Positions 1 to 64,000 of a stretch of DNA of 64,000 nt are shown one piece after another. The notes beneath the pieces were generated by a model. It made no database searches and was not told the DNA's origin. It saw nothing but the letters and a program-made list of their open reading frames with translations. Made by a program: the position numbers and the translations under genes. The DNA comes from a candidate division LCP-89 bacterium B3_LCP. GTDB lineage: Bacteria; Electryoneota; B3-LCP. The stretch lies in the NCBI GenBank assembly GCA_005223185.1, contig NJBN01000010.1:1-64000 (forward strand). Reading direction: 5' to 3'. Position 1 is the stretch's first letter. Each line of letters opens with the position of its first letter.

Positions 1-1456
1 AGAATGCCGGAATCATGCCCTGATCGTTGAGGCCATAGTTGTGCAGCTCGACCGAACAGCCGATATCGGCAAAATACAACGAAGTCGGCATGGGAACGTG
101 CATCAATTCCGTACCGCAGTCGTTGTTTAAGGCGTCAGTATGTTCCACAACGAAATCATCTACGTACAAGCCTTCACCAAAATAGATGTCAGGATCGGAC
201 TGGAAGAGAATTCGTATCTGGATTTCGTAACCTGCATAAGGTGTCAGATAAAGAGGTCCATCTGTGTTAACATTGGACCACAGGTCATATGTTGTGGGTA
301 GATCTGTCAGTACATAGTTTGTACCACCCTGGTTCCAGGGATTGGAATAGTAAAACCATGCAGTTTCACCAATCGGGCGGATCTGCACTGTCCAATTATC
401 AACGTCAGGGAAAGGATCCGGATCACCTACGTTAATCGAACCGCGGATGTAGAAATCACCAAAAACGCTGCCCGTCGTATAGGACGTCAGGTCGATTACC
501 GGGGATACCACCGCATTGTAGATGTCAGGCACGTAGCTTCCAGCGCCATCGGACATTTCCATAACGTGTGTTGGCGAAGGTGCAGGCGGATACAACACTT
601 CCGATAACGACCAGTAGTTACCAGTTGGTGGTGCATTCGGGGTGGGCACCAAGTCAGACGGATAAGCCGTACCGTCAGCGTCATTCTCCAGATAGACCGT
701 TGCGCCTTCAGATACCGCAACGTCATCGATAAATATACCGGTCAGCAGGGGATCATCAAGTGAACACCAGACAGGGTCAGAACAGAGTGCCCAGCGAAGT
801 TTCACTGTTGACGAGGTGTAATCGCTGAGATCGGCTGATGCAGAAACCCATGCACCCGGGCTGACACCACCGGAAAAACCACCCCAACCAGCAATACCTT
901 CACCCATGCCCCATTCAGCGCCGAAGCTGTACATGCTCTGGCAGTTGTAAACGGGTGTAGTCATGGTAAGTACTTCCCAGTTGGCGCCGTTATCGATGGA
1001 AACCCATACATTACCGCCATCCCATCCATCCCAGGGAGGGGTTGTGCCTGCTGGATCTTCAAATGCATAGAAAAGCATGAAATCCAGGGCGGGGTTTGTG
1101 GTAGCGCTGAGATCCAATGACGGACTAACCAGATACTGCAGCCAGTGGTTGTCATAACCACCGATAGCAGCTTCGCCAGCCCACCAGGAATTACCACTGT
1201 AGGCATTAAATGTATCGACATGCCAGGAACTGACGTCGGTCAAATCCTCATATGTCCAGCCAACAGCTCCTGATTCAAAGTCCTCGAAGAAGACTATATC
1301 ATCGGTGGCAATTTCTACCCGTGGAGCTGGCGGCGTTTCGGAATTCTGGACAGCTATTATATCAGCACCAGAATTCGTCACACTAGCCATCTTTGCGGTA
1401 ACTTGTGAACCGAAGACTAAAGCAACGGCAACTAGTAACCAAACCATTTTTCGCAT
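1..1456 (-). CDS. secreted modular surface protein, C-terminus beyond window
   Basis: Open from an ATG at 1456 to the window edge, about 485 codons, so the C-terminus is missing. A GAGGAG ribosome site lies 8 bases before the ATG. The first ~21 residues (MRKMVWLLVAVALVFGSQVTA) form a signal peptide. The mature part holds two similar blocks (about residues 47-260 and 265-450), each with 'FFEDFESGAVGW'-like opening strands, Trp/Gly/Asp-rich segments and a 'GIFIDDVAV' closing strand. This is the jelly-roll look of the MAM/immune-inhibitor-A-like accessory domains of extracellular proteins. No protease motif is visible in the part present. By analogy with neighbours it may end in a C-terminal sorting domain, but that is inference. 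It has its own promoter at 1625-1653. Confidence 0.8.
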   Translation of the reverse strand, partial: MRKMVWLLVAVALVFGSQVTAKMASVTNSGADIIAVQNSETPPAPRVEIATDDIVFFEDFESGAVGWTYEDLTDVSSWHVDTFNAYSGNSWWAGEAAIGGYDNHWLQYLVSPSLDLSATTNPALDFMLFYAFEDPAGTTPPWDGWDGGNVWVSIDNGANWEVLTMTTPVYNCQSMYSFGAEWGMGEGIAGWGGFSGGVSPGAWVSASADLSDYTSSTVKLRWALCSDPVWCSLDDPLLTGIFIDDVAVSEGATVYLENDADGTAYPSDLVPTPNAPPTGNYWSLSEVLYPPAPSPTHVMEMSDGAGSYVPDIYNAVVSPVIDLTSYTTGSVFGDFYIRGSINVGDPDPFPDVDNWTVQIRPIGETAWFYYSNPWNQGGTNYVLTDLPTTYDLWSNVNTDGPLYLTPYAGYEIQIRILFQSDPDIYFGEGLYVDDFVVEHTDALNNDCGTELMHVPMPTSLYFADIGCSVELHNYGLNDQGMIPAF

Positions 1457-1624
1457 CTTATAACTCCTCTTTTGTTGATGCAGTCTCGACCGATCGAGAC
1501 TACGTGACTATAGTTAAACATATCCGCCAGTAGGCTAACGCCAACATGCGGATCTCTTGGAAATTTCTGGAAGCTTTTGCTTTAATTAAGTACCGATGAA
1601 CACTTGCATTTTATTAAGACTTAT

Positions 1625-1653
1625 AATATAAGGAAAAAAAAACGTCTTGTCAA
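1625..1653 (-). promoter_or_regulatory. promoter of the secreted-protein gene
   Basis: On the minus strand TTGACA (1653-1648) and TATATT (1630-1625) are separated by exactly 17 bases that include a T9 run. The predicted start of transcription leaves a leader of roughly 160 bases before the ATG at 1456. The same architecture recurs at other genes in the window. Confidence 0.75.
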
Positions 1654-2114
1654 GCAATTTATTTTTTCACCGGCTGAACTTCTCAATGGAATTTCGCCTG
1701 AGCGCGATAGACAGGTTATTTTTGCCTGTTAAGCATAGCATGTAAAAGATCGATACCTTTAACCCGCTCAGGAAGGAATGATGATTATAAGTTACTAACA
1801 GAATAAACGGTAAATCAAGCGCAATTATTTGCACAATATGAGATAAACTTCGAGAGTTATATTCCCGAACTGCCTTGTCATCGCTGAATTCTTCGTTGGA
1901 GTCCTTCGGACCTACGGAGAATGGTCCATGCCGCCCAAGATACAAGCGTCAGGTCATCAGTCAACCGACTGTCAGGCTCCCCGCCTTCGGCGTCCAAGCT
2001 CCCGAAGACAATGCCTGACCTAGCGGGAGATGTAGGGCAGGCCCCTTCGGGGCGTACGCGGGAATCCAGAGAACAAACAAAAAGCACCAACCTACCGGGA
2101 CATCGAACGATATT

Positions 2115-2133
2115 CCCACAGCAGAGCTGTGGG
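2115..2133. repeat. perfect 8-bp hairpin
   Basis: CCCACAGC (2115-2122) and GCTGTGGG (2126-2133) pair around a three-base AGA loop. It belongs to the palindrome cluster before the 2416 gene. No U-tract follows, so it is not a standard terminator. Confidence 0.6.
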
Positions 2134-2144
2134 GCACCAAAATG

Positions 2145-2191
2145 TTGGGTTGTCCCGTAGGGACGGCTACGCCGCGCTGTGCTTAACCCAA
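2145..2191. repeat. nested interspersed palindrome
   Basis: TTGGGTT (2145-2151) pairs with AACCCAA (2185-2191) and encloses a second hairpin, GTCCC (2152-2156) with GGGAC (2160-2164). A related GTAGGTTGG string starts another palindrome-rich gap near 22650, so this is probably one copy of a dispersed repeat. Confidence 0.55.
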
Positions 2192-2217
2192 CCTACTGAA
2201 TACTAACTTTAGAATGA

Positions 2218-2295
2218 GGGCAATGTTATTCTGGCTTGTCCAGAATCTGACATTGCCCTGCTGTCAGATTCCCGAGGCGCTTCGCTTCCGAGAAT
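2218..2295. repeat. REP-like palindromic repeat, copy A
   Basis: Outer arms GGGCAATGT (2218-2226) and ACATTGCCC (2250-2258) enclose inner arms ATTCTGG (2228-2234) and CCAGAAT (2240-2246). A second hairpin with CTGTCA/TGACAG ends follows to about 2295. The core, 'ATTCTGGCTTGTCCAGAATC', reappears at 4056-4122. The two copies therefore bracket the gene at 2416-4044. Confidence 0.7.
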
Positions 2296-2330
2296 GACAG
2301 CTTTAGATTTCCCCACAAAATTCTCCCCTC

Positions 2331-2359
2331 TTGACTTTTGCCGATTTTTTTAGTATATT
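2331..2359 (+). promoter_or_regulatory. promoter of the 2416 surface-protein gene
   Basis: TTGACT (2331-2336), 17 bases, then TATATT (2354-2359). The leader to the ATG at 2416 would be about 50 bases and carries the GGAGG ribosome site. Confidence 0.75.
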
Positions 2360-2415
2360 GATTATAATCACTCTTTTCCAGTCTGAAAATTTGCATTTTG
2401 AATTTGGAGGATACC

Positions 2416-4044
2416 ATGCGCTTCAAAATATTCTTGTTATTAATTCCCGCCTTAGTGCTCACCCTTGCAGCCCCCACCCACGCCTGGTGGTTTGAATACA
2501 CTACACCCGAAGTTAACATGCCCATAGCAACAGATCCGGATATTTATGAGGGTTACCCGCACGCCTTTCCCTACCCGGATGGAAGTACACTTGTAGTTTT
2601 TAATACTTCTGAAGTCAACAATTGCTATCAAATCATAGATAGATTTGGAGATTTTAAATACCAAGAGCCACAACGATTATTACCAGCACTTTATTGTTCT
2701 CAACTCTACGCAGCACATGTAGTTACGGATGGTTGTGGAGGAGTAATTGCGGTTTGGTGCAATGGTGGTACAGGTCCCGATGAAGGTTTCTACGCGCAAC
2801 GTCTGGACTCTCTTGGTAATTTGATGTGGGGTGATTCTGGAGTTAGTTTTTATCCAGGACTGCACACCAGTCTATTCGGTATAGCATCCGACGGTCAGGG
2901 AGGAGTTTTCGGTGCTTTCAGTTTCGCAGGTGATCTCAGAGCGCAGCATATAGACATTTCAGGGCAATTTACATGGGGAGAAGAGGGGATCGTTGTCTGT
3001 GATTACGAAGATGTACAGACCCATCCCAGAGCAGTTCGCGATGACCAGGGAGGAGCATATTTTACCTGGGAAGATTTCCGAGGTAGTAACTGGGGTGATA
3101 TTTACATGCAAAGGGTGGATGAGTTTGGCAACACTCTCTGGAATCCTGACGGATTGCTAATCTACGACGGTAATCCCTGGCTCAACGAATTGATCCCAGA
3201 TGGTGAAGGCGGATTTATACTGCATTGCGGCAGCGGCGGTTATAACACTGCTTACAGAATAGCTCCAGACAGCCACATCCTTTGGGAATGTTATGGCGTC
3301 AGTTGGCATGCTTATGCCAAGATCATTGAAGGAGATCCGGGTTACTTTTACCTGGGTTTCACCTGGGAATATGGATATTGGGGTCAATGGATGGATATGG
3401 AAGGTAACTGCTATTGGCCGACTTACCCGAGTGGGAGAATGGGTGCATTACTGGCAAGAAAAGAGGATTGGCATTTTAATACCCATTACAATTTTGGTTA
3501 TCGCAATCCCTATTTCTACGGTGTCTACAATTTTAGAGAACCGCCTACATATACAACACACTACCTCTGGGCACAACGTCTTAATGCCGATGGCGATAGA
3601 ATGTGGGGAGAAGATGGGACACTAATAAGTGTCAGAACTGCTACTAATGGTGAATATATCTTTTCTAATGTGACTCCAGATACTGAAGGTGGCGCTGCGG
3701 TGGTATTCGAGATTTCTTGTCCTCATGACGTTTGGGCTAAACATGTTAATGATAATGGATCTTTAGGGGGACCAAACCCGCAAGTTCGTCCATTTGAACT
3801 CTATCCGCAGATATCCAGCGTATCAGAGGGTTATATTCAATATGAAATCCCAGAAGCTGGTCAAGTTAATATAGAGCTTTATAATCTGTTGGGTAAACGT
3901 GTAACAACCATCCAAGCCGGATACCACCAGCCAGGAAAATATACCACTCACATAGACCAATCCTCCCTCTCCTCTGGCATCTACTTCCTACGGTTACACA
4001 CCCCCACCGGCAGTAATGTTTCTAAGATGGTGGTGATGAGGTAG
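2416..4044 (+). CDS. secreted protein with C-terminal sorting domain
   Basis: The ATG at 2416 follows TTTGGAGGATACC, a good ribosome site; an in-frame TTG at 2398 overlaps that site and is rejected. Of 542 residues, the first ~23 (MRFKIFLLLIPALVLTLAAPTHA) are a signal peptide. The middle has repeated units with 'GDIYMQRVDEFGNTLW' and 'WAQRLNADGDRMWGEDG' style strands, a beta-propeller-like pattern. The last ~80 residues ('QVNIELYNLLGKRV' to 'SGIYFLRLHT' to 'SKMVVMR') are a FlgD-like type IX sorting domain, expected to be cleaved on export to the cell surface. The protein at 33621 shares the repeat style. The substrate is unknown. The gene is flanked by inverted palindromic repeats. Confidence 0.85.
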   Translation: MRFKIFLLLIPALVLTLAAPTHAWWFEYTTPEVNMPIATDPDIYEGYPHAFPYPDGSTLVVFNTSEVNNCYQIIDRFGDFKYQEPQRLLPALYCSQLYAAHVVTDGCGGVIAVWCNGGTGPDEGFYAQRLDSLGNLMWGDSGVSFYPGLHTSLFGIASDGQGGVFGAFSFAGDLRAQHIDISGQFTWGEEGIVVCDYEDVQTHPRAVRDDQGGAYFTWEDFRGSNWGDIYMQRVDEFGNTLWNPDGLLIYDGNPWLNELIPDGEGGFILHCGSGGYNTAYRIAPDSHILWECYGVSWHAYAKIIEGDPGYFYLGFTWEYGYWGQWMDMEGNCYWPTYPSGRMGALLARKEDWHFNTHYNFGYRNPYFYGVYNFREPPTYTTHYLWAQRLNADGDRMWGEDGTLISVRTATNGEYIFSNVTPDTEGGAAVVFEISCPHDVWAKHVNDNGSLGGPNPQVRPFELYPQISSVSEGYIQYEIPEAGQVNIELYNLLGKRVTTIQAGYHQPGKYTTHIDQSSLSSGIYFLRLHTPTGSNVSKMVVMR

Positions 4045-4055
4045 GGGAAGAAGCC

Positions 4056-4122
4056 GTCATTCCAGCTTGTCTGGAATCTGACGGCGTTTTCATGTCGGAT
4101 TCTGGACAAGCCAGAATGACAT
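4056..4122. repeat. REP-like palindromic repeat, copy B (inverted pair)
   Basis: Two arms, 4056-4082 (GTCATTCCAGCTTGTCTGGA and on) and 4094-4122, are near-complements of each other and contain the same 'ATTCTGG-CTTGT-CCAGAAT' core as the copy at 2218-2258. It sits 12 bases past the stop of the surface-protein gene and could form a long hairpin in its mRNA. Confidence 0.7.
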
Positions 4123-4224
4123 GAACCGTAGTGTCGGGTCGATGTAAAATCCCCATAGGGACAAGCGACCCCTACGCGCGTAGGGGTTGACCTTGCGTCA
4201 ACCCGCTTGTGAAATTGCCCATTT

Positions 4225-4246
4225 AGCCCCTTTCAGGGGGCTTTTT
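4225..4246 (+). terminator. rho-independent terminator
   Basis: AGCCCC (4225-4230) pairs with GGGGCT (4237-4242) around a 6-base loop, followed by TTTTTCT. It lies downstream of the 2416 gene in the right orientation, after the palindromic repeat. Confidence 0.65.
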
Positions 4247-4257
4247 CTATCCGTAGG

Positions 4258-4275
4258 CCGGTGCTTTAGCGCCGG
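4258..4275. repeat. GC-rich hairpin between convergent genes
   Basis: CCGGTGC (4258-4264) and GCGCCGG (4269-4275) pair with one wobble around TTTA. It lies 28 bases past the polA stop. Without a U-tract on the minus strand it is only a possible end of the polA transcript, and it resembles dispersed intergenic palindromes. Confidence 0.4.
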
Positions 4276-4303
4276 ATAACCGCTACTCTATCGGGCAGAC
4301 TCG

Positions 4304-7018
4304 TTAATGAGCTTCCAGCCAGTTTTCCCCTACACCTAAATCGACTACTACTGGTACTTTCAGCTTCATGGCGTTCTCCATTTCCTCTTTGACGGCGGTT
4401 TTCACCTCATCTATAGCCTCTCTTTCCACTTCGAACACCAGTTCATCATGCACCTGCAGGATCATTTTCGCCGGCAACTCCTTAATCCTTTCGTGAATAC
4501 GAACCATCGCCATTTTAATCATATCCGCTGCCGATCCCTGTATGGGTGTGTTGATAGCGGTGCGTTCAGCGAATTCCCGTATGTTGCGGTTGGTCGAATC
4601 TATTTCAGGCAGGAAACGGCGCCGTCCCATCATCGTGGTAACTAAGTTTTCTCGTCTCGCTTGCTCTATTATGCCATCCATGTAGGCGCGCACACCGGGA
4701 TAGGTTTCAAAATATTGCTTGCGAAAATCCGCAGCCACATTTACCGGAATACCCAGCCGTTCTGACAATCCCCAATCACCCATTCCATAGATAACGCCGA
4801 AATTAATCTCCTTGGCGCTACGTCTCATCTCAGGAGTAACCATCTCGACCGGAACGTTCATAATTCGAGCTGCCGTTGAAGCATGAACATCGCGTCCTTC
4901 ATGGAAAGCAGCGATGAGCTCTTCATCACCGGAAATGTGAGCGACGATGCGAAGCTCAATTTGAGAATAATCAGCAGATAGCAGAACTTGCGATTGCTTC
5001 TCTGGTATAAAAGCCCTGCGGATGGCGCCGCCAATCTCGGTACGTATGGGGATATTCTGCAAATTCGGATCAGAACTGGATAACCTCCCTGTCGCTGCTA
5101 CCACCTGGTTGAAGGAGGTGTGCACTCTTCCGGTAACCGGATTGATCATTTTGGGCAGTGAATCCACGTAAGTTGACTTCAGTTTCTGCAGTTGCCGGTA
5201 TTCAAGCAGCGTCTTTGGTAAAGGGTCCTGCGAAGCCAGTTTTTCCAGCACTTCTACGTCGGTGGAATAACCGGTTTTGGTTTTCTTTACCGGTTTTAGC
5301 TGCAATTTATCGAAGAGGATATGCTGAAGCTGTTTGGTAGAATTGATATTGAATTGGGTCCCCGCAAGCCGGTAAATCTCTTCGGTCAGACCATCCAGTT
5401 TTTCGCCCATCTCGACCGACATACTTTCCAGAAGTTCCACATTCAGGGCAACGCCGTTGTACTCCATTTCCATCAAGACCGGAATCAACGGCAGTTCCAG
5501 ATCCCTGTATAGATTGGCAAGTTCTCCTTCGTGGAGTTGTTTCTGAAAAAGGATACAGAGGCGGCGGGCAATGTCAGCATCCTCGCAAGCGTATGGAGTA
5601 ATCTTTTCCAGAGGGACGTCTGCCATGCTGATCTGCTTCTTTCCAGTACCGATAAGATCGGAAGTGGGTATCTTTTTGAAGTTTAGATGCTCCAGCGCCA
5701 GTGAGTCTATGTTGTGCTGACGCCGCGTGGGATCCAGAACGTAACTCGCCACCATGCTGTCGGAGGCTATATTTTTCAATTTGATACCGTGACAATGAAG
5801 CACTAAAGCGTCATATTTCAGGTTTTGCCCGCACTTGCGGATAGTAGAGTTTTCGTAGAGAGGTCGTAATTTATTCAACACCCAGCGCGTCTCCGCTGTG
5901 ATATCCTGTCCCAGGCGACCTGTCTCACCCTCAAGTCCCGGAAAATATCCTAAACAAGCGGGAATGTAGAACCCCTCTCCATTATTAAAGGAGAAGGAAA
6001 AACCCACAATCTCGGCTTGCATTGGATCTGTGGAGGTGGTTTCCAAATCGACAGATAACAGGTCCACTTTCTTCATCGTATCTATAAGCGTATCCAGTTC
6101 TTCTTCTGTTGTTACCGCTTTGTATTTCAGATCAGATGAATCCTCGACTTGTTCTGCATCCAATTTTGCGAGCAGGCTGTGAAATCCATATTCACGGTAG
6201 ATATCAGCCAGTTTTTCCGTGTCGTCGATTCTGAAGGTAAATTCATCGGAAGTCATTGAAACCGGTACGGATGTATCTATAGTAACCAATCTTCGTGATA
6301 ACCTTGCTTGTTCCGCATAGTCTATCAAATTGCGTCTTAATGCCGGCTTTGTAACTTCCTCAGCTTTGCTTAAAACTTCATCCAGTGAACCAAACTGATT
6401 GATCAATTGCGCTGCCGTTTTATCACCGACTATGGGAACGCCGGGGACGTTATCCGATGAATCCCCTTTTAGTCCCATAAAATCAATGATCTTTTCCGGT
6501 GGCACTCCCCACTTAGCTTCAACCGCTGCTTCATCGAAGATTTCCAGTCCTTCACCCTTGCCTTTGGGGATCAGCAAGTGTATTTTTGAGCTGACTAACT
6601 GACCGAAGTCCTTGTCTCCGCTTACTATAAAGACGTCAAATCCCTCAGCGGCTGCTCTGATTGCGATGGTTCCGATTAGATCATCAGCTTCAAAGCCTCT
6701 CTTTTCAAGAGTCGGAATACCCATAGCCTTGATCATTTCTTTCATTCCGGGTAGTTGATCGGCAAGCTCTGATGGCATTTTCTGACGCGTTGCTTTGTAT
6801 TCAGGGTAGATTTCATGCCTGAAAGTGGGACCTTTAGCGTCAAAGATGCATACTGCGTGGGTTAAATCAGGACGGCTGGTTAGTGAATTTACGAACAACG
6901 CCACTCCGAAAGTGGCGCCAGTAGGTTGACCTGAAGGGCTGGTTAGTGGCGTCCGGCTGAAGGCGTAATGCGAACGGTAAGCCAACGCCGATCCGTCAAT
7001 CAAATATAAAGTTGGCAT
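4304..7018 (-). CDS. polA: DNA polymerase I
   Basis: 904 residues, the usual length for a three-domain Pol I. The 5'-3' exonuclease domain (1-~290) starts 'LYLIDGSALAYRSHYAF' and contains 'MGLKGDSSDNVPGVPIVGDK' (181-200, the H3TH DNA-binding turn). The 3'-5' exonuclease region has the DxE pair D324/E326 ('SVDLETT') and the later 'YACEDAD', so proofreading looks intact. The polymerase domain has motif A 'ADYSQIELR' (D683), motif B 'RRSAKEINFG' (from 732) and motif C 'VHDELVFEV' (857 onward). It acts in Okazaki fragment processing and repair. The start lies 24 bases after the stop of the upstream TIM-barrel gene, so it is probably cotranscribed; no strong ribosome site is visible. Confidence 0.97.
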   Translation of the reverse strand: MPTLYLIDGSALAYRSHYAFSRTPLTSPSGQPTGATFGVALFVNSLTSRPDLTHAVCIFDAKGPTFRHEIYPEYKATRQKMPSELADQLPGMKEMIKAMGIPTLEKRGFEADDLIGTIAIRAAAEGFDVFIVSGDKDFGQLVSSKIHLLIPKGKGEGLEIFDEAAVEAKWGVPPEKIIDFMGLKGDSSDNVPGVPIVGDKTAAQLINQFGSLDEVLSKAEEVTKPALRRNLIDYAEQARLSRRLVTIDTSVPVSMTSDEFTFRIDDTEKLADIYREYGFHSLLAKLDAEQVEDSSDLKYKAVTTEEELDTLIDTMKKVDLLSVDLETTSTDPMQAEIVGFSFSFNNGEGFYIPACLGYFPGLEGETGRLGQDITAETRWVLNKLRPLYENSTIRKCGQNLKYDALVLHCHGIKLKNIASDSMVASYVLDPTRRQHNIDSLALEHLNFKKIPTSDLIGTGKKQISMADVPLEKITPYACEDADIARRLCILFQKQLHEGELANLYRDLELPLIPVLMEMEYNGVALNVELLESMSVEMGEKLDGLTEEIYRLAGTQFNINSTKQLQHILFDKLQLKPVKKTKTGYSTDVEVLEKLASQDPLPKTLLEYRQLQKLKSTYVDSLPKMINPVTGRVHTSFNQVVAATGRLSSSDPNLQNIPIRTEIGGAIRRAFIPEKQSQVLLSADYSQIELRIVAHISGDEELIAAFHEGRDVHASTAARIMNVPVEMVTPEMRRSAKEINFGVIYGMGDWGLSERLGIPVNVAADFRKQYFETYPGVRAYMDGIIEQARRENLVTTMMGRRRFLPEIDSTNRNIREFAERTAINTPIQGSAADMIKMAMVRIHERIKELPAKMILQVHDELVFEVEREAIDEVKTAVKEEMENAMKLKVPVVVDLGVGENWLEAH

Positions 7019-7041
7019 ACGTCAATTGTAATTATTACTGA

Positions 7042-7842
7042 TCAACTGAACATCTGTTTACAGCGCTGCATTGCTTCTACAGCCAATTGATCAGGAGCTT
7101 CTGCAGTTTCATCTAAATCGATGACTAAATCACCTTTATAGTGATGTTTGCGAAGGGATATAACAATATCCGGGATGTCTAAATGCCCATCTCCGGGCAG
7201 CAAATGATTCTGGTCAGGACGGCGAACGTCGCATAAGTGTACGATTTCTATAAAGCGTGCCCATTCCTGAATTACGGCGATGACGTTGCCTTCATTGAGC
7301 GCAATGTTGCCAATGTTTAAGTTAAGTGATATCGGTAAACCTGCCAATTGACTGGTCAACACGGAAAATTCATAAAGCCCATGGATTACTGTTCCCGGTT
7401 CAGGTTCAATAGCTACTTTAACGTGAACCTCTTCAGCAGCCTGGATCAGTTCTGCAATATTGTGTGTCGTCTGTCTTCCTTGAGGGTCCATCTCAACAGG
7501 AGCTGTGCGTAATATCATCAGGTTGCATTTCAATTCACTGGCTAACTCGATACCCTTGCGACTTTCGTCCAATGCTGCTTCGGGATCAACGTTCTTGCAG
7601 CAGTGGCATACAGAACAAATTCTCAGATCCAATTCATCGATCTGTTCTTTTAGCTTGCTCAGTTTAGCCGGCGATAGTTTTTTATTGTTAAAATCTGCGT
7701 GGGCCGAACAGATTCCCACGGATTTATATCCTGCATCCGCGAGCGTCTTCAGACTTTTTTTCAAAGGTAAGTCCCGGACTAACCCCATCCGAAAGCCGAT
7801 ATTCCCCAGTTCATCTCGCTCAGAAGTATGCAACCCGTTCAT
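7042..7842 (-). CDS. sugar phosphate isomerase/epimerase-like TIM barrel
   Basis: The ATG at 7842 is preceded by AAGGAGGAGATGGC. A longer in-frame reading to 7980 would add an implausible leucine/isoleucine-rich N-terminus upstream of this ribosome site and is rejected. The 266-residue protein fits the AP-endonuclease-2/xylose-isomerase-like fold: 'SVGICSAHADF' (41-51), 'VAIEPEPG' (143-150, metal-binding Glu), 'LNLNIGNIALNEGN' (173-186), 'EIVHLCDVR' (199-207) and 'LLPGDGHLDIP' (214-224). These residues would ligate a divalent metal in an epimerase or isomerase. The substrate cannot be told. It heads the transcript that continues into polA, an unusual partner. An endonuclease IV role is possible but the protein is short for that family. 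Confidence 0.75.
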   Translation of the reverse strand: MNGLHTSERDELGNIGFRMGLVRDLPLKKSLKTLADAGYKSVGICSAHADFNNKKLSPAKLSKLKEQIDELDLRICSVCHCCKNVDPEAALDESRKGIELASELKCNLMILRTAPVEMDPQGRQTTHNIAELIQAAEEVHVKVAIEPEPGTVIHGLYEFSVLTSQLAGLPISLNLNIGNIALNEGNVIAVIQEWARFIEIVHLCDVRRPDQNHLLPGDGHLDIPDIVISLRKHHYKGDLVIDLDETAEAPDQLAVEAMQRCKQMFS

Positions 7843-8190
7843 GCCATCTCCTCCTTTTTCCAGAGTGCTTTCCAATACATATGGAATACTACACCACGAT
7901 TCCTTATGGTGACTATGAGTGTAGAGTCTGATTAGTAAGAGAATTATGATTATGAGAAGAAATTGTGAGTGGGGTGTCAACTCGTAACTTGGGAAAGATA
8001 TGACGGAATAATTTAAAATTTACCTTCAACGACCGCATTCTGTCCGTATGCGGATAAATAAGTGATAAATTCTTGTTTTTTTTGCTCCGCCAACGTGAGG
8101 ATTATTCCCAGATGAGCAATTCTGGGAAACTTAAAGCCGGAAAATCACGGCACCGCCAGGTTGGTCTGCGAATGCATAAGATCTGTAACT
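7843..8190 (-). promoter_or_regulatory. long 5' leader of the TIM-barrel/polA transcript, possible structured RNA
   Basis: About 350 bases lie between the promoter at 8197-8225 and the ATG at 7842, with no gene. Three hairpins can be drawn: CGTGA (8094-8098) with TCACG (8145-8149) enclosing an 8-bp stem TTCCCAGA (8105-8112)/TCTGGGAA (8121-8128), and CCGCAT (8033-8038) with ATGCGG (8048-8053). I recognise no known riboswitch consensus. A second TTGACA occurs near 7979 on this strand but lacks a good -10 box at the right distance. Confidence 0.35.
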
Positions 8191-8196
8191 GTGAAT

Positions 8197-8225
8197 AATA
8201 TAACATATTTTTGTAAGAATGTCAA
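8197..8225 (-). promoter_or_regulatory. promoter of the TIM-barrel/polA operon
   Basis: Minus-strand TTGACA (8225-8220), 17 bases, TATATT (8202-8197). It is nearly identical in form to the promoter at 1625-1653. Confidence 0.7.
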
Positions 8226-8374
8226 GTATTTTTCTAATTGTTACTGGTTTTAAATGATTTTCGTCCAAATATCTGTAATGAAGCCGACATCCGTGTTCAG
8301 GTTTTTAAGTTCTTGTGATCCAACCATTACGTCAATTTGATCTTTCCTGATTTGTAATATCCACCATTTTCGCC

Positions 8375-8403
8375 TTGACTTGGCAGGTAATTTTACATAT
8401 CTT
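8375..8403 (+). promoter_or_regulatory. promoter of the EF-G gene
   Basis: TTGACT (8375-8380), 17 bases, TATCTT (8398-8403). Transcription would start near 8410, leaving a ~33-base leader that contains the GGGAGGA ribosome site. Confidence 0.65.
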
Positions 8404-8442
8404 CTATAATCATATAATCATTCAACCTTAAGGGAGGAATCT

Positions 8443-10527
8443 TTGTCTGCAAACGCCATCCATAATGTCGCTCTGATAGGACATTCTGCATCCGGAAAAA
8501 CTTCCCTGGCGGAAGCGATGCTTTTCGCTATGGGCGCTGTTGACCGGATGGGTAAAATCGAGGAGGGTAACACCTCTTCTGATTACCAGAAAGAGGAGAT
8601 TGACCGCCAGATTTCAATCGCTGCTACTCCTCTATATGGGAATCATAACGGTCATAAAATTAATATAATAGATACACCCGGGTATACTGACTTTGTAACA
8701 GAAATACACGGGGCGCTACGTGTCGCTGATGCGGCAATAGTAGTGGTTGATGCTTTGACTGGCCCGGAAGTCGGCACTGAATTAACCTGGAAAACGGCTG
8801 AACAGCTTGGCGTTCCCAGGGCTCTTTTCATTAACAGACTGGACAAGGAACACGTTTCTTTCAATAAAACTCTGGAATCTTTGCAGGAGACATTCGGTGG
8901 CAGTGTGGTTCCCCTTCAGTTTGCTGTTAATGAAGGACCGGGCCTTGAACGTATCGTGGACGTCGTTTTAGGGAAGTCCATTCTATATCAGGGTGGCAAA
9001 GCAAAGGGCAAGCCTGAAGAGGTCCCTGTTGATTTGACCGATAAATTGGAAGAACTCAGGTCGAGTCTGGCTGAATCAGTTGCAGAAAATGATGAAGAGC
9101 TCCTGGATATCTACTGCGAAAATGGCGAATTGACTCCCGAACAGATGCAGGCGGGGCTTTTAAAGGGTTTCGTCAGTGGTGGTTTGTTTCCGGTCTTTTG
9201 TGGATCGTCAACTCTCCCCGCTGGTGTTGACCGTTTACTGGACATGATCGTGGAAATGTTCCCCAATGCATCCTCGTATCCTGAATTAAAGGGTTTTCAT
9301 CCGGACACGAACGAGGAGATGACGAGATCGTTCGATCACAAAACACCCACGGCGTTCATCTTTAAAACCGTCAGTGAACAACACTTAGGTGAACTTTCGT
9401 TCTTCAGGGTCCTTTCCGGTGAAGTAAAGGGCGGCAGTGATATCTACAATGCCACGCAGAAGAGGAATGAAAAGGTCGGACAGCTTTACACCATGAATGG
9501 GAAAAACCGCACTAACGCGGATAAGGTGGAAGCAGGTGATATTGGCGCGGTGGTTAAATTGAAGGACACCCACACCGGAGATACCTTGTGTGATTCGCGC
9601 GATTCCATTATAATACCTGCTGTTAAGATCCCCGATCCTGTCTATCGTGTTGCTGTGATTCCCAGAGCCAAAGGAGATGAGGAGAAACTTTCCATCGGAT
9701 TAAGTTCGCTTCACGAAGAAGACCCTTCTTTCTTCGCTTCTTTTGATCCGGAATTGAAACAGACGATAGTTGCTGGTCAGGGTGAGCTTCATTTGAACGT
9801 TGTCCTTTCCAGGCTTAAGGATAAGTTCGGAGTTGAAGTTGACACAGATACGCCGTGCATACCCTACCGGGAAAGCGTCCGCAAACCTGCTGAAGGTCAG
9901 GGCAAACATAAGAAACAGTCAGGTGGTCGCGGGCAATACGGCGACGTCTGGCTGCGGGTTGAGTCGCAGGAACGAGGTGGTGAAGATTCTCTGGAATTTG
10001 TGAACGCAATCGTGGGCGGCGTCGTTCCGAGTAAGTTCATTCCTGCGGTGGAAAAGGGCATCCGTGGCGCAATGGTGGATGGCGCTATCGCTGGTTACCC
10101 TGTTGTGGATATGAAAGTTACTCTCTATGATGGTACCCACCATGCAGTGGACTCGTCAGAAATGGCTTTTAAAATTGCAGCTTCCGTAGGGTTTAAGAAG
10201 GTCTTCAAGAACTGTGATCCCATCATCTTAGAACCGATTTATGACATTGAAGTAACCGTCCCGGAAGACTACATGGGTGACGTTATGGGAGACATATCCG
10301 GACGCCGCGGTAAAATTCAGGGTATGGATGCAGAAGGTAAATTCCAGATCATCCGGGCAAAAGTGCCTTTGGCAGAGTTGCATACGTATTCCATACAGCT
10401 TCGTTCCATGACTTCCGGCAGAGGTCTCTTCAGGATGAAGTTAAGCCACTATGATCCCGTGCCTCGCGAAATTCAAGAGAAATTGATCACTGATTACGAA
10501 ACCCGGCGAGAAGAGGGGACGTTGTAG
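8443..10527 (+). CDS. fusA: elongation factor G paralog (EF-G2 type)
   Basis: Start is a TTG 5 bases after a GGAGG site. 694 residues with the EF-G layout: GTPase domain with P-loop 'GHSASGKT' (13-20), 'DTPGYTDF' (77-84) and 'NRLD' (131-134), then domain II and domains III-V ('GRGQYGDVWLRVE', 'GDVMGDISGRRGKIQGMD', 'YSIQLRSMTSGRG'). The P-loop lacks the 'AHIDAGKTT' signature of canonical EF-G and the Asn-Lys-x-Asp motif reads NRLD; both are typical of the EF-G-like second paralogs. It binds GTP and probably the ribosome, but whether it translocates, recycles or acts under stress is not shown. A canonical fusA is expected elsewhere in the genome. Confidence 0.9.
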   Translation: MSANAIHNVALIGHSASGKTSLAEAMLFAMGAVDRMGKIEEGNTSSDYQKEEIDRQISIAATPLYGNHNGHKINIIDTPGYTDFVTEIHGALRVADAAIVVVDALTGPEVGTELTWKTAEQLGVPRALFINRLDKEHVSFNKTLESLQETFGGSVVPLQFAVNEGPGLERIVDVVLGKSILYQGGKAKGKPEEVPVDLTDKLEELRSSLAESVAENDEELLDIYCENGELTPEQMQAGLLKGFVSGGLFPVFCGSSTLPAGVDRLLDMIVEMFPNASSYPELKGFHPDTNEEMTRSFDHKTPTAFIFKTVSEQHLGELSFFRVLSGEVKGGSDIYNATQKRNEKVGQLYTMNGKNRTNADKVEAGDIGAVVKLKDTHTGDTLCDSRDSIIIPAVKIPDPVYRVAVIPRAKGDEEKLSIGLSSLHEEDPSFFASFDPELKQTIVAGQGELHLNVVLSRLKDKFGVEVDTDTPCIPYRESVRKPAEGQGKHKKQSGGRGQYGDVWLRVESQERGGEDSLEFVNAIVGGVVPSKFIPAVEKGIRGAMVDGAIAGYPVVDMKVTLYDGTHHAVDSSEMAFKIAASVGFKKVFKNCDPIILEPIYDIEVTVPEDYMGDVMGDISGRRGKIQGMDAEGKFQIIRAKVPLAELHTYSIQLRSMTSGRGLFRMKLSHYDPVPREIQEKLITDYETRREEGTL

Positions 10528-10620
10528 GTATTAGCTCCGAAATGGCGTATGCCTTAAATAAGCAATCCTCAATCTTTGGTATTTGTACTTAAATAAGTAA
10601 ATATCTTTAAACTACCCTCC

Positions 10621-11688
10621 ATGGATATTTGCTCTCAATGTATTCTACCCGGCGGACAAGCAGGTGTTGCTTTGGATGAAAAGGGCGTCTGCAACCACTG
10701 CAGAAACCATGAACCGGTAGCCATACAAGGTGAAGAAAAGCTAATCCGCATCTTGGAAGTGGTTCACAATAATGCAGTAAAATATGACTGCATTGTAAAT
10801 ATCAGCGGTGGACGAGACAGCGCCTATACACTGCTTGCGTTGGTGAGAGATTACCGAATGAAGGTTCTGGCAGTTAATTATGCCAACCCTTTCACCGATC
10901 CTCAGGCAACTAAAAATATTGCGAATATGGTCAGAATCCTGGATGTTGATTTTGTGCAATTTGAGTTAAAAAATAACATCCACGAAAGGATTCTAAGAAA
11001 TAACATTTTGGCATGGTTTAAGAATCCAACGCCTGCTTTAGTACCCGCTATCTGCATCGGCTGCAAGATTATCTGGCCCACAATACTGAAGATCGCTCGC
11101 AAGAATCGTATTAAGTGCATTGTCAATGGGGGTAACCCATACGAATATTCCACGTTCAAGAAAGTATTGTTGGGTGTGACCGATAATGCTAATTTAAAAT
11201 CTACCTATCTGAAGAATGTAAAAGGATTGGTGAAAGAAACACTTAAGAATGCTCATTACCTGAAGCCAAAATTCATTCTCACTACAATAAAAGGATATTT
11301 ATTTAGCAATCCTTATGCTCTAGGATCGAGGTTGATTAGCGGTAAATTAACTTTCCTCGATTTATTTCACTATATTCCTTGGAAGGAAGACGAAGTTCTG
11401 GAACGCATTCAAGAAGAACTCGGGTGGGATTATCCTCGCGATTTAGATTCGTCCTGGCGATTCGACTGCCGCATAGCTCATTTGAAGGATTACATGTACC
11501 TGAAAACTTTAGGAATCACGGAGAAGGATGATTTTTACGCGAAGATGATAAGAGAAGGGATGATCGAGAGGGATGAAGCGATACAACGTGTTTCCAAGGA
11601 GAATAAACTGCATCTGAACCTCATACATGATCTCTTCTCACAATTAAGCATTGATAGCATTAATCTTGAAAACGAACTTTACCAATGA
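10621..11688 (+). CDS. PP-loop N-acetyl sugar amidotransferase-like protein
   Basis: 355 residues. The N-terminal zinc-ribbon pattern has C4/C7 and C24/C27 ('CSQCILP', 'CNHC'), followed by the PP-loop ATP-pyrophosphatase motif 'SGGRDS' (62-67), where most relatives have SGGKDS. This matches the family that converts an acetamido group on a nucleotide-activated sugar to an acetamidino group (WbpG/PseA-like), used in LPS or flagellin glycans. Such enzymes usually work with HisH/HisF-like ammonia-delivering partners, absent here. The DNA is noticeably more A+T-rich than its neighbours, and no ribosome site precedes the ATG. The stop overlaps the next start (ATGA), indicating coupling with the HIT gene. 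Confidence 0.7.
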   Translation: MDICSQCILPGGQAGVALDEKGVCNHCRNHEPVAIQGEEKLIRILEVVHNNAVKYDCIVNISGGRDSAYTLLALVRDYRMKVLAVNYANPFTDPQATKNIANMVRILDVDFVQFELKNNIHERILRNNILAWFKNPTPALVPAICIGCKIIWPTILKIARKNRIKCIVNGGNPYEYSTFKKVLLGVTDNANLKSTYLKNVKGLVKETLKNAHYLKPKFILTTIKGYLFSNPYALGSRLISGKLTFLDLFHYIPWKEDEVLERIQEELGWDYPRDLDSSWRFDCRIAHLKDYMYLKTLGITEKDDFYAKMIREGMIERDEAIQRVSKENKLHLNLIHDLFSQLSIDSINLENELYQ

Positions 11689-12254
11689 CCGAAAAGGATA
11701 AATCCGAAAAGCCTCCATTCGAAGGCGATCAACGACAGACTTCTGGCCATATCATCCCAGGCCGCCTGTGGGCGCCCTGGCGTATGAAATATATCCAGGC
11801 TGCCGCAGCAGGTGAAGAACCCGATTGTTTCCTCTGCGAATATCAACAAATGGAGGACAACGAGAACAATCTGATTCTACACCGTGGGAAAACCTGCTTC
11901 GTGATCATGAACCTCTATCCTTATAACAATGGTCATTTGATGGTGGCGCCCTGCCGTCATATAGATAAATATTCTGAGTTGACTACCGAAGAGATCGCCG
12001 AAGCTGGTGAACTTACCAAGCTCTCTTTGCGGGCACTACATGAAACCATGCATCCACACGGCTATAACGTAGGCTGGAACCTGGGCAGAGTCGCCGGAGC
12101 TGGCGTCGAAGAACACATCCATCAACATATTGTTCCTCGCTGGGACGGCGACACCAACTTCATGCCGGTTATCGGAAACACCAAGGTAATCTCCGAAAGT
12201 TTGCACGAAGGGTATCGAAGACTCCGAAGTTCCTTCGCAAGGAAGAAAAAATAG
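11685..12254 (+). CDS. HIT-family nucleotide hydrolase/transferase
   Basis: 189 residues overlapping the previous gene by 4 bases. The HIT signature 'HIHQHIVPRW' (144-153; H144, H146, H148) supplies the nucleophilic histidine, and C48/C51 ('CFLC') resemble the zinc-binding pair of the Ap4A-phosphorylase/Fhit-like branch. 'NLYPYNNGHLMVAPCRHI' is the typical substrate-binding strand. Likely reaction: cleavage or phosphorolysis of dinucleoside polyphosphates or another AMP-linked substrate. The first ~25 residues are variable. It is followed at 12289 by a macrodomain gene, which hints at shared nucleotide-damage or ADP-ribose housekeeping; that link is inference. Confidence 0.85.
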   Translation: MTEKDKSEKPPFEGDQRQTSGHIIPGRLWAPWRMKYIQAAAAGEEPDCFLCEYQQMEDNENNLILHRGKTCFVIMNLYPYNNGHLMVAPCRHIDKYSELTTEEIAEAGELTKLSLRALHETMHPHGYNVGWNLGRVAGAGVEEHIHQHIVPRWDGDTNFMPVIGNTKVISESLHEGYRRLRSSFARKKK

Positions 12255-12288
12255 AATTCAGAATACAGAAGTAAGAAGTCACTTTTTC

Positions 12289-12786
12289 ATGATATCCATA
12301 GTAAAAGGCAACATCACTGAATCGGACTGCGTTGCCATCGTCAATGCGGCTAACAACGACCTGCAGCTCGGGTCTGGTGTTGCTGGCGCTATCCGCAGCA
12401 AGGGTGGACCTTCCATTCAGGAAGAGTGTGACCGCATTGGCTCCATTGAGGTGGGAGGAGCTGCTTTAACCAGTGGCGGAAACCTGAAGGCGAAGTACGT
12501 CATCCATGCAGCCAGCATGGGTTTCTCACATCCCACTACGGCGGAATCACTGCAATTGTCAACTCAGGCGTCGCTGTTTATCTGTGCGGCTAATAAAATC
12601 GAGAGCGTCGCTTTCCCTGCATTAGGAACGGGTGTATCAGGGTTTCCGGTCGATGAATGCGCCCGAATAATGCTGAATACGGTTAAGCAGCACTCACTTG
12701 ATAATGAGTATCCCCAAAAAGTGGAATTTGTGCTGTGGGATGATGAATCTTATAATACTTTCCTTAGAACTAACAAGCAGATATAA
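12289..12786 (+). CDS. macrodomain (ADP-ribose-binding) protein
   Basis: 165 residues, a stand-alone macrodomain. It shows 'IVKGNITESDCVAIVNAANN' (4-23), where the Asn residues bind the distal ribose, 'LGSGVAGAIRSKGG' (27-40), and 'VAFPALGTGVSGFP' (about residues 103-116), the phosphate-binding loop. Family members bind ADP-ribose or hydrolyse O-acetyl-ADP-ribose and ADP-ribosyl groups on proteins or nucleic acids. It starts 34 bases after the HIT gene, with no clear ribosome site. No ADP-ribosyltransferase or toxin lies beside it, so a detoxification role is unproven. Confidence 0.92.
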   Translation: MISIVKGNITESDCVAIVNAANNDLQLGSGVAGAIRSKGGPSIQEECDRIGSIEVGGAALTSGGNLKAKYVIHAASMGFSHPTTAESLQLSTQASLFICAANKIESVAFPALGTGVSGFPVDECARIMLNTVKQHSLDNEYPQKVEFVLWDDESYNTFLRTNKQI

Positions 12787-12802
12787 ATTCAGGAGATAAA
12801 TC

Positions 12803-13363
12803 GTGGACGCAGAGATCAAATGCATCACACCACCACTTACAGATGAGACCGTGGAATCGCTGAAAGCTGGCGACCGGGTCAGCATCACCGGCGTGATCTA
12901 TTCCGCCCGGGATGCCGCTCATAAGCGGCTGGTAGATTTAATCGCCGCGGGGGAAGAACTGCCCATTGACATCAAAGGACAGGTGATCTACTTCATGGGA
13001 CCGTCACCCGCCAAACCGGGACAGCCCATAGGTTCTGCCGGACCTACCACGTCTTACCGGATGGATGCTTACAGCCCTACTCTGCACGAACACGGCTTGA
13101 AGGGTGGCATCGGTAAGGGCGCTCGTGGACCTGAAGTGGTCGAAGCAATGAAGAAATATAAGGGCGTCTATTTCACTGCTACGGGGGGTGCTGCTGCCCT
13201 CATATCCAAATCAATTAAGAAAGCTGAGATCGTTGCCTACGAAGATTTAGGCGCGGAAGCTATCCGCCGCCTGGAAGTGGAGGATTTCCGCTGTATTGTA
13301 GCTCAGGACTGCCAGGGAGGCAACCTCTACGAAACCGGCGTCGCCGAATACCGGCGCGATTAA
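12803..13363 (+). CDS. class I fumarate hydratase, beta subunit
   Basis: Starts at a GTG with AGGAG 7 bases upstream. The 186 residues match the C-terminal (beta) half of the iron-sulfur class I fumarase: 'GDRVSITGVIYSARDAAHK', 'YFMGPSPAKPGQPIGSAGPT', 'KGGIGKG', 'YFTATGGAAALIS' and 'AYEDLGAEAIRRLEVEDF'. It would complete a fumarate-to-malate hydratase with an alpha subunit carrying the cluster cysteines. No alpha subunit lies next to it or elsewhere in the window, although the two genes are usually adjacent. A tartrate dehydratase beta subunit is the main alternative. A terminator-like hairpin follows at 13437-13476. Confidence 0.88.
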   Translation: MDAEIKCITPPLTDETVESLKAGDRVSITGVIYSARDAAHKRLVDLIAAGEELPIDIKGQVIYFMGPSPAKPGQPIGSAGPTTSYRMDAYSPTLHEHGLKGGIGKGARGPEVVEAMKKYKGVYFTATGGAAALISKSIKKAEIVAYEDLGAEAIRRLEVEDFRCIVAQDCQGGNLYETGVAEYRRD

Positions 13364-13383
13364 GTCCATTACTCTTTAGATAT

Positions 13384-14601
13384 ATGAAAGATCAGCCCAC
13401 GGCTGACAGTAACCCTGCCCCGAAACGGGGTCTCTTCCCGATACGGGGCGAGGCTCCCCCCGTATCGGGGCTTTTTGCAGGTGGAATTGTCCTGTTGGGT
13501 TTCGCTCTCTCTCTAACCTTGGTAGCTGTAGAAATCCTGACAGTATTCCTGGTCCTTCTTCTGCTCTTCCGCCTTTTTCATGGTCATAAGCCTCAAATCA
13601 CCCGATGGGATCTACCTTTCATCACTTTTATTCTCATTCGTCTCCTTTCAAGCATTTTTGGGGATCATGCGGAACTTGCAGCCAAAGGATTCTCCAATCT
13701 CTTTTTCGCGGCAGCATATTTCATCACAGCATGGAGTCTGCAGGAAAATCGCCATGTAGGCTGGCGAAATTTTATCAGAGCGCTGGTTATAGGTACCGCC
13801 ATCGCTTCGGTCGTGGGCTTGATTCAGGTATTGGGTGGTGAACACCGGGCGGTGGGACTTTACGGAGGGTACACCGTATTCGGCAGTCTGACTGGAGCAT
13901 CTCTCATATTGGGAATTTTCTTGAGTATCAACAATAACCTGTTCAAGAGGAAATTGATAGACATACCACTGTTAACCTTGTGCGCCACTGGTTTAGCTGC
14001 CAGTATATGCCGGGCTGAATGGATAGCAGCTATCCTAGTTCTGCTTCCCGCAGGGATCATGTTCCGTCCCAAAATCAGCGCCCTTGTCTTCGTATTCATA
14101 GCGGTGCTTTTCCTTGCCATCACGCCCTTGCGGGATAGGCTGTTCACCATGGCTGATCCGGTCTCCAATTTGAGTGGCAGGGAAGTACTCTGGCAACCCG
14201 CTCTGGAACTGATCACTGAAAAACCGGTACTGGGGCATGGTTTGAATTCCTTTCAGGCTATCTTCCCGGATGAACTGCGCCCATACATGACCGATCCCGG
14301 CGCGGGAGACTGGCATAACCTCTATTTGCAGGTAGCGGTGGAAAGCGGATTGTTGGGTTTGGTCGCATTCCTCTGGATGCTGGGAATCGGTTTGTACATC
14401 TGCCACAACCGCATACGATTAGCGAAAACGCCAGAAGAACGCGGTTTAGCCTGGGGATTGTTCGGAGCACTGGCTTTCTTTTGCATAGCCGGAGGTATGG
14501 GTGTGTTTTTGGTCAGAATACCGATCACCGTGCTGGTGTTTTTGGTGTTGGGGGGGATAACTAGTTCGCGCAATATCACAGGAGTGAAATCAACCTCATG
14601 A
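13384..14601 (+). CDS. O-antigen ligase/polymerase family membrane protein (copy 1)
   Basis: 405 residues with about ten hydrophobic segments and a large periplasmic loop containing 'HNLYLQVAVESGLLG', the H-x-E-x-G pattern of the Wzy/WaaL C-terminal region. It would join glycan repeat units to each other or to lipid A core in the periplasm. The start is uncertain: the ATG at 13384 has no ribosome site, and its first 37 codons run through two hairpins, one a perfect terminator shape (13437-13476). The in-frame TTG at 13495, after AGGTGG, is an alternative. The stop overlaps the next gene (ATGA). A second copy lies at 15266. Confidence 0.82.
   Translation: MKDQPTADSNPAPKRGLFPIRGEAPPVSGLFAGGIVLLGFALSLTLVAVEILTVFLVLLLLFRLFHGHKPQITRWDLPFITFILIRLLSSIFGDHAELAAKGFSNLFFAAAYFITAWSLQENRHVGWRNFIRALVIGTAIASVVGLIQVLGGEHRAVGLYGGYTVFGSLTGASLILGIFLSINNNLFKRKLIDIPLLTLCATGLAASICRAEWIAAILVLLPAGIMFRPKISALVFVFIAVLFLAITPLRDRLFTMADPVSNLSGREVLWQPALELITEKPVLGHGLNSFQAIFPDELRPYMTDPGAGDWHNLYLQVAVESGLLGLVAFLWMLGIGLYICHNRIRLAKTPEERGLAWGLFGALAFFCIAGGMGVFLVRIPITVLVFLVLGGITSSRNITGVKSTS
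13437..13476 (+). terminator. perfect 12-bp terminator hairpin inside the apparent gene start
   Basis: CCCGATACGGGG (13437-13448) pairs perfectly with CCCCGTATCGGG (13458-13469) around a 9-base loop, followed by GCTTTTT. A smaller hairpin CCCCG-AAA-CGGGG (13418-13430) precedes it. It has the full form of a rho-independent terminator for the fumarase gene, yet lies inside the first 31 codons of the longest reading of the ligase. Confidence 0.6.
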
Positions 14602-14969
14602 CCATCCTGACCCGCATAGGCATAATCGAGATCGCATTTTCTGCGGTGATCCTGCCGGTGCTGCTGTTTGAACCGGCGCAAAGGCTTTTCCCCCGGCTGC
14701 TAAAAGACCGCAAACAGCTCCTGCAGGCGCACCTGGATTACTTCTTCATGGGTATCCTGCTGATACTGGCAGGCACGGTACTGCAGCCGATACCGATCTG
14801 GATCACCATACCCATGATTATCGGCAGCTTAGGAAACCCGTCGGTGTTTCTGATAAATTCCATAAACCCTGAGCTTCCCCAGAATATGATGTACCGATTA
14901 TTCATATTAATCTCCTGCGGGTTGACGGCATTCGCCTGGGGTGCGATGGGGGTGAGGGCGGTGATGTGA
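14598..14969 (+). CDS. small four-helix membrane protein of unknown function
   Basis: 123 residues, starting inside the stop of the ligase gene (ATGA overlap), so the two are translated together. Hydrophobic stretches near residues 8-25, 48-63, 66-84 and 100-120 suggest four membrane helices. A conserved-looking amphipathic stretch 'FEPAQRLFPRLLKDRKQLLQ' lies between helices 1 and 2. I do not recognise the family. Its tight link to an O-antigen ligase, repeated at 16487 after the second ligase, suggests a partner in glycan export or ligation; this is inference. Confidence 0.75.
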   Translation: MTILTRIGIIEIAFSAVILPVLLFEPAQRLFPRLLKDRKQLLQAHLDYFFMGILLILAGTVLQPIPIWITIPMIIGSLGNPSVFLINSINPELPQNMMYRLFILISCGLTAFAWGAMGVRAVM

Positions 14970-15092
14970 TAAGGGAATGGTGGACTCAGTCCAATTGCCA
15001 TAGGATTGCTCCAAAGGAGTCACTACGGGAAAATCCTATGCCCGAATTTTGCGTAAATTGGCTGAAGCCAATGGTAATGTAAATAGCACATC

Positions 15093-15168
15093 AGTCTCTT
15101 CTTTCGAAGGAACCACTATGTGGAGAGACTTCGCACTAAAAAACTGAGCACCAGAATTTATTCTGGTG
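15093..15168. repeat. two-hairpin intergenic element, copy 1
   Basis: AGTCTCT (15093-15099) pairs with AGAGACT (15124-15130). Then, after an A-rich spacer and TGAG, CACCAGAAT (15149-15157) pairs with ATTCTGGTG (15160-15168). The same order of parts, with compensatory changes in the second stem, is found at 18129-18182. The rest of the 296-base gap 14970-15265 shows nothing recognisable. Confidence 0.6.
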
Positions 15169-15265
15169 AGGATAGTAGAATAGTCTAAACCGTAGATATA
15201 TGCAGTCAGCTTATTAAGAATTTAAGCGTCATTCACTCCAAGGTGAAAAAACCGAAGGAATAACT

Positions 15266-16474
15266 TTGCGTGAGAATATTAAAAACCTGGAAAGTTATCG
15301 AAAAATTTGGATAGGGTTATCCATAATCTATCCGGTCTCTCTCTTGTTATCAATTGGCGCCACAAAAATTCTCTTAATTCTCATTGCTTTCGGGTGGATA
15401 TTTTTTCATTCTAAAATTCCCACTTCGCATACCCGAATGTTGTTCTATCTAATCGCGCTATATTTAGCATGGACACTGATTGCAGTGGCATTCTCCCCAT
15501 TTTCCAGCAACTGGAATATTTGGTTTAGAGAGAGGGCTATTTTCCTTTCAATAATTCCAGGTCTGGTAGTGGGTTCAAATAACGACTGGCTGCGAAAATC
15601 TCTGCGTTACGTTTCTATCCTTCTTCTTCCGATTACCATCTATGCAGTTTATCAGTATTATTTTGGCTGGGATTTATTACGTGGTAGACAGTTATTGCCG
15701 CTATTTGACCGCTTCCTGGCAACAGGATTGCAGGATCTCCATCTTACTTTTGCAGGGATGCTTGGGGTAATAACTCCTGTTGTAGCAGCATTCAACTCTG
15801 CTTCTCTTCGCCGCGCAGGTTTTGTCTCGGCTTTCGGCGCCATTTCGGTGTTATCATCTATGGCGCGATCCATATTGCTAGGACTGCTCGTTTGTGGCGG
15901 GTTATTTCTGGTTTTCGGTTCGCGTAAGTTACGTATTACCGGCGCGATTTTAATTTTTGTATTGGTAATATTATCCAGCACATTGTTCAGTGCGTCCGGT
16001 GAGCGCTTAAAGCGCGGATTAAACATAGCCAAAGCCCCGACCGAACAGCAGGGTGATCCCACGCGTATTTACCTTTGGAAGAGCGCTATAAACATCCTCT
16101 CAAACCATCCTATTACAGGCATCGGAGATGATAATTGGGATATTGCCTTCTTAAAGTACCGGATTCCTTACGAATATTATAGCACTACGGCGCATGCGCA
16201 TAACGACTTCCTGCAGGCGATGGTGGATCACGGCATCATTGCCGGAGTAATTTTTATTTCCATGTGGATTTATATTATCTCGCGAACCATTAAATCTGTG
16301 CGGCATTCGAGGGGGTTAGATCGTAATTTGCGGTTAGGTATTCTGGCGGCATTTACGGTGATGCTAATTGGTGGAATGTTTCAGACCTATCAAACTGATG
16401 CGGAAAATGCGCTGTTGCTCTGGTTCTTTATTGGCGTTAGCATGCAACTTGCGGCAACGACTGAAAAAGGATAA
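15266..16474 (+). CDS. O-antigen ligase/polymerase family membrane protein (copy 2)
   Basis: 402 residues from a TTG preceded by GAAGGAA. About eleven hydrophobic segments and the loop motif 'HAHNDFLQAMVDHGIIAGV' mark a Wzy/WaaL-family periplasmic glycan ligase or polymerase. It differs widely from copy 1 in sequence, but each is followed by a version of the same small membrane protein gene. The module therefore probably arose by an old duplication or repeated acquisition. The copy here has lost an intact downstream partner (16487-16711). The donor glycan and acceptor are unknown. Confidence 0.85.
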   Translation: MRENIKNLESYRKIWIGLSIIYPVSLLLSIGATKILLILIAFGWIFFHSKIPTSHTRMLFYLIALYLAWTLIAVAFSPFSSNWNIWFRERAIFLSIIPGLVVGSNNDWLRKSLRYVSILLLPITIYAVYQYYFGWDLLRGRQLLPLFDRFLATGLQDLHLTFAGMLGVITPVVAAFNSASLRRAGFVSAFGAISVLSSMARSILLGLLVCGGLFLVFGSRKLRITGAILIFVLVILSSTLFSASGERLKRGLNIAKAPTEQQGDPTRIYLWKSAINILSNHPITGIGDDNWDIAFLKYRIPYEYYSTTAHAHNDFLQAMVDHGIIAGVIFISMWIYIISRTIKSVRHSRGLDRNLRLGILAAFTVMLIGGMFQTYQTDAENALLLWFFIGVSMQLAATTEKG

Positions 16475-16486
16475 CAAACTAGTCCT

Positions 16487-16711
16487 ATGACTCTTCTCAC
16501 CCGTCTCGGCATATTGGAAGTCGCATTTTCGGCGGTGATCCTGCCGGTGCTGCTGTTTGAACCGGCGCAGAGGCTTTTTCCCCGACTGCTGAAAGACCAC
16601 AAACAGCTCCTGCAGGTACACCTGGATTATTTCTTCATGGGTATCCTGCGGTTTGACGGCATTCGCCTGGGGTACGATGGGAGTGAGGGCGGTGATGTGA
16701 TGGTTTTCTGA
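16487..16711 (+). pseudogene. broken duplicate of the 14598 small membrane protein gene
   Basis: The first ~54 codons are nearly identical to 14598-14760 ('AFSAVILPVLLFEPAQRLFP'). At 16649 the sequence jumps directly to what is 14919 in the intact copy, so 158 bases are missing relative to it. Both edges of the missing piece carry TCCTGC (14755-14760 and 14913-14918; one copy at 16644-16649), as expected of a short-repeat deletion. 158 is not a multiple of three, so the tail is read out of frame ('RFDGIRLGYDGSEGGD') and membrane helices 2-4 are lost. DNA homology continues to about 16700. Confidence 0.85.
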
Positions 16712-16815
16712 ACCACTGAAAAATGCTGATTACACTGATGTCGCTGATTATTGCCACTTGTCTATCAGTGTTATCAGTCCGTCAGCCGACGGATCAGTGG
16801 AAATCAGCGGTTCAG
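16708..16815. repeat. imperfect inverted repeat (MITE- or REP-like)
   Basis: CTGAACCACTGA (16708-16719) is matched at the other end by ATCAGCGGTTCAG (16803-16815), with alternating TGATTACACTGAT / ATCAGTGTTATCAGT blocks inside. The whole ~108 bases could fold into a long imperfect hairpin. It separates the broken membrane-protein gene from the AT-rich genes downstream. Confidence 0.55.
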
Positions 16816-16825
16816 AATCTTTAAT

Positions 16826-16884
16826 GGCTAAACACATGCTTCGTCCACTACGTGTCCAGAAGCATGTCACCTGTTCGTTAGACC
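16826..16884 (+). other. attC-like recombination site candidate
   Basis: A 59-base imperfect palindrome. GGCTAAAC (16826-16833) can pair with GTTAGACC (16877-16884), which contains GTTAGAC, a perfect fit to the integron R' core GTTRRRY. Inside, ACATGCTTC (16834-16842) pairs with GAAGCATGT (16859-16867). Length and outer core resemble short attC sites. Against it, the R'' core has a mismatch, the unpaired spacers are lopsided (0 and 9 bases), and there is no integrase or second site in the window. Confidence 0.3.
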
Positions 16885-16919
16885 TAATACAAAAACAACA
16901 ATTACTTACGGAGGAGATC

Positions 16920-17411
16920 ATGAAATTTAAACTGAAATCGGAAATGCTAGTTGTAGTTTTGATTTTGCTTTCACTAATAAATATAGGTTCTTATATCTGG
17001 CCTAAACTTTGTAAGACTGAGGCTAAAAATCTCCCAGACAGCCAATTAGAGAATATCAAACTTGTCAATATTAAACTAAGCAGCAAGGGTAGTGATAGCT
17101 GGTTGATCACTGGTGAAATCTTCAATAATTCGGAATTAACATTAACTGAAGTAAACATAAAATTCTCGTTAATTTTAAGTTCAGGAAATGAAGAATCTAT
17201 TCCTTCAATAACTTTCCCTGATCGGATAGAAGTAGAGTCTAATATTGACATAGGAGAAACTATTTTATCAAGGAAAATAACCGAGAACGTTAGTATCAGT
17301 CCTGGTTTCTCTGAAGGATTAGAGCATGAGATTTATTTTCAACAAGTTTCTGGAGTGCAAAAAGCTGAATTTATAATTATATCTGCGAAAGGGCATTATA
17401 AAGATCGATAG
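16920..17411 (+). CDS. membrane-anchored extracytoplasmic protein of unknown function
   Basis: The ATG at 16920 follows GGAGGAGATC; a longer reading to 16758 crosses the palindromes and is rejected. Of 163 residues, 8-28 form a single membrane anchor. The rest is a beta-rich domain with 'WLITGEIFNNSELTLTEV' and 'GHYKDR', reminiscent of FxLYD-type cell-envelope domains. No enzyme motif is seen. The base composition is clearly more A+T-rich than the flanking metabolic genes, as in the next gene, which suggests the pair was acquired together. It is preceded by the attC-like hairpin. Confidence 0.65.
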   Translation: MKFKLKSEMLVVVLILLSLINIGSYIWPKLCKTEAKNLPDSQLENIKLVNIKLSSKGSDSWLITGEIFNNSELTLTEVNIKFSLILSSGNEESIPSITFPDRIEVESNIDIGETILSRKITENVSISPGFSEGLEHEIYFQQVSGVQKAEFIIISAKGHYKDR

Positions 17412-17440
17412 ATAATGCGGTACAATTTAGGATAAGAAGT

Positions 17441-18094
17441 ATGAAGAAATGTGTCTATTGTGGGGAAAGAGAAGCGAACACAAATGACCATATACCGCCG
17501 ATATGTCTTTTCCCTGTGCCAAGACCGTCAAATCTAATTACGGTCCCATGTTGCACTATTTGTAATGGAAAATATGGACAAGATGATGAACAAATAAGAA
17601 ATATTCTAACATTTTTAGGCTCAACTGAAAACCACCCTGCAATAGTAAATCAAATTGCCAATAAACGTGATAGATCGTTCAAGAAAAAAGGTGGTGAGTC
17701 AAAACTTGAATATTTGATTAATAATTCAGTATTAGTTGATTTTCATACGAAAGGTGGTATATATTTGGGGAAGAAATCAGCCTTTAATTTCGACAATCCA
17801 ATGTGGGATAAGTTTTTTAATAGAATGGCAAGGGGGCTGCTACATCATGAAAACTCTTTTGGCTACGTCGAATGTACAACTGATTGGAAAAAACTTGAAG
17901 AGAATATCACACCAGAAGATGTTCCAGAGGATTTAAAGATAGCAATCCAATATGGGAAGCTAGTAATAATAGGTGATAATATCTTTCAGTATATCGGCTG
18001 TTTTCATCCAAGCATTATAACTTCTTTATGGTTCCTTATTTTCTATGGAGGAGTTGTTTTCAAAGTAATGATTAAAGAAGAGGCTTCTGGCTAA
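17441..18094 (+). CDS. HNH-endonuclease-like protein
   Basis: 217 residues. The N-terminus has an HNH/zinc-finger nuclease pattern: C4-x2-C7 ('CVYCG'), then 'NDHIPP' (15-20) with the catalytic-type Asp-His, then C38-x2-C41-N ('CTICN'). The remaining ~165 residues have no motif I recognise and end in a hydrophobic stretch ('SLWFLIFYGGVVF'). A DNA- or RNA-cutting role fits the head of the protein but is unproven. It lies 29 bases after the previous AT-rich gene, probably cotranscribed, between a palindromic element and the sdh operon. Its isolation and composition suggest horizontal transfer, possibly a defence gene. Confidence 0.65.
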   Translation: MKKCVYCGEREANTNDHIPPICLFPVPRPSNLITVPCCTICNGKYGQDDEQIRNILTFLGSTENHPAIVNQIANKRDRSFKKKGGESKLEYLINNSVLVDFHTKGGIYLGKKSAFNFDNPMWDKFFNRMARGLLHHENSFGYVECTTDWKKLEENITPEDVPEDLKIAIQYGKLVIIGDNIFQYIGCFHPSIITSLWFLIFYGGVVFKVMIKEEASG

Positions 18095-18128
18095 AGCAGC
18101 TCCATTTCTACACAAGTAACATTAAACC

Positions 18129-18182
18129 AGTCTCTTCAGAGACTTTGTATAAAATAATTGAGCACCATAATTCATTATGGTG
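18129..18182. repeat. two-hairpin intergenic element, copy 2
   Basis: AGTCTCT (18129-18135) pairs with AGAGACT (18138-18144). After an A-rich spacer and TGAG, CACCATAAT (18163-18171) pairs with ATTATGGTG (18174-18182). Compared with 15149-15168, one stem pair has changed from G-C to T-A on both sides, keeping the pairing. It ends 15 bases before the sdhC ribosome site. Confidence 0.6.
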
Positions 18183-18209
18183 TGAAAAACATAAATAAGG
18201 AGCTTCCCC

Positions 18210-18560
18210 ATGCACTACAAATGGAAAACCGGGATGTGGGCTTTCGTGATGCATCGCGTCACAGGCTTGGCGCTGACGGTCTATCTGATCATGCACATTA
18301 ACGTGGTCAGCAGCCTGCACGATCCCGGCAGTTTCAATAAGACCATGGCGTTCTTGGGTCAACCACTCTTCAGAGTGCTGGAATTAGGACTGCTGGCAGC
18401 GGTGATCTATCACGGCTTGAACGGCGTGCGTGTCTTCCTGATCGACTTCTGCAACCGCACTAAGAATCATGCAGCCATCTTCTGGATCTTAGCCGCAACC
18501 GGGTCTGTCATTTTCATTGTCGGAGCATATCCCTTGTTGCATCACGCTGGTATATTCTAA
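18210..18560 (+). CDS. sdhC: succinate dehydrogenase cytochrome b subunit
   Basis: 116 residues with three membrane helices, preceded by AAGGAG. 'MHRVTGLALTVYLIMH' (14-29) carries the conserved Arg16 and His29, and 'YHGLNGVR' (67-74) contains His68. H29 and H68 are candidate haem b ligands. It anchors the SdhAB head and carries electrons to (or from) quinone. First gene of the sdhCDAB order, followed 16 bases later by the second anchor subunit. Either respiratory direction, succinate oxidation or fumarate reduction, is compatible. Confidence 0.9.
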   Translation: MHYKWKTGMWAFVMHRVTGLALTVYLIMHINVVSSLHDPGSFNKTMAFLGQPLFRVLELGLLAAVIYHGLNGVRVFLIDFCNRTKNHAAIFWILAATGSVIFIVGAYPLLHHAGIF

Positions 18561-18576
18561 AATGAAAGGAGACAAA

Positions 18577-18945
18577 ATGGATCGAGGAATCGGCAGCGGT
18601 GGGGCTTTCGCCTGGTTCTTTCAGAGGATTTCCGGCGTGTTTCTGCTGGTTGCTCTGCTGGCTCATTTCTGGGTGCTGCACTACGTTTCCGGAGGTGACG
18701 TTACCTTTCAGATAGTCGCCCAGAGGCTGGCAACGCCCATCTGGAAAACCATTGACCTGGCTTTTTTAGTGTTAGCCATAATCCACGGCTTCAACGGTTT
18801 CATCATGGTCATACATGATTATATCCACAATCACAATCTCAGATTGGTTTTGGTTTCCTTTATATGGATCGCGGGCATCGTGCTGGGACTATTAGGAACC
18901 ATCACCATCATATCATTTCAGGCACCGGCGGGGGGTGGATTATGA
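18577..18945 (+). CDS. sdhD: succinate dehydrogenase membrane anchor subunit
   Basis: The ATG at 18577 follows AAAGGAGACAAA; an upstream in-frame ATG at 18562 overlaps that site. 122 residues, three membrane helices. '[16 protein letters not shown]' (15-30) mirrors the sdhC opening, and '[16 protein letters not shown]' (67-82) supplies H70 and H80. With sdhC it forms the quinone- and haem-binding membrane domain. The stop overlaps the sdhA start by 4 bases, so translation is coupled. Confidence 0.9.
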
Positions 18946-20696
18946 TCTATCATCAACATGAAGTGGTAATCATCGGAGCCGGTTTGGCTGGTTCGCGTGC
19001 TGCCCTGGAAGTATCCAAAGTCGCTGACTGCGCTGTCATATCGAAGATATTCCCTTCGCGCTCTCATTCAGGAGCCGCACAGGGTGGTATGGGCGCTTCC
19101 CTGGGTAACTTAGATGACGATAACTGGGAATTTCACATGTTCGATACCGTCAAGGGATCGGATTATTTGGGCGATCAAGATGCCGCCGAAATCTTAGCGA
19201 AAGATGCACCCGAAGTTATCTACGAACTGGAACACTTAGGCGCTCCCTTCTCACGCACTCCCGAGGGTAAGATCGCTCAGAGGAAGTTCGGCGGGCACAC
19301 TCTGAACTTCGGTGAAAAACCGGCTTTAAGGGCTTGCTACAGCGCTGATTACACCGGTCATGTCCTCCTACACACGCTCTTTGAACAGTGCATCAAGCAT
19401 AGCGTGCGCTTTTACTCAGAATTTCAGATGGTTCATCTTATAGTCAAAGATAACGTCTGCCGCGGCATCGTAGCCTGGGATATCTGCAACGGTGGTCTGC
19501 ACGTATTCCGTGCTAAGGCGGTGTTGTTTGCCACCGGTGGCTACGGAAGAGCTTACAAGATAACCACCAATGCTCACGCCAACACCGGCGACGGTCTGGG
19601 AATGGTCTTGAACGCCGGTCTTCCTCTGGAAGATATGGAATTCGTCCAGTTTCACCCCACCGGAATCTATCGCAACGGTATCCTCATGACCGAAGGGGCG
19701 AGGGGTGAAGGAGCTTATCTGCTCAACAAGGACGGTGAACGCTTCATGAAGCACTATGCTCCAACACTCATGGAGTTGGCTCCACGGGACATGGTGGCTC
19801 GAGCCATCCAGACAGAGATCAACGAAGGGCGCGGCTGCCAATCTCCGGAACAGAAAGAGCAGGGCATTCCCGGCGATTTCGTTCACCTTGATATATCCCA
19901 TTTGGGTGAAGCCAAGCTGAGAGAAGTTCTGCCGCAGATATTTGATCTCGCTCGCAATTTCGCGGGAGTGGACGTTGCCAAAGAACCCACGCCCATTCAG
20001 CCTACAGCGCATTACAGTATGGGTGGCATCCCCTGCACGACCGATGGCAGGGTTATTTCGGACCATGATAACACCATCGTCCGGGGTCTGTACGCCGCCG
20101 GCGAATGTGCCTGCATCAGCGTTCATGGAGCTAACCGGCTGGGGTGCAATTCTACTCTGGATGCTACTCTATACGGTCGCAGAACAGGGCATACTATCGC
20201 CAGGGACGTCGGTGATATGATTTACGAGGAACTCCCAGCTGACGGACCCGATGAAGCGCAGAAAAACCTGCAATGGTTCTTCGATGCTGATGGCAGGGAA
20301 AACGTAGCTGATATCCGTTCTGAACTGCAGGATACCATGATGATCAACTGCGGCATTTTCAGAGAAGAGAAGCTTTTGACAGAACAGTTGGGAATCATCA
20401 AAAATCTGCAGGATCGCTTCGGGAAGATCGGCGTAAAGGACAAGAACCAGCAGTTCAACACGGAAGTCATGGAAGCGATGGAGCTGGGACACCTGCTGAA
20501 CTTTTCTGAGGTGATAGTCACTGGGGCAGTAGCGAGGCAGGAGAGCCGCGGCGCGCACGCTCGCAACGATTTTACCGACCGGGACGATAAAAACTGGTTG
20601 AAACACACCCTGGCTTATCGTGAAAATGGCGACATCCGCTTAGATTTCAAACCGGTGATCATAACCCGCTTCGAACCAAAAGAAAGGAAATACTGA
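18942..20696 (+). CDS. sdhA: succinate dehydrogenase/fumarate reductase flavoprotein subunit
   Basis: 584 residues from the ATG overlapping the sdhD stop. FAD-binding '[11 protein letters not shown]' (10-20); '[16 protein letters not shown]' (38-53), whose His42 is the expected covalent FAD site; and catalytic-site segments '[10 protein letters not shown]', '[15 protein letters not shown]', '[11 protein letters not shown]', 'HYSMGGI' and '[15 protein letters not shown]'. It interconverts succinate and fumarate at the cytoplasmic (or matrix-like) face. All the usual catalytic residues appear present. The stop is two bases before the sdhB start. Confidence 0.97.
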
Positions 20697-20698
20697 TC

Positions 20699-21403
20699 AT
20701 GAATACAGTATTCAAGATATATCGCTTCGACCCGGAATCGGGCCGCAATCCCCGCTATCAGTACTTCGAAATTGACGTCACCAAGGGGCAGACCGTGCTG
20801 GATGCGTTAATTGAGATAAAAGCCCACAAAGACGGTTCTTTAGTATTTCGGCGATCCTGTCGCAGCGGTATCTGTGGTTCCTGCGCCATGCAGATCAACG
20901 GCTTGAACAAGCTTGCCTGCGAAACCCAGGTCGAAGACCTGAAATCGAAGACGGTGACGATCGATCCGCTGCCGGGCTTCAAACCGATCAAGGACTTGGC
21001 AGTGGATATGGAGCCGTTCTACGATAAACTACGAGCGGTTCTGCCCTACCTGATCAATCCCGACTCTCCACCAACGGATAAGGAAAGGATCCAATCACCG
21101 GAAGAGTTCAAGATGATCGAACTGGCGACCTCTTGCATCCTCTGTGGAGGCTGCACCTCGTCCTGTCCCAGCTTCTGGGCAGACAAGGCGTATTTAGGAC
21201 CGGCGGCTTTGGTGAAAGCCTACCGCTACGTGTTCGATACCCGCGACAGAGGTTATTCTGACCGGTCAGGTGTGGTGAACAACAAGCACGGGTTGTGGCG
21301 CTGTCACACCATCATGAACTGCAACGACGCCTGTCCCAAGCACATCTTCCCCACCGAAGGGATCAGTTTGCTGAAGAGGAAGGTGGTTGAGGAAAAGTAC
21401 TAA
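20699..21403 (+). CDS. sdhB: succinate dehydrogenase iron-sulfur subunit
   Basis: 234 residues. The [2Fe-2S] ligands are C54, C59, C62 and C74 ('CRSGICGSCAMQINGLNKLAC'-type loop, residues 54-74). The C-terminal ferredoxin domain has C146, C149, C152 and C156 ('CILCGGCTSSC') and C202, C208, C212 ('CHTIMNCNDACP'), enough for the [4Fe-4S] and [3Fe-4S] clusters. It transfers electrons between the FAD subunit and the membrane quinone site. Last gene of the sdhCDAB operon. Confidence 0.97.
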   Translation: MNTVFKIYRFDPESGRNPRYQYFEIDVTKGQTVLDALIEIKAHKDGSLVFRRSCRSGICGSCAMQINGLNKLACETQVEDLKSKTVTIDPLPGFKPIKDLAVDMEPFYDKLRAVLPYLINPDSPPTDKERIQSPEEFKMIELATSCILCGGCTSSCPSFWADKAYLGPAALVKAYRYVFDTRDRGYSDRSGVVNNKHGLWRCHTIMNCNDACPKHIFPTEGISLLKRKVVEEKY

Positions 21404-21473
21404 TTGGAAGAATGCAGAATGTAGAATGTGGAATATAGAATTGGGGATGGGTAGTAGTTAAATAAATTCTGGC

Positions 21474-21497
21474 CGGGCAGATGAATCGGGCTGCCCG
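21474..21497 (+). other. small hairpin after the sdh operon
   Basis: CGGGCAG (21474-21480) and CTGCCCG (21491-21497) form a 7-bp stem in the gap after sdhB. There is no U-tract, so termination is doubtful. The gap also holds a degenerate GAATGTAGAAT-type microrepeat at 21411-21442. Confidence 0.3.
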
Positions 21498-21531
21498 ACG
21501 AGGCAATGAATAACCTGAGGAGGTAATTATC

Positions 21532-22638
21532 ATGAAAATCCGAAGCAACTTAAAAAAGCATTTGTTTATCGTGGCGACAGGTATTGCTGCTGTGTACCTG
21601 TCCCTGATGTTTTGGTCTTGTACGGGCCAAAAAATGACTAATCCAACACAGCAAGCCTATGAATTAAGAATTAATGGAAACGCTGATTCGGCAAAGGTAA
21701 TACTCGAACAGGCCTTAACAGCTGACTCAACAAATGCTGCTGCCTGGTTTGAGCTCGCACGGACTAAGCATCATATTGGTTTGGGAAATCCCCGTGAACT
21801 ATTCGGAGCACTGGGGGATTTACATCAAACCATTACCAAAGCGGTTGAACATGATCCTGGCAATGTGATATATTCATATTACCATGGAGCTGTATCATTT
21901 ACTCTTGCCTACGCTGCTCTCATGATGGGCCAACCGGACGCGGGGGAAAAGGTCGCTGGGGCAGTCTCTTCCTATGAAGCTGTTCTGAAACTCAAACCTG
22001 ATTATCTTGAAGCCAAGCTTTTCCTGGTTGAAATATTGGGACTTCCCGCGAATATGGGCGGTGATTCGACTCAAGCTGAGGCTTATGCACACCAGCTTGA
22101 AGAGGTAGATGCCGTTTTTGGAGCCAAAGCGAGAGAATTACGTTTACCTGAAGATGCCGATAAAGTAGCATTCTGGCAGAAAGTCGTAGAAGAAAATCCA
22201 GGTAATGCTGATGCCTTGGAACAACTGGGAAAGGCGTACCTGTATCAGGAGAACACAGAAGAAGGCATAAAATACTTTGAAGAAGCCTTGAAAGCGGACC
22301 AGGAAAGACAACGTCTGATGTTAGATTTGGCCAGGTATTATTCAATGGTTGGGAGGCAGGATACAGTGAAAAAAGAAGTCGTCTTTCCATTAGCGGAAGA
22401 ATATATACAAAGATACCTTGCGACTGAGCCGATTCCGCCGCTGAAAGCTTATGCCATCGGATTCTTATCCAGTGTTAAATCTGGTTTGGGCGATAAAGAA
22501 GCTGCCAATAAGCTCCGAAAAGAGGCAAAGGTAATAGACCCAAATTATTCCAAGGCTTCTGGGATACCGGGCGCAATGCTGTTTACAAAACCGGATGAGA
22601 TTTCTCATCAACACACCTATTTCTTCCGGCCGTTTTAA
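21532..22638 (+). CDS. TPR-repeat lipoprotein
   Basis: 368 residues after a GAGGAGGTAATTATC ribosome site. Residues 10-30 form a signal segment ending in a lipobox-like 'LMFWSC', so the mature protein is probably lipid-anchored at Cys30. The body is helical with tetratricopeptide-like units: 'AWFELARTKHHIGLGNPREL', 'VIYSYYHGAVSFTLAYAALM', 'DALEQLGKAYLYQENTEEGI' and 'YFEEALKADQERQRLMLDLA'. Such proteins scaffold protein complexes in the periplasm. Nothing indicates a specific partner. It stands alone between the sdh operon and a palindrome-rich gap. Confidence 0.8.
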   Translation: MKIRSNLKKHLFIVATGIAAVYLSLMFWSCTGQKMTNPTQQAYELRINGNADSAKVILEQALTADSTNAAAWFELARTKHHIGLGNPRELFGALGDLHQTITKAVEHDPGNVIYSYYHGAVSFTLAYAALMMGQPDAGEKVAGAVSSYEAVLKLKPDYLEAKLFLVEILGLPANMGGDSTQAEAYAHQLEEVDAVFGAKARELRLPEDADKVAFWQKVVEENPGNADALEQLGKAYLYQENTEEGIKYFEEALKADQERQRLMLDLARYYSMVGRQDTVKKEVVFPLAEEYIQRYLATEPIPPLKAYAIGFLSSVKSGLGDKEAANKLRKEAKVIDPNYSKASGIPGAMLFTKPDEISHQHTYFFRPF

Positions 22639-22892
22639 AATCTGAAAAGTAGGTTGGACGGCGGATGGCCCGGACAGCTTGATGTTTGGGTAGGAGCCAT
22701 TTTGCGTCCCGCTTGAGCGGGAACGAAGCATGTTTGTATCCAATCTCATTCAACCGTAGGGCGGGGGTGCTTCCCCCGCCAAACGGACCCCGATATTTAG
22801 TAAGCGTCAGGTCACATCCCGCTGAGGCGGGACAGGACCTGACGCAACACGGAGAAAAATGGAACCTTGAGCAGAATGACCAACCCCAATAA
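22639..22892. repeat. cluster of GC-rich intergenic palindromes
   Basis: At least three hairpins: CCCGCTTGAGCGGG near 22708, GGCGGGGG-TGCTT-CCCCCGCC near 22761-22781, and a nested structure at 22804-22845 in which GCGTCAGGTC (22804-22813) pairs with GACCTGACGC (22836-22845) and encloses TCCCGC (22817-22822)/GCGGGA (22827-22832). GCGTCAGGTC also occurs in the palindromic gap near 1948, so these belong to a dispersed repeat family. No gene is seen here. Confidence 0.6.
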
Positions 22893-23066
22893 CCCCACCA
22901 TCACCATCACCATCATCCGCTGGGTGCTAGGATATGGGATGGACTGGGCTCCGGGATTGCTGTATATCATCTGCTGGTTATCGACACGAAGATGAAGCTG
23001 TACCACACCAATAACTTAATGCAGGGCAAAGACTACTGTAATCTCCAGTACGTGTGTGAAGGATAA
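22893..23066 (+). pseudogene. decayed gene remnant
   Basis: An open stretch of 57 codons ending in TAA at 23064-23066 reads like protein ('RIWDGLGSGIAVYHLLVIDT', then 'MQGKDYCNLQYVCEG') but has a stop immediately upstream and no start codon. The only nearby ATG (22876) is in another frame and runs into a stop after 39 codons. A slippage-prone ATCACC repeat at 22897-22914 lies where the frames would have to join. The 'G-K-D-Y-C-N' ending vaguely recalls the C-terminus of ATC-hydrolase-like proteins; this is a weak guess. Confidence 0.4.
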
Positions 23067-23162
23067 GGATGCACTTTTTTTTAATTATGCAAGAACCTGA
23101 AGTTGTGAAAAGCGTTTAACTGCATAAGTATATCATGAAACAGATAAATCATGGAGGTTAAC

Positions 23163-24539
23163 GTGGCTCTCTCGAAAAAAATGTGGACCAATTTCGCGCT
23201 GATCGTTGTACTGGTAGCGATTACTGGTATCTACAGTTTTGGAAATCTTTCTGCCGCGAAGCCGCTTTCGGAGGGGAGCTTGCCTTTTCTTAAGGTGGAA
23301 GGCCCACACATAGTTGATGATACGGGCAATAAAGTGTTTTTAAAGGGTATCAACTTCGGCAACTGGCTGTTGTGGGAAGGTAAGTCACTTGGATTGGTCA
23401 ATTATGCTGAGCACAAACTACGCTATATGATGGAGGAAAGAATAGATAAAGAAAAAGTGGATTTATTCTTCGAGTTGATAAAAAAACATCTAATCACCAA
23501 AGAAGATTTTCACATCGCCAAAGCCGAGGGACTCAACGTGATAAGACTCCCTTTCCACCACCGTTATGTAAAAGATGAACCAACGGAACTCGACCGGGCT
23601 ATTGAATGGGCGAAGGAAGCCGGGATTTATGTTATCCTGGATTTTCATGCAGCACCGGGTAGCCAGGCTCCTGACTATTTCGCCGACAGCGATGGGACGG
23701 CTTATTTATGGGACCGGCGCGATCATCAGGAAGAATTTATAAGACTGTGGGAAATACTTGCAAAGAGATACAAGAACGAACCCGTGATTGCCGGTTATGA
23801 AATACTCAATGAACCGGTTGCCAAAGAAGGGTGGAAAGTGACAAAACTCTATAAGGAGACAGTTGAGCGCATTCGCAGAATCGATCCTCACCATATCCTT
23901 TTCCTGGACGGCAATAATTACGCCAGCGATCCCAGTGTTCTCGATCCACCATTCGATGACAATGTTGTTTACATGCTTCACGATTACGGTAACTCGGTAA
24001 GGGAAATAAAACAAACAAATAAACAGCAAGGCTGGTTCACTTTTCGGGATAGATATAAAGTCCCTATCATGTGCAGTGAATTTTACATCAGTAGCGACGT
24101 CGAGAAATACTTTGAAAGCGAAGACATTCACTGGGCTCCCTGGATTTATTACAAATTATCTTCAAAATGGCAGGGTTGGATTCACGGTATGGGACGGGAA
24201 AGAAGGAACCGCCTTGATAATATAAGAGAAGAAATATATCGCCTAGTGGAAAACAGCAAAATATCAGACGGTAGCAAAGAAGACATAATAAAGAGGTTGG
24301 ATAAAAACCAATTTAGAGATCTAAAAAATGATATCAGCAGACTTGCTCGAAAAAATATAGTTAACCGAGCCGAATTAGAGAAGTTGGGAGAGGAACTACG
24401 ACAAATCGTTGAGATATCCTGGATAGATACCTTTTGTGATAAAATCAACCAGATGAGTCCAGCAGAATTAGAGGAATTGATACAGCAAATGAGAGAGAGA
24501 AACAGTAAACAGTTCACATCGGATGGATTTTATGAATGA
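23163..24539 (+). CDS. glycoside hydrolase family 5 (cellulase-like)
   Basis: The GTG at 23163 lies 4 bases after GGAGG; an in-frame ATG at 23151 overlaps that site. 458 residues with an N-terminal membrane/signal segment (~8-32). GH5 features: 'VFLKGINFGNWLLWEG' (58-73), R128 in 'VIRLPFHH', 'YVILDFHAAPGSQ' (156-168), acid/base E217 in 'YEILNEP' and nucleophile E306 in 'IMCSEFY'. It should hydrolyse a beta-linked glucan or mannan outside the cytoplasm. Residues ~345-458 form a charged, helix-rich extension not needed for GH5 catalysis, perhaps for surface or protein binding. No neighbouring sugar transporter. Confidence 0.88.
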   Translation: MALSKKMWTNFALIVVLVAITGIYSFGNLSAAKPLSEGSLPFLKVEGPHIVDDTGNKVFLKGINFGNWLLWEGKSLGLVNYAEHKLRYMMEERIDKEKVDLFFELIKKHLITKEDFHIAKAEGLNVIRLPFHHRYVKDEPTELDRAIEWAKEAGIYVILDFHAAPGSQAPDYFADSDGTAYLWDRRDHQEEFIRLWEILAKRYKNEPVIAGYEILNEPVAKEGWKVTKLYKETVERIRRIDPHHILFLDGNNYASDPSVLDPPFDDNVVYMLHDYGNSVREIKQTNKQQGWFTFRDRYKVPIMCSEFYISSDVEKYFESEDIHWAPWIYYKLSSKWQGWIHGMGRERRNRLDNIREEIYRLVENSKISDGSKEDIIKRLDKNQFRDLKNDISRLARKNIVNRAELEKLGEELRQIVEISWIDTFCDKINQMSPAELEELIQQMRERNSKQFTSDGFYE

Positions 24540-24673
24540 ACAATAGGCACAATCCATATTTGATTTATTCTCTCGACCAAATGAGCATTGAATAGATAAT
24601 CGACCTAACTAAAAACATGCGAGATCGTTCGGGGCGGCAATTCACCGAGGATACATTTAACAAATAGACACAC

Positions 24674-25597
24674 ATGCTAAACTCCATCCATTTTCTGCTG
24701 ACATACACCTGCCTGTACGAATGTGATCACTGCTTTCTCTACTGCAATCCCAGAGCCAAGGGAACTTTTACGCTGGAACAACTAAAGACGGTTTTCACTG
24801 AAATTGAAAAAATCGAAAGTATCAAAGAGGTTTACTTCGAAGGCGGTGAACCGTTCTTGTTTTATCCGTTGCTGATGGAAGGCATCAAAATGGCTAAGGC
24901 GACGGACCTTGAAACTGGAATCGTCAGCAATGCCTACTGGGCGACAGCGGTAGAAGATGCCGAACTATGGTTGAGAAGCTGTCGGGAGTTGAAAGTAGAT
25001 GACTTAAGTTTGAGTGATGATGAATTCCATCACGGTGAAGATGATAATCCGGCGGAAAGAGCTTTGCGTGCTGCGCAAAACTTAAACATACCTGTTGACA
25101 CTATCTGCATCGAGAAGCCGACCTTAGAAGTCCCTTCAGATTTAGCTCAAATGAAAGGCGAACCGATCGTGGGTGGTGGAACCCGCTTCAAGGGCAGAGC
25201 CGCGGATAAACTTACTTCTGATCTGCCCTATCGCCCTGTATCCGAATTTACCAGTTGCCCTTATGAAGATTTTGAAAATCCCACACGTGTTCACCTGGAT
25301 TCCTTTGGCAATGTGCAACTATGCCAGGGTATCAGCATCGGCAACATGTGGGAAATCCCCTTATCTGATTTGACTAAAAAGTACGAACCACTGAACCATC
25401 CTATAGCCGGACCGCTTATTGCTGGTGGTCCTGAACGTCTTGCCGCTTCATATTCAGTAAATCTGAAAGGTGGATTTGTGGATGAATGCCATTACTGTTA
25501 CGAAGTCCGCAAGGCCCTATTGGATAAATTCCCAGAATACTTAGCACCAAAGCAGGTTTACGGTTTGGAAGCATTAACTTCTGAATCTGATAAATAA
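24674..25597 (+). CDS. radical SAM protein
   Basis: 307 residues. C13-x3-C17-x2-C20 ('CLYECDHC') is the [4Fe-4S] radical SAM motif, with an extra Cys24. 'YFEGGEPFLFYP' is the SAM-binding GGEP loop. A C-terminal 'CPYEDF', 'LCQGISIGNMWEIPL' and 'DECHYCYEVR' resemble the cysteine-bearing SPASM/Twitch-like tails of peptide- or protein-modifying members. The substrate is unknown; no small precursor peptide gene is visible in the 134-base gap upstream or 64-base gap downstream. No ribosome site is obvious at the ATG. Confidence 0.82.
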   Translation: MLNSIHFLLTYTCLYECDHCFLYCNPRAKGTFTLEQLKTVFTEIEKIESIKEVYFEGGEPFLFYPLLMEGIKMAKATDLETGIVSNAYWATAVEDAELWLRSCRELKVDDLSLSDDEFHHGEDDNPAERALRAAQNLNIPVDTICIEKPTLEVPSDLAQMKGEPIVGGGTRFKGRAADKLTSDLPYRPVSEFTSCPYEDFENPTRVHLDSFGNVQLCQGISIGNMWEIPLSDLTKKYEPLNHPIAGPLIAGGPERLAASYSVNLKGGFVDECHYCYEVRKALLDKFPEYLAPKQVYGLEALTSESDK

Positions 25598-25661
25598 TTA
25601 TGGCATCACTTACAATCAAAACCGGGCAGACATAGCAAACATTATGTAAAAAGGTGAAAAC

Positions 25662-27812
25662 ATGAGAAAGATTGTACTATTGGTTGTAATTGCAATTACC
25701 GCACTATTACTGATTCAATGTGGCACCAAACCACCGATAACAGAAACAGCGGCGCCATCCTTGTCATCCAGCATAGATTATCCGGTAACCAGGCAAATAC
25801 CGGTAACCGATAACTATCACGGCACTTTAATCACGGACAACTACCGCTGGCTGGAAGATGCGGAAGACCCTCAAGTTATCGCCTGGACAGAGGCGCAGGA
25901 ATTATTGACGCATTCGATAATAGATCCATTACCTCAACGCGAGTATCTGGTCGAACGGTTCAACGAACTCTGGCGATATGACGATGAGAGTGTACCAAGG
26001 AAAGTGATTGACGGCGAACGTATCTTCGTCTGGACGAAAAAGAAAGATGACGAAAAATGGGTCTTTAACACCAAAGTCAACGAAGCGGCAGAGATGCAGG
26101 TTCTGTTGGATCCCAATACCTGGGATCCTACTGAAACTTTGGGTGGAACTTCCCCCTCTCGTGATGGGAAGCTCTTAGCCTACGGAGTGGCTCATGGCGG
26201 TGATGAAAATCCCGTATACCGGATAATGAACGTGGAAACCAGCGATCTTCTTGCGGATACGCTGTTGGGTTGGAAACAACGTGTAACCTCCTGGTTGCCT
26301 GATAATTCCGGGTTTTACTATTCCGCGAAACCGTTGAAGGGCGAAGTTCCTGAAGGAGAAGAGGAATACTGGCCTGCTGCCTACCTTCATATCTTAGGTA
26401 CACCAGCCGATGAGGATGTGAAGGTTTTCTCTCACGACGAAGTTAAGGAATACTGGCATTCGGTGTCAATTTCCGAGGATGGGAAGTACGAAATATACTA
26501 CCGGAGTCTCTTCAACAAGAATGAAGTTTTCTTTAAGCCAGTAAATTCAGATGAACCCCTAATTACGCTGACAGAGGGGTTCGATGCGAAATATTCGGTT
26601 GATTTCATCGAGGATAAGATACTGATCAAGACCGACCTGGATGCGCCAATGAACAAGGCATTCATCACCGATGTGGATAAACCGGAAAGAGCGAACTGGC
26701 GCGAATTCCTTCCTGAAAGTGAGAACGACAAACTGGAGTACATTTCAGGAATCGCCGGGAAGGTCTATACCGTTTATCAGCATAATGCGCACACTGTCGT
26801 TAAAATCTACGATCTTGAAGGCAACTACATTCGCGATTTATGCTTCCCAACCATCGGCGTTGGTAGTGTTTCCGGGTATTGGTCAAAACCGGATATATGG
26901 GTGTCATTTTCCTCATTCACCTACCCATCAACAACCTTCAAGTACGATTTCGACTGCGATAGCCTGGTCGTTTACCGGAAATACCCTGTTGAAATCAACG
27001 TTGAAGATTACACCGCCGAACAGGTTTGGTATAATTCCAAGGACGGCACGCCTGTGTCCATGTTTTTAGTGCATTCCAAAGACATCAAGAAAGACGGAAA
27101 CAATCCTGCTCTGCTATACGGATATGGTGGGTTTAACATATCTTTACGCCCGCGTTTCTCCACATCATACGTGGTATGGCTGGAAATGGGCGGCATGGTG
27201 GCTATTCCCAACCTGCGCGGCGGAGGAGAATACGGTAGGGAATGGCATGAAGCGGGGATGCTGGAAAACAAACAGAATGTCTTCGATGACTTTACTGCGG
27301 CGGCATATTGGCTGATGGATAACAACTATACCTGTAGTGAGAAATTAGCCGTAAGCGGCGGCAGTAATGGTGGCTTGTTGGTCGGAGCCTTCGCAGCACA
27401 GACGCCCTATCTGTGCAGAGTGATATACTGCGCAGTGCCGCTGTTGGATATGGTCAATTACCACACCTTCGGTCTGGCTAATATCTGGGCGGAAGAATAC
27501 GGCAGTTCAGAAGATCCAGAACAGTTCAAATATCTGCATGCCTATTCGCCATACCACAATGTGGGTAACGGTGTGGACTATCCCACCATGCTCATTACCG
27601 GCAGCGAAAATGACGCTCGCGTCGATCCCCTACACGCCCGCAAGATGGTCGCTCGCCTGCAGGAAGCTGATCCGGATGGTGAACCGATTCTGCTCTTGGT
27701 GCGCAAAGCTTCCGGTCACGGTGGTGGAACGACACTCTCGGATCAGATAGAGCAGCGCGCTCAAACCTGGGCGTTTCTTATGGATAGAGTTGGGTTGCAA
27801 GTGCCAGACTAA
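25662..27812 (+). CDS. prolyl oligopeptidase (S9A) lipoprotein
   Basis: 716 residues. The N-terminus 'MRKIVLLVVIAITALLLIQC' ends in a lipobox, so the enzyme is probably tethered in the envelope. The beta-propeller region (~90-450) is followed by the alpha/beta hydrolase domain with the nucleophile S568 in 'SGGSNGG', D651 in 'ENDARVDP' and H686 in 'ASGHGGG', a complete catalytic triad. 'NLRGGGEYGREWHEAG' is the oxyanion-region motif of the family. It cleaves short peptides after proline. Peptidase T follows downstream, so this stretch may serve peptide scavenging. Confidence 0.93.
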   Translation: MRKIVLLVVIAITALLLIQCGTKPPITETAAPSLSSSIDYPVTRQIPVTDNYHGTLITDNYRWLEDAEDPQVIAWTEAQELLTHSIIDPLPQREYLVERFNELWRYDDESVPRKVIDGERIFVWTKKKDDEKWVFNTKVNEAAEMQVLLDPNTWDPTETLGGTSPSRDGKLLAYGVAHGGDENPVYRIMNVETSDLLADTLLGWKQRVTSWLPDNSGFYYSAKPLKGEVPEGEEEYWPAAYLHILGTPADEDVKVFSHDEVKEYWHSVSISEDGKYEIYYRSLFNKNEVFFKPVNSDEPLITLTEGFDAKYSVDFIEDKILIKTDLDAPMNKAFITDVDKPERANWREFLPESENDKLEYISGIAGKVYTVYQHNAHTVVKIYDLEGNYIRDLCFPTIGVGSVSGYWSKPDIWVSFSSFTYPSTTFKYDFDCDSLVVYRKYPVEINVEDYTAEQVWYNSKDGTPVSMFLVHSKDIKKDGNNPALLYGYGGFNISLRPRFSTSYVVWLEMGGMVAIPNLRGGGEYGREWHEAGMLENKQNVFDDFTAAAYWLMDNNYTCSEKLAVSGGSNGGLLVGAFAAQTPYLCRVIYCAVPLLDMVNYHTFGLANIWAEEYGSSEDPEQFKYLHAYSPYHNVGNGVDYPTMLITGSENDARVDPLHARKMVARLQEADPDGEPILLLVRKASGHGGGTTLSDQIEQRAQTWAFLMDRVGLQVPD

Positions 27813-27844
27813 AATATTACTTGCAATACTCGATCATCTATGCC

Positions 27845-27923
27845 GTCGAGTCCCTGTACTCGACGATAATCAATTGTGCTGGCAGACGCCCTCGTCCGTA
27901 AGAACCCTCAAGTGGTCTGCCAG
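27845..27923. repeat. two intergenic hairpins after the oligopeptidase gene
   Basis: GTCGAGT (27845-27851) pairs with ACTCGAC (27858-27864), and CTGGCAGAC (27879-27887) pairs with GTCTGCCAG (27915-27923). Neither has a U-tract. They may protect or end the upstream mRNA, or be dispersed repeats. Confidence 0.45.
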
Positions 27924-27969
27924 AAATAATCATATAGACAAATCTTCTGAACGGTTTGACAGATTCGGC

Positions 27970-27998
27970 TTGCATTTGATCGGGACATTTAGTATATT
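27970..27998 (+). promoter_or_regulatory. promoter of pepT
   Basis: TTGCAT (27970-27975), 17 bases, TATATT (27993-27998). It gives a leader of about 47 bases before the ATG at 28052. Confidence 0.6.
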
Positions 27999-28051
27999 TG
28001 ACCAGATTGAATAGTTTAAATTAACAATTGACAATACATGAGGTACTAAAC

Positions 28052-29308
28052 ATGGCATTATCTGAAGAGATCAAATCTTTTCTCCAGGAAGAGGCATTGC
28101 AGCGTTTCCTGCGTTACGTAAAAGTTCACACCACTTCCGATGAAACGACGGGCACTCATCCGTCAACTGAACGCCAGTTCGATCTGGCTCGAGTGCTGGA
28201 AAAAGAGCTGCAGGAACTTGGATTGCAGAATATCGAACTTGACGAACACTGCTATCTTTACGCTACGCTGCCCCCCAGCGATGGAGTCAATGCTACTCCC
28301 ATAGGGCTTCTGGCGCACATGGATACTTCACCGGCAGTTTCCGGTGAGAACGTCAAGCCTTTTTTCCGTGAAAACTACGATGGCACGCCGTTGAAATTTC
28401 CTGATGACCCTGAACTGGAAGTCAACTTAAATGACGCACCACAACTGAAAGATTGCATTGGCGATACCATTATAACTGCTTCAGGAAAGACTCTTTTAGG
28501 CGCTGATGACAAAGCCGGTATCGCCGAGATAATGGCTGCTCTGGCTGCATTTGGGAAATATAAAGAATTGAAACACGGGGAACTCCGCATCTGTTTCACT
28601 CCTGATGAAGAGATCGGTATGGGCACTGACAAGATCACGCTGGAAAAAATTCCTGAGTACTGTTATACTTTAGATGGCGGTGAACCGGGTGAACTGGAAG
28701 CTGAATGTTTCGACGCTTGGGGTGCGGAAATAAAGTTCAAGGGTATCAGCGTGCACCCGGGTTTTGCCAAGAACAAGATGATCAACGCAGCATCTGTAGC
28801 GGCTCGTTTTCTGGCTCTTCTTCAGGATTATGAAACCCCGGAGCACACCGAAGAACGCGAAGGGTTTTTCCATCTGACCAATATGTCCGGTACCGAAGAG
28901 GAAGCTCAGGCGAAGCTCATTATCCGCGACTTCGACGTCAGAGTAAACGAAACCCGCATGGAACATTTGCGCAAGATGAAAGAGCTCTTCGAATACCGTT
29001 ATCCTGGCTTGAAGATCAATCTGGACTTCAAACACCAGTACGAGAACATGTGGGTGGTGATGGAAAAACACCCTAATTCGATTGAATTAGCTGAAAAGGC
29101 TCTTACTTTGGCAGGATTGGAAGCTGATAAGAAACCGATCCGCGGCGGTACCGATGGAGCACGTCTCAGCTTGATGAATCACCCCACGCCTAATATCTTC
29201 GCCGGTGGACTGCTCTTTCATTCCCGTAAAGAGTGGATCGCCAAATCCAGTCTGCGCAAAGCCGCAGAAGTGGTAGTTCACTTAGCTGCACTCTGGGCAG
29301 AAGCTTAA
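28052..29308 (+). CDS. pepT: peptidase T (tripeptide aminopeptidase)
   Basis: The ATG at 28052 follows GAGGT with 7-base spacing; an upstream in-frame TTG (28028) has no ribosome site. 418 residues, the family's usual length. M20B dizinc features: 'LLAHMDTSP' (H89, D91), 'GADDKAG' (bridging D152) and 'TPDEEIG' (E186 catalytic, E187 metal), then a dimerisation insert and a C-terminal 'GGTDGARLSLM' with 'NIFAGGLLFHSRKEW'. It removes N-terminal residues from tripeptides in the cytoplasm. It has its own promoter and a clean terminator, so it is a single-gene unit. Confidence 0.95.
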   Translation: MALSEEIKSFLQEEALQRFLRYVKVHTTSDETTGTHPSTERQFDLARVLEKELQELGLQNIELDEHCYLYATLPPSDGVNATPIGLLAHMDTSPAVSGENVKPFFRENYDGTPLKFPDDPELEVNLNDAPQLKDCIGDTIITASGKTLLGADDKAGIAEIMAALAAFGKYKELKHGELRICFTPDEEIGMGTDKITLEKIPEYCYTLDGGEPGELEAECFDAWGAEIKFKGISVHPGFAKNKMINAASVAARFLALLQDYETPEHTEEREGFFHLTNMSGTEEEAQAKLIIRDFDVRVNETRMEHLRKMKELFEYRYPGLKINLDFKHQYENMWVVMEKHPNSIELAEKALTLAGLEADKKPIRGGTDGARLSLMNHPTPNIFAGGLLFHSRKEWIAKSSLRKAAEVVVHLAALWAEA

Positions 29309-29330
29309 GGCTACTAATAGCATATAGACA

Positions 29331-29358
29331 AAAAGACCGGTTCACCGGTCTTTTTTAT
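29331..29358 (+). terminator. rho-independent terminator of pepT
   Basis: AAAAGACCGG (29331-29340) and CCGGTCTTTT (29345-29354) form a 10-bp stem with a TTCA tetraloop, followed by further T residues. Its A/T-flanked symmetry would also allow function on the other strand. Confidence 0.9.
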
Positions 29359-29404
29359 TGAGCCACAGTATAGTACCCATATTCACCAGCACTCCATATT
29401 TCCC

Positions 29405-29433
29405 TTGATTTATTGCCATAATGGAGTTATCTT
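29405..29433 (+). promoter_or_regulatory. promoter of the PH-Trypco1-protease operon
   Basis: TTGATT (29405-29410), 17 bases, TATCTT (29428-29433). It lies between the pepT terminator and the ATG at 29484, so the three genes downstream form their own transcription unit. Confidence 0.6.
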
Positions 29434-29483
29434 AGGATAATAGAACCCCATTCCTAAATAAAAATACCTAACTGGAGGAAATC

Positions 29484-30068
29484 ATGGAACCCCTGAATAT
29501 AACTCCCGAAAAGCAACAGCGAACCATCTGGTTCTTGACGCTACTATCCCTCACTATTCCGGTATTGATTGGATTTATTATTCTCTCACTCATAACTGAA
29601 CCAGTGCTTTTCATCTTTTTTTCGCTGGTGTGGTTGGTGATTGCAGTACTCATTGCCATATGGCTACCAGCATTCTATAAATCGCTGGAATATGTTATAG
29701 ATGACGAAGGCGTTAAAGGTAAAAGAGGCGTATTCTGGCGCAAACACGCCACAGTTTTCTACCAGAAGATCACCAATGTGGACGTAACTCAGGGGCCGGT
29801 GCAGAGGCTCTACAACATCGGCACCATTCACGTGCAGACGGCTGGTGCGGGCGGTCAGCAGGGAACGCGAGCTGAACTTCAGATCATCGGCGTCAAGGAC
29901 TATGACCAACTGAAGAACACCATCATGGCTCATTTGCCGATAGCCAAGCCTTCCACTGCGGTTATATCCCCTGATAGTGCAACCGTCTCAGACGAATCAG
30001 CAGCCCTGTCAGGAATTCTTGATGAACTCAAGGCTATCCGGCAGTTGTTGGAAAAGCAGGGGAACTGA
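29484..30068 (+). CDS. membrane protein with bacterial PH (bPH2) domain
   Basis: 194 residues after a CTGGAGGAAATC ribosome site. Two membrane helices (about 15-36 and 40-58) are followed by a YdbS/YdbT-type bacterial pleckstrin-homology domain: 'LEYVIDDEGVKGKRGVFWRK' (68-87), 'QKITNVDVTQGPVQRLYNIG' (94-113) and 'IHVQTAGAGG'. The C-terminal ~25 residues look like a short coiled coil ('ILDELKAIRQLLEKQ'). Biochemical function is unknown for most of the family. It is first after the promoter and 52 bases upstream of the Trypco1 gene, suggesting a membrane partner for the protease-NTPase; that partnership is inference. Confidence 0.8.
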   Translation: MEPLNITPEKQQRTIWFLTLLSLTIPVLIGFIILSLITEPVLFIFFSLVWLVIAVLIAIWLPAFYKSLEYVIDDEGVKGKRGVFWRKHATVFYQKITNVDVTQGPVQRLYNIGTIHVQTAGAGGQQGTRAELQIIGVKDYDQLKNTIMAHLPIAKPSTAVISPDSATVSDESAALSGILDELKAIRQLLEKQGN

Positions 30069-30120
30069 TGACAAGTTGTTAAGTCGGAAAACATTCGTTT
30101 ATTTTAAAGGAGACAGATTC

Positions 30121-30432
30121 ATGTCAGATTCATCACCTGATGTTAATGAATCCATCCTGGTTGAATTCGCCGTTCAACCTGGCGTCCAGAAGGTCAGCCT
30201 CACACAGAAAGACGTCGCCAAGAAATCTGCTGAAGCGGTCGATAGAGCCATGAGCACCATTCAGAATATGGCAGAGCGCGTGACCAGCACTATCAACGAA
30301 ATCCCACTGAAACCTGCGCAGGTTGAAGTCACATTCGGGATAAAGTTCAGTGCTGAATCAGGAGCCGTCATAGCCAAGGCGAGTTTAGAAGCCGGTATCA
30401 ACGTCAGTTTAACCTGGGATTTTAATGAGTGA
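30121..30432 (+). CDS. trypsin-co-occurring domain 1 (Trypco1) protein
   Basis: The ATG at 30121 follows AAAGGAGACAGATTC. 103 residues. The C-terminal part 'VEVTFGIKFSAESGAVIAKA' (about 69-88) followed by 'GINVSLTWDF' is the hallmark of the CU044_2847/Trypco1 family, named for its habit of lying beside trypsin-like proteases in NTPase-based conflict systems. An amphipathic helix (~35-58) precedes it. Function is not established; it is thought to bind or regulate its protease partner, or be cleaved by it. The stop overlaps the next start by 8 bases, so the two proteins are translationally coupled. Confidence 0.85.
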   Translation: MSDSSPDVNESILVEFAVQPGVQKVSLTQKDVAKKSAEAVDRAMSTIQNMAERVTSTINEIPLKPAQVEVTFGIKFSAESGAVIAKASLEAGINVSLTWDFNE

Positions 30433-33400
30433 CGGTTTTAGTTCAACCCCCCGGCTACAGTACCTGCGTAACTTCACCGTGCAGATACGCATCGCCGGAA
30501 CTGATACCATAGTTGGTACAGGCGTCGCTGTCCCTCCTGATGGTAAAGTGGTAACCTGCGCGCACGTGATCAAAGCTGCGCTGGGATTTCACCCCCGAAA
30601 AGCGGGAAAGAGAAAGGTCGGCGTTTACTACCCACAGTTGCGTGGAGATGATAGAAAGGACTACCAGGCTAAAGTCGCAGCTTGCTTTAGAGAATACGAT
30701 GATGATCTGGTTCTCCTGCAATTGACCGATGGTCCTTCACCTTTAACTCTTCAACAAATGCCCGTACTGGGAACGGCTGAAGACTCCCAGGGTAATCCCT
30801 TTCGAAGCTATGGCTACCATCGTCTGGCGCATTACATCGGTGGTTGGGCTGACGGCGATATTTCAGGTCCAGTTGATTGCCCAGAAGATGGTAATTTTCA
30901 GGCTGAACCGGTGCAGTTGGAGTCCAGTCAGATAAATCGAGGTATGAGTGGTGCTGCTGTACTGGATAAAGAACGCAACCTGGTAATTGGTGTTGTTTCC
31001 GAAACCTGGTTTCCTGATGAATCGACTAAAGACCGCGATACTGCCTGGGCGGTCAACGCCCGGGTTCTCAAGTTAGATCCACTTAACTTGCCCGTACAGG
31101 ATGAACCCCATCCCAAACGGCCCGCCCCCAAGCCCAGAATTGACGCTGAAGAGGCGCGCCGAGCGGTTGCTCCTGATCTGCAGCCCGTCTGGAACAACGC
31201 TCCACCATCGCTTGATGAATGGGTCGGCAGAGCAGAACTGCTAAAAGATTTGAGCGCCGATTGGTCCAACCCGAACCTGCGCGTCACCGGTCTGATCGGA
31301 TTTGGCGGCGAAGGCAAGAGCAGTTTGGTTCGCCGCTGGGTGGATGATCTTCTAAAGGATTCTTCCCAGATCCAGCCGGACGGTATCTTCTGGTGGGGAT
31401 TTTACGAAAAACCGAGCGTTGAGGAATTCTTCGAAGCCGCGCTTAGATACCTGAGCGGCGGCAGAATAGACACCAGCAAGCTGCCGTCTTCCAGCCTTAA
31501 AGCACAGGTTATCAGCGCCATGCTCGACGTCGGGCGATACCTCTTCATTCTGGACGGTCTGGAGGTGATGCAGCATCAGGGTGGCGACCGCTACGGTCTC
31601 TTAAAAAGCAAGGACCTGCGCGATTTTTTAGGCTACTTCTCCTCGCCGGATCACAACTCTTTCTGCCTGATTACCAGCCGGGCGCCGGTGCACGATTTAA
31701 TGGAATATGTCACCTACGTCCAGCGCGACGTTACCTGTATGCACCCAGCGGATGGCAGAGCTCTGCTGCGCAAAGTTGGGGTGGAAAAGGGCAAAGATGA
31801 TGAACTGGACAGAGTGGTGAGCGAGTGTGACGGTCATGCCTTGAGCTTGAGTCTGTTGGGATCCTTCTTAGCTGACCAGTACAGCGGCGACATTTCCAAA
31901 GCCAGTGAAATTCCGCAGCCCACCGATGAGATAACCCAGCAGGCATCTCCTAAGCAGTACGATCACGTCCACCGCATTCTACGTCGCTACGATGAGAACT
32001 TGACTAAACCTGGGCGCGCCTTCCTGACCCTCTTCAGCGCTTTCCGCTTGCCGGTAGAAGAGTCAGCTCTGGAAAAGGTCTTCCGTGCACCAGGTGAACT
32101 ATCCCTGCAAGCCTCCATAACTACACTGAGCGAGAAGAAGTTCAAAGCAATGATCACCCGCCTGCTTACCGCCCGCATCCTGCGTTTTGATACCAGTTTA
32201 GGACAGTACACCGTTCACCCTCTCATCCGCAACCACTACCAGGAACGCTTCGAAGACCACGATCCTGAACAGCAGAAAGAAGCACATTTACTCATCAGGG
32301 ATTACTACCTTGAAATGGGTGGAGACGTACCCCGCCACCCCACTCTGGATAACCTAATCCCCTTCATAGAAGCCGTGCACCACTGCTGCTTTAGTGGTGA
32401 ATATAACCAAGCCTATCAAATTCAGATCGAACATATATTCCAGTACGACCGACGTGTGGTGGCGCATGAATTGGGTGCATATGAGACTATTCTGTCGATA
32501 ATGTTTGACTTCTTCCCTGATGGTGACACTTTGCAAGATCCACTGGTAAAAAATCCGGGTGATAAAGGCTGGATTCTCAACACTGTCGGTTTCTGCCTGA
32601 TGAGCTTAGGACGTTTAAATGAAGCCGCTCCGTTCATGGAGCGTGCCAGTAAGAAGGTTATAGAATTGAAGGACTGGCACAACGCCAGCGTAGGCTACCG
32701 GAATTTAGCGGATCTCTATGCCTCTATCGGCGATCTTTCAGCCAGTCTGGATTCTGCTGAAGAAGCGCTGATACTGGCTAATCGTGAAGAAGATTCTGTT
32801 GAAAAAAGAGTAGATATACGCAACTCGCTGGTTTGGAAAGCCTGGGTTGCTCATCTGAGCGGCAATTTGCAAGAGGCGGGTGATGATTTTAAACGAGCAG
32901 AAACGTTAGAGCGCGAGGATGATTCGAGTGTGAATTATCTTTACGGTCTGCGCGGTTTCATGCACGCCCATCATTTACGGCGGTATGACGATGCGACTTA
33001 CTCTCGGAAGGTAATAGCAGCTAACTTGATCGTTTGTGAAGAAGAGCGTTATGTCAATTCTGTCAGCCGCTGCCACCGCATGCTGGGCGATCTGGATGCA
33101 GATGAAGGACAATATGACAGTGCCCGGGATCATTACGACAAAGCTCTCAGGATTGCAAGAGGTATTACATTTCTGCCTGCACTTATCGAAGCACTACTTG
33201 CGCGTGGGCGCTGGTATGCCAAATACAGGAGTGATCCTCAGGTTGCCTTCAGTGATTTGGAGGAAGCATTAGAGTACGCCCTGGATAGCGGTTATAAAAT
33301 TTATGAGGCGGACATTCGCATCGCGTTAGCCTGGGCACATTATGCGGCGGGAGACCCCACAGCAGCGCGAGCGGAGGCGGAGCGCGCCCTTAGAGAGAGC

Positions 33401-33466
33401 GAGAAAATGGGTTACCACTGGGGTAAGCTGGATTCGGAGGAGATCCTGGGTAAGCTGGAAGAATAA
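30425..33466 (+). CDS. trypsin-like protease / STAND NTPase / TPR fusion
   Basis: 1013 residues; no ribosome site, start inside the Trypco1 stop. Domain order: trypsin-like serine protease (~14-215) with H47 ('TCAHVI'), D94 ('YDDDLVLL') and S175 ('GMSGAAVL'), an intact triad; a proline-rich linker (~225-240); an NB-ARC-type STAND NTPase (~255-560) with Walker A 'GFGGEGKS' (292-299), 'FWWGFYEKPSVEEFF', Walker B 'LFILDGLE' (D377) and 'CLITSR'; then winged-helix-like and ~10 TPR-like helical pairs to the C-terminus. By analogy with STAND regulators, the TPR part would sense a trigger, the NTPase oligomerise and the protease fire. No signal peptide, so it acts in the cytoplasm. Confidence 0.93.
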   Translation: MSDGFSSTPRLQYLRNFTVQIRIAGTDTIVGTGVAVPPDGKVVTCAHVIKAALGFHPRKAGKRKVGVYYPQLRGDDRKDYQAKVAACFREYDDDLVLLQLTDGPSPLTLQQMPVLGTAEDSQGNPFRSYGYHRLAHYIGGWADGDISGPVDCPEDGNFQAEPVQLESSQINRGMSGAAVLDKERNLVIGVVSETWFPDESTKDRDTAWAVNARVLKLDPLNLPVQDEPHPKRPAPKPRIDAEEARRAVAPDLQPVWNNAPPSLDEWVGRAELLKDLSADWSNPNLRVTGLIGFGGEGKSSLVRRWVDDLLKDSSQIQPDGIFWWGFYEKPSVEEFFEAALRYLSGGRIDTSKLPSSSLKAQVISAMLDVGRYLFILDGLEVMQHQGGDRYGLLKSKDLRDFLGYFSSPDHNSFCLITSRAPVHDLMEYVTYVQRDVTCMHPADGRALLRKVGVEKGKDDELDRVVSECDGHALSLSLLGSFLADQYSGDISKASEIPQPTDEITQQASPKQYDHVHRILRRYDENLTKPGRAFLTLFSAFRLPVEESALEKVFRAPGELSLQASITTLSEKKFKAMITRLLTARILRFDTSLGQYTVHPLIRNHYQERFEDHDPEQQKEAHLLIRDYYLEMGGDVPRHPTLDNLIPFIEAVHHCCFSGEYNQAYQIQIEHIFQYDRRVVAHELGAYETILSIMFDFFPDGDTLQDPLVKNPGDKGWILNTVGFCLMSLGRLNEAAPFMERASKKVIELKDWHNASVGYRNLADLYASIGDLSASLDSAEEALILANREEDSVEKRVDIRNSLVWKAWVAHLSGNLQEAGDDFKRAETLEREDDSSVNYLYGLRGFMHAHHLRRYDDATYSRKVIAANLIVCEEERYVNSVSRCHRMLGDLDADEGQYDSARDHYDKALRIARGITFLPALIEALLARGRWYAKYRSDPQVAFSDLEEALEYALDSGYKIYEADIRIALAWAHYAAGDPTAARAEAERALRESEKMGYHWGKLDSEEILGKLEE

Positions 33467-33541
33467 CCAGACTGGAGAAACACAGAAAATAGAAACATTT
33501 TATCTTCTATTGCGTCAGATAATATATAAACCTATTGAACC

Positions 33542-33567
33542 GTCATTCTGAATGCAGTGAAGAATCT
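33542..33567. repeat. short interspersed repeat element
   Basis: A GTCATTCTGAATGCAGTGAA string followed by GAATCT, of the 'GTCATTCTG...AGAATCT' type, related in style to the palindromic repeats at 2218-2295 and 4056-4122. It lies between the conflict-type operon and the next surface-protein gene. Confidence 0.45.
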
Positions 33568-33620
33568 ATTCTGTGCCACTTTATTATCTTTAGTTGTGTA
33601 GAAATACAGTTGAGGTTACC

Positions 33621-36206
33621 ATGAGAAGGATAACCAGATTACTGCCGGTATGTTCAATACTGCTGTTAGCGTTTACCTGCCCGAACCTCCCCGCCGACAC
33701 CATCCTTGACGACTTCCAGGTCAACATAGAACCTCCCGGGCATCCACCTCAGGACAGCCCCTATTCCGTTGCCGATTGGGACAGCGAAACCATCTACACT
33801 ACCTGGTTGAGTTTCCGGGATGAGATCAACTGGGACGTCGCCCTGCAGTTGTTCGACTATGACCTGGAAACCATCGGTGAAGTGCAGTACCTCAATATCC
33901 GCGAAGGTGAGTACGACTGCCAGCAGCCGATACTTTCCATAAGTTCCAACGGCATCGGCGCTGCCTGGATTGAGACAAGAGAGCCCAACCGCATCATCTT
34001 CCGGTCGCTGGATGCTTCTGGAATTCCCATCAGTTTACCTATGCGCATAGAGGACAACTACGAAGACTTCGCCCGGGATAGCTTGAATATAGCATCTCTG
34101 AATGATGGCTACATCCTGGTCTGGTACGATGAACGCGATTCGGCCGCCATCTACGCACAGATTGTGGACTTTGACGGCAATCTAATCGGCGGCAACTTCC
34201 CCATAAGACCGGACAGTACTGGAATTATCTTAGGGTTGGAAGCCCAGAACCACCCCGACGGACGCGTGCTGGTATCCTGGGTGACGGACAACCAGTACAG
34301 CCGCGGCAGGTGGCTGGATGCGGATGGGATTTTTATGGGGGATGTGTTTGATATGGTTGAAGATGGGGCAATACCTGAGCTTGTAAAGTCACTTGTCAGA
34401 TTCGAGACTGGAGGGAGCGGTATCTTATATCAGTATGAAGGCTGCTACTGGTTGGGTGACATTTACTTAACCTATTTGGACTCAATTGGTATCCAAACGT
34501 GCGTTCCTATATGGCTTGGTGAATGGGCCCTTTCGTATGGACCGGGAGAAATGCATAATAGATTCCCAGATATTATTTGCTTGCCCGATAGTGATTATGT
34601 TTCTACCCTTTTAAATCATATTGTAGGGTGGGGTAATCACTACTATTATAACACGATATATTCGACCGTTGCTGGGTTAAGTATTACACTATCGGAGATA
34701 GTTGAATGGGGAAATTACAATTTATGTCAGTTAAGTGCAGATGATTTTTTGTATACTTTCTCCATAAGCCAAATAGGATTACGTAAATATGAGATATCTA
34801 CTCTGGATTCCATCGGACAAATGGTTTGGATAAATGAACCGGACTTTGGAGTAGCACAAAATCGTCCCGGACATATCGTTCATCAAAATGGTAGCTTCCG
34901 AGTAATATATAACAATTATCTGAATGATGGTTTGGCTCTCTATACACGCAATTTTAATTCTTCAGGAATTCCCACCTCTCCTGATACCATTGCTTCTATA
35001 GGTGATCCTCCATTTATACCCACATCGAGTGGTGGTAGAATTAAGAAAACAAGTGCTGATCAGGCACTTATCATCTGGTCAAACGGTTCCATAAGAGGCA
35101 CATTATTCACTCAGAACGGCTGGTGTGGAGAAACCCATGATTATGGATGCGCAGGCGGTTGGCTTATCCCAAATTTCGACATTAACAGTCTTGATTATGT
35201 TATGAATATTTGGACGTATGTTGTTCCGGGTGGTCCTTGGGGGGATGACGCGCAGGTTTTTTGTCAACCCTTTACACAACTTTTTAGCTATTATCTTCCA
35301 GAAACAGCAGTCAGTCCAGAATGGTGGAGTAACTGGACATATAGCAACGATGTAGGACTCAGAGATGATGGAAGGTTTCTTAGCTGTTATATTGAAGATC
35401 CTTGGTATCCTCTCCTGTACGTCCATGCAGGAATTAATTATAACGAACTCATCGGTGATCGACTCTTATTATCTACATTAGTAAGCAGCGCACCATCTCT
35501 TGAGAAGTCCGAAAATGGTTACTGGCTCACCTGGATTAAAAGTGACAGCCTTTGGATACAACAGTTTGATGCAGATGCTAATTTTATCGGTGGTGTGATT
35601 TCAATTAGCTCTGATCAAGCCCTCCCCACCGGCGATCCGGACTTAGCCGTCTCCGAAAACGGTAACTTCGCTGTGGTCTGGCAGGATAGTAGGGATGATG
35701 AGGGCGACATCTACTGCCGCCAGTTCAACCCTGATGGCAGCTTCTTTGGAGAAGAGTATAGAGTCAACAGCGATCCTGTCGGTCCCTTGCAGTGGGAGCC
35801 TGCCGTTGCTTTCGGTCCTGATGATAACCTCTACTTCACCTGGACTGATTTCCGCAATCCCGGTGGTCAGGGAGACATATACTGCAAGGTTATAGAATGG
35901 GAAGACGCCCTATCCATTCCAGATGAGCCGACTCCTATCCCGCACCAGTTTACCTTGTATCCACCTGCACCTAATCCCTTCAATGCTTCGACGCAGATCA
36001 GCTACTCCATTCGGGAAGCAGGGCACGTCTCCTTAACGGTTCACAATACACTCGGACAGGAGGTCGCAGTTCTGGTTAATACCTACAGAGATGACGGACC
36101 GCATCAACTCCTCTTCGATGGTGTGGGATTAGCTTCCGGCATGTACATCTTGCGCCTGCAGTCCGGCGACCAGACCGCTCATCAGAAGATGGTGTTGTTG
36201 AAGTAA
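33621..36206 (+). CDS. large secreted protein with C-terminal sorting domain
   Basis: The ATG at 33621 follows GAGGTTACC; an upstream TTG reading is rejected. 861 residues. Signal peptide ~1-26 ('LLPVCSILLLAFTCPNLPA'). The body has propeller-like repeats ('WQDSRDDEGDIYCRQFNPDG', 'FTWTDFRNPGGQGDIYCKV') resembling the 2416 protein. The end ('FTLYPPAPNPFNASTQISYS' through 'SGMYILRLQSGDQTAHQKMV') is a type IX sorting domain. The stretch from about 34380 to 35600 is visibly more A+T-rich than both ends, as if the central variable part was replaced by recombination. The ligand is unknown. Confidence 0.85.
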   Translation: MRRITRLLPVCSILLLAFTCPNLPADTILDDFQVNIEPPGHPPQDSPYSVADWDSETIYTTWLSFRDEINWDVALQLFDYDLETIGEVQYLNIREGEYDCQQPILSISSNGIGAAWIETREPNRIIFRSLDASGIPISLPMRIEDNYEDFARDSLNIASLNDGYILVWYDERDSAAIYAQIVDFDGNLIGGNFPIRPDSTGIILGLEAQNHPDGRVLVSWVTDNQYSRGRWLDADGIFMGDVFDMVEDGAIPELVKSLVRFETGGSGILYQYEGCYWLGDIYLTYLDSIGIQTCVPIWLGEWALSYGPGEMHNRFPDIICLPDSDYVSTLLNHIVGWGNHYYYNTIYSTVAGLSITLSEIVEWGNYNLCQLSADDFLYTFSISQIGLRKYEISTLDSIGQMVWINEPDFGVAQNRPGHIVHQNGSFRVIYNNYLNDGLALYTRNFNSSGIPTSPDTIASIGDPPFIPTSSGGRIKKTSADQALIIWSNGSIRGTLFTQNGWCGETHDYGCAGGWLIPNFDINSLDYVMNIWTYVVPGGPWGDDAQVFCQPFTQLFSYYLPETAVSPEWWSNWTYSNDVGLRDDGRFLSCYIEDPWYPLLYVHAGINYNELIGDRLLLSTLVSSAPSLEKSENGYWLTWIKSDSLWIQQFDADANFIGGVISISSDQALPTGDPDLAVSENGNFAVVWQDSRDDEGDIYCRQFNPDGSFFGEEYRVNSDPVGPLQWEPAVAFGPDDNLYFTWTDFRNPGGQGDIYCKVIEWEDALSIPDEPTPIPHQFTLYPPAPNPFNASTQISYSIREAGHVSLTVHNTLGQEVAVLVNTYRDDGPHQLLFDGVGLASGMYILRLQSGDQTAHQKMVLLK

Positions 36207-36300
36207 TGCCGGTCTCTTTCCGCCTGGATTCTCTTTCCTGCCTTCTGATACAAACGTACATTTCACTCGCATATCCCACAGCGGCGAAGCAAAAGTTGAC

Positions 36301-36329
36301 TTGCATTTTGACGCTGAAGAATGTAAATT
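36301..36329 (+). promoter_or_regulatory. promoter of lptD, close to the start codon
   Basis: TTGCAT (36301-36306), 17 bases, TAAATT (36324-36329). Transcription would begin about 7 bases downstream, at or next to the ATG at 36337, implying little or no leader. Confidence 0.55.
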
Positions 36330-36336
36330 ATGCGCT

Positions 36337-38973
36337 ATGGTTGTAATTAGAATCATAGCACTACTGCTGCTGTTCCCCCTTTCACTCTGCTGCTCTGAAG
36401 CTCTGGCGCAATCAGCACCTGATTCTGTCCCTCAACCTGCCGATACTCTGCAATCCCTCCCCGATACTTCTCTGGTAACTGATGCACTCGGTCCAGATAC
36501 CACAGAATCGGAATCCTCCGGCTTGGATACCACCATTATCTACAGTGCCCGTTCCATAGAATTCTTCGTGAAAGAAAAACAGACTCTGCTAAAGGGAAAT
36601 GCTCAGGTGGACTATGAAGGGATGCTCCTGCGTGCGGAAAAAATCACCGTAGATTGGGAGAATAACCTGGTCATTGCCGAAGGCGTCGCCGATACCGTGT
36701 GGGCGGATTCAGCCGAAACTGTGATAGATACGGTCGTTATAAAGGGCAGCCCCGCTTTTTCAGAAGGTGGGCAGGAGATCTTCGGTAGAAGGATGACTTA
36801 CAACCTGAATTCCAAGAAGGGCAGGGTTATCGAAGGTACCACGGCCTACCAGGACGGTTATTACTGGGGCGAAGCCATGAAGAAGGAACCGGGCAAGGTC
36901 TTATACGCCGGTCCCGGCAGTTTTACCACCTGTGAAAAGGAAGAATCACACTATTCGTTCCACACCGAACAGATGAAACTCATGGTGGGAAACAAAGTGG
37001 TCGCCAAGCCGGTTCTGCTGCACTTCGGTAAAGTGCCGGTTGCCGTTCTGCCTTTTGGAGTATTCCCGGCTCGTTCAGGCCGGCACTCTGGATTGATTAT
37101 ACCCACATACGGTGAATCCTCTTCACAGGGGCGTTTCATCAGGCATTTGGGCTATTATTGGGCTGCCAGCGAATACTGGGACTGGACTGGATCGATGGAC
37201 TATTACGAACGATCCGGGTTTTTGATCAATAGCCGCGTGCCCTATCACTGGCGCTATCATCTCTCCGGAGCTATCGAAGGTTCCTATATCCGTCAGCACT
37301 TCGGCGATCAGATCAAGAAACGATGGGAGCTTGTATTGGGCCACAATCAGGAGATAACTCCACATACCAATCTGCGTGTGGACGCCAACATAATCAGCGA
37401 TGGCAGCTACTTCCAAGATTACTCTTTCAACCTGTATGAACAGTTGTCTCAGACTCTGCGTTCAGACGCCACGCTTTCGCACAGATTCCCCAATAGCAAG
37501 AATTCGATGACTGCTAACATACACCACGAACAGAATTTGCAGAATGAAGAGATTTCCCAGGATATACCTCGAATTACCTTCAGGCGCAGCCAGAGCGCCA
37601 TCATCCCTATGCCTAAGAAAGCACGGGATGATACCACCGATGTCCAGCCGCGCTGGTACCACAACCTCTACTATTCCTATTCCGGTGAATACCGTCATGA
37701 ACGGGAGATAGATCAGGTAATCTCTTCAGGGGATACTTCGTTAGTGCAGACACGCAGATCCGGGGTTAAACATCACCTCCGTTTCAACAGTCCCCAAAAA
37801 CTATTCAAATATTTCAGCCTGACTCCCAGTATCAACTATGACGAACACTGGTTCGATGAATCCAAAGATTACAGCGATAATCCAACAGGAGTAAAGGCGG
37901 ACGGTTTCGCCGCCAGACGCACTTTCAGTACTTCCTTGGGACTGTCATCAAAATTGTATGGTTACTGGATGCCTCCTATCCCCGGTATAGAAGCTATTCG
38001 CCATACTGCATCACCGAGCGTATCGTTTTCTTACCGCCCTGATTTTTCTGATCCCCAATGGGGCTATTACCAGGAAGTGATGGAAAATGACAGTACAACA
38101 GCGCTTAAAGACCGCTTTTCAGGATCGATGTTCGGTTCCACCATTTCCGGAAAACAGATGGCGCTGAATTTTCAACTTAGCAACCTCTTCCAGATGAAAT
38201 ACGGATCGGGTGAAAACATCAAGAAACGCGATTTGTTCAATTTGAACTTCTCCACCAGCTACAATTTCGCCAAGGACAGCTTGAAGTTTAGCCCCTTCTC
38301 AACCAGTTTCCGCGCCTCGCCGATTAACAGTTCCCAGCCACTTGGTCCCCTGGAGTCACTATCACTGGATCTGTCCACTACGCATAGTTTTTATAAATAT
38401 GGAAGCACGGCTGAGTACAACCAATTCTACTTCGATCCTGAGCGAGGGAAGATCCTGCGTCTAACCAACTTCAACTTTTCCACCAATACCAGTTTCTCTT
38501 TGGGCACTTTAGTGCGGTCTCACGATGAGATCTTACTAAAAGAAGATGAGAAGAGCGATTTTACAGGAGCGGAGCCGGATACTAGCCTTAAGCCCACACC
38601 TCGCACCTTCCCCAAAGAGGAGTGGTTCTTGGGCAAAGTCCCCTGGAGTCTTTCGCTCTCGTTTCGTTATTCATCCAGCCGTGCCAATCCCAACAATCCC
38701 ACCGATACTTTCTGGATGAATGCTTCCGTGGATGCTTCCCTTACACAGAACTGGCAATTAAGCTATAACACGCGCGTGGATTTGATCAACCACGAAGTTG
38801 TATCGGCAGGTCTGACTATTTACCGCGATATGCACTGTTGGGAAGGGAGATTGGTCTGGAATCCATTGGGAATAGGACAGGGGTACTACCTGAAGATTAA
38901 CATCAAATCTTTGCAACTACAGGATCTTAAAGTAGAAAAACGCCGCGGGCAGGGTACGTTTATGGGATTTTAG
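36337..38973 (+). CDS. lptD: LPS-assembly outer membrane protein LptD (OstA)
   Basis: 878 residues from the ATG at 36337; a longer reading from 36301 runs through the promoter and is rejected. Signal peptide ~1-25 ('ALLLLFPLSLCCSEALA'). Residues ~55-180 form the N-terminal OstA/LptA-like domain ('IEFFVKEKQTLLKGNAQVDY', 'LRAEKITVDWENNLVIAEG'). The LptD barrel follows ('VLPFGVFPARSGRHSGLIIP' and many aromatic-ended beta strands to the C-terminus). It inserts LPS into the outer leaflet of the outer membrane, which shows the cell has an LPS-type outer membrane. No ribosome site is seen, in line with a very short leader. Confidence 0.88.
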   Translation: MVVIRIIALLLLFPLSLCCSEALAQSAPDSVPQPADTLQSLPDTSLVTDALGPDTTESESSGLDTTIIYSARSIEFFVKEKQTLLKGNAQVDYEGMLLRAEKITVDWENNLVIAEGVADTVWADSAETVIDTVVIKGSPAFSEGGQEIFGRRMTYNLNSKKGRVIEGTTAYQDGYYWGEAMKKEPGKVLYAGPGSFTTCEKEESHYSFHTEQMKLMVGNKVVAKPVLLHFGKVPVAVLPFGVFPARSGRHSGLIIPTYGESSSQGRFIRHLGYYWAASEYWDWTGSMDYYERSGFLINSRVPYHWRYHLSGAIEGSYIRQHFGDQIKKRWELVLGHNQEITPHTNLRVDANIISDGSYFQDYSFNLYEQLSQTLRSDATLSHRFPNSKNSMTANIHHEQNLQNEEISQDIPRITFRRSQSAIIPMPKKARDDTTDVQPRWYHNLYYSYSGEYRHEREIDQVISSGDTSLVQTRRSGVKHHLRFNSPQKLFKYFSLTPSINYDEHWFDESKDYSDNPTGVKADGFAARRTFSTSLGLSSKLYGYWMPPIPGIEAIRHTASPSVSFSYRPDFSDPQWGYYQEVMENDSTTALKDRFSGSMFGSTISGKQMALNFQLSNLFQMKYGSGENIKKRDLFNLNFSTSYNFAKDSLKFSPFSTSFRASPINSSQPLGPLESLSLDLSTTHSFYKYGSTAEYNQFYFDPERGKILRLTNFNFSTNTSFSLGTLVRSHDEILLKEDEKSDFTGAEPDTSLKPTPRTFPKEEWFLGKVPWSLSLSFRYSSSRANPNNPTDTFWMNASVDASLTQNWQLSYNTRVDLINHEVVSAGLTIYRDMHCWEGRLVWNPLGIGQGYYLKINIKSLQLQDLKVEKRRGQGTFMGF

Positions 38974-39030
38974 CAAAATTCTATTTAATACTCGGTGTAT
39001 CAGCCTTTTGTGTTATTTGCGTTTTGAATA

Positions 39031-39059
39031 TTGAATGGTTTTTGTTAAGTTTATTGTAT
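39031..39059 (+). promoter_or_regulatory. possible promoter of the OPT transporter gene
   Basis: TTGAAT (39031-39036), 17 bases, TTGTAT (39054-39059). Spacing fits the window's pattern but the -10 box is weak. Confidence 0.3.
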
Positions 39060-39109
39060 TACAAAAGAACACTGCCGGGACATCCTGACGGAACCCAAAA
39101 GGAATTGAC

Positions 39110-40900
39110 ATGGAAAAAACATATTCGGAATTAACCTTTCGTGCCGTAGTATCAGGGCTGTTTGTCGGCTGTCTGATTGGCGCTTCCAACATCTGCATAG
39201 GTCTGAAAATCGGCTGGACGTTCGGCGCTTCCATCACTGCCGCAGTGATCTCCTTCGCCATTTTTAAAACCATTTCCGGCACCCTTAGCCGCCCTTACAC
39301 GGACAAGGAGAACCTCATCACAGCCACTGCGGGATCATCCGCCGGAACTATGGCTTCGGCTGCCGGGCTGACAGCTTCCATTCCCGCGCTCGAACTGATT
39401 CTCCAGGAACAGGGAAAGGCTCCTCTTACCTACGGACAACTTATTCTCTGGGGGATTGCCATCGCTTTCTTGGGAGTATTCTTCGCTGTACCGCTGCGTA
39501 AACAAATGATTGTTATCGAAAAGCTAAAGTATCCAACGGGAACCGCAGCAGCAGAAACGATCAAGGCTATGTACGCATCCGGTGCAGAAGCTGTGAAGAA
39601 AGCGAAGATGCTTTTCTATGCTGCTATCTTTGCGGGACTTTTTAAACTGGTGATGTCTATTAAACCGCTTGGTTTAACTTCTCTGGAGGATTTAAGTTTT
39701 AACGATTTCGGGCTTTCATGGGGAGTGCTCGGTTTGGGGTTCGCTATTCTTACGATAGGTATTAACCTATCCCCCATGATGCTGGGGGCAGGCATTCTAA
39801 TAGGTCCCAAAGTAGGCTGGTCGCTCTTAGGGGGATCAATCTTGGCCTGGGGAATCATTACGCCCATTTTAAACCACATGGGGTTGATCGAATATTCAGG
39901 AGGAACTACCATTTATCGAGATGCTTTGAAATGGATATTATGGCCCGGAGTAGCATGCATGGTAGCCGCAGGTTTCACTAGTCTGGCTCTGCAATATAAA
40001 ACCATAGCGCGGACGTTCACCTCCCTAAAAAAGGTTACAGCCGGAAGCAAAGCTGCTGATGAAGAAGATGATGCTCCTGACCCCTTTCCTATGTCCTGGT
40101 GGTTCATTGGCATGTCTTTGGCTACTGCCCTCACCGCTACCATTGCTTATCTATATTTTGGCATCCCCATCTGGATGGGTATTCTGGCAGTCATCTTGTC
40201 CCTCTTCATAGCCAGTGTGGCTGTACGTGCCACCGGGGAAACCGATATAAACCCGGTCGGCGCAATGGGAAAGATCACCCAGGTAGTTTACGGTCTGTTA
40301 GATCCGGGTAAGATAACTACCAACCTGATGGCGGCAGGTATCACCGCTGCCGGAGCCAGCCAGGCTGGCGACCTGATGCACGATCTGAAAGCGGGATACA
40401 TACTGAAAGTTTCCATCCGTAAACAGGTGATTACCCAATTAATTGGCGTCGTAACAGGAATCTTTGTAGCTGCGGCAGTCTATCGTCTGTTGACCGCTGC
40501 TTATGAAATCCCCGGCGAAACCTTCGCTGGTCCTGCTGTGGTCGCCTGGCATCTGATGGCGAAAGTTCTGGCTGAAGGAGTATCCAGCCTGGAACCCAGC
40601 GCTCTCTGGGCTGCAGTCGTTGGAGCTCTATTCGGCATCATTGTTACAATAATGCACAAGGTAAAGGGAATTGCTAAATGGCTGCCTTCACCGGTAGCGC
40701 TGGGGATCGCCTTTATTGTACCAGCTTATTATTCTGTCGCCATGTGGTTGGGTGCCATTCTAACTTACATGTGTAATCGAAAGAATCCCCAGGCGGTTGA
40801 CAGTTACGGCGCTTCATTAGCTTCCGGTTTAATCGCAGGCGAAGGCTTAATGATGGTGTTGATCGCCTTGCTTCTCATTCTGGGCGTAAGCTGGGTATAG
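39110..40900 (+). CDS. OPT-family oligopeptide transporter
   Basis: 596 residues after an AAAGGAATTGAC site. About 14 hydrophobic segments. Typical OPT features: 'FRAVVSGLFVGCLIGASNIC' at the start, 'KLKYPTGTAAAETIKAMY' (the proline-glycine-rich loop) and 'QAGDLMHDLKAGYIL'. It would import oligopeptides or metal-peptide complexes across the inner membrane, probably driven by protons. It is monocistronic by position. The proteolytic genes at 25.6-29.3 kb could supply substrates, but no direct link is shown. Confidence 0.92.
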   Translation: MEKTYSELTFRAVVSGLFVGCLIGASNICIGLKIGWTFGASITAAVISFAIFKTISGTLSRPYTDKENLITATAGSSAGTMASAAGLTASIPALELILQEQGKAPLTYGQLILWGIAIAFLGVFFAVPLRKQMIVIEKLKYPTGTAAAETIKAMYASGAEAVKKAKMLFYAAIFAGLFKLVMSIKPLGLTSLEDLSFNDFGLSWGVLGLGFAILTIGINLSPMMLGAGILIGPKVGWSLLGGSILAWGIITPILNHMGLIEYSGGTTIYRDALKWILWPGVACMVAAGFTSLALQYKTIARTFTSLKKVTAGSKAADEEDDAPDPFPMSWWFIGMSLATALTATIAYLYFGIPIWMGILAVILSLFIASVAVRATGETDINPVGAMGKITQVVYGLLDPGKITTNLMAAGITAAGASQAGDLMHDLKAGYILKVSIRKQVITQLIGVVTGIFVAAAVYRLLTAAYEIPGETFAGPAVVAWHLMAKVLAEGVSSLEPSALWAAVVGALFGIIVTIMHKVKGIAKWLPSPVALGIAFIVPAYYSVAMWLGAILTYMCNRKNPQAVDSYGASLASGLIAGEGLMMVLIALLLILGVSWV

Positions 40901-41009
40901 ATGTTGCAATACTCTTTGTGAATTCATGCGAAACCTCATTAGGTCAACTGCAAGATAAGCTTACGATTTAGCCAAATCAGTTAAATTCTATTCTGAAGAG
41001 GATTTGAAA

Positions 41010-42311
41010 ATGTTAAGAATTGTCACGCTTGCGTGCATTTTCTGCATATTACTTTCGATAGGAACCTACGCCCAAACGGTGGTTCCCGCTGGCGACGTCT
41101 CGGGCACATGGGATGCGGTTGGGTCTCCTTATCAAGTGGAAGGAGACATCTTGATCCCATACGGAGAATACCTGACCGTCAATCCCAGCGTTACGGTGGA
41201 ATTCATGGGGCACTACAAGCTGACAGTGAACGGCTGGCTCTACGCAGAAGCGATCAAGGACGATTCCATACGGTTTCTGTCGCAAGACCTCCAGGATGGT
41301 TGGAACGGGATACGTTTTATCGAATCTGAAGACAGCAGCCGTCTGTCCTACTGTATATTAGAAAATGGCAGAGCAACAGGATCCGATCCCGATTACCGCG
41401 GTGGAGCTATCTATTGCGCTGGTTCTAACCCGGTGATCAGCCACTGTTTGCTTGTCGATAATTCAGCACAGAGCACTGGCGGCGCCATCAGTTGTGACGG
41501 TGCTAATCCGGTCATAGATCACTGTATTTTATATAATAATACAGCCGATAATAGCGGCGGAGCCATATACCTAGTTGATTCCGATGCAGCTATTGTAAAC
41601 TGCACCATTACCGGCAACTACGCGCCCTGGGGTGGAGGCGTCTGTTTCAGTAGTATGGAAACTGCGACGATTATAAATTCCATAGTGGAAGGAAATACCG
41701 GCAACGGCGGAATATTCTTTGACGACTGCCAGAACGTCAATACTACTTACAACAGTTTCCATAACAACGAAAACGGCGATTTCTTCGGTACGATTCCACC
41801 TGAACTTGGAGTACTCAGTACTACCAACGCTAATGGAGATTCCTGTGATGCGTACTATAACCTATTCTCAGATCCACTATTCGTAGATCGTTTGGCTCAG
41901 GATTTCAACCTGCTGGAAGGTTCACCCTGCGTTGATGCGGGCAGCCCGGACAGCCCCCTTGATCCTGATGAAACTGTAGCGGATATGGGTGCCTTGTACT
42001 ACCATCAGGTTCTTTGGGCTGAAGGAAATGATAACTTGCTAAATCCTGACATACATACACTTCTATCAAATTACCCCAATCCCTTCAACCCTTCCACGAC
42101 TATCAACTACTTCATGCCAGCAGCCGGTCACGTAGTGCTTAAAGTCCATGATCTGCAGGGACGCCTCATCGCCACGCTGGCAGATGGCAGACAGAACCAG
42201 GGGATGCATCAAGCCACCTTTAACGGTAGTAACCTGGCATCGGGAGTGTATATTTACACACTGATTACTGATCAGAACCGCACCAGCGCTAAGATGATAC
42301 TTATGAGATGA
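41010..42311 (+). CDS. secreted beta-helix protein with sorting domain
   Basis: The ATG at 41010 follows GAAGAGGATTTGAAA. 433 residues. Signal peptide ~1-21 ('IVTLACIFCILLSIGTYA'). Residues ~90-290 show right-handed parallel beta-helix rungs: 'GGAIYCAGSNPVISHCLLVD', 'GGAISCDGANPVIDHCILYN', 'GGAIYLVDSDAAIVNCTITG' and 'GGVCFSSMETATIINSIVEG'. This fold is used by polysaccharide lyases and adhesins. The C-terminal ~85 residues, with 'YPNPFNPSTTINYFMP' and ending 'TSAKMILMR', are the type IX sorting domain. No catalytic residues are identifiable, so binding or structural roles are equally possible. Confidence 0.88.
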   Translation: MLRIVTLACIFCILLSIGTYAQTVVPAGDVSGTWDAVGSPYQVEGDILIPYGEYLTVNPSVTVEFMGHYKLTVNGWLYAEAIKDDSIRFLSQDLQDGWNGIRFIESEDSSRLSYCILENGRATGSDPDYRGGAIYCAGSNPVISHCLLVDNSAQSTGGAISCDGANPVIDHCILYNNTADNSGGAIYLVDSDAAIVNCTITGNYAPWGGGVCFSSMETATIINSIVEGNTGNGGIFFDDCQNVNTTYNSFHNNENGDFFGTIPPELGVLSTTNANGDSCDAYYNLFSDPLFVDRLAQDFNLLEGSPCVDAGSPDSPLDPDETVADMGALYYHQVLWAEGNDNLLNPDIHTLLSNYPNPFNPSTTINYFMPAAGHVVLKVHDLQGRLIATLADGRQNQGMHQATFNGSNLASGVYIYTLITDQNRTSAKMILMR

Positions 42312-42342
42312 CCGATATATCCAATAACCGAAGGGTTTATAT

Positions 42343-44373
42343 TTGAAGACCGGGTCCTTAAAAGATCCAGCCCTGCTGGGTTGGTTGATCCCGCTGCTCG
42401 TTAGCGGGATTGTTTTTGCAAGCACCATGTGCCGCACCGTCTATATTGGCGACAGTGGTGAATTCTCCCTCGTGTTCAAAACACTGGGAATAGCGCACCC
42501 GCCTGGTTATCCTCTGTTCACTCTGCTGGGCAACCTCTTCGTCCTGCTGACCGGATTCCTCAAGCCCGCTCTGAGCGCCAATCTTCTGTCCATGTTGCTG
42601 TCACTGACAGTGCTTCCCATTCTGTTCTTTCTATTCAAAGGCAGGCAGAATCCCACACCCGCTTCTCTGATAGCTCTGCTATGGTCGTTCACCCCCTCAT
42701 TCTGGGCGGAAAGCGTGGGTGTGGAAGTTTATAACCTGAATGTGGCATTTATCGCCGTCATTACCCTCCTCGCATTTAGTGATCGTTCAAGTAAATGGCT
42801 CCTGATTGCCTACCTGCTCGGTTTGTCGTTAGCGCATCACCTCACGGCAATAATCCTGTTGCCCGCTATCATATATATGTTCTTCAAACAGGACTATAAA
42901 ATCAATGTGAGAGTACTGCCTGTTTCTGCCATCCTATTTGTGCTGGGGCTATCCGTTTATCTGTATCTACCAGCGCGCGCTTCAGTATCACCATTAGCGG
43001 ACTGGGGACATCCCTCCAGTCTCAGTCTGTTGATTAACCATATCACCGCCTCCCAATACCAGCAAGCGGCGACCTTCTCTCTTGCGAATCTTTGGGCGAG
43101 CTTGGTTCTGTTTTTATCACTCATGATCGAAAACTGGTGGTGGTTGGGAATCGCTGCGACTATATTCGGGGCGGTGGTGAGTTATAAATATTACTTTGAC
43201 CGGTTCATCTTTGCTCTCATCCTGATTTCAGCCAATATCATTCTGGCGGCGTTCTACCGCATTCCGGATATAGATCCCTACTATCTCCCTGCTCTTTTCG
43301 CCTGCTTGATTTATGTGGGAAATGGACTGATATGGCTATGGGGAAAACTGGGAGGCAAGCAGGAACGGGCTTATTTCACAGTTGTATTAGGTGGGCTTGT
43401 CTTCTTACTGTTAATCTTAAACTACGGCAAAGTTGACCGGTCCGACTACCGGCTGGCGGAAGACTATGGTAAACTGATCTTAGATACTGCCGGATCAGGC
43501 ACGGTTTTCACCAAGAATGATAACTCCAGCTTCGCGGCTCTCTACCTGCGTTACGCAGAAGGATACCAGCCCGATGTGGAAGTCTTCGATAAAGCCGTGC
43601 GGATGAAGGCGCTGGTTGATCGCGCTCGATCCTTAACTGGACGCAGCTTGCTGGATTACCAGTCTGCCCGCATTGCTTACCTGCAGAAAGCTCCCGGGCA
43701 AAAATACCTGACCAAGAGTCTTTTCCCCTATGATCTGAAATGGAAAAACGTGGGTGAGGATCTCACATCAAGAGGAATACTCTATGCCTATAATCAGCCA
43801 TATACTCGTGCAACTGTACCTGGCTTAAGGCATAACATAGATGCTGCCGACTTTAAATCCCGTCAGGTTCTCATCAACTTGAACTTAAGCCGCGGTGATG
43901 AATATCTTTCACGTGATATGCCGGATACCTCCCGTGCTGAAGGAGCATTTGGAAAAGCACTGAATTATATGGAGGGTGAACCGCGCGGTTCGCTACACAA
44001 CCAGTTGGGTATCTCTTTTCGGCATTTAGGTCAGGGTGATCTGGCGCTGACCGCTTATAAACGCGGACTTATTGCGCCACGTCTATCTGAAAGTGAAAGA
44101 GGTGAGATCAACTTCAATATATCTAATATCCACAAAGATCGAGGCAATTCATTAGCTGCCGCCGGTGATTATCAGGGTGCTTTAACTGCCTTTCTGAAAG
44201 CCTTAGAATACGATCCGGTCAATGCCAGGTTGTTTTATAACGTAGGTGTTATTTACACTAACTTCCTGAACGATCCCAACAGAGGCATTCCCTATCTAAA
44301 ATCCTACCTGAAGCAGAACCCGTCCGACGACAACGTTAAGAACCTGATCCGTTCTTTTAGTACAGATAGATAG
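42343..44373 (+). CDS. DUF2723 membrane glycosyltransferase-like protein with TPR tail
   Basis: Starts at a TTG after GAAGGG, 31 bases beyond the beta-helix gene. 676 residues: about ten membrane helices, then a soluble tail. The DUF2723 signature 'IGDSGEFSLVFKTLGIAHPP' (35-54, D37, E40) and 'GYPLFTLLG' mark the first periplasmic loop. The family resembles GT-C enzymes such as protein O-mannosyltransferases that use polyprenyl-linked sugars. The last ~170 residues have TPR units ('GDYQGALTAFLKALEYDPVN'). Probably glycosylates exported proteins or glycans. A second such gene lies at 45906. Confidence 0.82.
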   Translation: MKTGSLKDPALLGWLIPLLVSGIVFASTMCRTVYIGDSGEFSLVFKTLGIAHPPGYPLFTLLGNLFVLLTGFLKPALSANLLSMLLSLTVLPILFFLFKGRQNPTPASLIALLWSFTPSFWAESVGVEVYNLNVAFIAVITLLAFSDRSSKWLLIAYLLGLSLAHHLTAIILLPAIIYMFFKQDYKINVRVLPVSAILFVLGLSVYLYLPARASVSPLADWGHPSSLSLLINHITASQYQQAATFSLANLWASLVLFLSLMIENWWWLGIAATIFGAVVSYKYYFDRFIFALILISANIILAAFYRIPDIDPYYLPALFACLIYVGNGLIWLWGKLGGKQERAYFTVVLGGLVFLLLILNYGKVDRSDYRLAEDYGKLILDTAGSGTVFTKNDNSSFAALYLRYAEGYQPDVEVFDKAVRMKALVDRARSLTGRSLLDYQSARIAYLQKAPGQKYLTKSLFPYDLKWKNVGEDLTSRGILYAYNQPYTRATVPGLRHNIDAADFKSRQVLINLNLSRGDEYLSRDMPDTSRAEGAFGKALNYMEGEPRGSLHNQLGISFRHLGQGDLALTAYKRGLIAPRLSESERGEINFNISNIHKDRGNSLAAAGDYQGALTAFLKALEYDPVNARLFYNVGVIYTNFLNDPNRGIPYLKSYLKQNPSDDNVKNLIRSFSTDR

Positions 44374-44405
44374 CAGATGAGATCGAACTCTTGGAGTCCG
44401 TTCGA

Positions 44406-44447
44406 GAATTCAGTCAGATTCTGTACTTTGCCCGAATGACTGAATTC
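44406..44447. terminator. shared inverted repeat between convergent genes
   Basis: GAATTCAGTCA (44406-44416) and TGACTGAATTC (44437-44447) form a perfect 11-bp stem with a 20-base loop. It lies between the ends of the DUF2723 gene (+) and the amidohydrolase gene (-) and may end both transcripts, although no long U-tract follows on either strand. Confidence 0.45.
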
Positions 44448-44458
44448 TATATTAAGGT

Positions 44459-45715
44459 TCAGATTAACTTTCCATTTTCCACCAGCATGCAACCATTCAC
44501 CATAACCAGCTCAACGTCAGCAGCTTTACCGCAATAGACAATTTTACTGAACCAGTCATCCCCCCCCTGCCAGTGAGGTCCGTCCGGATTTACCATGATG
44601 AGATCGGCTCGTTTGCCAACTTCGATGGAACCGATTTCGTCATTCCAGCCGATAGCTCTAGCTCCGCCAAGTGTAGCCAAGCCCAGAATCTTGCCTGGAT
44701 CAACAGACCCTGGCCCGGATTTATAGGAAGCCAACAACGCCGCCAACTTCATTTCCCCCCACAAGTCCAGCGTGTTGTTGCAAGCCGCACCATCGCTACC
44801 CAAACCGACCTGTATTCCCCTCTCTAACATTTCCGCTACCCGGGCGATCCCCGATCCTAATTTCAGGTTCGTAGTGGGACAATGTGCTACCTTCGTTTGG
44901 GTCTGCCTGATAAGGTCAAGTTCTCCATCTTCCGGCCAGACGACGTGCGTGAGGAGTGTCTTCTCGCCCAGTGTTCCTAAGCGATGCAGGTATTCAATGT
45001 TACCACATCCCAATTCACTGCGTACTGACTCAACCTCCTTTATGTTTTCCGATGCATGCGTGTGAAATACCAGATCGTGTTTCACTGCAAAATCGTACGC
45101 CTCTCTCAATAGATTTTCACTGCAGGACAGAACGAAACGCGGTGTCACCGCTATCTTCAATCTACCGTCTTCAGAATCATGAAACTCTTTGTGCAGTTCT
45201 TCCAATTCAGATAGTGCTTCATCCCAGGGTTGAATGAGCTTTTCAGGAACGCCCTGACCACGATCCATAAGCGCTTTACCGACTATAGCTCGAACACCCG
45301 CATCCTCACAGGCGCTGAAGACTGAACCGGTGTGATGAACGGTCTCCATGGTGCAGACTGTGGTAACGCCGGAAAGGATCATTTCCTCTAATCCTAACCT
45401 GGCAGATTGGTATATCGATTCTGGTGTGTGCTCAGCTTCAAGGGGCCAAATACGGCTCTCAAGCCAGGGCATCAGACCAAGACCGTCCGCCTTACCGCGA
45501 AAAGAAGTCTGGCAGAGATGCACATGCGACTGAATCAAACCGGGAAGGAGTAGTTTACCATTCGCATCGATCAGATCATCTTTACAAGCCAAATCCGCGC
45601 CAATAGCAGTTATAATTCCATCTTCTATGCACACATCACCGGTGAATGTCCTGTTCTTCGGGTCGTAAGTAATTACTGTGGCATTCTTAAATGTATAACT
45701 TTGCTTCTTTTTCAT
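44459..45715 (-). CDS. amidohydrolase (MtaD/SsnA-like deaminase)
   Basis: The ATG at 45715 is chosen; an in-frame TTG 9 bases upstream is possible. 418 residues. Metal-dependent amidohydrolase motifs: 'GLIQSHVHLCQT' (HxH), 'HTHASE' (His ligand), 'LLTHVVWPEDGE' (His ligand) and 'GLGSDGAACNN' (Asp ligand), within the urease-like TIM barrel and flanking beta-sandwich. The closest named relatives deaminate 5'-methylthioadenosine/S-adenosylhomocysteine or guanine-type substrates; the exact one cannot be set from sequence. Monocistronic, with its own divergent promoter at 45778-45806. Confidence 0.88.
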   Translation of the reverse strand: MKKKQSYTFKNATVITYDPKNRTFTGDVCIEDGIITAIGADLACKDDLIDANGKLLLPGLIQSHVHLCQTSFRGKADGLGLMPWLESRIWPLEAEHTPESIYQSARLGLEEMILSGVTTVCTMETVHHTGSVFSACEDAGVRAIVGKALMDRGQGVPEKLIQPWDEALSELEELHKEFHDSEDGRLKIAVTPRFVLSCSENLLREAYDFAVKHDLVFHTHASENIKEVESVRSELGCGNIEYLHRLGTLGEKTLLTHVVWPEDGELDLIRQTQTKVAHCPTTNLKLGSGIARVAEMLERGIQVGLGSDGAACNNTLDLWGEMKLAALLASYKSGPGSVDPGKILGLATLGGARAIGWNDEIGSIEVGKRADLIMVNPDGPHWQGGDDWFSKIVYCGKAADVELVMVNGCMLVENGKLI

Positions 45716-45777
45716 GATCGCCAACTCTTGAAAAACTCATCAGGCATTCTTCGTGAACCAAATAAAGAGTTCGTAGT

Positions 45778-45806
45778 ATAATAACAAATATTTCTGAATA
45801 TGGCAA
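45778..45806 (-). promoter_or_regulatory. promoter of the amidohydrolase gene
   Basis: Minus-strand TTGCCA (45806-45801), 17 bases, TATTAT (45783-45778), leaving a leader of about 55 bases. It stands 21 bases from the divergent promoter at 45828. Confidence 0.6.
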
Positions 45807-45827
45807 AGTTTACATGGACAATTTCGC

Positions 45828-45856
45828 TTGACATACAAGTTATAATTTCGTAAATT
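45828..45856 (+). promoter_or_regulatory. promoter of the second DUF2723 gene
   Basis: TTGACA (45828-45833), 17 bases, TAAATT (45851-45856). Transcription would start near 45863. It probably drives the chain of close genes from 45906 onward. Confidence 0.65.
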
Positions 45857-45905
45857 TAATCCTCAATCTAATTAGTTGATTTATCCAAAATATCCTAAAA
45901 AGCTA

Positions 45906-48830
45906 ATGAGTTTAAAATACGCCAACCGCACCATCGCCGCGATTATATTCGTGCTGACGCTGATTATATATCTTGCTACAGTAGCAGACACGCTGTCATT
46001 CTGGGATTGTGGTGAATTCATCGCCAGTTCGGTGATCATGGGAGTTCCACATCCTCCCGGATCACCCTTCTACCTGTTGTTAGGTAAAATGTTCACGATG
46101 ATCCCCTTTGGGGATATTGGCTGGCGCGTTAACCTCATCAGCGTTCTGGTTTCTGCGCTTTCGGTAATGCTCCTATACCTGACCATCGTGCGGCTGATCC
46201 GTCATTATCGAGGCATTGTAGAGACCGGTTATGACGCTTTGATCACTTACGGCAGCGCTGCCATAGGTGCATTTGCATACGGGTTCAGTCACAGCCAGTG
46301 GTTTAACGCTGTGGAAGCTGAAGTTTATTCCATCAGCCTGTTTTTCACGGCACTCGTTTTTTACCTTATCGTCAGGTGGGCGGATGAAGCGGATGATCCT
46401 GTTAGTGACCGGTTACTCCTGATTATAGCTTATGTTATCGGATTAGCCATCGGCGTTCACCTGTTGAATATATTAGCTCTGCCTGCGATTGCTCTGGTTA
46501 TCTACTTCCGCAAAAGGAAGTTCAGCTTATATACTTTCTCTATTGCTATTGCCGCGACTATCGCCGGATTTGTCGTCATTTATCCCGGTGTTGTGAAATG
46601 GCTGCCCGGAACATTCAGTATAGGAGCAATAATTCCGCTGATAATATTCGTCGCGGTTATTTTAGCCTGTTACTATGCTCTTAAAAATCGCCAGAGAGTG
46701 CTTTCCCTGGCGCTTATCTCCACCTTTCTGATTATTTTGGGCTACTCCACCTACGGAGTAATCTTCATCCGCTCCAATCTTGATCCACCCATAGATGAGA
46801 ACAATCCGGATACCATCGAACGGTTCCTGTCCTATCTGAATCGTGAACAGTACGGTGACACTGGCATTTTGCCCCGCCGCTGGAACAACGATCCCAATTA
46901 TAAGAGTGAAACTGATTTTTTCTGGCGCTATCAGGTGGGTCATATGTACAACCGTTATTTCCTCTGGCAGTACGTGGGGCAAGAGGGCGATTTTCAGGGG
47001 GCAAGTGTGGATTTTTCCAAGTTCTTCGCTCTGCCGCTGTTGTTGGGATTGTGGGGTTTGGTTCACCATGCGTCTAAGGATCGGCGCCGAGCTTTAATTG
47101 TTTTTACCCTCTTCTTCATGACCGGTTATGCCGTTATTGCCTATCTGAACCAGGATAACCCTCAGCCGCGCGAACGGGATTACGCTTACGTGGGCAGTTT
47201 CTACGCTTTTGCTGTCTGGATTGGGATAGGTGCACAAGGGCTTTTGGATTCCGTCATTAAATGGCTGAAGAAACAGAACAAAGTCTCCTTCACTGCGGCT
47301 CTTTTAGGAGTGGTGTTTCTGGCGGTGCCGTTTAATATGTTCGCCAAAAATTACCGCATGCACAACCGATCCGGCAATTACGTTGCCTATGATTATTCCC
47401 GTAACATTCTGGAAACGTGCGAACAGGACGCCTTGATCTTCACCAATGGCGATAACGATACGTTTCCCCTTTGGTATCTGCAGGAAGTTGTCGGTCTGCG
47501 CAAAGATATAAGGATCGTCAACCTCTCATTGCTTAACACCGGATGGTACATAAAGCAGCTCAAACACGATGAACCTAAAGTTCCCATCTCCTTCAGCGAT
47601 GATTTCATCGATCGCTACTTAGATCAACACGATTTAACCGCACTTCGTCTGCGCTACTGGCCCAAGAACGATCCCCAAAAACCGACGAAGATAAGTTTAC
47701 AGACACCCGATAGCGGAACCATAGAATGGGACGTCCCTGCTACCATGCACTTACCCACCGGCGCCGGAGATACCGGCGAAAATAACTTCCTCCGCGTTCA
47801 GGACATGATGATCATCGATATTATTCGGGAGAACAATTGGAAGCGCCCCATCTATTTCGCTGTTACAGTCTCCAATAGCAATATGATCGGATTAAATGAT
47901 CATCTGACTATGGAAGGACTGGCTTTTCAGGTTAATCCGGAAAAGGGTCAGCGGATTGATCCGGATAGACTGTTGGAAAATTTACTGACAGTATACAAAG
48001 AATATTACCGCAACTTGGATAATCCCGATATCCATTACGATGAAAACGTTCACCGGCTGCTGCAAAATTACCGTAGCGCTTACCTCCAGCTTGCCACTCA
48101 CTACCTGGTGAAGGATAGGCCGGGCACGGCAGTTTACGATCCTGACAGGCCACCGGATGAAACCCTGCGCGATTTCGACCAGCTTTCTGACCGCGATAAG
48201 GTGTTATTCTTAGTAGATAGTATGGAAAGATACCTTCCGGATGAGGTTGTTCCCATAAGTTCCCATGAGATCGTGCTGCATATAGGTCAACTATATGCCG
48301 ATTTGGGAAGACCGGAAGAGCTGACCAAACGTCTGGAGCGTTTGTCAAAAAGACAGAATGCATCCGCTGAGAATCTTTTCCGATATGGCGCTGTTTATTT
48401 GCAATGGACTAAAGACACGCTTTCTGCAAAAACCATGTTTGAAAGGGCATTAGATAAAGACTCCTCCCCAGAAATGAAGTTGCAGGTGGCAACTGCCTAC
48501 CGGCAATTGGGACTCGATGAGGAAGCGCAGTTTCTCATGCAGGAAGTCAGCACCGGTCAACTGGATGAAGACCTGTCCATGAAAGTCGGGATGACTTACC
48601 TGCAACTTGGACAGTTGGATAAGGCGCGTGAAATATACGAGGAATTAGCTGTGAAGAGCCCCAATAGCGGATCTGTTGTAGGCGGTCTTTTAATGGTGTA
48701 CGAACGTCAGGAAGATTTCTTAAGCGCGGAAGAACTACTTACCGATTGGCTGTTACGGCATCCGAATGATACGGAGGCTAAAGAGAGACTTGAGCATTAC
48801 CAGCAGTTGACACAAGGTGATGATCAGTGA
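45906..48830 (+). CDS. DUF2723 membrane glycosyltransferase-like protein with TPR tail (second copy)
   Basis: 974 residues from the ATG at 45906; a TTG at 45876 is a less likely start. About 11 membrane helices, with the DUF2723 signature 'WDCGEFIASSVIMGVPHPPG' (33-52, D34, E37). A ~300-residue soluble region follows ('NGDNDTFPLWYLQEV'), then C-terminal TPR units ('MTYLQLGQLDKAREIYEELA'). Much longer than the copy at 42343 and only distantly similar, but with the same catalytic-loop motif. It probably transfers sugar from a lipid carrier to surface proteins. The stop overlaps the following glycosyltransferase start (GTGA). Confidence 0.85.
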   Translation: MSLKYANRTIAAIIFVLTLIIYLATVADTLSFWDCGEFIASSVIMGVPHPPGSPFYLLLGKMFTMIPFGDIGWRVNLISVLVSALSVMLLYLTIVRLIRHYRGIVETGYDALITYGSAAIGAFAYGFSHSQWFNAVEAEVYSISLFFTALVFYLIVRWADEADDPVSDRLLLIIAYVIGLAIGVHLLNILALPAIALVIYFRKRKFSLYTFSIAIAATIAGFVVIYPGVVKWLPGTFSIGAIIPLIIFVAVILACYYALKNRQRVLSLALISTFLIILGYSTYGVIFIRSNLDPPIDENNPDTIERFLSYLNREQYGDTGILPRRWNNDPNYKSETDFFWRYQVGHMYNRYFLWQYVGQEGDFQGASVDFSKFFALPLLLGLWGLVHHASKDRRRALIVFTLFFMTGYAVIAYLNQDNPQPRERDYAYVGSFYAFAVWIGIGAQGLLDSVIKWLKKQNKVSFTAALLGVVFLAVPFNMFAKNYRMHNRSGNYVAYDYSRNILETCEQDALIFTNGDNDTFPLWYLQEVVGLRKDIRIVNLSLLNTGWYIKQLKHDEPKVPISFSDDFIDRYLDQHDLTALRLRYWPKNDPQKPTKISLQTPDSGTIEWDVPATMHLPTGAGDTGENNFLRVQDMMIIDIIRENNWKRPIYFAVTVSNSNMIGLNDHLTMEGLAFQVNPEKGQRIDPDRLLENLLTVYKEYYRNLDNPDIHYDENVHRLLQNYRSAYLQLATHYLVKDRPGTAVYDPDRPPDETLRDFDQLSDRDKVLFLVDSMERYLPDEVVPISSHEIVLHIGQLYADLGRPEELTKRLERLSKRQNASAENLFRYGAVYLQWTKDTLSAKTMFERALDKDSSPEMKLQVATAYRQLGLDEEAQFLMQEVSTGQLDEDLSMKVGMTYLQLGQLDKAREIYEELAVKSPNSGSVVGGLLMVYERQEDFLSAEELLTDWLLRHPNDTEAKERLEHYQQLTQGDDQ

Positions 48831-49882
48831 CGCCTCCAGTAAGCCCTAGAATGAGTATCGTCATTCCTCACCTTAAAGGTGTGGAAATATTAAGGGATTG
48901 TCTGAAGAGTATATTTCAATCTGACTTAAAAGAATTAGAAGTTATCTTGATAGATAACGGGTCTGAGGATGATAGCTGCCAGATGGTTTCTTCCGAATTT
49001 CCGGAAGTGCGTCAGATCCGCCTCGAAGAAAACCGGGGGTATGCCGGTGGTTGTAACGTAGGTATCTCAGCATCCGACGCAGAATACGTCCTTCTACTGA
49101 ATGATGACGCCGTTCTGGCTCCTGAAGCGCTGGGATTTCTCGTGAAAGCTATGGATGATGATCCGCAGTTGGGTGGTGCTCAACCCAAGCTGCTGAACGT
49201 CAGAGAACGAAACCGCTTCGACTATTCCGGCGCCTGCGGTGGGCTCATGGATATTTTCGGATATCCTTTCGCCTTCGGTAGAACTTTCATGGCGCTTGAA
49301 GAGGATAAAGGTCAATACGATCATTACTCAGAGATATTTTGGGCATGTGGGACCTGTGTCATTTACCGCCGGGAAGCCGTTCAAGCTGTTGGGCTTTTAG
49401 ACGAAGATTTTTTCGCTCACATGGAGGAGGTCGATTTAGCCTGGCGTTTGCATTTGGCTGGGTACTGTTTTGCCCGCATATCTCATGCGGTGGTATATCA
49501 TTTTTCCGGGCATACGCTTCCCAACACCGAACGGCATAAAATGTATCTGAACCACCGCAACAGCATTATATGTTTGCTGAAAAACTATTCTATAACGAGA
49601 TTGGTCTGGATTTTGCCTTTAAGAATTATTCTTGAGTGGGGTACAATATTTGTTTCATTCCTGCGCGGTGATTTTCGTCGTGGACCTGCCGCACTTCAGG
49701 TACAATTTCTTCTACCTCTATTGCTGTTTCACGCTTTACGCAAGCGAAAAGCAGTCCAGAAGGTGAGAAGGGTAAGCGACCGCCAGATTATGAAAAAGCT
49801 TTACCGGGGATCTGTGGTAATTCAGCATTTTGCTTTCGGCAAACGTGAAACTACGCAAATATTGCACCGCAATGAACTTTGA
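48827..49882 (+). CDS. family 2 glycosyltransferase
   Basis: Starts at a GTG overlapping the previous stop by 4 bases. 351 residues of the rhamnosyltransferase-like GT2 branch: 'MSIVIPHLKGVEILRDCLKS', 'EVILIDNGSEDDS', 'NRGYAGGCNVGIS', the nucleotide-sugar/metal site 'LLNDDAVL', and 'FFAHMEEVDLAWRLHLAGY' (acceptor and base region). A membrane-associated C-terminal stretch (~275-315) follows. It adds a sugar to a growing surface glycan on the cytoplasmic side. It sits between a DUF2723 protein and an outer-membrane barrel. Confidence 0.9.
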   Translation: MTPPVSPRMSIVIPHLKGVEILRDCLKSIFQSDLKELEVILIDNGSEDDSCQMVSSEFPEVRQIRLEENRGYAGGCNVGISASDAEYVLLLNDDAVLAPEALGFLVKAMDDDPQLGGAQPKLLNVRERNRFDYSGACGGLMDIFGYPFAFGRTFMALEEDKGQYDHYSEIFWACGTCVIYRREAVQAVGLLDEDFFAHMEEVDLAWRLHLAGYCFARISHAVVYHFSGHTLPNTERHKMYLNHRNSIICLLKNYSITRLVWILPLRIILEWGTIFVSFLRGDFRRGPAALQVQFLLPLLLFHALRKRKAVQKVRRVSDRQIMKKLYRGSVVIQHFAFGKRETTQILHRNEL

Positions 49883-49913
49883 ACAATCATACATACGGAA
49901 TATAGGAGGTATA

Positions 49914-50711
49914 ATGCGCGCGCTTAATTGGCTGACTATCTTAAGCTTTGCGGTTCTCTTCTGTACTGCCAATATCGGGCAGGCGGAAGACGTCGAACAT
50001 AAATACGGAATCGAATTGCGCGGCGGATACGGTCTGTACCTGGATAACGCCGATCCTAACAGGTTTGCGAAAGAATTTTCCGGAACCCAGGGTTACGCTC
50101 AAAAAGAGTACAGCGAATCTATCGGCGCTTTCTCAGGCGGTATTTCCCTGCTTTACAAGACCGAAGACTACTTCGGCTGGCATATTGGTGTGAACGTTTT
50201 GGGAACTGACAGTGCTACGGCAGTTGCTGGCAAAGCCGGAGAATCGGACCAGGTTGGACGAGTGTTTATGAACACTACGGAAATATTCGTAACTGCCAAC
50301 TACTACTGGCATATCACTCCAAGGATAAATCTTCAATTCGGTGCTGGTCCTGCATTTTATTTAGCTTCGCTGGACATAGAAGCATCGCAGGTTGCTGCCC
50401 AGAGTTACGGTGCAGGAGTTTACGGAGCTCACGGCCGCTCATTCGGATTTACGGGTGGTCTCGCCGCGGAACTCTTTCTTTCGGATGCGCTATCTCTCAA
50501 ATTAGGCGGAGGTTTCCGTTGGGCTGCCATCAACAGGTTTAAATATTTTCGTGATGAAGGCTACACAAAAATCGGTGAAATCGTCTATTGGCAAAATCCC
50601 GATGGATCATCAACCTACGATACCTTTGAAGTTGATTTCACCGGACTTTTCCTTGAAATCGGTTTGCGGATTTACTTTGAACCTGCCGCACACTGGAAAG
50701 AATATGAATAA
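49914..50711 (+). CDS. outer-membrane beta-barrel protein
   Basis: The ATG at 49914 follows ATAGGAGGTATA, the strongest ribosome site locally. 265 residues with a signal peptide (~1-24, 'LTILSFAVLFCTANIGQA'). The mature protein has alternating hydrophobic/polar strands ending in aromatics ('YGIELRGGYGLYL', 'TEIFVTANYYWHITPRINLQ', 'SFGFTGGLAAELFLSDALSL') and the terminal strand 'GLFLEIGLRIYF', typical of an OmpA/OmpW-size barrel of 8-10 strands. Function unknown. The stop overlaps the next start by 8 bases, an odd pairing with a cytoplasmic methyltransferase. Confidence 0.8.
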   Translation: MRALNWLTILSFAVLFCTANIGQAEDVEHKYGIELRGGYGLYLDNADPNRFAKEFSGTQGYAQKEYSESIGAFSGGISLLYKTEDYFGWHIGVNVLGTDSATAVAGKAGESDQVGRVFMNTTEIFVTANYYWHITPRINLQFGAGPAFYLASLDIEASQVAAQSYGAGVYGAHGRSFGFTGGLAAELFLSDALSLKLGGGFRWAAINRFKYFRDEGYTKIGEIVYWQNPDGSSTYDTFEVDFTGLFLEIGLRIYFEPAAHWKEYE

Positions 50712-51660
50712 TACTGGAGTAGGGGATCACCCCGCAGTTTTCGAGGAAATCCCCTGCCCCATTTGTGGATCGCACACGCACCAGCAATTACTTAGTGTCG
50801 CAGATCGCCTGAAATCTAAAGCCGAACGGGCGTCAGATCAACCGCAGGATAATGCTTACAAAATAGTCGCTTGTTCATCCTGCGGATTTTTGTTTCTAAA
50901 TCCAAGACCGCGTGCGGAAGAACTGCATAAATACTACCCTTCCGGTTATTACGATCCGCATTTAAGCAGTGGTGGTGGCCTATTTGGTTCACTCTTTCGC
51001 ACTATACGCCACTTCATGCTCAAATGGAAGGAGGTAAAGGTCAGCAGAGACTTATCGACTGGCAATCTGCTTGATGTCGGCTGTGGTACAGGGGAGTTTT
51101 TAGTCCATATGCAGAAGCGGGGATGGGACGTTAGCGGAGTGGAAATTTCGCCGGATGCCGCGCAAATCGCTGGGCGGAACGGTTGCAACGTTTTAGTGGG
51201 TGACCCTGCTGATCTTAACCTGCCCGAAGAGAAGTACGATTTAGTTACACTCTGGCACTCTTTAGAACATCTGCCTGACCTGTCTAAGGCTGTGGATAAA
51301 ATCTGCGCATCTTTGAAAACCGGTGGTCGTTTGGCGATTGCGGTTCCCAATCCTGAATCGATAGACGCCAAATTTTATAAAGCGCATTGGGTGGCATGGG
51401 ATGCGCCGCGCCACCTCTATCATTTCCGTTCGAGAGATCTGACGTCGTTGCTCAAGCCCAGGGGAATGCAGGAGGAACGGACCCTTTCGATGCTGATGGA
51501 TCCCTTTTATCACGCCCTGCTTTCCGAAACAAGCTGGGTTACTGGCTTGAAGTCCTGGTTTAGGGCATTGCGAGGTTTTTTAGTAGGATGCATAAGCTTT
51601 ATATCCGGATTCAAACCGGGACAGGGGTCATCCACCCTCTTTCTCTTTAGAAAGCATTAG
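50704..51660 (+). CDS. class I SAM-dependent methyltransferase with zinc ribbon
   Basis: The ATG at 50704 overlaps the end of the barrel gene; a longer reading would lie entirely inside that gene. 318 residues. An N-terminal zinc-ribbon-like 'CPICGS' and 'CSSCGFLFLNPRP' precede the Rossmann SAM-binding motif 'LLDVGCGTGEFLVHMQ', then 'LWHSLEHLPDL' and 'AIAVPNPES'. This architecture is common among methyltransferases in surface polysaccharide clusters, where they cap or decorate sugars. The C-terminal ~50 residues are hydrophobic-basic and may touch the membrane. Confidence 0.88.
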   Translation: MNNTGVGDHPAVFEEIPCPICGSHTHQQLLSVADRLKSKAERASDQPQDNAYKIVACSSCGFLFLNPRPRAEELHKYYPSGYYDPHLSSGGGLFGSLFRTIRHFMLKWKEVKVSRDLSTGNLLDVGCGTGEFLVHMQKRGWDVSGVEISPDAAQIAGRNGCNVLVGDPADLNLPEEKYDLVTLWHSLEHLPDLSKAVDKICASLKTGGRLAIAVPNPESIDAKFYKAHWVAWDAPRHLYHFRSRDLTSLLKPRGMQEERTLSMLMDPFYHALLSETSWVTGLKSWFRALRGFLVGCISFISGFKPGQGSSTLFLFRKH

Positions 51661-51668
51661 GTTAATCC

Positions 51669-52724
51669 ATGCACAACCTTAAAAGAAAAATATACCCTGG
51701 CAATGTTACGGGATTATTTGTCATCATCGCGCTGACAATTATATTATTATCAGGTTGCACCATTAAACCGGAAGCAACCGGACAGGAAAACTCCCTGTGC
51801 ATTCTCATCGACCCGGAATTGCGCGATAGTATAGAAAACACCCTACTACAAGTATTCTGCCCTATAATTGAAACACCTCAACCGGAAAGACGCTTCAACC
51901 CCGTCTTCGCCGGTATGGATGAGATAGCCAATGTTCAGACCAGTCGAAACCTTCTGATTGTAGCCGTTTTAAACCAGTCTGGCCCGGTTTCCCAACTCGT
52001 ATTCAACATGCTTTCACCTGAAATCGTCCAGGGAGTTAGTAATGGTGAGTACTTCGTCTTCAGCAAGGAGAATGAATGGGCTAAGGATCAGCAAATGATG
52101 ATCCTCGTAATGGCTGACCCTGCGAGTATGATAAGCCAGCTTCAGGAAGAAGGCGGTGAGCTTTTCAGCATTTTCGATGATGTCCGAACGCAAAAAGTGA
52201 AAAAGGATCTCTACCGCAGACATGAACAGAAGAAGTTAGCCGCTGACGTGCGGGAACGCTATGGCTTTGATATGCGTATTCCTCATGACTATTATATTGT
52301 CCGTGAAGAACAGGATGATGGATGGCTGCGGTTAAAGCGCGGACTGGCACCGGGACGCTGGATCACGCTGTGGAAATCAGAGCCGCTTCTGGCAAATCCG
52401 GTTGATACTTCATGGGTTTACCAGACCTGGTCTATGTTGGCTGCCAGTTTTGCCGATACGGTTCAGGCTAATCTCGATTACCTGCATTTTAAGGAGATTG
52501 AGGTTGCTGGACTTCCCGCCCTGGAAATGTGGGGTCTGTGGGAAACCAAGGGTCCACAAGGGGGAGGTCCCTTTGTCTGCCGAGCGTTTTTTAATCCGAA
52601 TGATAAGCGCGCCTATCTGATCGAAGGAGAAGTATTCTTTCCCAGAGGTGAAAAGGAGCCCTTCCTGCGGCAAGTGGAAGTTATATTAAGCACTTTTAAA
52701 GTAGATAATAACAATATATACTAA
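51669..52724 (+). CDS. DUF4837 family lipoprotein
   Basis: 351 residues starting 8 bases after the methyltransferase stop. N-terminal signal with lipobox 'IILLSGC', so lipid-anchored. The rest matches the DUF4837 pattern as I know it from Bacteroidota: 'FNPVFAGMDEIANVQTSRNL', an N-terminal alpha/beta half and a second half beginning 'IPHDYYIVREEQDDGWLRLK'. Function is uncharacterised. It is followed two bases later by purE, so it is probably cotranscribed with it. Confidence 0.8.
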   Translation: MHNLKRKIYPGNVTGLFVIIALTIILLSGCTIKPEATGQENSLCILIDPELRDSIENTLLQVFCPIIETPQPERRFNPVFAGMDEIANVQTSRNLLIVAVLNQSGPVSQLVFNMLSPEIVQGVSNGEYFVFSKENEWAKDQQMMILVMADPASMISQLQEEGGELFSIFDDVRTQKVKKDLYRRHEQKKLAADVRERYGFDMRIPHDYYIVREEQDDGWLRLKRGLAPGRWITLWKSEPLLANPVDTSWVYQTWSMLAASFADTVQANLDYLHFKEIEVAGLPALEMWGLWETKGPQGGGPFVCRAFFNPNDKRAYLIEGEVFFPRGEKEPFLRQVEVILSTFKVDNNNIY

Positions 52725-52726
52725 TT

Positions 52727-53218
52727 GTGAAACAGAATAGTCTGAGTATGCAGAATCAAAAAAAAGTCTTAATCGTTATGGGCAGCGAATCCGACCGGCA
52801 GACATTGGAACATATGCAGCCCTATTTAGATTACTTTGGAATTTCAGCGGACTGGCATGTCAGTTCTGCTCACCGCCAGCCTGATGCTACTGCTAAGTTA
52901 GCTAACGAAGCAGCGGATAATGGCTATGCCTTGATAATAGCCGCTGCGGGGATGGCAGCACACTTAGCTGGTGCTTGTGCTGCACATAGTCTGCTGCCTG
53001 TAATCGCGATTCCCCTTGCGGCATCTTCACTTCAAGGGATGGACGCCCTGTTGTCGAGTGTCCAGATGCCTGCTGGCATACCGGTCGGAGTTACCACTAT
53101 TGGAAAACCTGGAGCTATCAACGCAGCGTGCCTGTCTGCCAGGATCCTGGCAGTTACTAATCCTGAAATCCTCGTAAAACTGGAGGAATTCAGGCAAAAC
53201 GGAAGTAAGTTACCTTAA
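52727..53218 (+). CDS. purE: N5-carboxyaminoimidazole ribonucleotide mutase
   Basis: 163 residues from a GTG 2 bases after the DUF4837 stop; an ATG at 52748 is an alternative start. Class I PurE motifs: 'VLIVMGSESDRQTLEHMQ' (carboxylate and phosphate binding), 'VSSAHRQPD' (catalytic His), 'IAAAGMAAHLAGACAAHSLL' and 'PVIAIPLAASSLQGMDALLS'. It converts N5-CAIR to CAIR in de novo purine synthesis. No purK is next to it. Its place in a glycan-rich gene run looks incidental. Confidence 0.93.
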   Translation: MKQNSLSMQNQKKVLIVMGSESDRQTLEHMQPYLDYFGISADWHVSSAHRQPDATAKLANEAADNGYALIIAAAGMAAHLAGACAAHSLLPVIAIPLAASSLQGMDALLSSVQMPAGIPVGVTTIGKPGAINAACLSARILAVTNPEILVKLEEFRQNGSKLP

Positions 53219-53284
53219 TTAAGACGCGAAGGGTGAAAATGATAGATGATGAATTGGGCTAACTGGACATATATGGGTGTAACC

Positions 53285-54247
53285 ATGACCGCAGATGATG
53301 TGATGGAACAATTTATACCTTATGCCGAACGGATCGTTGTTACGGGCTGTCACGGTTTATTAGGACAGAAGCTGCATGAACTGCTATCATCAACCAATGA
53401 TATAATCGGTATTGACTTGTCAGCGGACAGCTTTCTGACCGGGAATTCCTATAAATATATCTCCCTGGATATCACCAGGCGCAGTGAAGTCGTTGATGCC
53501 ATACTTGAGAACCAACCGGGCATTATTATTAATACTGCCGCTATCACCGGAGTGGATCGCTGTGAAGATGAGCGTGAATTATGCTGGCGCGTAAACGTTC
53601 ACGCGGTGGAAAATCTTATCAGGGCTGCTGCTAAAGTGGATGCCCACCTCATACAGATATCCAGCGATTACGTGTTCGATGGCAACGATCCTCCTTACCG
53701 GGAGACTGATTTGCCTCGTCCCCTGGGCTTTTACGGTAAATCAAAATTAGCTGCCGAAAATGCCATGCGGGGTTCCGACATTCAAGAAACTATAGTGCGT
53801 ACGCAGTTACTCTACGGCGTAGCGCCTATGATCAGGAGCAACTTCGTGGATTTCATCCGAACCAAGCTTGAGTGCGATGAGGATCTGCAAATCGTCGATG
53901 ATCAAATAGGTAATCCCACGTTGGCTGACGATTTAGCCAGAGGGATTGCGCGCATAATCCAGTTGCGCAAACGGGGAATCTATCATATATCCGGATCAGA
54001 ATCCATCAGCCGATATGATTTCGCCCGTGAAATTGCCAGAACATTCGATGAAGATCCCAACCGCATCAGTGCGATGAAGACCAATGATTTAGATCAGAAA
54101 GCGCTGCGACCCCAAAACTCAACTTTCTGTTTGGATAAAATAGCTGGGGAACTTCGCTTCAAACCCTTTGACGTAAAGAACGGACTCAATGAATATAGAA
54201 AGCAACTTACACATCTAAAGGCAGCTATAGGAGGAAAGAGCCTGTGA
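53285..54247 (+). CDS. RmlD-like dTDP-4-dehydrorhamnose reductase family protein
   Basis: 320 residues from the ATG at 53285; in-frame ATGs at 53246 and 53273 are possible and no ribosome site decides. SDR-superfamily Rossmann fold: NAD(P)-binding 'VVTGCHGLLGQKL', 'INTAAITGVDRCEDE', 'QISSDYVFDGNDPPYRETD' and the YxxxK pair in 'FYGKSKLAAENAM'. It probably makes a deoxysugar nucleotide such as dTDP-rhamnose for surface glycans. The other rml genes are not in the window, so the exact sugar is open. The stop overlaps the following glycosyltransferase (GTGA). Confidence 0.85.
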   Translation: MTADDVMEQFIPYAERIVVTGCHGLLGQKLHELLSSTNDIIGIDLSADSFLTGNSYKYISLDITRRSEVVDAILENQPGIIINTAAITGVDRCEDERELCWRVNVHAVENLIRAAAKVDAHLIQISSDYVFDGNDPPYRETDLPRPLGFYGKSKLAAENAMRGSDIQETIVRTQLLYGVAPMIRSNFVDFIRTKLECDEDLQIVDDQIGNPTLADDLARGIARIIQLRKRGIYHISGSESISRYDFAREIARTFDEDPNRISAMKTNDLDQKALRPQNSTFCLDKIAGELRFKPFDVKNGLNEYRKQLTHLKAAIGGKSL

Positions 54248-54984
54248 ATTCTGATGAAATTGCTGAGGGCAAAGCTCTTGTAGTAATGCCGACATATGAT
54301 GAACTCGAAAATATTAGTCAAATAATTCCGGAAGTACTAAAGCAGGGACCTCAATTTGAAATACTGATTGTCGATGATAAGTCGCCCGACGGCACTGCTG
54401 GAGCGGTTAAGGAACTTCAAGACGAATACAAGGGAAGACTTCATCTGATGGAACGCTCGGGGAAGATGGGGTTGGGAACAGCTTACGTTGACGGATTTAA
54501 ATATGCCCTCCAGCATGATTATAACTATGTCTTTGAGATGGACGCTGATTTCTCCCACTCTCCGGATGTATTGCCGGAGTTTCTCAAAGCTATCAAGGAT
54601 GTTGACCTTGTCCTGGGATCGCGATATGTAAATGGAGTTAATGTGATAAACTGGCCGTTGCACAGGTTACTCCTCTCCTACGGTGCTTCCCTCTATACAC
54701 GACTAATCACAGGTTTGCCGGTTAAAGATCCCACCGGTGGGTTCAAATGTTTTTCACGGAAGGTTTTAGAAACGATCAATCTGGATAAAGTTCATTCCAA
54801 TGGGTATTCATTCCAGATCGAAATGAGCTTCAGGGCTTGGAATAGGGGTTTTAAGATTAAGGAAATTCCTATTGTCTTCACCGATCGTGTTGGTGGTAAA
54901 TCAAAGATGTCCTCCAATATCGTCCGGGAAGCGATCTGGATGGTGTGGGTGCTGAAGATAAAGCAATTATTTGGAACCCTGTAG
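54244..54984 (+). CDS. polyprenol-phosphate mannosyltransferase-like GT2
   Basis: Starts at a GTG overlapping the RmlD-like stop. 246 residues of the Dpm1 type: 'LVVMPTYDELENI', 'ILIVDDKSPDGT', 'GLGTAYVDGFKYALQ', 'VFEMDADFSHSPD' (DXD metal site), 'GSRYVNG' and 'DPTGGFKCFSRK', then 'KIKEIPIVFTDRVGGKSKMS'. It lacks extra membrane helices, so the single-domain form is expected. It would load mannose or a similar sugar onto undecaprenyl phosphate, giving the donor that GT-C enzymes such as the two DUF2723 proteins could use outside the membrane. Confidence 0.9.
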   Translation: MNSDEIAEGKALVVMPTYDELENISQIIPEVLKQGPQFEILIVDDKSPDGTAGAVKELQDEYKGRLHLMERSGKMGLGTAYVDGFKYALQHDYNYVFEMDADFSHSPDVLPEFLKAIKDVDLVLGSRYVNGVNVINWPLHRLLLSYGASLYTRLITGLPVKDPTGGFKCFSRKVLETINLDKVHSNGYSFQIEMSFRAWNRGFKIKEIPIVFTDRVGGKSKMSSNIVREAIWMVWVLKIKQLFGTL

Positions 54985-54986
54985 AT

Positions 54987-56624
54987 ATGGATAGGGTGGA
55001 CATAACAGTAGTTATTGTTAACTTTAATGTGCGGCCCTTCCTGGACCAATGCCTGCAGTCAATACAAAAAGCTTGTGGTGGTCTGACTGTTGAGATTATC
55101 GTGGTTGATAACGCTTCCGGAGATGATTCCGTTGAATTTGTGAAGGGGCACTATCCTGACGTCATCCTGATTGAAAACGGAGAAAATGTCGGTTTTGCTA
55201 AAGCCAATAACCAGGCATTCAATATCGCTAACGGTGAAGCAGTACTGATTCTCAACCCTGACTCTTTCGTTCAGGAAGATACTCTACAAATACTCTTTGA
55301 CAGTCTGAAATCTTCCAAATTTATCGGCGCTGTCGGACCCAAGATAATAATGCCTGACGGTCGCTTTGAACCGCGCAGCATGCGGGGATTCCCTACACCC
55401 TGGGCGGCTTTCAGCTATCTGTCCGGGTTGGCATCTCTATTCCCGCGTAGCCCCGTTTTCAGCCGCTATTTATTAACTCACCGCGATCCTGATCGAGAAC
55501 ATGAAGTGGACGCTCTTTCGGGATCCTGTATGATGGTAAGGCGCACTCTTCTGGAGGAATTGGACGGGTTCGATGGTGATTACTTCATGTATGGTGAAGA
55601 CTTAGATTTGTGTTATCGTATTCGTAAGAAAGGTTACCGTGTTCTCTATAATCCACAAACACAAATTGTTCATTTCAAGGGTGAAAGTACTCGCAGGTCA
55701 AACATTGATAAAGGGTACTATTTCCACCAGGCTATGCGCCTTTTTGTCGAAAAAAACTTGGCTGGTAGCGTTTCACATTTTGCCAGAGGTCTGATCACTC
55801 TGGGTTTTTTCTTCCAGGATGTTGAGAAGAAACTGGCTAAGCTATTCCAGAACATAGCCGTTCCCTGCGTTGATCTTCTGTTATTAAATATCTTTGCATT
55901 AACCGGCTATTGGATCCGGTTTGGCAATCCGGTTTTCGATCCGGTTATATGGCTTGTCATTTCTATATTCAGCGTTTTTTACCTGGCTTCTGGTTTCTAT
56001 TTCGGCATCTATGGAGCGAGGAAATTTTCCGGTCGGAAAGCACTATATTCTGCGGTCGTAAGCGCAATAGTGGCATCGACTTTTACCTATTTTTTCAGGC
56101 AATGGGCGTTTTCAAGATTTGTCGTTTTATGGTTTGGAATATTGATGATGCTATCCATGCCTGGCTGGAGGATACTTTTCAGAAACTTTGTACGTAAGAA
56201 GTCCAAGAGCGCTGTTCGCAGTTTTATTAAACGGAAGACATTGATTGTCGGAACGGATAAGTTGGGCAGGAGGATTGGGGATCAACTAAGTTGCAATCCC
56301 AAAAGTGAACTGGAACCAGTGGGTTATGTGGATTTCAGCGAGGATGGTGCTGGAAAGATTATATCAGGAATTCCGGTTATCGGGCATGTTGGTGAATTAG
56401 ACCGGCTCATCGGTTTAGAAGGAATTCAGGAAGTGGTCTTTTCTACCGCCGAAGTTCCTTATGAGCGTATTATTAGGTTAATTCAATCACTCAACAACCA
56501 GAAATTGAATTTTAAAATCATTCCCAGTCAGAATGGTGATGAACGTGACGAAATCACTTTTTTACGCCTGGAGTTTGCTTCCATTAAGTCAAGAACTAAT
56601 ACAAATAATGATATCAAAAGTTAA
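54987..56624 (+). CDS. fusion of GT2 glycosyltransferase and EpsE/WbaP-type membrane-Rossmann region
   Basis: 545 residues from an ATG 2 bases after the Dpm1-like stop. Residues 1-~270 are a rhamnosyltransferase-like GT2 ('VVIVNFNVRPFLDQCLQSI', 'NVGFAKANNQAFN', 'LILNPDSF', 'DYFMYGEDLDLCYRIRKKGY'). From ~285 four or five membrane helices appear, with 'FALTGYWIRFG' as in polyprenyl-sugar phosphotransferases, then a nucleotide-binding-like domain 'KTLIVGTDKLGRRIGDQL' and 'GYVDFSEDGAGKIISGIPVI'. The sugar-phosphate transferase catalytic domain that normally follows is absent and the protein ends. So the second half is probably regulatory or an anchor. Confidence 0.85.
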   Translation: MDRVDITVVIVNFNVRPFLDQCLQSIQKACGGLTVEIIVVDNASGDDSVEFVKGHYPDVILIENGENVGFAKANNQAFNIANGEAVLILNPDSFVQEDTLQILFDSLKSSKFIGAVGPKIIMPDGRFEPRSMRGFPTPWAAFSYLSGLASLFPRSPVFSRYLLTHRDPDREHEVDALSGSCMMVRRTLLEELDGFDGDYFMYGEDLDLCYRIRKKGYRVLYNPQTQIVHFKGESTRRSNIDKGYYFHQAMRLFVEKNLAGSVSHFARGLITLGFFFQDVEKKLAKLFQNIAVPCVDLLLLNIFALTGYWIRFGNPVFDPVIWLVISIFSVFYLASGFYFGIYGARKFSGRKALYSAVVSAIVASTFTYFFRQWAFSRFVVLWFGILMMLSMPGWRILFRNFVRKKSKSAVRSFIKRKTLIVGTDKLGRRIGDQLSCNPKSELEPVGYVDFSEDGAGKIISGIPVIGHVGELDRLIGLEGIQEVVFSTAEVPYERIIRLIQSLNNQKLNFKIIPSQNGDERDEITFLRLEFASIKSRTNTNNDIKS

Positions 56625-56635
56625 TAGGGACTGTG

Positions 56636-57604
56636 ATGCCGGACCGTTTAGCCCTTGATTTCGAAAAGCCAATTATCGAGCTTGAAAAGAAGATAGACGA
56701 GATGAAAGCTCTCTCCGGCAGCAGCAAGATAGAGCTGGACGATGAAATCGCACGCTTGGAGAAAAAAGCCGAAAAGCTTCGCAAGGATGTTTTTTCATCG
56801 CTGAACAGATGGCAGCGGGTTCAATTAGCGCGTCACCCGGACCGCCCCTATTCCCTGGATTATATAAGCCGTATTTTTACCGATTTTATTGAGCTTCATG
56901 GCGACAGAGCCTTCAGCGATGATCCCGCGATTATATGTGGATTGGGTCGCCTGGAAGAAACCTCCGTTATGATAATAGGACACCAGAAAGGTAGAGGTAC
57001 AAAGGATAATCTATATCGTAATTTCGGCATGCCCCATCCGGAAGGATACAGAAAAGCAAAAAGACTCATGGAGTTGGCGGCGCGTTTCGGGCGCCCCGTG
57101 ATAAGCTTAATTGATACTCCGGGGGCATACCCGGGTTTAGGAGCTGAAGAGCGAGGTCAGGCAGAAGCTATCGCTAGTAATCTGATGGTGATGGCGAATT
57201 TACCCGTCCCCTTCATCGCAGTAGTGATTGGTGAAGGTGGTTCCGGAGGTGCGCTTGCCATTGGCATTGCCGATCGTGTCTTTATGTTGGAAAATTCCAT
57301 CTATTCGGTGATATCACCTGAAGGATGCGCTTCTATACTTTACCGGGATTCCTCACAGGCGCATAAAGCAGCAGAAGCGATGAAAGTAACTGCAAGCGAT
57401 TTACAAAAACTCGGTTTAATTAACGGTGTGATCAAAGAACCTCCTGGTGGGGCGCACCGTTATCCCGATATATGTGCAGATAATATCCGCGAAATTCTTT
57501 CTGAAGGGCTGAATGAACTGAGTTCCCTGCCTGTTGATGAATTGATCGCAAAAAGGCACGAACGTTACTACAAAATGGGGAAATGGGAGCAGGCGAAAGA
57601 ATAG
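56636..57604 (+). CDS. accA: acetyl-CoA carboxylase carboxyltransferase subunit alpha
   Basis: The ATG at 56636 lies 5 bases after AGGGA; the adjoining GTG at 56633 is too close to it. 322 residues, usual length. 'DRPYSLDYISRIFTDFIELH', 'GDRAFSDDPAI', 'HQKGRGTKDNLYRNFGMPHP', 'LIDTPGAYPGLGAEERGQAE' and 'GEGGSGGALAIGIADRVFML' are family hallmarks, including the oxyanion-forming glycine loops. With AccD it transfers carboxyl from biotin to acetyl-CoA, the first step in fatty acid synthesis. accD is not in the window. Confidence 0.96.
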   Translation: MPDRLALDFEKPIIELEKKIDEMKALSGSSKIELDDEIARLEKKAEKLRKDVFSSLNRWQRVQLARHPDRPYSLDYISRIFTDFIELHGDRAFSDDPAIICGLGRLEETSVMIIGHQKGRGTKDNLYRNFGMPHPEGYRKAKRLMELAARFGRPVISLIDTPGAYPGLGAEERGQAEAIASNLMVMANLPVPFIAVVIGEGGSGGALAIGIADRVFMLENSIYSVISPEGCASILYRDSSQAHKAAEAMKVTASDLQKLGLINGVIKEPPGGAHRYPDICADNIREILSEGLNELSSLPVDELIAKRHERYYKMGKWEQAKE

Positions 57605-57787
57605 ACTTCCCTCGTTATAGACCTGCCAACCTGTCCACATTCACTGTTAGATTCTCATTAATTTGTTCTGTATAAGGGGCAAATGTGGGAACTTCTCTTA
57701 AAAATATAAGGCGAACCCTTAAAAGTTTATCGAAAGTCCTTGAATTTCAGCAGGAAAACATCTAAATATAACAATACTAAAAGCGAA

Positions 57788-58222
57788 ATGGTACCGGTCG
57801 TAAAAGAATCTGATCTAAGTGAATGGCATAAGGTAACCCTGCGCGTTCGTTATGCCGATACCGATCGGATGGGTGTGGTATATCATTCGAACTACTTCAT
57901 CTATTTTGAAGCTTGCCGATCCGATCTCATCCGCAACCTCTGGAAGCCGTATTCTGAGATTGAAAAAGATGGTTACCTGCTCCTGGTGATTGAAGCCAAT
58001 TGCCGATACAGGAAAGGCGCTGAATACGACGATATTCTTAACGTTTATGGCAGGATAACGAAATTTACCGAGACGCGCATCCAATTTAATTATGCCGTCT
58101 TCCGTACATGTGATGAAAAACCACTGGTGGAGGGTTATACTGAGCACTGCTTTGCCGATAGTAACGGTAAGCCGTGCCGGATGCCCCGTGATCTGAATGA
58201 AGTACTAAAGCAAAACTTGTAA
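57788..58222 (+). CDS. YbgC/4-hydroxybenzoyl-CoA-type acyl-CoA thioesterase
   Basis: 144 residues from the ATG at 57788; an upstream TTG at 57740 would add 16 residues with no ribosome site. Hotdog fold: 'VRYADTDRMGVVYHSNYFIY' carries the catalytic Asp of the family, followed by 'FEACRSDLI'. It hydrolyses acyl-CoA or acyl-ACP thioesters; in many bacteria a relative lies with tol-pal genes, not here. The gap from accA (57605-57787) shows no gene. A response-regulator gene starts 2 bases after its stop. Confidence 0.85.
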   Translation: MVPVVKESDLSEWHKVTLRVRYADTDRMGVVYHSNYFIYFEACRSDLIRNLWKPYSEIEKDGYLLLVIEANCRYRKGAEYDDILNVYGRITKFTETRIQFNYAVFRTCDEKPLVEGYTEHCFADSNGKPCRMPRDLNEVLKQNL

Positions 58223-58223
58223 A

Positions 58224-58688
58224 ATGAAACTTCCAAGCAATTATACGAGCACGCTGCAGGATGAAAACACTGCCGCTGACAACAAATCTATAAGTGTTCT
58301 GATCGTAGATGATGAGAAGTATATTCGAAAATTGTTAGCTGATCTGCTGGAGGCGCACGCGGTTTTCAATAAAACCGCAGAAGATGGCAAGGATGCGCTG
58401 GATATGCTCTCAAAACAAAAATTTGATGTGGTCATCACCGATATCAACATGCCCAATATGGATGGTTTCTCTCTACTGAAGAATATCAAGCAGACACATC
58501 CTAAGACCGCAGTGGTCGTTATGACTGCATACAGCCAGGATTATTCCATTCGTGAAGCCCTCGCTTTGGGAGCGGAAGAATATGTATCCAAACCGTTTCA
58601 ATCGCAAGAAGTTATAGCCGTTATCGAACGGGCGAACTGGCGGAATAAGAACAAAAGAATTGGCGCGCAGGGGCTCTCGTTTTCATAA
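58224..58688 (+). CDS. single-domain response regulator
   Basis: 154 residues, one receiver domain and short ends. 'VLIVDDEKYIRKLLADLL' (25-42; acidic D29/D30), phosphoacceptor D73 in 'ITDINMPNMDG', T101 in 'VVMTAYS' and K123 in 'YVSKPF' are all present, so it should be phosphorylatable. No DNA-binding or enzyme output domain. It may act by protein contact or as a phosphorelay carrier. No histidine kinase is adjacent; a kinase-like protein lacking its ATPase domain lies about 2 kb away on the other strand. A strong terminator follows. Confidence 0.93.
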   Translation: MKLPSNYTSTLQDENTAADNKSISVLIVDDEKYIRKLLADLLEAHAVFNKTAEDGKDALDMLSKQKFDVVITDINMPNMDGFSLLKNIKQTHPKTAVVVMTAYSQDYSIREALALGAEEYVSKPFQSQEVIAVIERANWRNKNKRIGAQGLSFS

Positions 58689-58704
58689 ATACTAAGAAAC
58701 CAAA

Positions 58705-58734
58705 AAAAGCGGGACTGACAGATCCCGCTTTTTA
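58705..58734 (+). terminator. rho-independent terminator
   Basis: AAAAGCGGGA (58705-58714) pairs with TCCCGCTTTT (58723-58732) around an 8-base loop, with more T following. It ends the accA-thioesterase-receiver stretch. The rest of the gap to 58910 contains only GC-rich palindrome fragments such as GTCGGGACCG near 58758. Confidence 0.9.
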
Positions 58735-58910
58735 TTATTCAAACCAGCAATCCCGTAGTCGGGACCGCCTGCGCCTATGGTGTCCCTGACCCCGACATGA
58801 GACTCTTCGCTCCGCTTTCAGCGGGTTTATCCGCCTTAGACGGACTGAGAGTGACACTTTTAGAACAGCACTTATATATATATTGCACTCAATAAAGTAC
58901 TCACTTAATA

Positions 58911-59681
58911 TCACATCCCTTTCCTCTTCGCCTCCTCCCATAGAACGTCCATCTCTTCAAGTGTACTGTCTTTGACATTACGACCCTGTTTACTCAGAGC
59001 ATCCTCAATGTAGCTGAACCGCCGGGTGAATTTTTCTACGGTTCCCCGCAAAGACTCTTCGGGTGATACCCCCCAAAAGCGTGCTAAGTTTACCATGGAA
59101 AACAGTAGGTCGCCGAATTCTTCTGTGATTTTTTCCCGATCCCCGGAAGTTTTCGCCGCGCGCAGTTCCTTGATTTCCTCTAATATCTTGGTAATAACCT
59201 GCTTGTCCTCAGCCCAATCGAAGCCCACGCCCGCGGCTTTCTCCTGCACCCGAAAGGCTCGCAGCAGAGCGGGAAGATTTTTAGGTACACCACCTAACAG
59301 CCTCTTTGGTCCTTCATCTAACTTGATCTTCTCCCAGTTTTCCAGTACTTCCTTACTATTTTCGACTTTTCCCTCGCCGAAGACATGCGGGTGCCGCCGG
59401 ATTAGTTTCCGATTAATCGAGCGCAGAACATCATCTATAGTAAAAAGGTCCTGCTCTCTGGCAATCTGCGCTTGGAAGACGATATGCATCAATAGATCGC
59501 CCAGCTCTTCTTCAAGCTGGGCGTATTTTCCATCATCGATTGCCTGTAGTATTTCGTAGGCCTCTTCCAGAAAGTAGGGTCTTAAAGAATCAAAGGTCTG
59601 TTCGCGATCCCAGGGGCATCCTTCCGGGCTGCGCAGTTTCTCCAGAATGGCGACTAATTCCCTGAAAGGATCAGGTTTCAT
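58911..59681 (-). CDS. mazG: nucleoside triphosphate pyrophosphohydrolase
   Basis: 256 residues, two-domain MazG. 'LRSPEGCPWDREQTFDSLRP' (17-36) and 'LEEELGDLLMHIVFQAQIA' are the first domain's signature with the metal-binding acidic cluster. 'ITEEFGDLLFSMVNLARFWG' is the second domain, where activity usually resides. It hydrolyses (d)NTPs to NMP and pyrophosphate, cleaning the pool or lowering alarmone in starvation. The start overlaps the sucD stop by 4 bases, so the two are coupled, a functionally unexpected pair. Confidence 0.96.
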   Translation of the reverse strand: MKPDPFRELVAILEKLRSPEGCPWDREQTFDSLRPYFLEEAYEILQAIDDGKYAQLEEELGDLLMHIVFQAQIAREQDLFTIDDVLRSINRKLIRRHPHVFGEGKVENSKEVLENWEKIKLDEGPKRLLGGVPKNLPALLRAFRVQEKAAGVGFDWAEDKQVITKILEEIKELRAAKTSGDREKITEEFGDLLFSMVNLARFWGVSPEESLRGTVEKFTRRFSYIEDALSKQGRNVKDSTLEEMDVLWEEAKRKGM

Positions 59682-60544
59682 ATTCCCTGTTCGTTGAGTA
59701 TTCGAGGAATGTCTGCGAAGGTTTTAGCAGGATGAGCGCCTGCATTACCCAACACGTCTAACTTCGCAGCAGCCGTGCCCATGGTTCCTTCTACTATAGC
59801 TCCGGCATGTCCCATCTGTTTACCCGGAGGCGCAAACACACCGCCAATCATGACAATGACAGGCTTGGTCATCTGTTTTATGGTATCGGTTGCCATCTCT
59901 TCATACACGCCGCCGATTTCACCTGCCATAACCACGGCTTTGGTATCGGGATCTTTCTCGAAGAGATGCAATATTTCCGAAAAAGTGCTGCCCAACACCG
60001 GATCACCGCCTAGACCAACACAGGTGGTCTCGCCGAATCCTTCGCGCGTCAGAGTATCCGCAATGTAGTACGTCAACGAACCTGAACGGGAAACCGTTCC
60101 CACTCTGCCGGGTTTGAAAGCAACGTCCGGAATAATGCCGATATTCGCCTGTCCCGGTGAAATGATTCCTGCAGTATTGCCGCCGATAATGCGAGCACCG
60201 CAGCGCTGAGCTTCCTGTCGTAACAGCAGCATATCGGCAATCGGGATGTGTTCAGGAACCACAACTACTAACTTGATGCCGGCTCGAACCGCTTCTATAC
60301 CAGCTTCCATTACAAATCTGGCGGGGAGGAAGATGACTGAAGTGTCCGCACCTTTCTCTTCAACGCATTCGCGCACGGTATCATATACCGGTAAGCCGTG
60401 TACCTCCTGCCCACCTTTTCCGGGTGAAGTTCCGGCGACGATCTGAGTGCCGTATTCTAACATGCGTTTAGTATGAGATGAACCGGCTCCTCCCGTGATA
60501 CCCTGAACGATGATACGGGATTCCCGTGTCACTAAAATAGCCAT
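59678..60544 (-). CDS. sucD: succinyl-CoA synthetase subunit alpha
   Basis: 288 residues. 'IIVQGITGGAGSSHTKRMLE' opens the CoA-binding Rossmann domain, 'GTSPGKGGQEVHGLPVYDTV' follows, and the active-site His246 lies in 'GKQMGHAGAIVEG'. With SucC it makes succinyl-CoA/ATP (or the reverse) in the TCA cycle. The beta subunit gene is not adjacent or elsewhere in the window; the two are normally side by side. CTGGAG lies 9 bases upstream of the ATG. It has its own promoter and leads into mazG. Confidence 0.94.
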   Translation of the reverse strand: MAILVTRESRIIVQGITGGAGSSHTKRMLEYGTQIVAGTSPGKGGQEVHGLPVYDTVRECVEEKGADTSVIFLPARFVMEAGIEAVRAGIKLVVVVPEHIPIADMLLLRQEAQRCGARIIGGNTAGIISPGQANIGIIPDVAFKPGRVGTVSRSGSLTYYIADTLTREGFGETTCVGLGGDPVLGSTFSEILHLFEKDPDTKAVVMAGEIGGVYEEMATDTIKQMTKPVIVMIGGVFAPPGKQMGHAGAIVEGTMGTAAAKLDVLGNAGAHPAKTFADIPRILNEQGI

Positions 60545-60600
60545 GTGATTGACTCCAGAATTAATACTTCGCTTCTGCGCTGGTTGGAATTAACATATGA

Positions 60601-60629
60601 AAGATACGAAGTTGGAAAGAAAAAGTCAA
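60601..60629 (-). promoter_or_regulatory. promoter of sucD-mazG
   Basis: Minus-strand TTGACT (60629-60624), 17 bases, TATCTT (60606-60601). An imperfect inverted repeat, GCGAATT (60630-60636) with AATTCGC (60660-60666), abuts the -35 box and could be an operator or the tail of the upstream transcript. Confidence 0.65.
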
Positions 60630-60690
60630 GCGAATTCCCTCATACACGTTTGATCCGGAAATTCGCCTGACATTTTTTTATATCGGTAAG

Positions 60691-61404
60691 TTAGTGAAGC
60701 AGATCTTCAGATAACTCAGGGGCGGTTTTGCTGTAGATTGAATTCAGTTCATTCTCACGTTCGTTCAAATGCATGCGGATTTTTTCGCTGGCGCTCAAGA
60801 TTTTCTCTAATTTATAGGCATTTTCTTCAGACAAGTTCTCGCATTTAGTCATCAGCAGTTGTGCATGTCCGATTATGAGGAGCAGGGGGTTGTTTATCTG
60901 ATGTTTGAAATCACAGAAAGAACGGACTAATGCATCGAGTCCCAAACCTTCCCTTTCGGGTTGTAAAACGTCCGGTGATTGTGACTCACAGGAATAACTG
61001 AGAAGCATACCACCTAAACTCCTTTTCACCATCACGCCCATTATGAATATCTTTACTTGGTGAAGTTCGATTCGATTGTCTGTTGATGATCCAAAGCTGG
61101 CAGGTAATGAGTAATCTGGCATTTTCAATTCGACAGTCTTACCTGCGGAGGCTTGCTTGATTAATTTTGCGTTATTGCCAGAATTCAATATCGGATCATC
61201 GAAGATGTTGTATTCCGATTCCTCGACAGTATCATTATCACTAATCTTCCATAGATCGATAAAAGCATGATTTACCTTTCTCACCGTTCCTTGCGAGTCT
61301 AAAATCATGAAGGGAATAGAACAATGCGTGCAAGGTTCTCTATCATTCTCGAAATCCCGAATATTATTGACCAGGGGGCAATGCTGGAAAGTGCTGGCGT
61401 TCAT
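60691..61404 (-). CDS. PAS protein with histidine-kinase dimerisation helix but no ATPase domain
   Basis: The ATG at 61404 follows GGAGGAAGA; an in-frame codon at 61461 lies upstream of the predicted transcription start and is rejected. 237 residues. A PAS-like sensor part spans ~28-140, starting 'CTHCSIPFMILDSQGTVRKV'. The next helix 'FKHQINNPLLLIIGHAQLLM' (167-186) is an H-box with H168, as in HisKA domains, followed by a second helix to ~222. The protein ends there, without N, G1 or G2 boxes. It could dimerise with a kinase, be phosphorylated in trans, or be a relic. It may pair with the lone receiver at 58224. Confidence 0.75.
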   Translation of the reverse strand: MNASTFQHCPLVNNIRDFENDREPCTHCSIPFMILDSQGTVRKVNHAFIDLWKISDNDTVEESEYNIFDDPILNSGNNAKLIKQASAGKTVELKMPDYSLPASFGSSTDNRIELHQVKIFIMGVMVKRSLGGMLLSYSCESQSPDVLQPEREGLGLDALVRSFCDFKHQINNPLLLIIGHAQLLMTKCENLSEENAYKLEKILSASEKIRMHLNERENELNSIYSKTAPELSEDLLH

Positions 61405-61445
61405 TCTTCCTCCGTCGGTCGAGCGCTGTGTTTTAATGGTTAGCC

Positions 61446-61474
61446 AATATAGGCATCGCAATAAGTTTTTGCAA
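61446..61474 (-). promoter_or_regulatory. promoter of the PAS/H-box gene
   Basis: Minus-strand TTGCAA (61474-61469), 17 bases, TATATT (61451-61446), giving a ~35-base leader that contains GGAGGAAG. Confidence 0.65.
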
Positions 61475-61609
61475 GTTTTTTGGGTACCACAGCGGGGTTA
61501 AGAGGATCTTTTCAGAATTCGGGAAAGAATAGGTCAAAATGGGTGTAACCGGGAAGATTTTTCCAGAGTCAAATAATTAGACAGTACAGTAATAAAATGG
61601 AGAAAACCG

Positions 61610-62035
61610 ATGGAAATCGAAAAATTGGCGATGCTGATTCCTATTATTGGTGTATTATTACCGGCGATATTTATCTTAGCCGGATTGGTTATCGCCATTG
61701 CAGCTTTTCGGCATAGAGCCAAGCGTAATCAGTTGGAACACCAGGAAAGAATGCTTGCACTGGAGAAAGGTGTTGCCCTGCCCGAAGCCGTGATGCCACC
61801 AGCAAGACAGAGTAATCCCTATTTCTGGGGTATCGTGATGGTTGCTTTTGGACTGGCTTTGTTGGTTGGTTACGCGGTGGATGGAGCGGTGGAGTTCATC
61901 ATCTGGGGAGCGATCTTTCTTTTCGTGGGAGCTGCCGTCCTGACTGCAAATCTCTTGAATATCAAGCATAGAAGAGAACGGGATGAAAAACTGTCAGCGC
62001 TATCGGATAATACTGCTGATTCTGGATCTGCGTAA
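61610..62035 (+). CDS. small membrane protein (DUF6249-like)
   Basis: 141 residues: a membrane helix at ~8-32, a basic amphipathic stretch ('RHRAKRNQLEHQERMLALEK'), then two more helices (~71-90 and ~94-114) and a charged tail. The layout and the 'EHQERMLALEKG' segment match small DUF6249-type proteins of Bacteroidota-like genomes. Function unknown. Its last 36 bases overlap the tail of nadB on the other strand. Confidence 0.75.
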   Translation: MEIEKLAMLIPIIGVLLPAIFILAGLVIAIAAFRHRAKRNQLEHQERMLALEKGVALPEAVMPPARQSNPYFWGIVMVAFGLALLVGYAVDGAVEFIIWGAIFLFVGAAVLTANLLNIKHRRERDEKLSALSDNTADSGSA

Positions 62036-63628
62036 AACGGTATCGCGCTTCCCCTTTTCATCATCACGTTCCGGATAATCAGTGGTGTAGTGAAGCCCTC
62101 GGCTCTCCTTGCGCAGAGCTGCTGATCTGATTATCAGTTGTGCGACTAAAGCTAAGTTACGAAGTTCGACAATGCCCTCTTCCACCGGTGCGCTTTTGTA
62201 GAAATCTTCAATCTCAGATGCGATGAGTTTCAACCGGCGGCGGGCTCTAACTAGCCGGTGATTGGAACGCACGATACCTACGTAATCCCACATCAACCGC
62301 TGGATTTCCGTGCGGTCGTGAGAAATTAGAACCCAACCGTCATCATCAGGCGTTCCATCCCTCTTCCAGAGTGGAAGCGACTTTGGTGGTGAGGGTACTT
62401 TTTTTATCTCTTCCACAGACGCTGCCGCCGCACGCCGCGATAGTACTAATGCCTCCAATAGAGAATTGGAGGCTAATCTATTGGCGCCGTGCAATCCCGT
62501 ACAGGCAACCTCTCCGGATGCAAAAAGACCGGGAATGGAAGTTCTTCCTTCCAAATCAGTGCGCACACCACCGCACATGTAATGAGCCGCCGGGACCACT
62601 GGTATCGGTTCACTGGTAATATCTATATGATATTCCAGGCACCGCTTGTAGATGTAAGGAAATCTCAGTCTTGTTTTATCAGAATCTATATCGGTGAGGT
62701 CGAGAAGTACATAGGGTTCTCCGGAAGTCTTCATCTCCCTGTCAATTGCCCGCGCCACCACGTCCCTTGGCGCTAATTCACCATCGGGATGGTATTTCTG
62801 CATGAATCGCTCACCGGAACGATTCATGAGTACGGCGCCGAACCCCCTGACCGCTTCTGAAATGAGGAAAGACTTTGCTTCCGGATGGTACAGTGAAGTA
62901 GGATGAAACTGCATGAATTCTAAATTGGCGACAACAGCACCTGCCCGATATGCCATGGCGATGCCATCGCCTGTGGCTATCTGTGGGTTGGTGGTATGAA
63001 GATAAGTATGACCGCACCCACCAGTAGCCAGCAGAGTTATCTTTGCCGCTACTAAATGAACCTCACCGCTTTCGACGTCTAAGATATAAGCGCCGTGGCA
63101 ACGCTGAAGCCGTTCTGATTTTTTTGCTGAAGTTATGGTTGGTGTGGCGAGTTCCAGGGCGAGATGATGTGGGTAGATGTTAATATTAGGATGGCTTTTT
63201 ATGCGTTCCAGCAGAGCTCGTTCAACTTCTGCACCGGTTCGATCTGATGCGTGTACTATCCTCTCGTGAGAATGACCGCCTTCTCGACCCAGAGCTAATA
63301 CAGGGGAACTTCTTTCTCCAGCTTGTGTGAATCGAACTCCCCAATCAACCAACTGCCTGATGCATTCTGGACCCTGATATATTACCTCCTTGACTACCTT
63401 TTCTCTGCAGAGTCCCGCCCCAGATTTTAGTGTGTCATCGATATGGCTCTGCAGTGAATCATCAGGTGAGACAACTGCGGCAATACCACCTTGTGCGTAG
63501 TTAGTAGAAGATTCTTGGTCGGATTTTTTGGTGATTATGGATACGGTGCCATATTCAGCCACTCTGAGTGCGAAAGTTAAGCCGCCAATTCCCGATCCTA
63601 TTAGCAGAAAGTCCGTATCCCGCCGCAT
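62000..63628 (-). CDS. nadB: L-aspartate oxidase
   Basis: 542 residues. FAD-binding 'LLIGSGIGGLTFALRV' (8-23), 'STNYAQGGIAAVVSPDD', 'EFMQFHPTSLYHPEAKSFLI', 'SEAVRGFGAVLMNRSGERFM', 'LAPRDVVARAID', 'HYMCGGV' and 'GLHGANRLASNSLLEALVLS'. These separate it from SdhA, which shares the fold. It oxidises L-aspartate to iminoaspartate for NAD synthesis with NadA, which is not in the window. The 3' end overlaps a convergent small gene. It starts 31 bases after the DivIC-like gene and is probably cotranscribed. Confidence 0.95.
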   Translation of the reverse strand: MRRDTDFLLIGSGIGGLTFALRVAEYGTVSIITKKSDQESSTNYAQGGIAAVVSPDDSLQSHIDDTLKSGAGLCREKVVKEVIYQGPECIRQLVDWGVRFTQAGERSSPVLALGREGGHSHERIVHASDRTGAEVERALLERIKSHPNINIYPHHLALELATPTITSAKKSERLQRCHGAYILDVESGEVHLVAAKITLLATGGCGHTYLHTTNPQIATGDGIAMAYRAGAVVANLEFMQFHPTSLYHPEAKSFLISEAVRGFGAVLMNRSGERFMQKYHPDGELAPRDVVARAIDREMKTSGEPYVLLDLTDIDSDKTRLRFPYIYKRCLEYHIDITSEPIPVVPAAHYMCGGVRTDLEGRTSIPGLFASGEVACTGLHGANRLASNSLLEALVLSRRAAAASVEEIKKVPSPPKSLPLWKRDGTPDDDGWVLISHDRTEIQRLMWDYVGIVRSNHRLVRARRRLKLIASEIEDFYKSAPVEEGIVELRNLALVAQLIIRSAALRKESRGLHYTTDYPERDDEKGKRDTVLRRSRISSIIR

Positions 63629-63659
63629 TGGAAGTTAATATGATTAGGTAGTTATGTTA

Positions 63660-63986
63660 TCAGGGGAGGGGTTGTAAAGTGTCGCTTTCTTCCTTGACTA
63701 AGTACACTTCTTCACCCGGTTTAATCATCCCCCAGTGTCTTGCTATGCGTTCCACCTCAAGGCTATCGCCAGCCTGGAAGGCATCCAGCCGTTCAGAAAG
63801 AATTCGAATTTCAGTATCGAGGGAATCGTTCTTCATCCTCATGGCATCACCGGTTCGTTCTAAGCGGTATAAGTTTAACAACCCCCGCTGTCCTAAGACG
63901 AAAATCCCGCCGAGGACTAACAACAGAGCCGCCATCAGTGCTTTGCGCCCTATGCCGCGCCATTTATACTGGTCTGAGACTCTCAT
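63660..63986 (-). CDS. septum formation initiator (DivIC/FtsB-like)
   Basis: 108 residues: a short cytoplasmic N-terminus, one membrane helix (~16-34, 'LMAALLLVLGGIFVLGQRG'), then a coiled coil ('MKNDSLDTEIRILSERLDAF', ~51-70) and the family's closing motif 'VERIARHWGMIKPGEEVYLV' (78-97). Such proteins join the FtsL/FtsQ divisome complex in the periplasm. The start is 14 bases from the window edge, so the upstream context is not seen. Confidence 0.88.
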   Translation of the reverse strand: MRVSDQYKWRGIGRKALMAALLLVLGGIFVLGQRGLLNLYRLERTGDAMRMKNDSLDTEIRILSERLDAFQAGDSLEVERIARHWGMIKPGEEVYLVKEESDTLQPLP

Positions 63987-64000
63987 GAGTTAGCAATGGG

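Follow-up and report, generated by a model that had tools for sequence, protein, structure and literature searches.

In the VMAP MoxR-vWA ternary conflict systems (Kaur et al. 2020, PMC7159879), a trypsin-like protease is N-terminal on a larger core protein and a stand-alone Trypco1 gene adjoins. Trypsin/Trypco1 neighbourhoods are treated there as predicted conflict systems, and a second paper terms Trypco1 an adapter domain (PMC10907252). In the nuclease-protease pairs of Hachiman, AVAST, Lamassu and DRT, a small upstream gene precedes a sensor or ATPase with an N-terminal trypsin domain; for Hachiman and AVAST, the immediately upstream gene encodes a pro-effector that is cut by the sensor-fused trypsin domain, the cut in the upstream pro-nuclease falling after isoleucine (PMC12799240). 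The CARD-NLR systems, including LypABC, also combine a trypsin-like protease with a STAND ATPase and TPR repeats; their protease is a protein distinct from the NLR-like one, with a CARD at its N-terminus (PMC13236601). The NB-ARC/STAND ATPase fold is that of 6mfv, Apaf-1 and MalT, entries for which a fused serine protease is not described.

The locus described here is a two-gene variant of this already known kind of predicted conflict system, and pairs a Trypco1 gene with a gene for a single protein that contains protease, ATPase and TPRs. It differs from the VMAP ternary systems in its core, which is an NB-ARC/STAND ATPase with TPRs, predicted from its motifs to be active. No third gene family, MoxR and vWA included, is shared beside the pair (all-against-all neighbour comparison of 29 loci and the window). 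A search of the genome for the VMAP-C domain gave no match, although the control search likewise matched nowhere. The gene order is the same as in the nuclease-protease pairs, and the RT-Protease models of DRT weakly match the protease domain, but the gene upstream of the fused protease encodes Trypco1, of about 100 aa and without a nuclease motif, rather than an MBL-fold nuclease. Unlike the CARD-bearing proteases, the protease domain here begins near residue 14, and no N-terminal helical domain is seen in the model. The Trypco1/STAND-TPR two-gene arrangement is not described in the accessible parts of PMC7159879 and PMC10907252, the supplements of which could list one.

The locus and the adjoining bPH gene

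The window (the whole stretch analysed, 64,000 nucleotides) comprises positions 1-64,000, forward strand, of contig NJBN01000010.1 from the candidate division LCP-89 bacterium B3_LCP (GCA_005223185.1). The three same-strand genes reported by a first-pass annotation are borne out by the open reading frames and Pfam matches (Table 1), as is the overlap of 8 bases by which the protease gene starts inside the Trypco1 gene (ATGAGTGA).

Table 1. Features of the locus, in coordinates of the window.
Feature	Position	Strand	Evidence
Intrinsic terminator hairpin of the upstream PepT gene	29330..29355	+	Folding: -14.9 kcal/mol, z=-4.9
bPH_2 membrane protein gene (module neighbour, not component)	29484..30068	+	Pfam bPH_2 E=5e-17, 194 aa
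Likely ribosome-binding site AAAGGAGA, 7 nt 5' of the Trypco1 ATG	30106..30113	+	Direct sequence reading
Trypco1 gene, 103 aa, dedicated protease partner	30121..30432	+	Pfam PF19493; upstream of protease in 20/28 loci
Trypsin-STAND-TPR gene, 1013 aa	30425..33466	+	Pfam; AlphaFold2 pLDDT 87.9; PDB matches 6mfv, Apaf-1, MalT
Deg/HtrA-like serine protease domain, residues about 14-216, H47/D94/S175	30464..31072	+	Trypsin_2 match 31-190; triad; Foldseek DegP, Deg5, DegS
NB-ARC/STAND domain, residues about 268-520, Walker A 292-299, Walker B D377	31226..31984	+	NB-ARC match 282-520
Winged-helix-like segment, residues about 526-611	32000..32257	+	AlphaFold secondary structure; conserved HP motif H598-P599
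TPR superhelix, residues about 612-1013, presumed sensor	32258..33463	+	Pfam TPR families; all-helical repeats in model

The neighbours in the window encode prolyl oligopeptidase, PepT (M20), the bPH protein, a Por-tail protein and LptD. These surroundings are ordinary chromosomal genes, with no defence island visible, and the base composition of the module is average except that the large gene is slightly GC-richer. Around the module, a search for insertion marks (flanking repeats, tRNA) gave nothing convincing; the plasmid search returned no full-length match and the phage search no match at all.

The terminator that had been noted upstream is the hairpin of the PepT gene. The promoter proposed at 29405-29433 does not rise above chance: the best promoter-like site lies at 29413-29441 (TTGCCA-17-GATAAT), and four such sites occur in the region against 4.2 expected. 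The bPH and Trypco1 genes are separated by 52 nt on the same strand, and no terminator was found between them, so that co-transcription of the bPH gene with the module is possible in this genome. This layout is the argument for a three-gene system, in which the bPH protein would serve the Trypco1/protease pair as its membrane effector or anchor; the bPH membrane partner was the part that the first-pass annotation had singled out as new. We consider such a system highly improbable in view of the distribution of the bPH gene.

Of the 39 genomes searched across the phylum, 12 have a bPH homologue and two have Trypco1; only the window genome has both, and the other 11 bPH-bearing genomes are without Trypco1. 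In two genomes of the same family (loci L034 and L035), the flanks of the bPH gene are kept and the module is missing. In one of these (G012), a bPH homologue (46% identical) is directly followed by a homologue of the window's 33594-36206 gene, with an LptD-like fragment further on; no Trypco1 or protease gene lies between the two, and this constitutes an empty site. In the other (G011), PepT precedes the bPH gene as in the window, and a single permease gene separates bPH from the 33594-36206 homologue downstream. Conversely, the closest genome with the module, that of Candidatus Hatepunaea meridiana (G003, locus L059; Candidatus Electryoneota, the window's phylum by genome search), has a Trypco1 gene and a large gene (47% identical) with the same 8-base overlap, and a search for bPH gave no match there. 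A profile made from nine bPH sequences of the phylum matched at none of 40 related loci. Lack of conservation of the bPH gene beside Trypco1/protease genes elsewhere is the outcome that the first-pass annotation had itself named as refuting its reading.

Because the bPH gene keeps its flanks without the module, and was not detected at other module loci, we place the module as an insertion downstream of a pre-existing bPH gene. Judged from these gene neighbourhoods, the bPH gene is an unrelated neighbour outside the system. The operon of three that had been claimed thus agrees with the layout in this genome, but is not conserved as a unit.

Architecture of the trypsin-STAND-TPR protein

The 1013-aa protein has Pfam matches to Trypsin_2 (4e-12), NB-ARC (5e-9; 36.2 bits against a cut-off of 23.5) and TPR_12 (6e-19). 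The catalytic triad, Walker A and Walker B D377 that had been read from the sequence are all present and conserved. All 21 protease-bearing proteins of alignment A4 have an intact triad, as do 27 of the 28 in a wider set; the exception (L071) is frame-broken at that point. Within Walker A (292-GFGGEGKS-299), K298 and S299 are kept in 26/26 rows that cover them, and D377 is invariant across the A4 alignment.

The AlphaFold model, in which the C-terminal TPR superhelix has high confidence, has its best PDB match in the STAND-TPR protein 6mfv (E=1.6e-14, over most of the chain), followed by Apaf-1, MalT and CED-4. A sequence search against solved structures gave no match. The protease domain has the His-Asp-Ser triad and the fold of the Deg/HtrA group. 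Residue 169, six before the catalytic Ser, is Q and varies among Q, H, N, D, E and T, and is therefore not the conserved Asp of digestive trypsins; cleavage at Arg or Lys should not be assumed, and in this manuscript the term trypsin-like refers to the fold and not to the cut site. Taken together, the model gives an architecture in which an Apaf-1/MalT-like STAND-TPR chassis bears a Deg-like protease.

This chassis is modular. The window genome encodes three further STAND-TPR proteins of the same family, at 28-30% identity; one carries a TIR domain (L040), and the other two have unassigned, helical-looking N-termini. This is the usual effector swapping of NLR-like systems. The structural matches can also be read in a non-immune sense, with a MalT-like STAND switch sensing a metabolite or a misfolded protein and the Deg-like protease serving regulation or quality control. 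Matches to MalT (8bob) and to Deg proteases rank among the best obtained for the structure, and the ordinary gene surroundings and near-average base composition would suit such a role. We nevertheless regard it as unlikely: the distribution is patchy (two of the 39 phylum genomes, yet also distant bacteria and archaea), the N-terminal effectors are swappable, TIR included, and Trypco1 co-occurs with predicted conflict systems (PMC7159879).

Trypco1 and the interchangeable partner slot

A scan with one genome per species yielded the 40 related loci, of which 28 (window counted) have the protease domain. These 28 span Zixibacteria, Chloroflexota, Cyanobacteria, Pseudomonadota, Electryoneota and methanogenic archaea. 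The slot immediately upstream is occupied by Trypco1 in 20, by a membrane protein of ~150 aa in five, and by no recognised partner in three (L050, L052, L055). At L063 the protease and STAND-TPR parts are separate consecutive genes behind Trypco1, and L055 is split likewise. On this comparative sequence evidence the real unit is two genes, Trypco1 and trypsin-STAND-TPR, paired across phyla, and the earlier proposal that these two belong together is upheld by their adjacency and by the NLR/Apaf-1-like architecture. Trypco1 and protease-domain distances correlate (r=0.64, p=0.0002), but without near-duplicate pairs the correlation loses significance (r=0.29, p=0.065); we treat it as a trend that is not robust, and do not rely on co-evolution of the two.

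The Trypco1 protein matches PF19493 with E=2.7e-21 (76.4 bits against a curated cut-off of 24.6), adjoins a trypsin gene, and also matches the NCBIfam CU044_2847 family. Its model is of moderate confidence (pLDDT 63), and consists of a helix (residues 29-60) and two strands (67-80 and 87-100), in which hydrophobic and polar residues alternate well above shuffles, so that the hairpin is strongly amphipathic. No significant match was obtained between the model and known folds; several of the non-significant ones are pore hairpins. A dodecin-like fold, raised by a weak Pfam match (E=0.057), was rejected: the listed top fold matches include no dodecin, and all of them are non-significant. The protein has no enzyme-like motif.

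In the five loci with the alternative partner (L048, L057, L058, L065, L066), the upstream gene encodes a hydrophobic, multi-spanning protein with no similarity to Trypco1. No family in Pfam, NCBIfam or PADLOC is matched by this protein above the family's cut-off, and assignment to Trypco2 or another named family was rejected on this basis. Distant relatives lie directly downstream of EAD1-trypsin genes at seven cyanobacterial loci (L107-L111, L127, L128; for L108 and L127 Pfam confirms both EAD1 and Trypsin_2, and the other five are assigned by visible similarity). The family is broader than this, since weaker Chloroflexota relatives are not beside proteases.

The proteases of these five loci all have an insertion of ~27 residues after an NPR motif, which is found in none of the 23 others. 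Partner type therefore tracks the protease insertion, which suggests that the partner works with the protease. On a protease-domain tree built without the insertion columns, at least two changes are required to account for the membrane-partner group, and a single change suffices in 0% of bootstraps; two are forced by well-supported branches that place the Zixibacteria case apart from the cyanobacterial clade. The match between partner and insertion accordingly rests on two independent events, and is suggestive rather than strong. The interchangeability of the slot supports the idea that the partner, and not the ATPase, carries the end effect.

These data bear on what Trypco1 might do. It may be an adaptor or inhibitor that holds the protease inactive or recruits a target, with the protease cutting host or phage proteins directly. 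This is in line with the term adapter domain in PMC10907252, with a small protein that has no enzyme motif and is modelled as a long helix and a long hairpin, and with the translational overlap, which would suit a stoichiometric inhibitor or chaperone. The exchange for an unrelated multi-spanning membrane protein is easier to reconcile with an effector than with an inhibitor, however, and the gene order is that of known pro-effector/protease pairs (PMC12799240), so that we hold the adaptor or inhibitor role to be a serious but somewhat unlikely alternative. Quite unlikely, in our estimate, is that Trypco1 is a membrane-active effector, with its two amphipathic strands of 14 residues each forming a pore-lining hairpin after a cut by the ATPase-activated protease. 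Trypco1 would then be a minimal gasdermin-like executioner, slot-interchangeable with the multi-spanning membrane partner. A soluble helix-on-hairpin fold accounts equally well for the amphipathicity and for the pore-hairpin matches.

Proposed mode of action and implications

The reading we favour, and hold to be reasonably likely, is that an NLR-like conflict module of two genes has inserted between conserved genes of the chromosome, and that its protease acts on Trypco1 and brings about growth arrest or death. The TPR superhelix would keep the ATPase closed until a trigger, probably a foreign protein, is met. Nucleotide exchange would then lead the 1013-aa protein to oligomerise, and the clustered N-terminal Deg-like proteases would become active. 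They may act first on Trypco1, as the most likely substrate or pro-effector, and the resulting growth arrest or cell death would limit infection. Against this reading we count the lack of a defence island, the three partnerless loci, the lack of an enzyme-like motif in Trypco1, the two independent events behind the insertion match, and the distance correlation that is not robust.

A defence function is probable. It was part of the earlier interpretation, together with the firing mechanism; both are predictions from sequence, and that interpretation is partly supported as a whole. The earlier observation is partly confirmed and was mostly right; its three-gene reading was wrong, and the two-gene finding stands without the bPH gene that had been its headline element. 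The case illustrates how an ordinary adjoining gene can wrongly be counted as part of a system.

The name Trypco1 dates from 2020, and the literature searched yields no tested function for the protein. With only two genes, a sensor-ATPase-protease and a small partner, the system lends itself to testing more readily than the multi-gene ternary systems do. Of the new observations, the most useful is that a membrane protein can take the partner's place, together with a matching insertion in the protease; this swap gives a direct experimental handle on the partner's role. With a sensor ATPase that comes with its own protease and a dedicated partner of ~100 residues, the module looks like a small bacterial counterpart of the NLR immune receptors of animals.

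Membrane proteins beside the protease genes

Upstream of the trypsin-STAND-TPR gene, five related loci encode a membrane protein in place of Trypco1 (MSAPFRI..., ∼150 aa, two to three strongly hydrophobic segments), which matched no family at the Pfam, NCBIfam or PADLOC cut-offs. The proteases paired with it carry an insertion of ∼27 residues. Distant relatives of the membrane protein lie directly downstream of cyanobacterial EAD1-trypsin genes (L107–L111, L127 and L128; assigned by Pfam in L108 and L127, by visible similarity in the others), and in at least one cyanobacterial locus (L110) such a relative adjoins an EAD1-iSTAND gene.

For the bPH protein encoded upstream of Trypco1, a further match, just above cut-off, is DUF7642; homologues occur in 12 of the 39 phylum genomes.

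Variant loci and STAND-TPR relatives

In two cyanobacterial loci the protease and STAND-TPR parts occupy two consecutive reading frames, versus a single fused gene. In a Methanophagales archaeon, a divergent Trypco1 gene is followed by a trypsin-STAND gene, left incomplete by the contig end, with another STAND-TPR gene upstream of the pair.

The window's own genome encodes three additional STAND-TPR proteins of the module's family; two have helical-looking N-terminal regions that matched no Pfam family, and the third has an N-terminal TIR domain.

Coordinates of the features, within each locus or the window
Feature	Locus	Position
Membrane protein replacing Trypco1	L048	5469-5924
Membrane protein replacing Trypco1	L057	5528-5977
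Membrane protein replacing Trypco1	L058	5461-5931
Membrane protein replacing Trypco1	L065	2574-3044
Membrane protein replacing Trypco1	L066	777-1226
bPH gene	window	29484-30068
Split protease and STAND-TPR frames	L063	5992-9023
Split protease and STAND-TPR frames	L055	2857-5922
Archaeal Trypco1 and trypsin-STAND genes	L077	5860-7118
STAND-TPR protein, helical-looking N-terminus	L042	6594-9443
STAND-TPR protein, helical-looking N-terminus	L043	6253-9051
STAND-TPR protein, N-terminal TIR	L040	6325-9096
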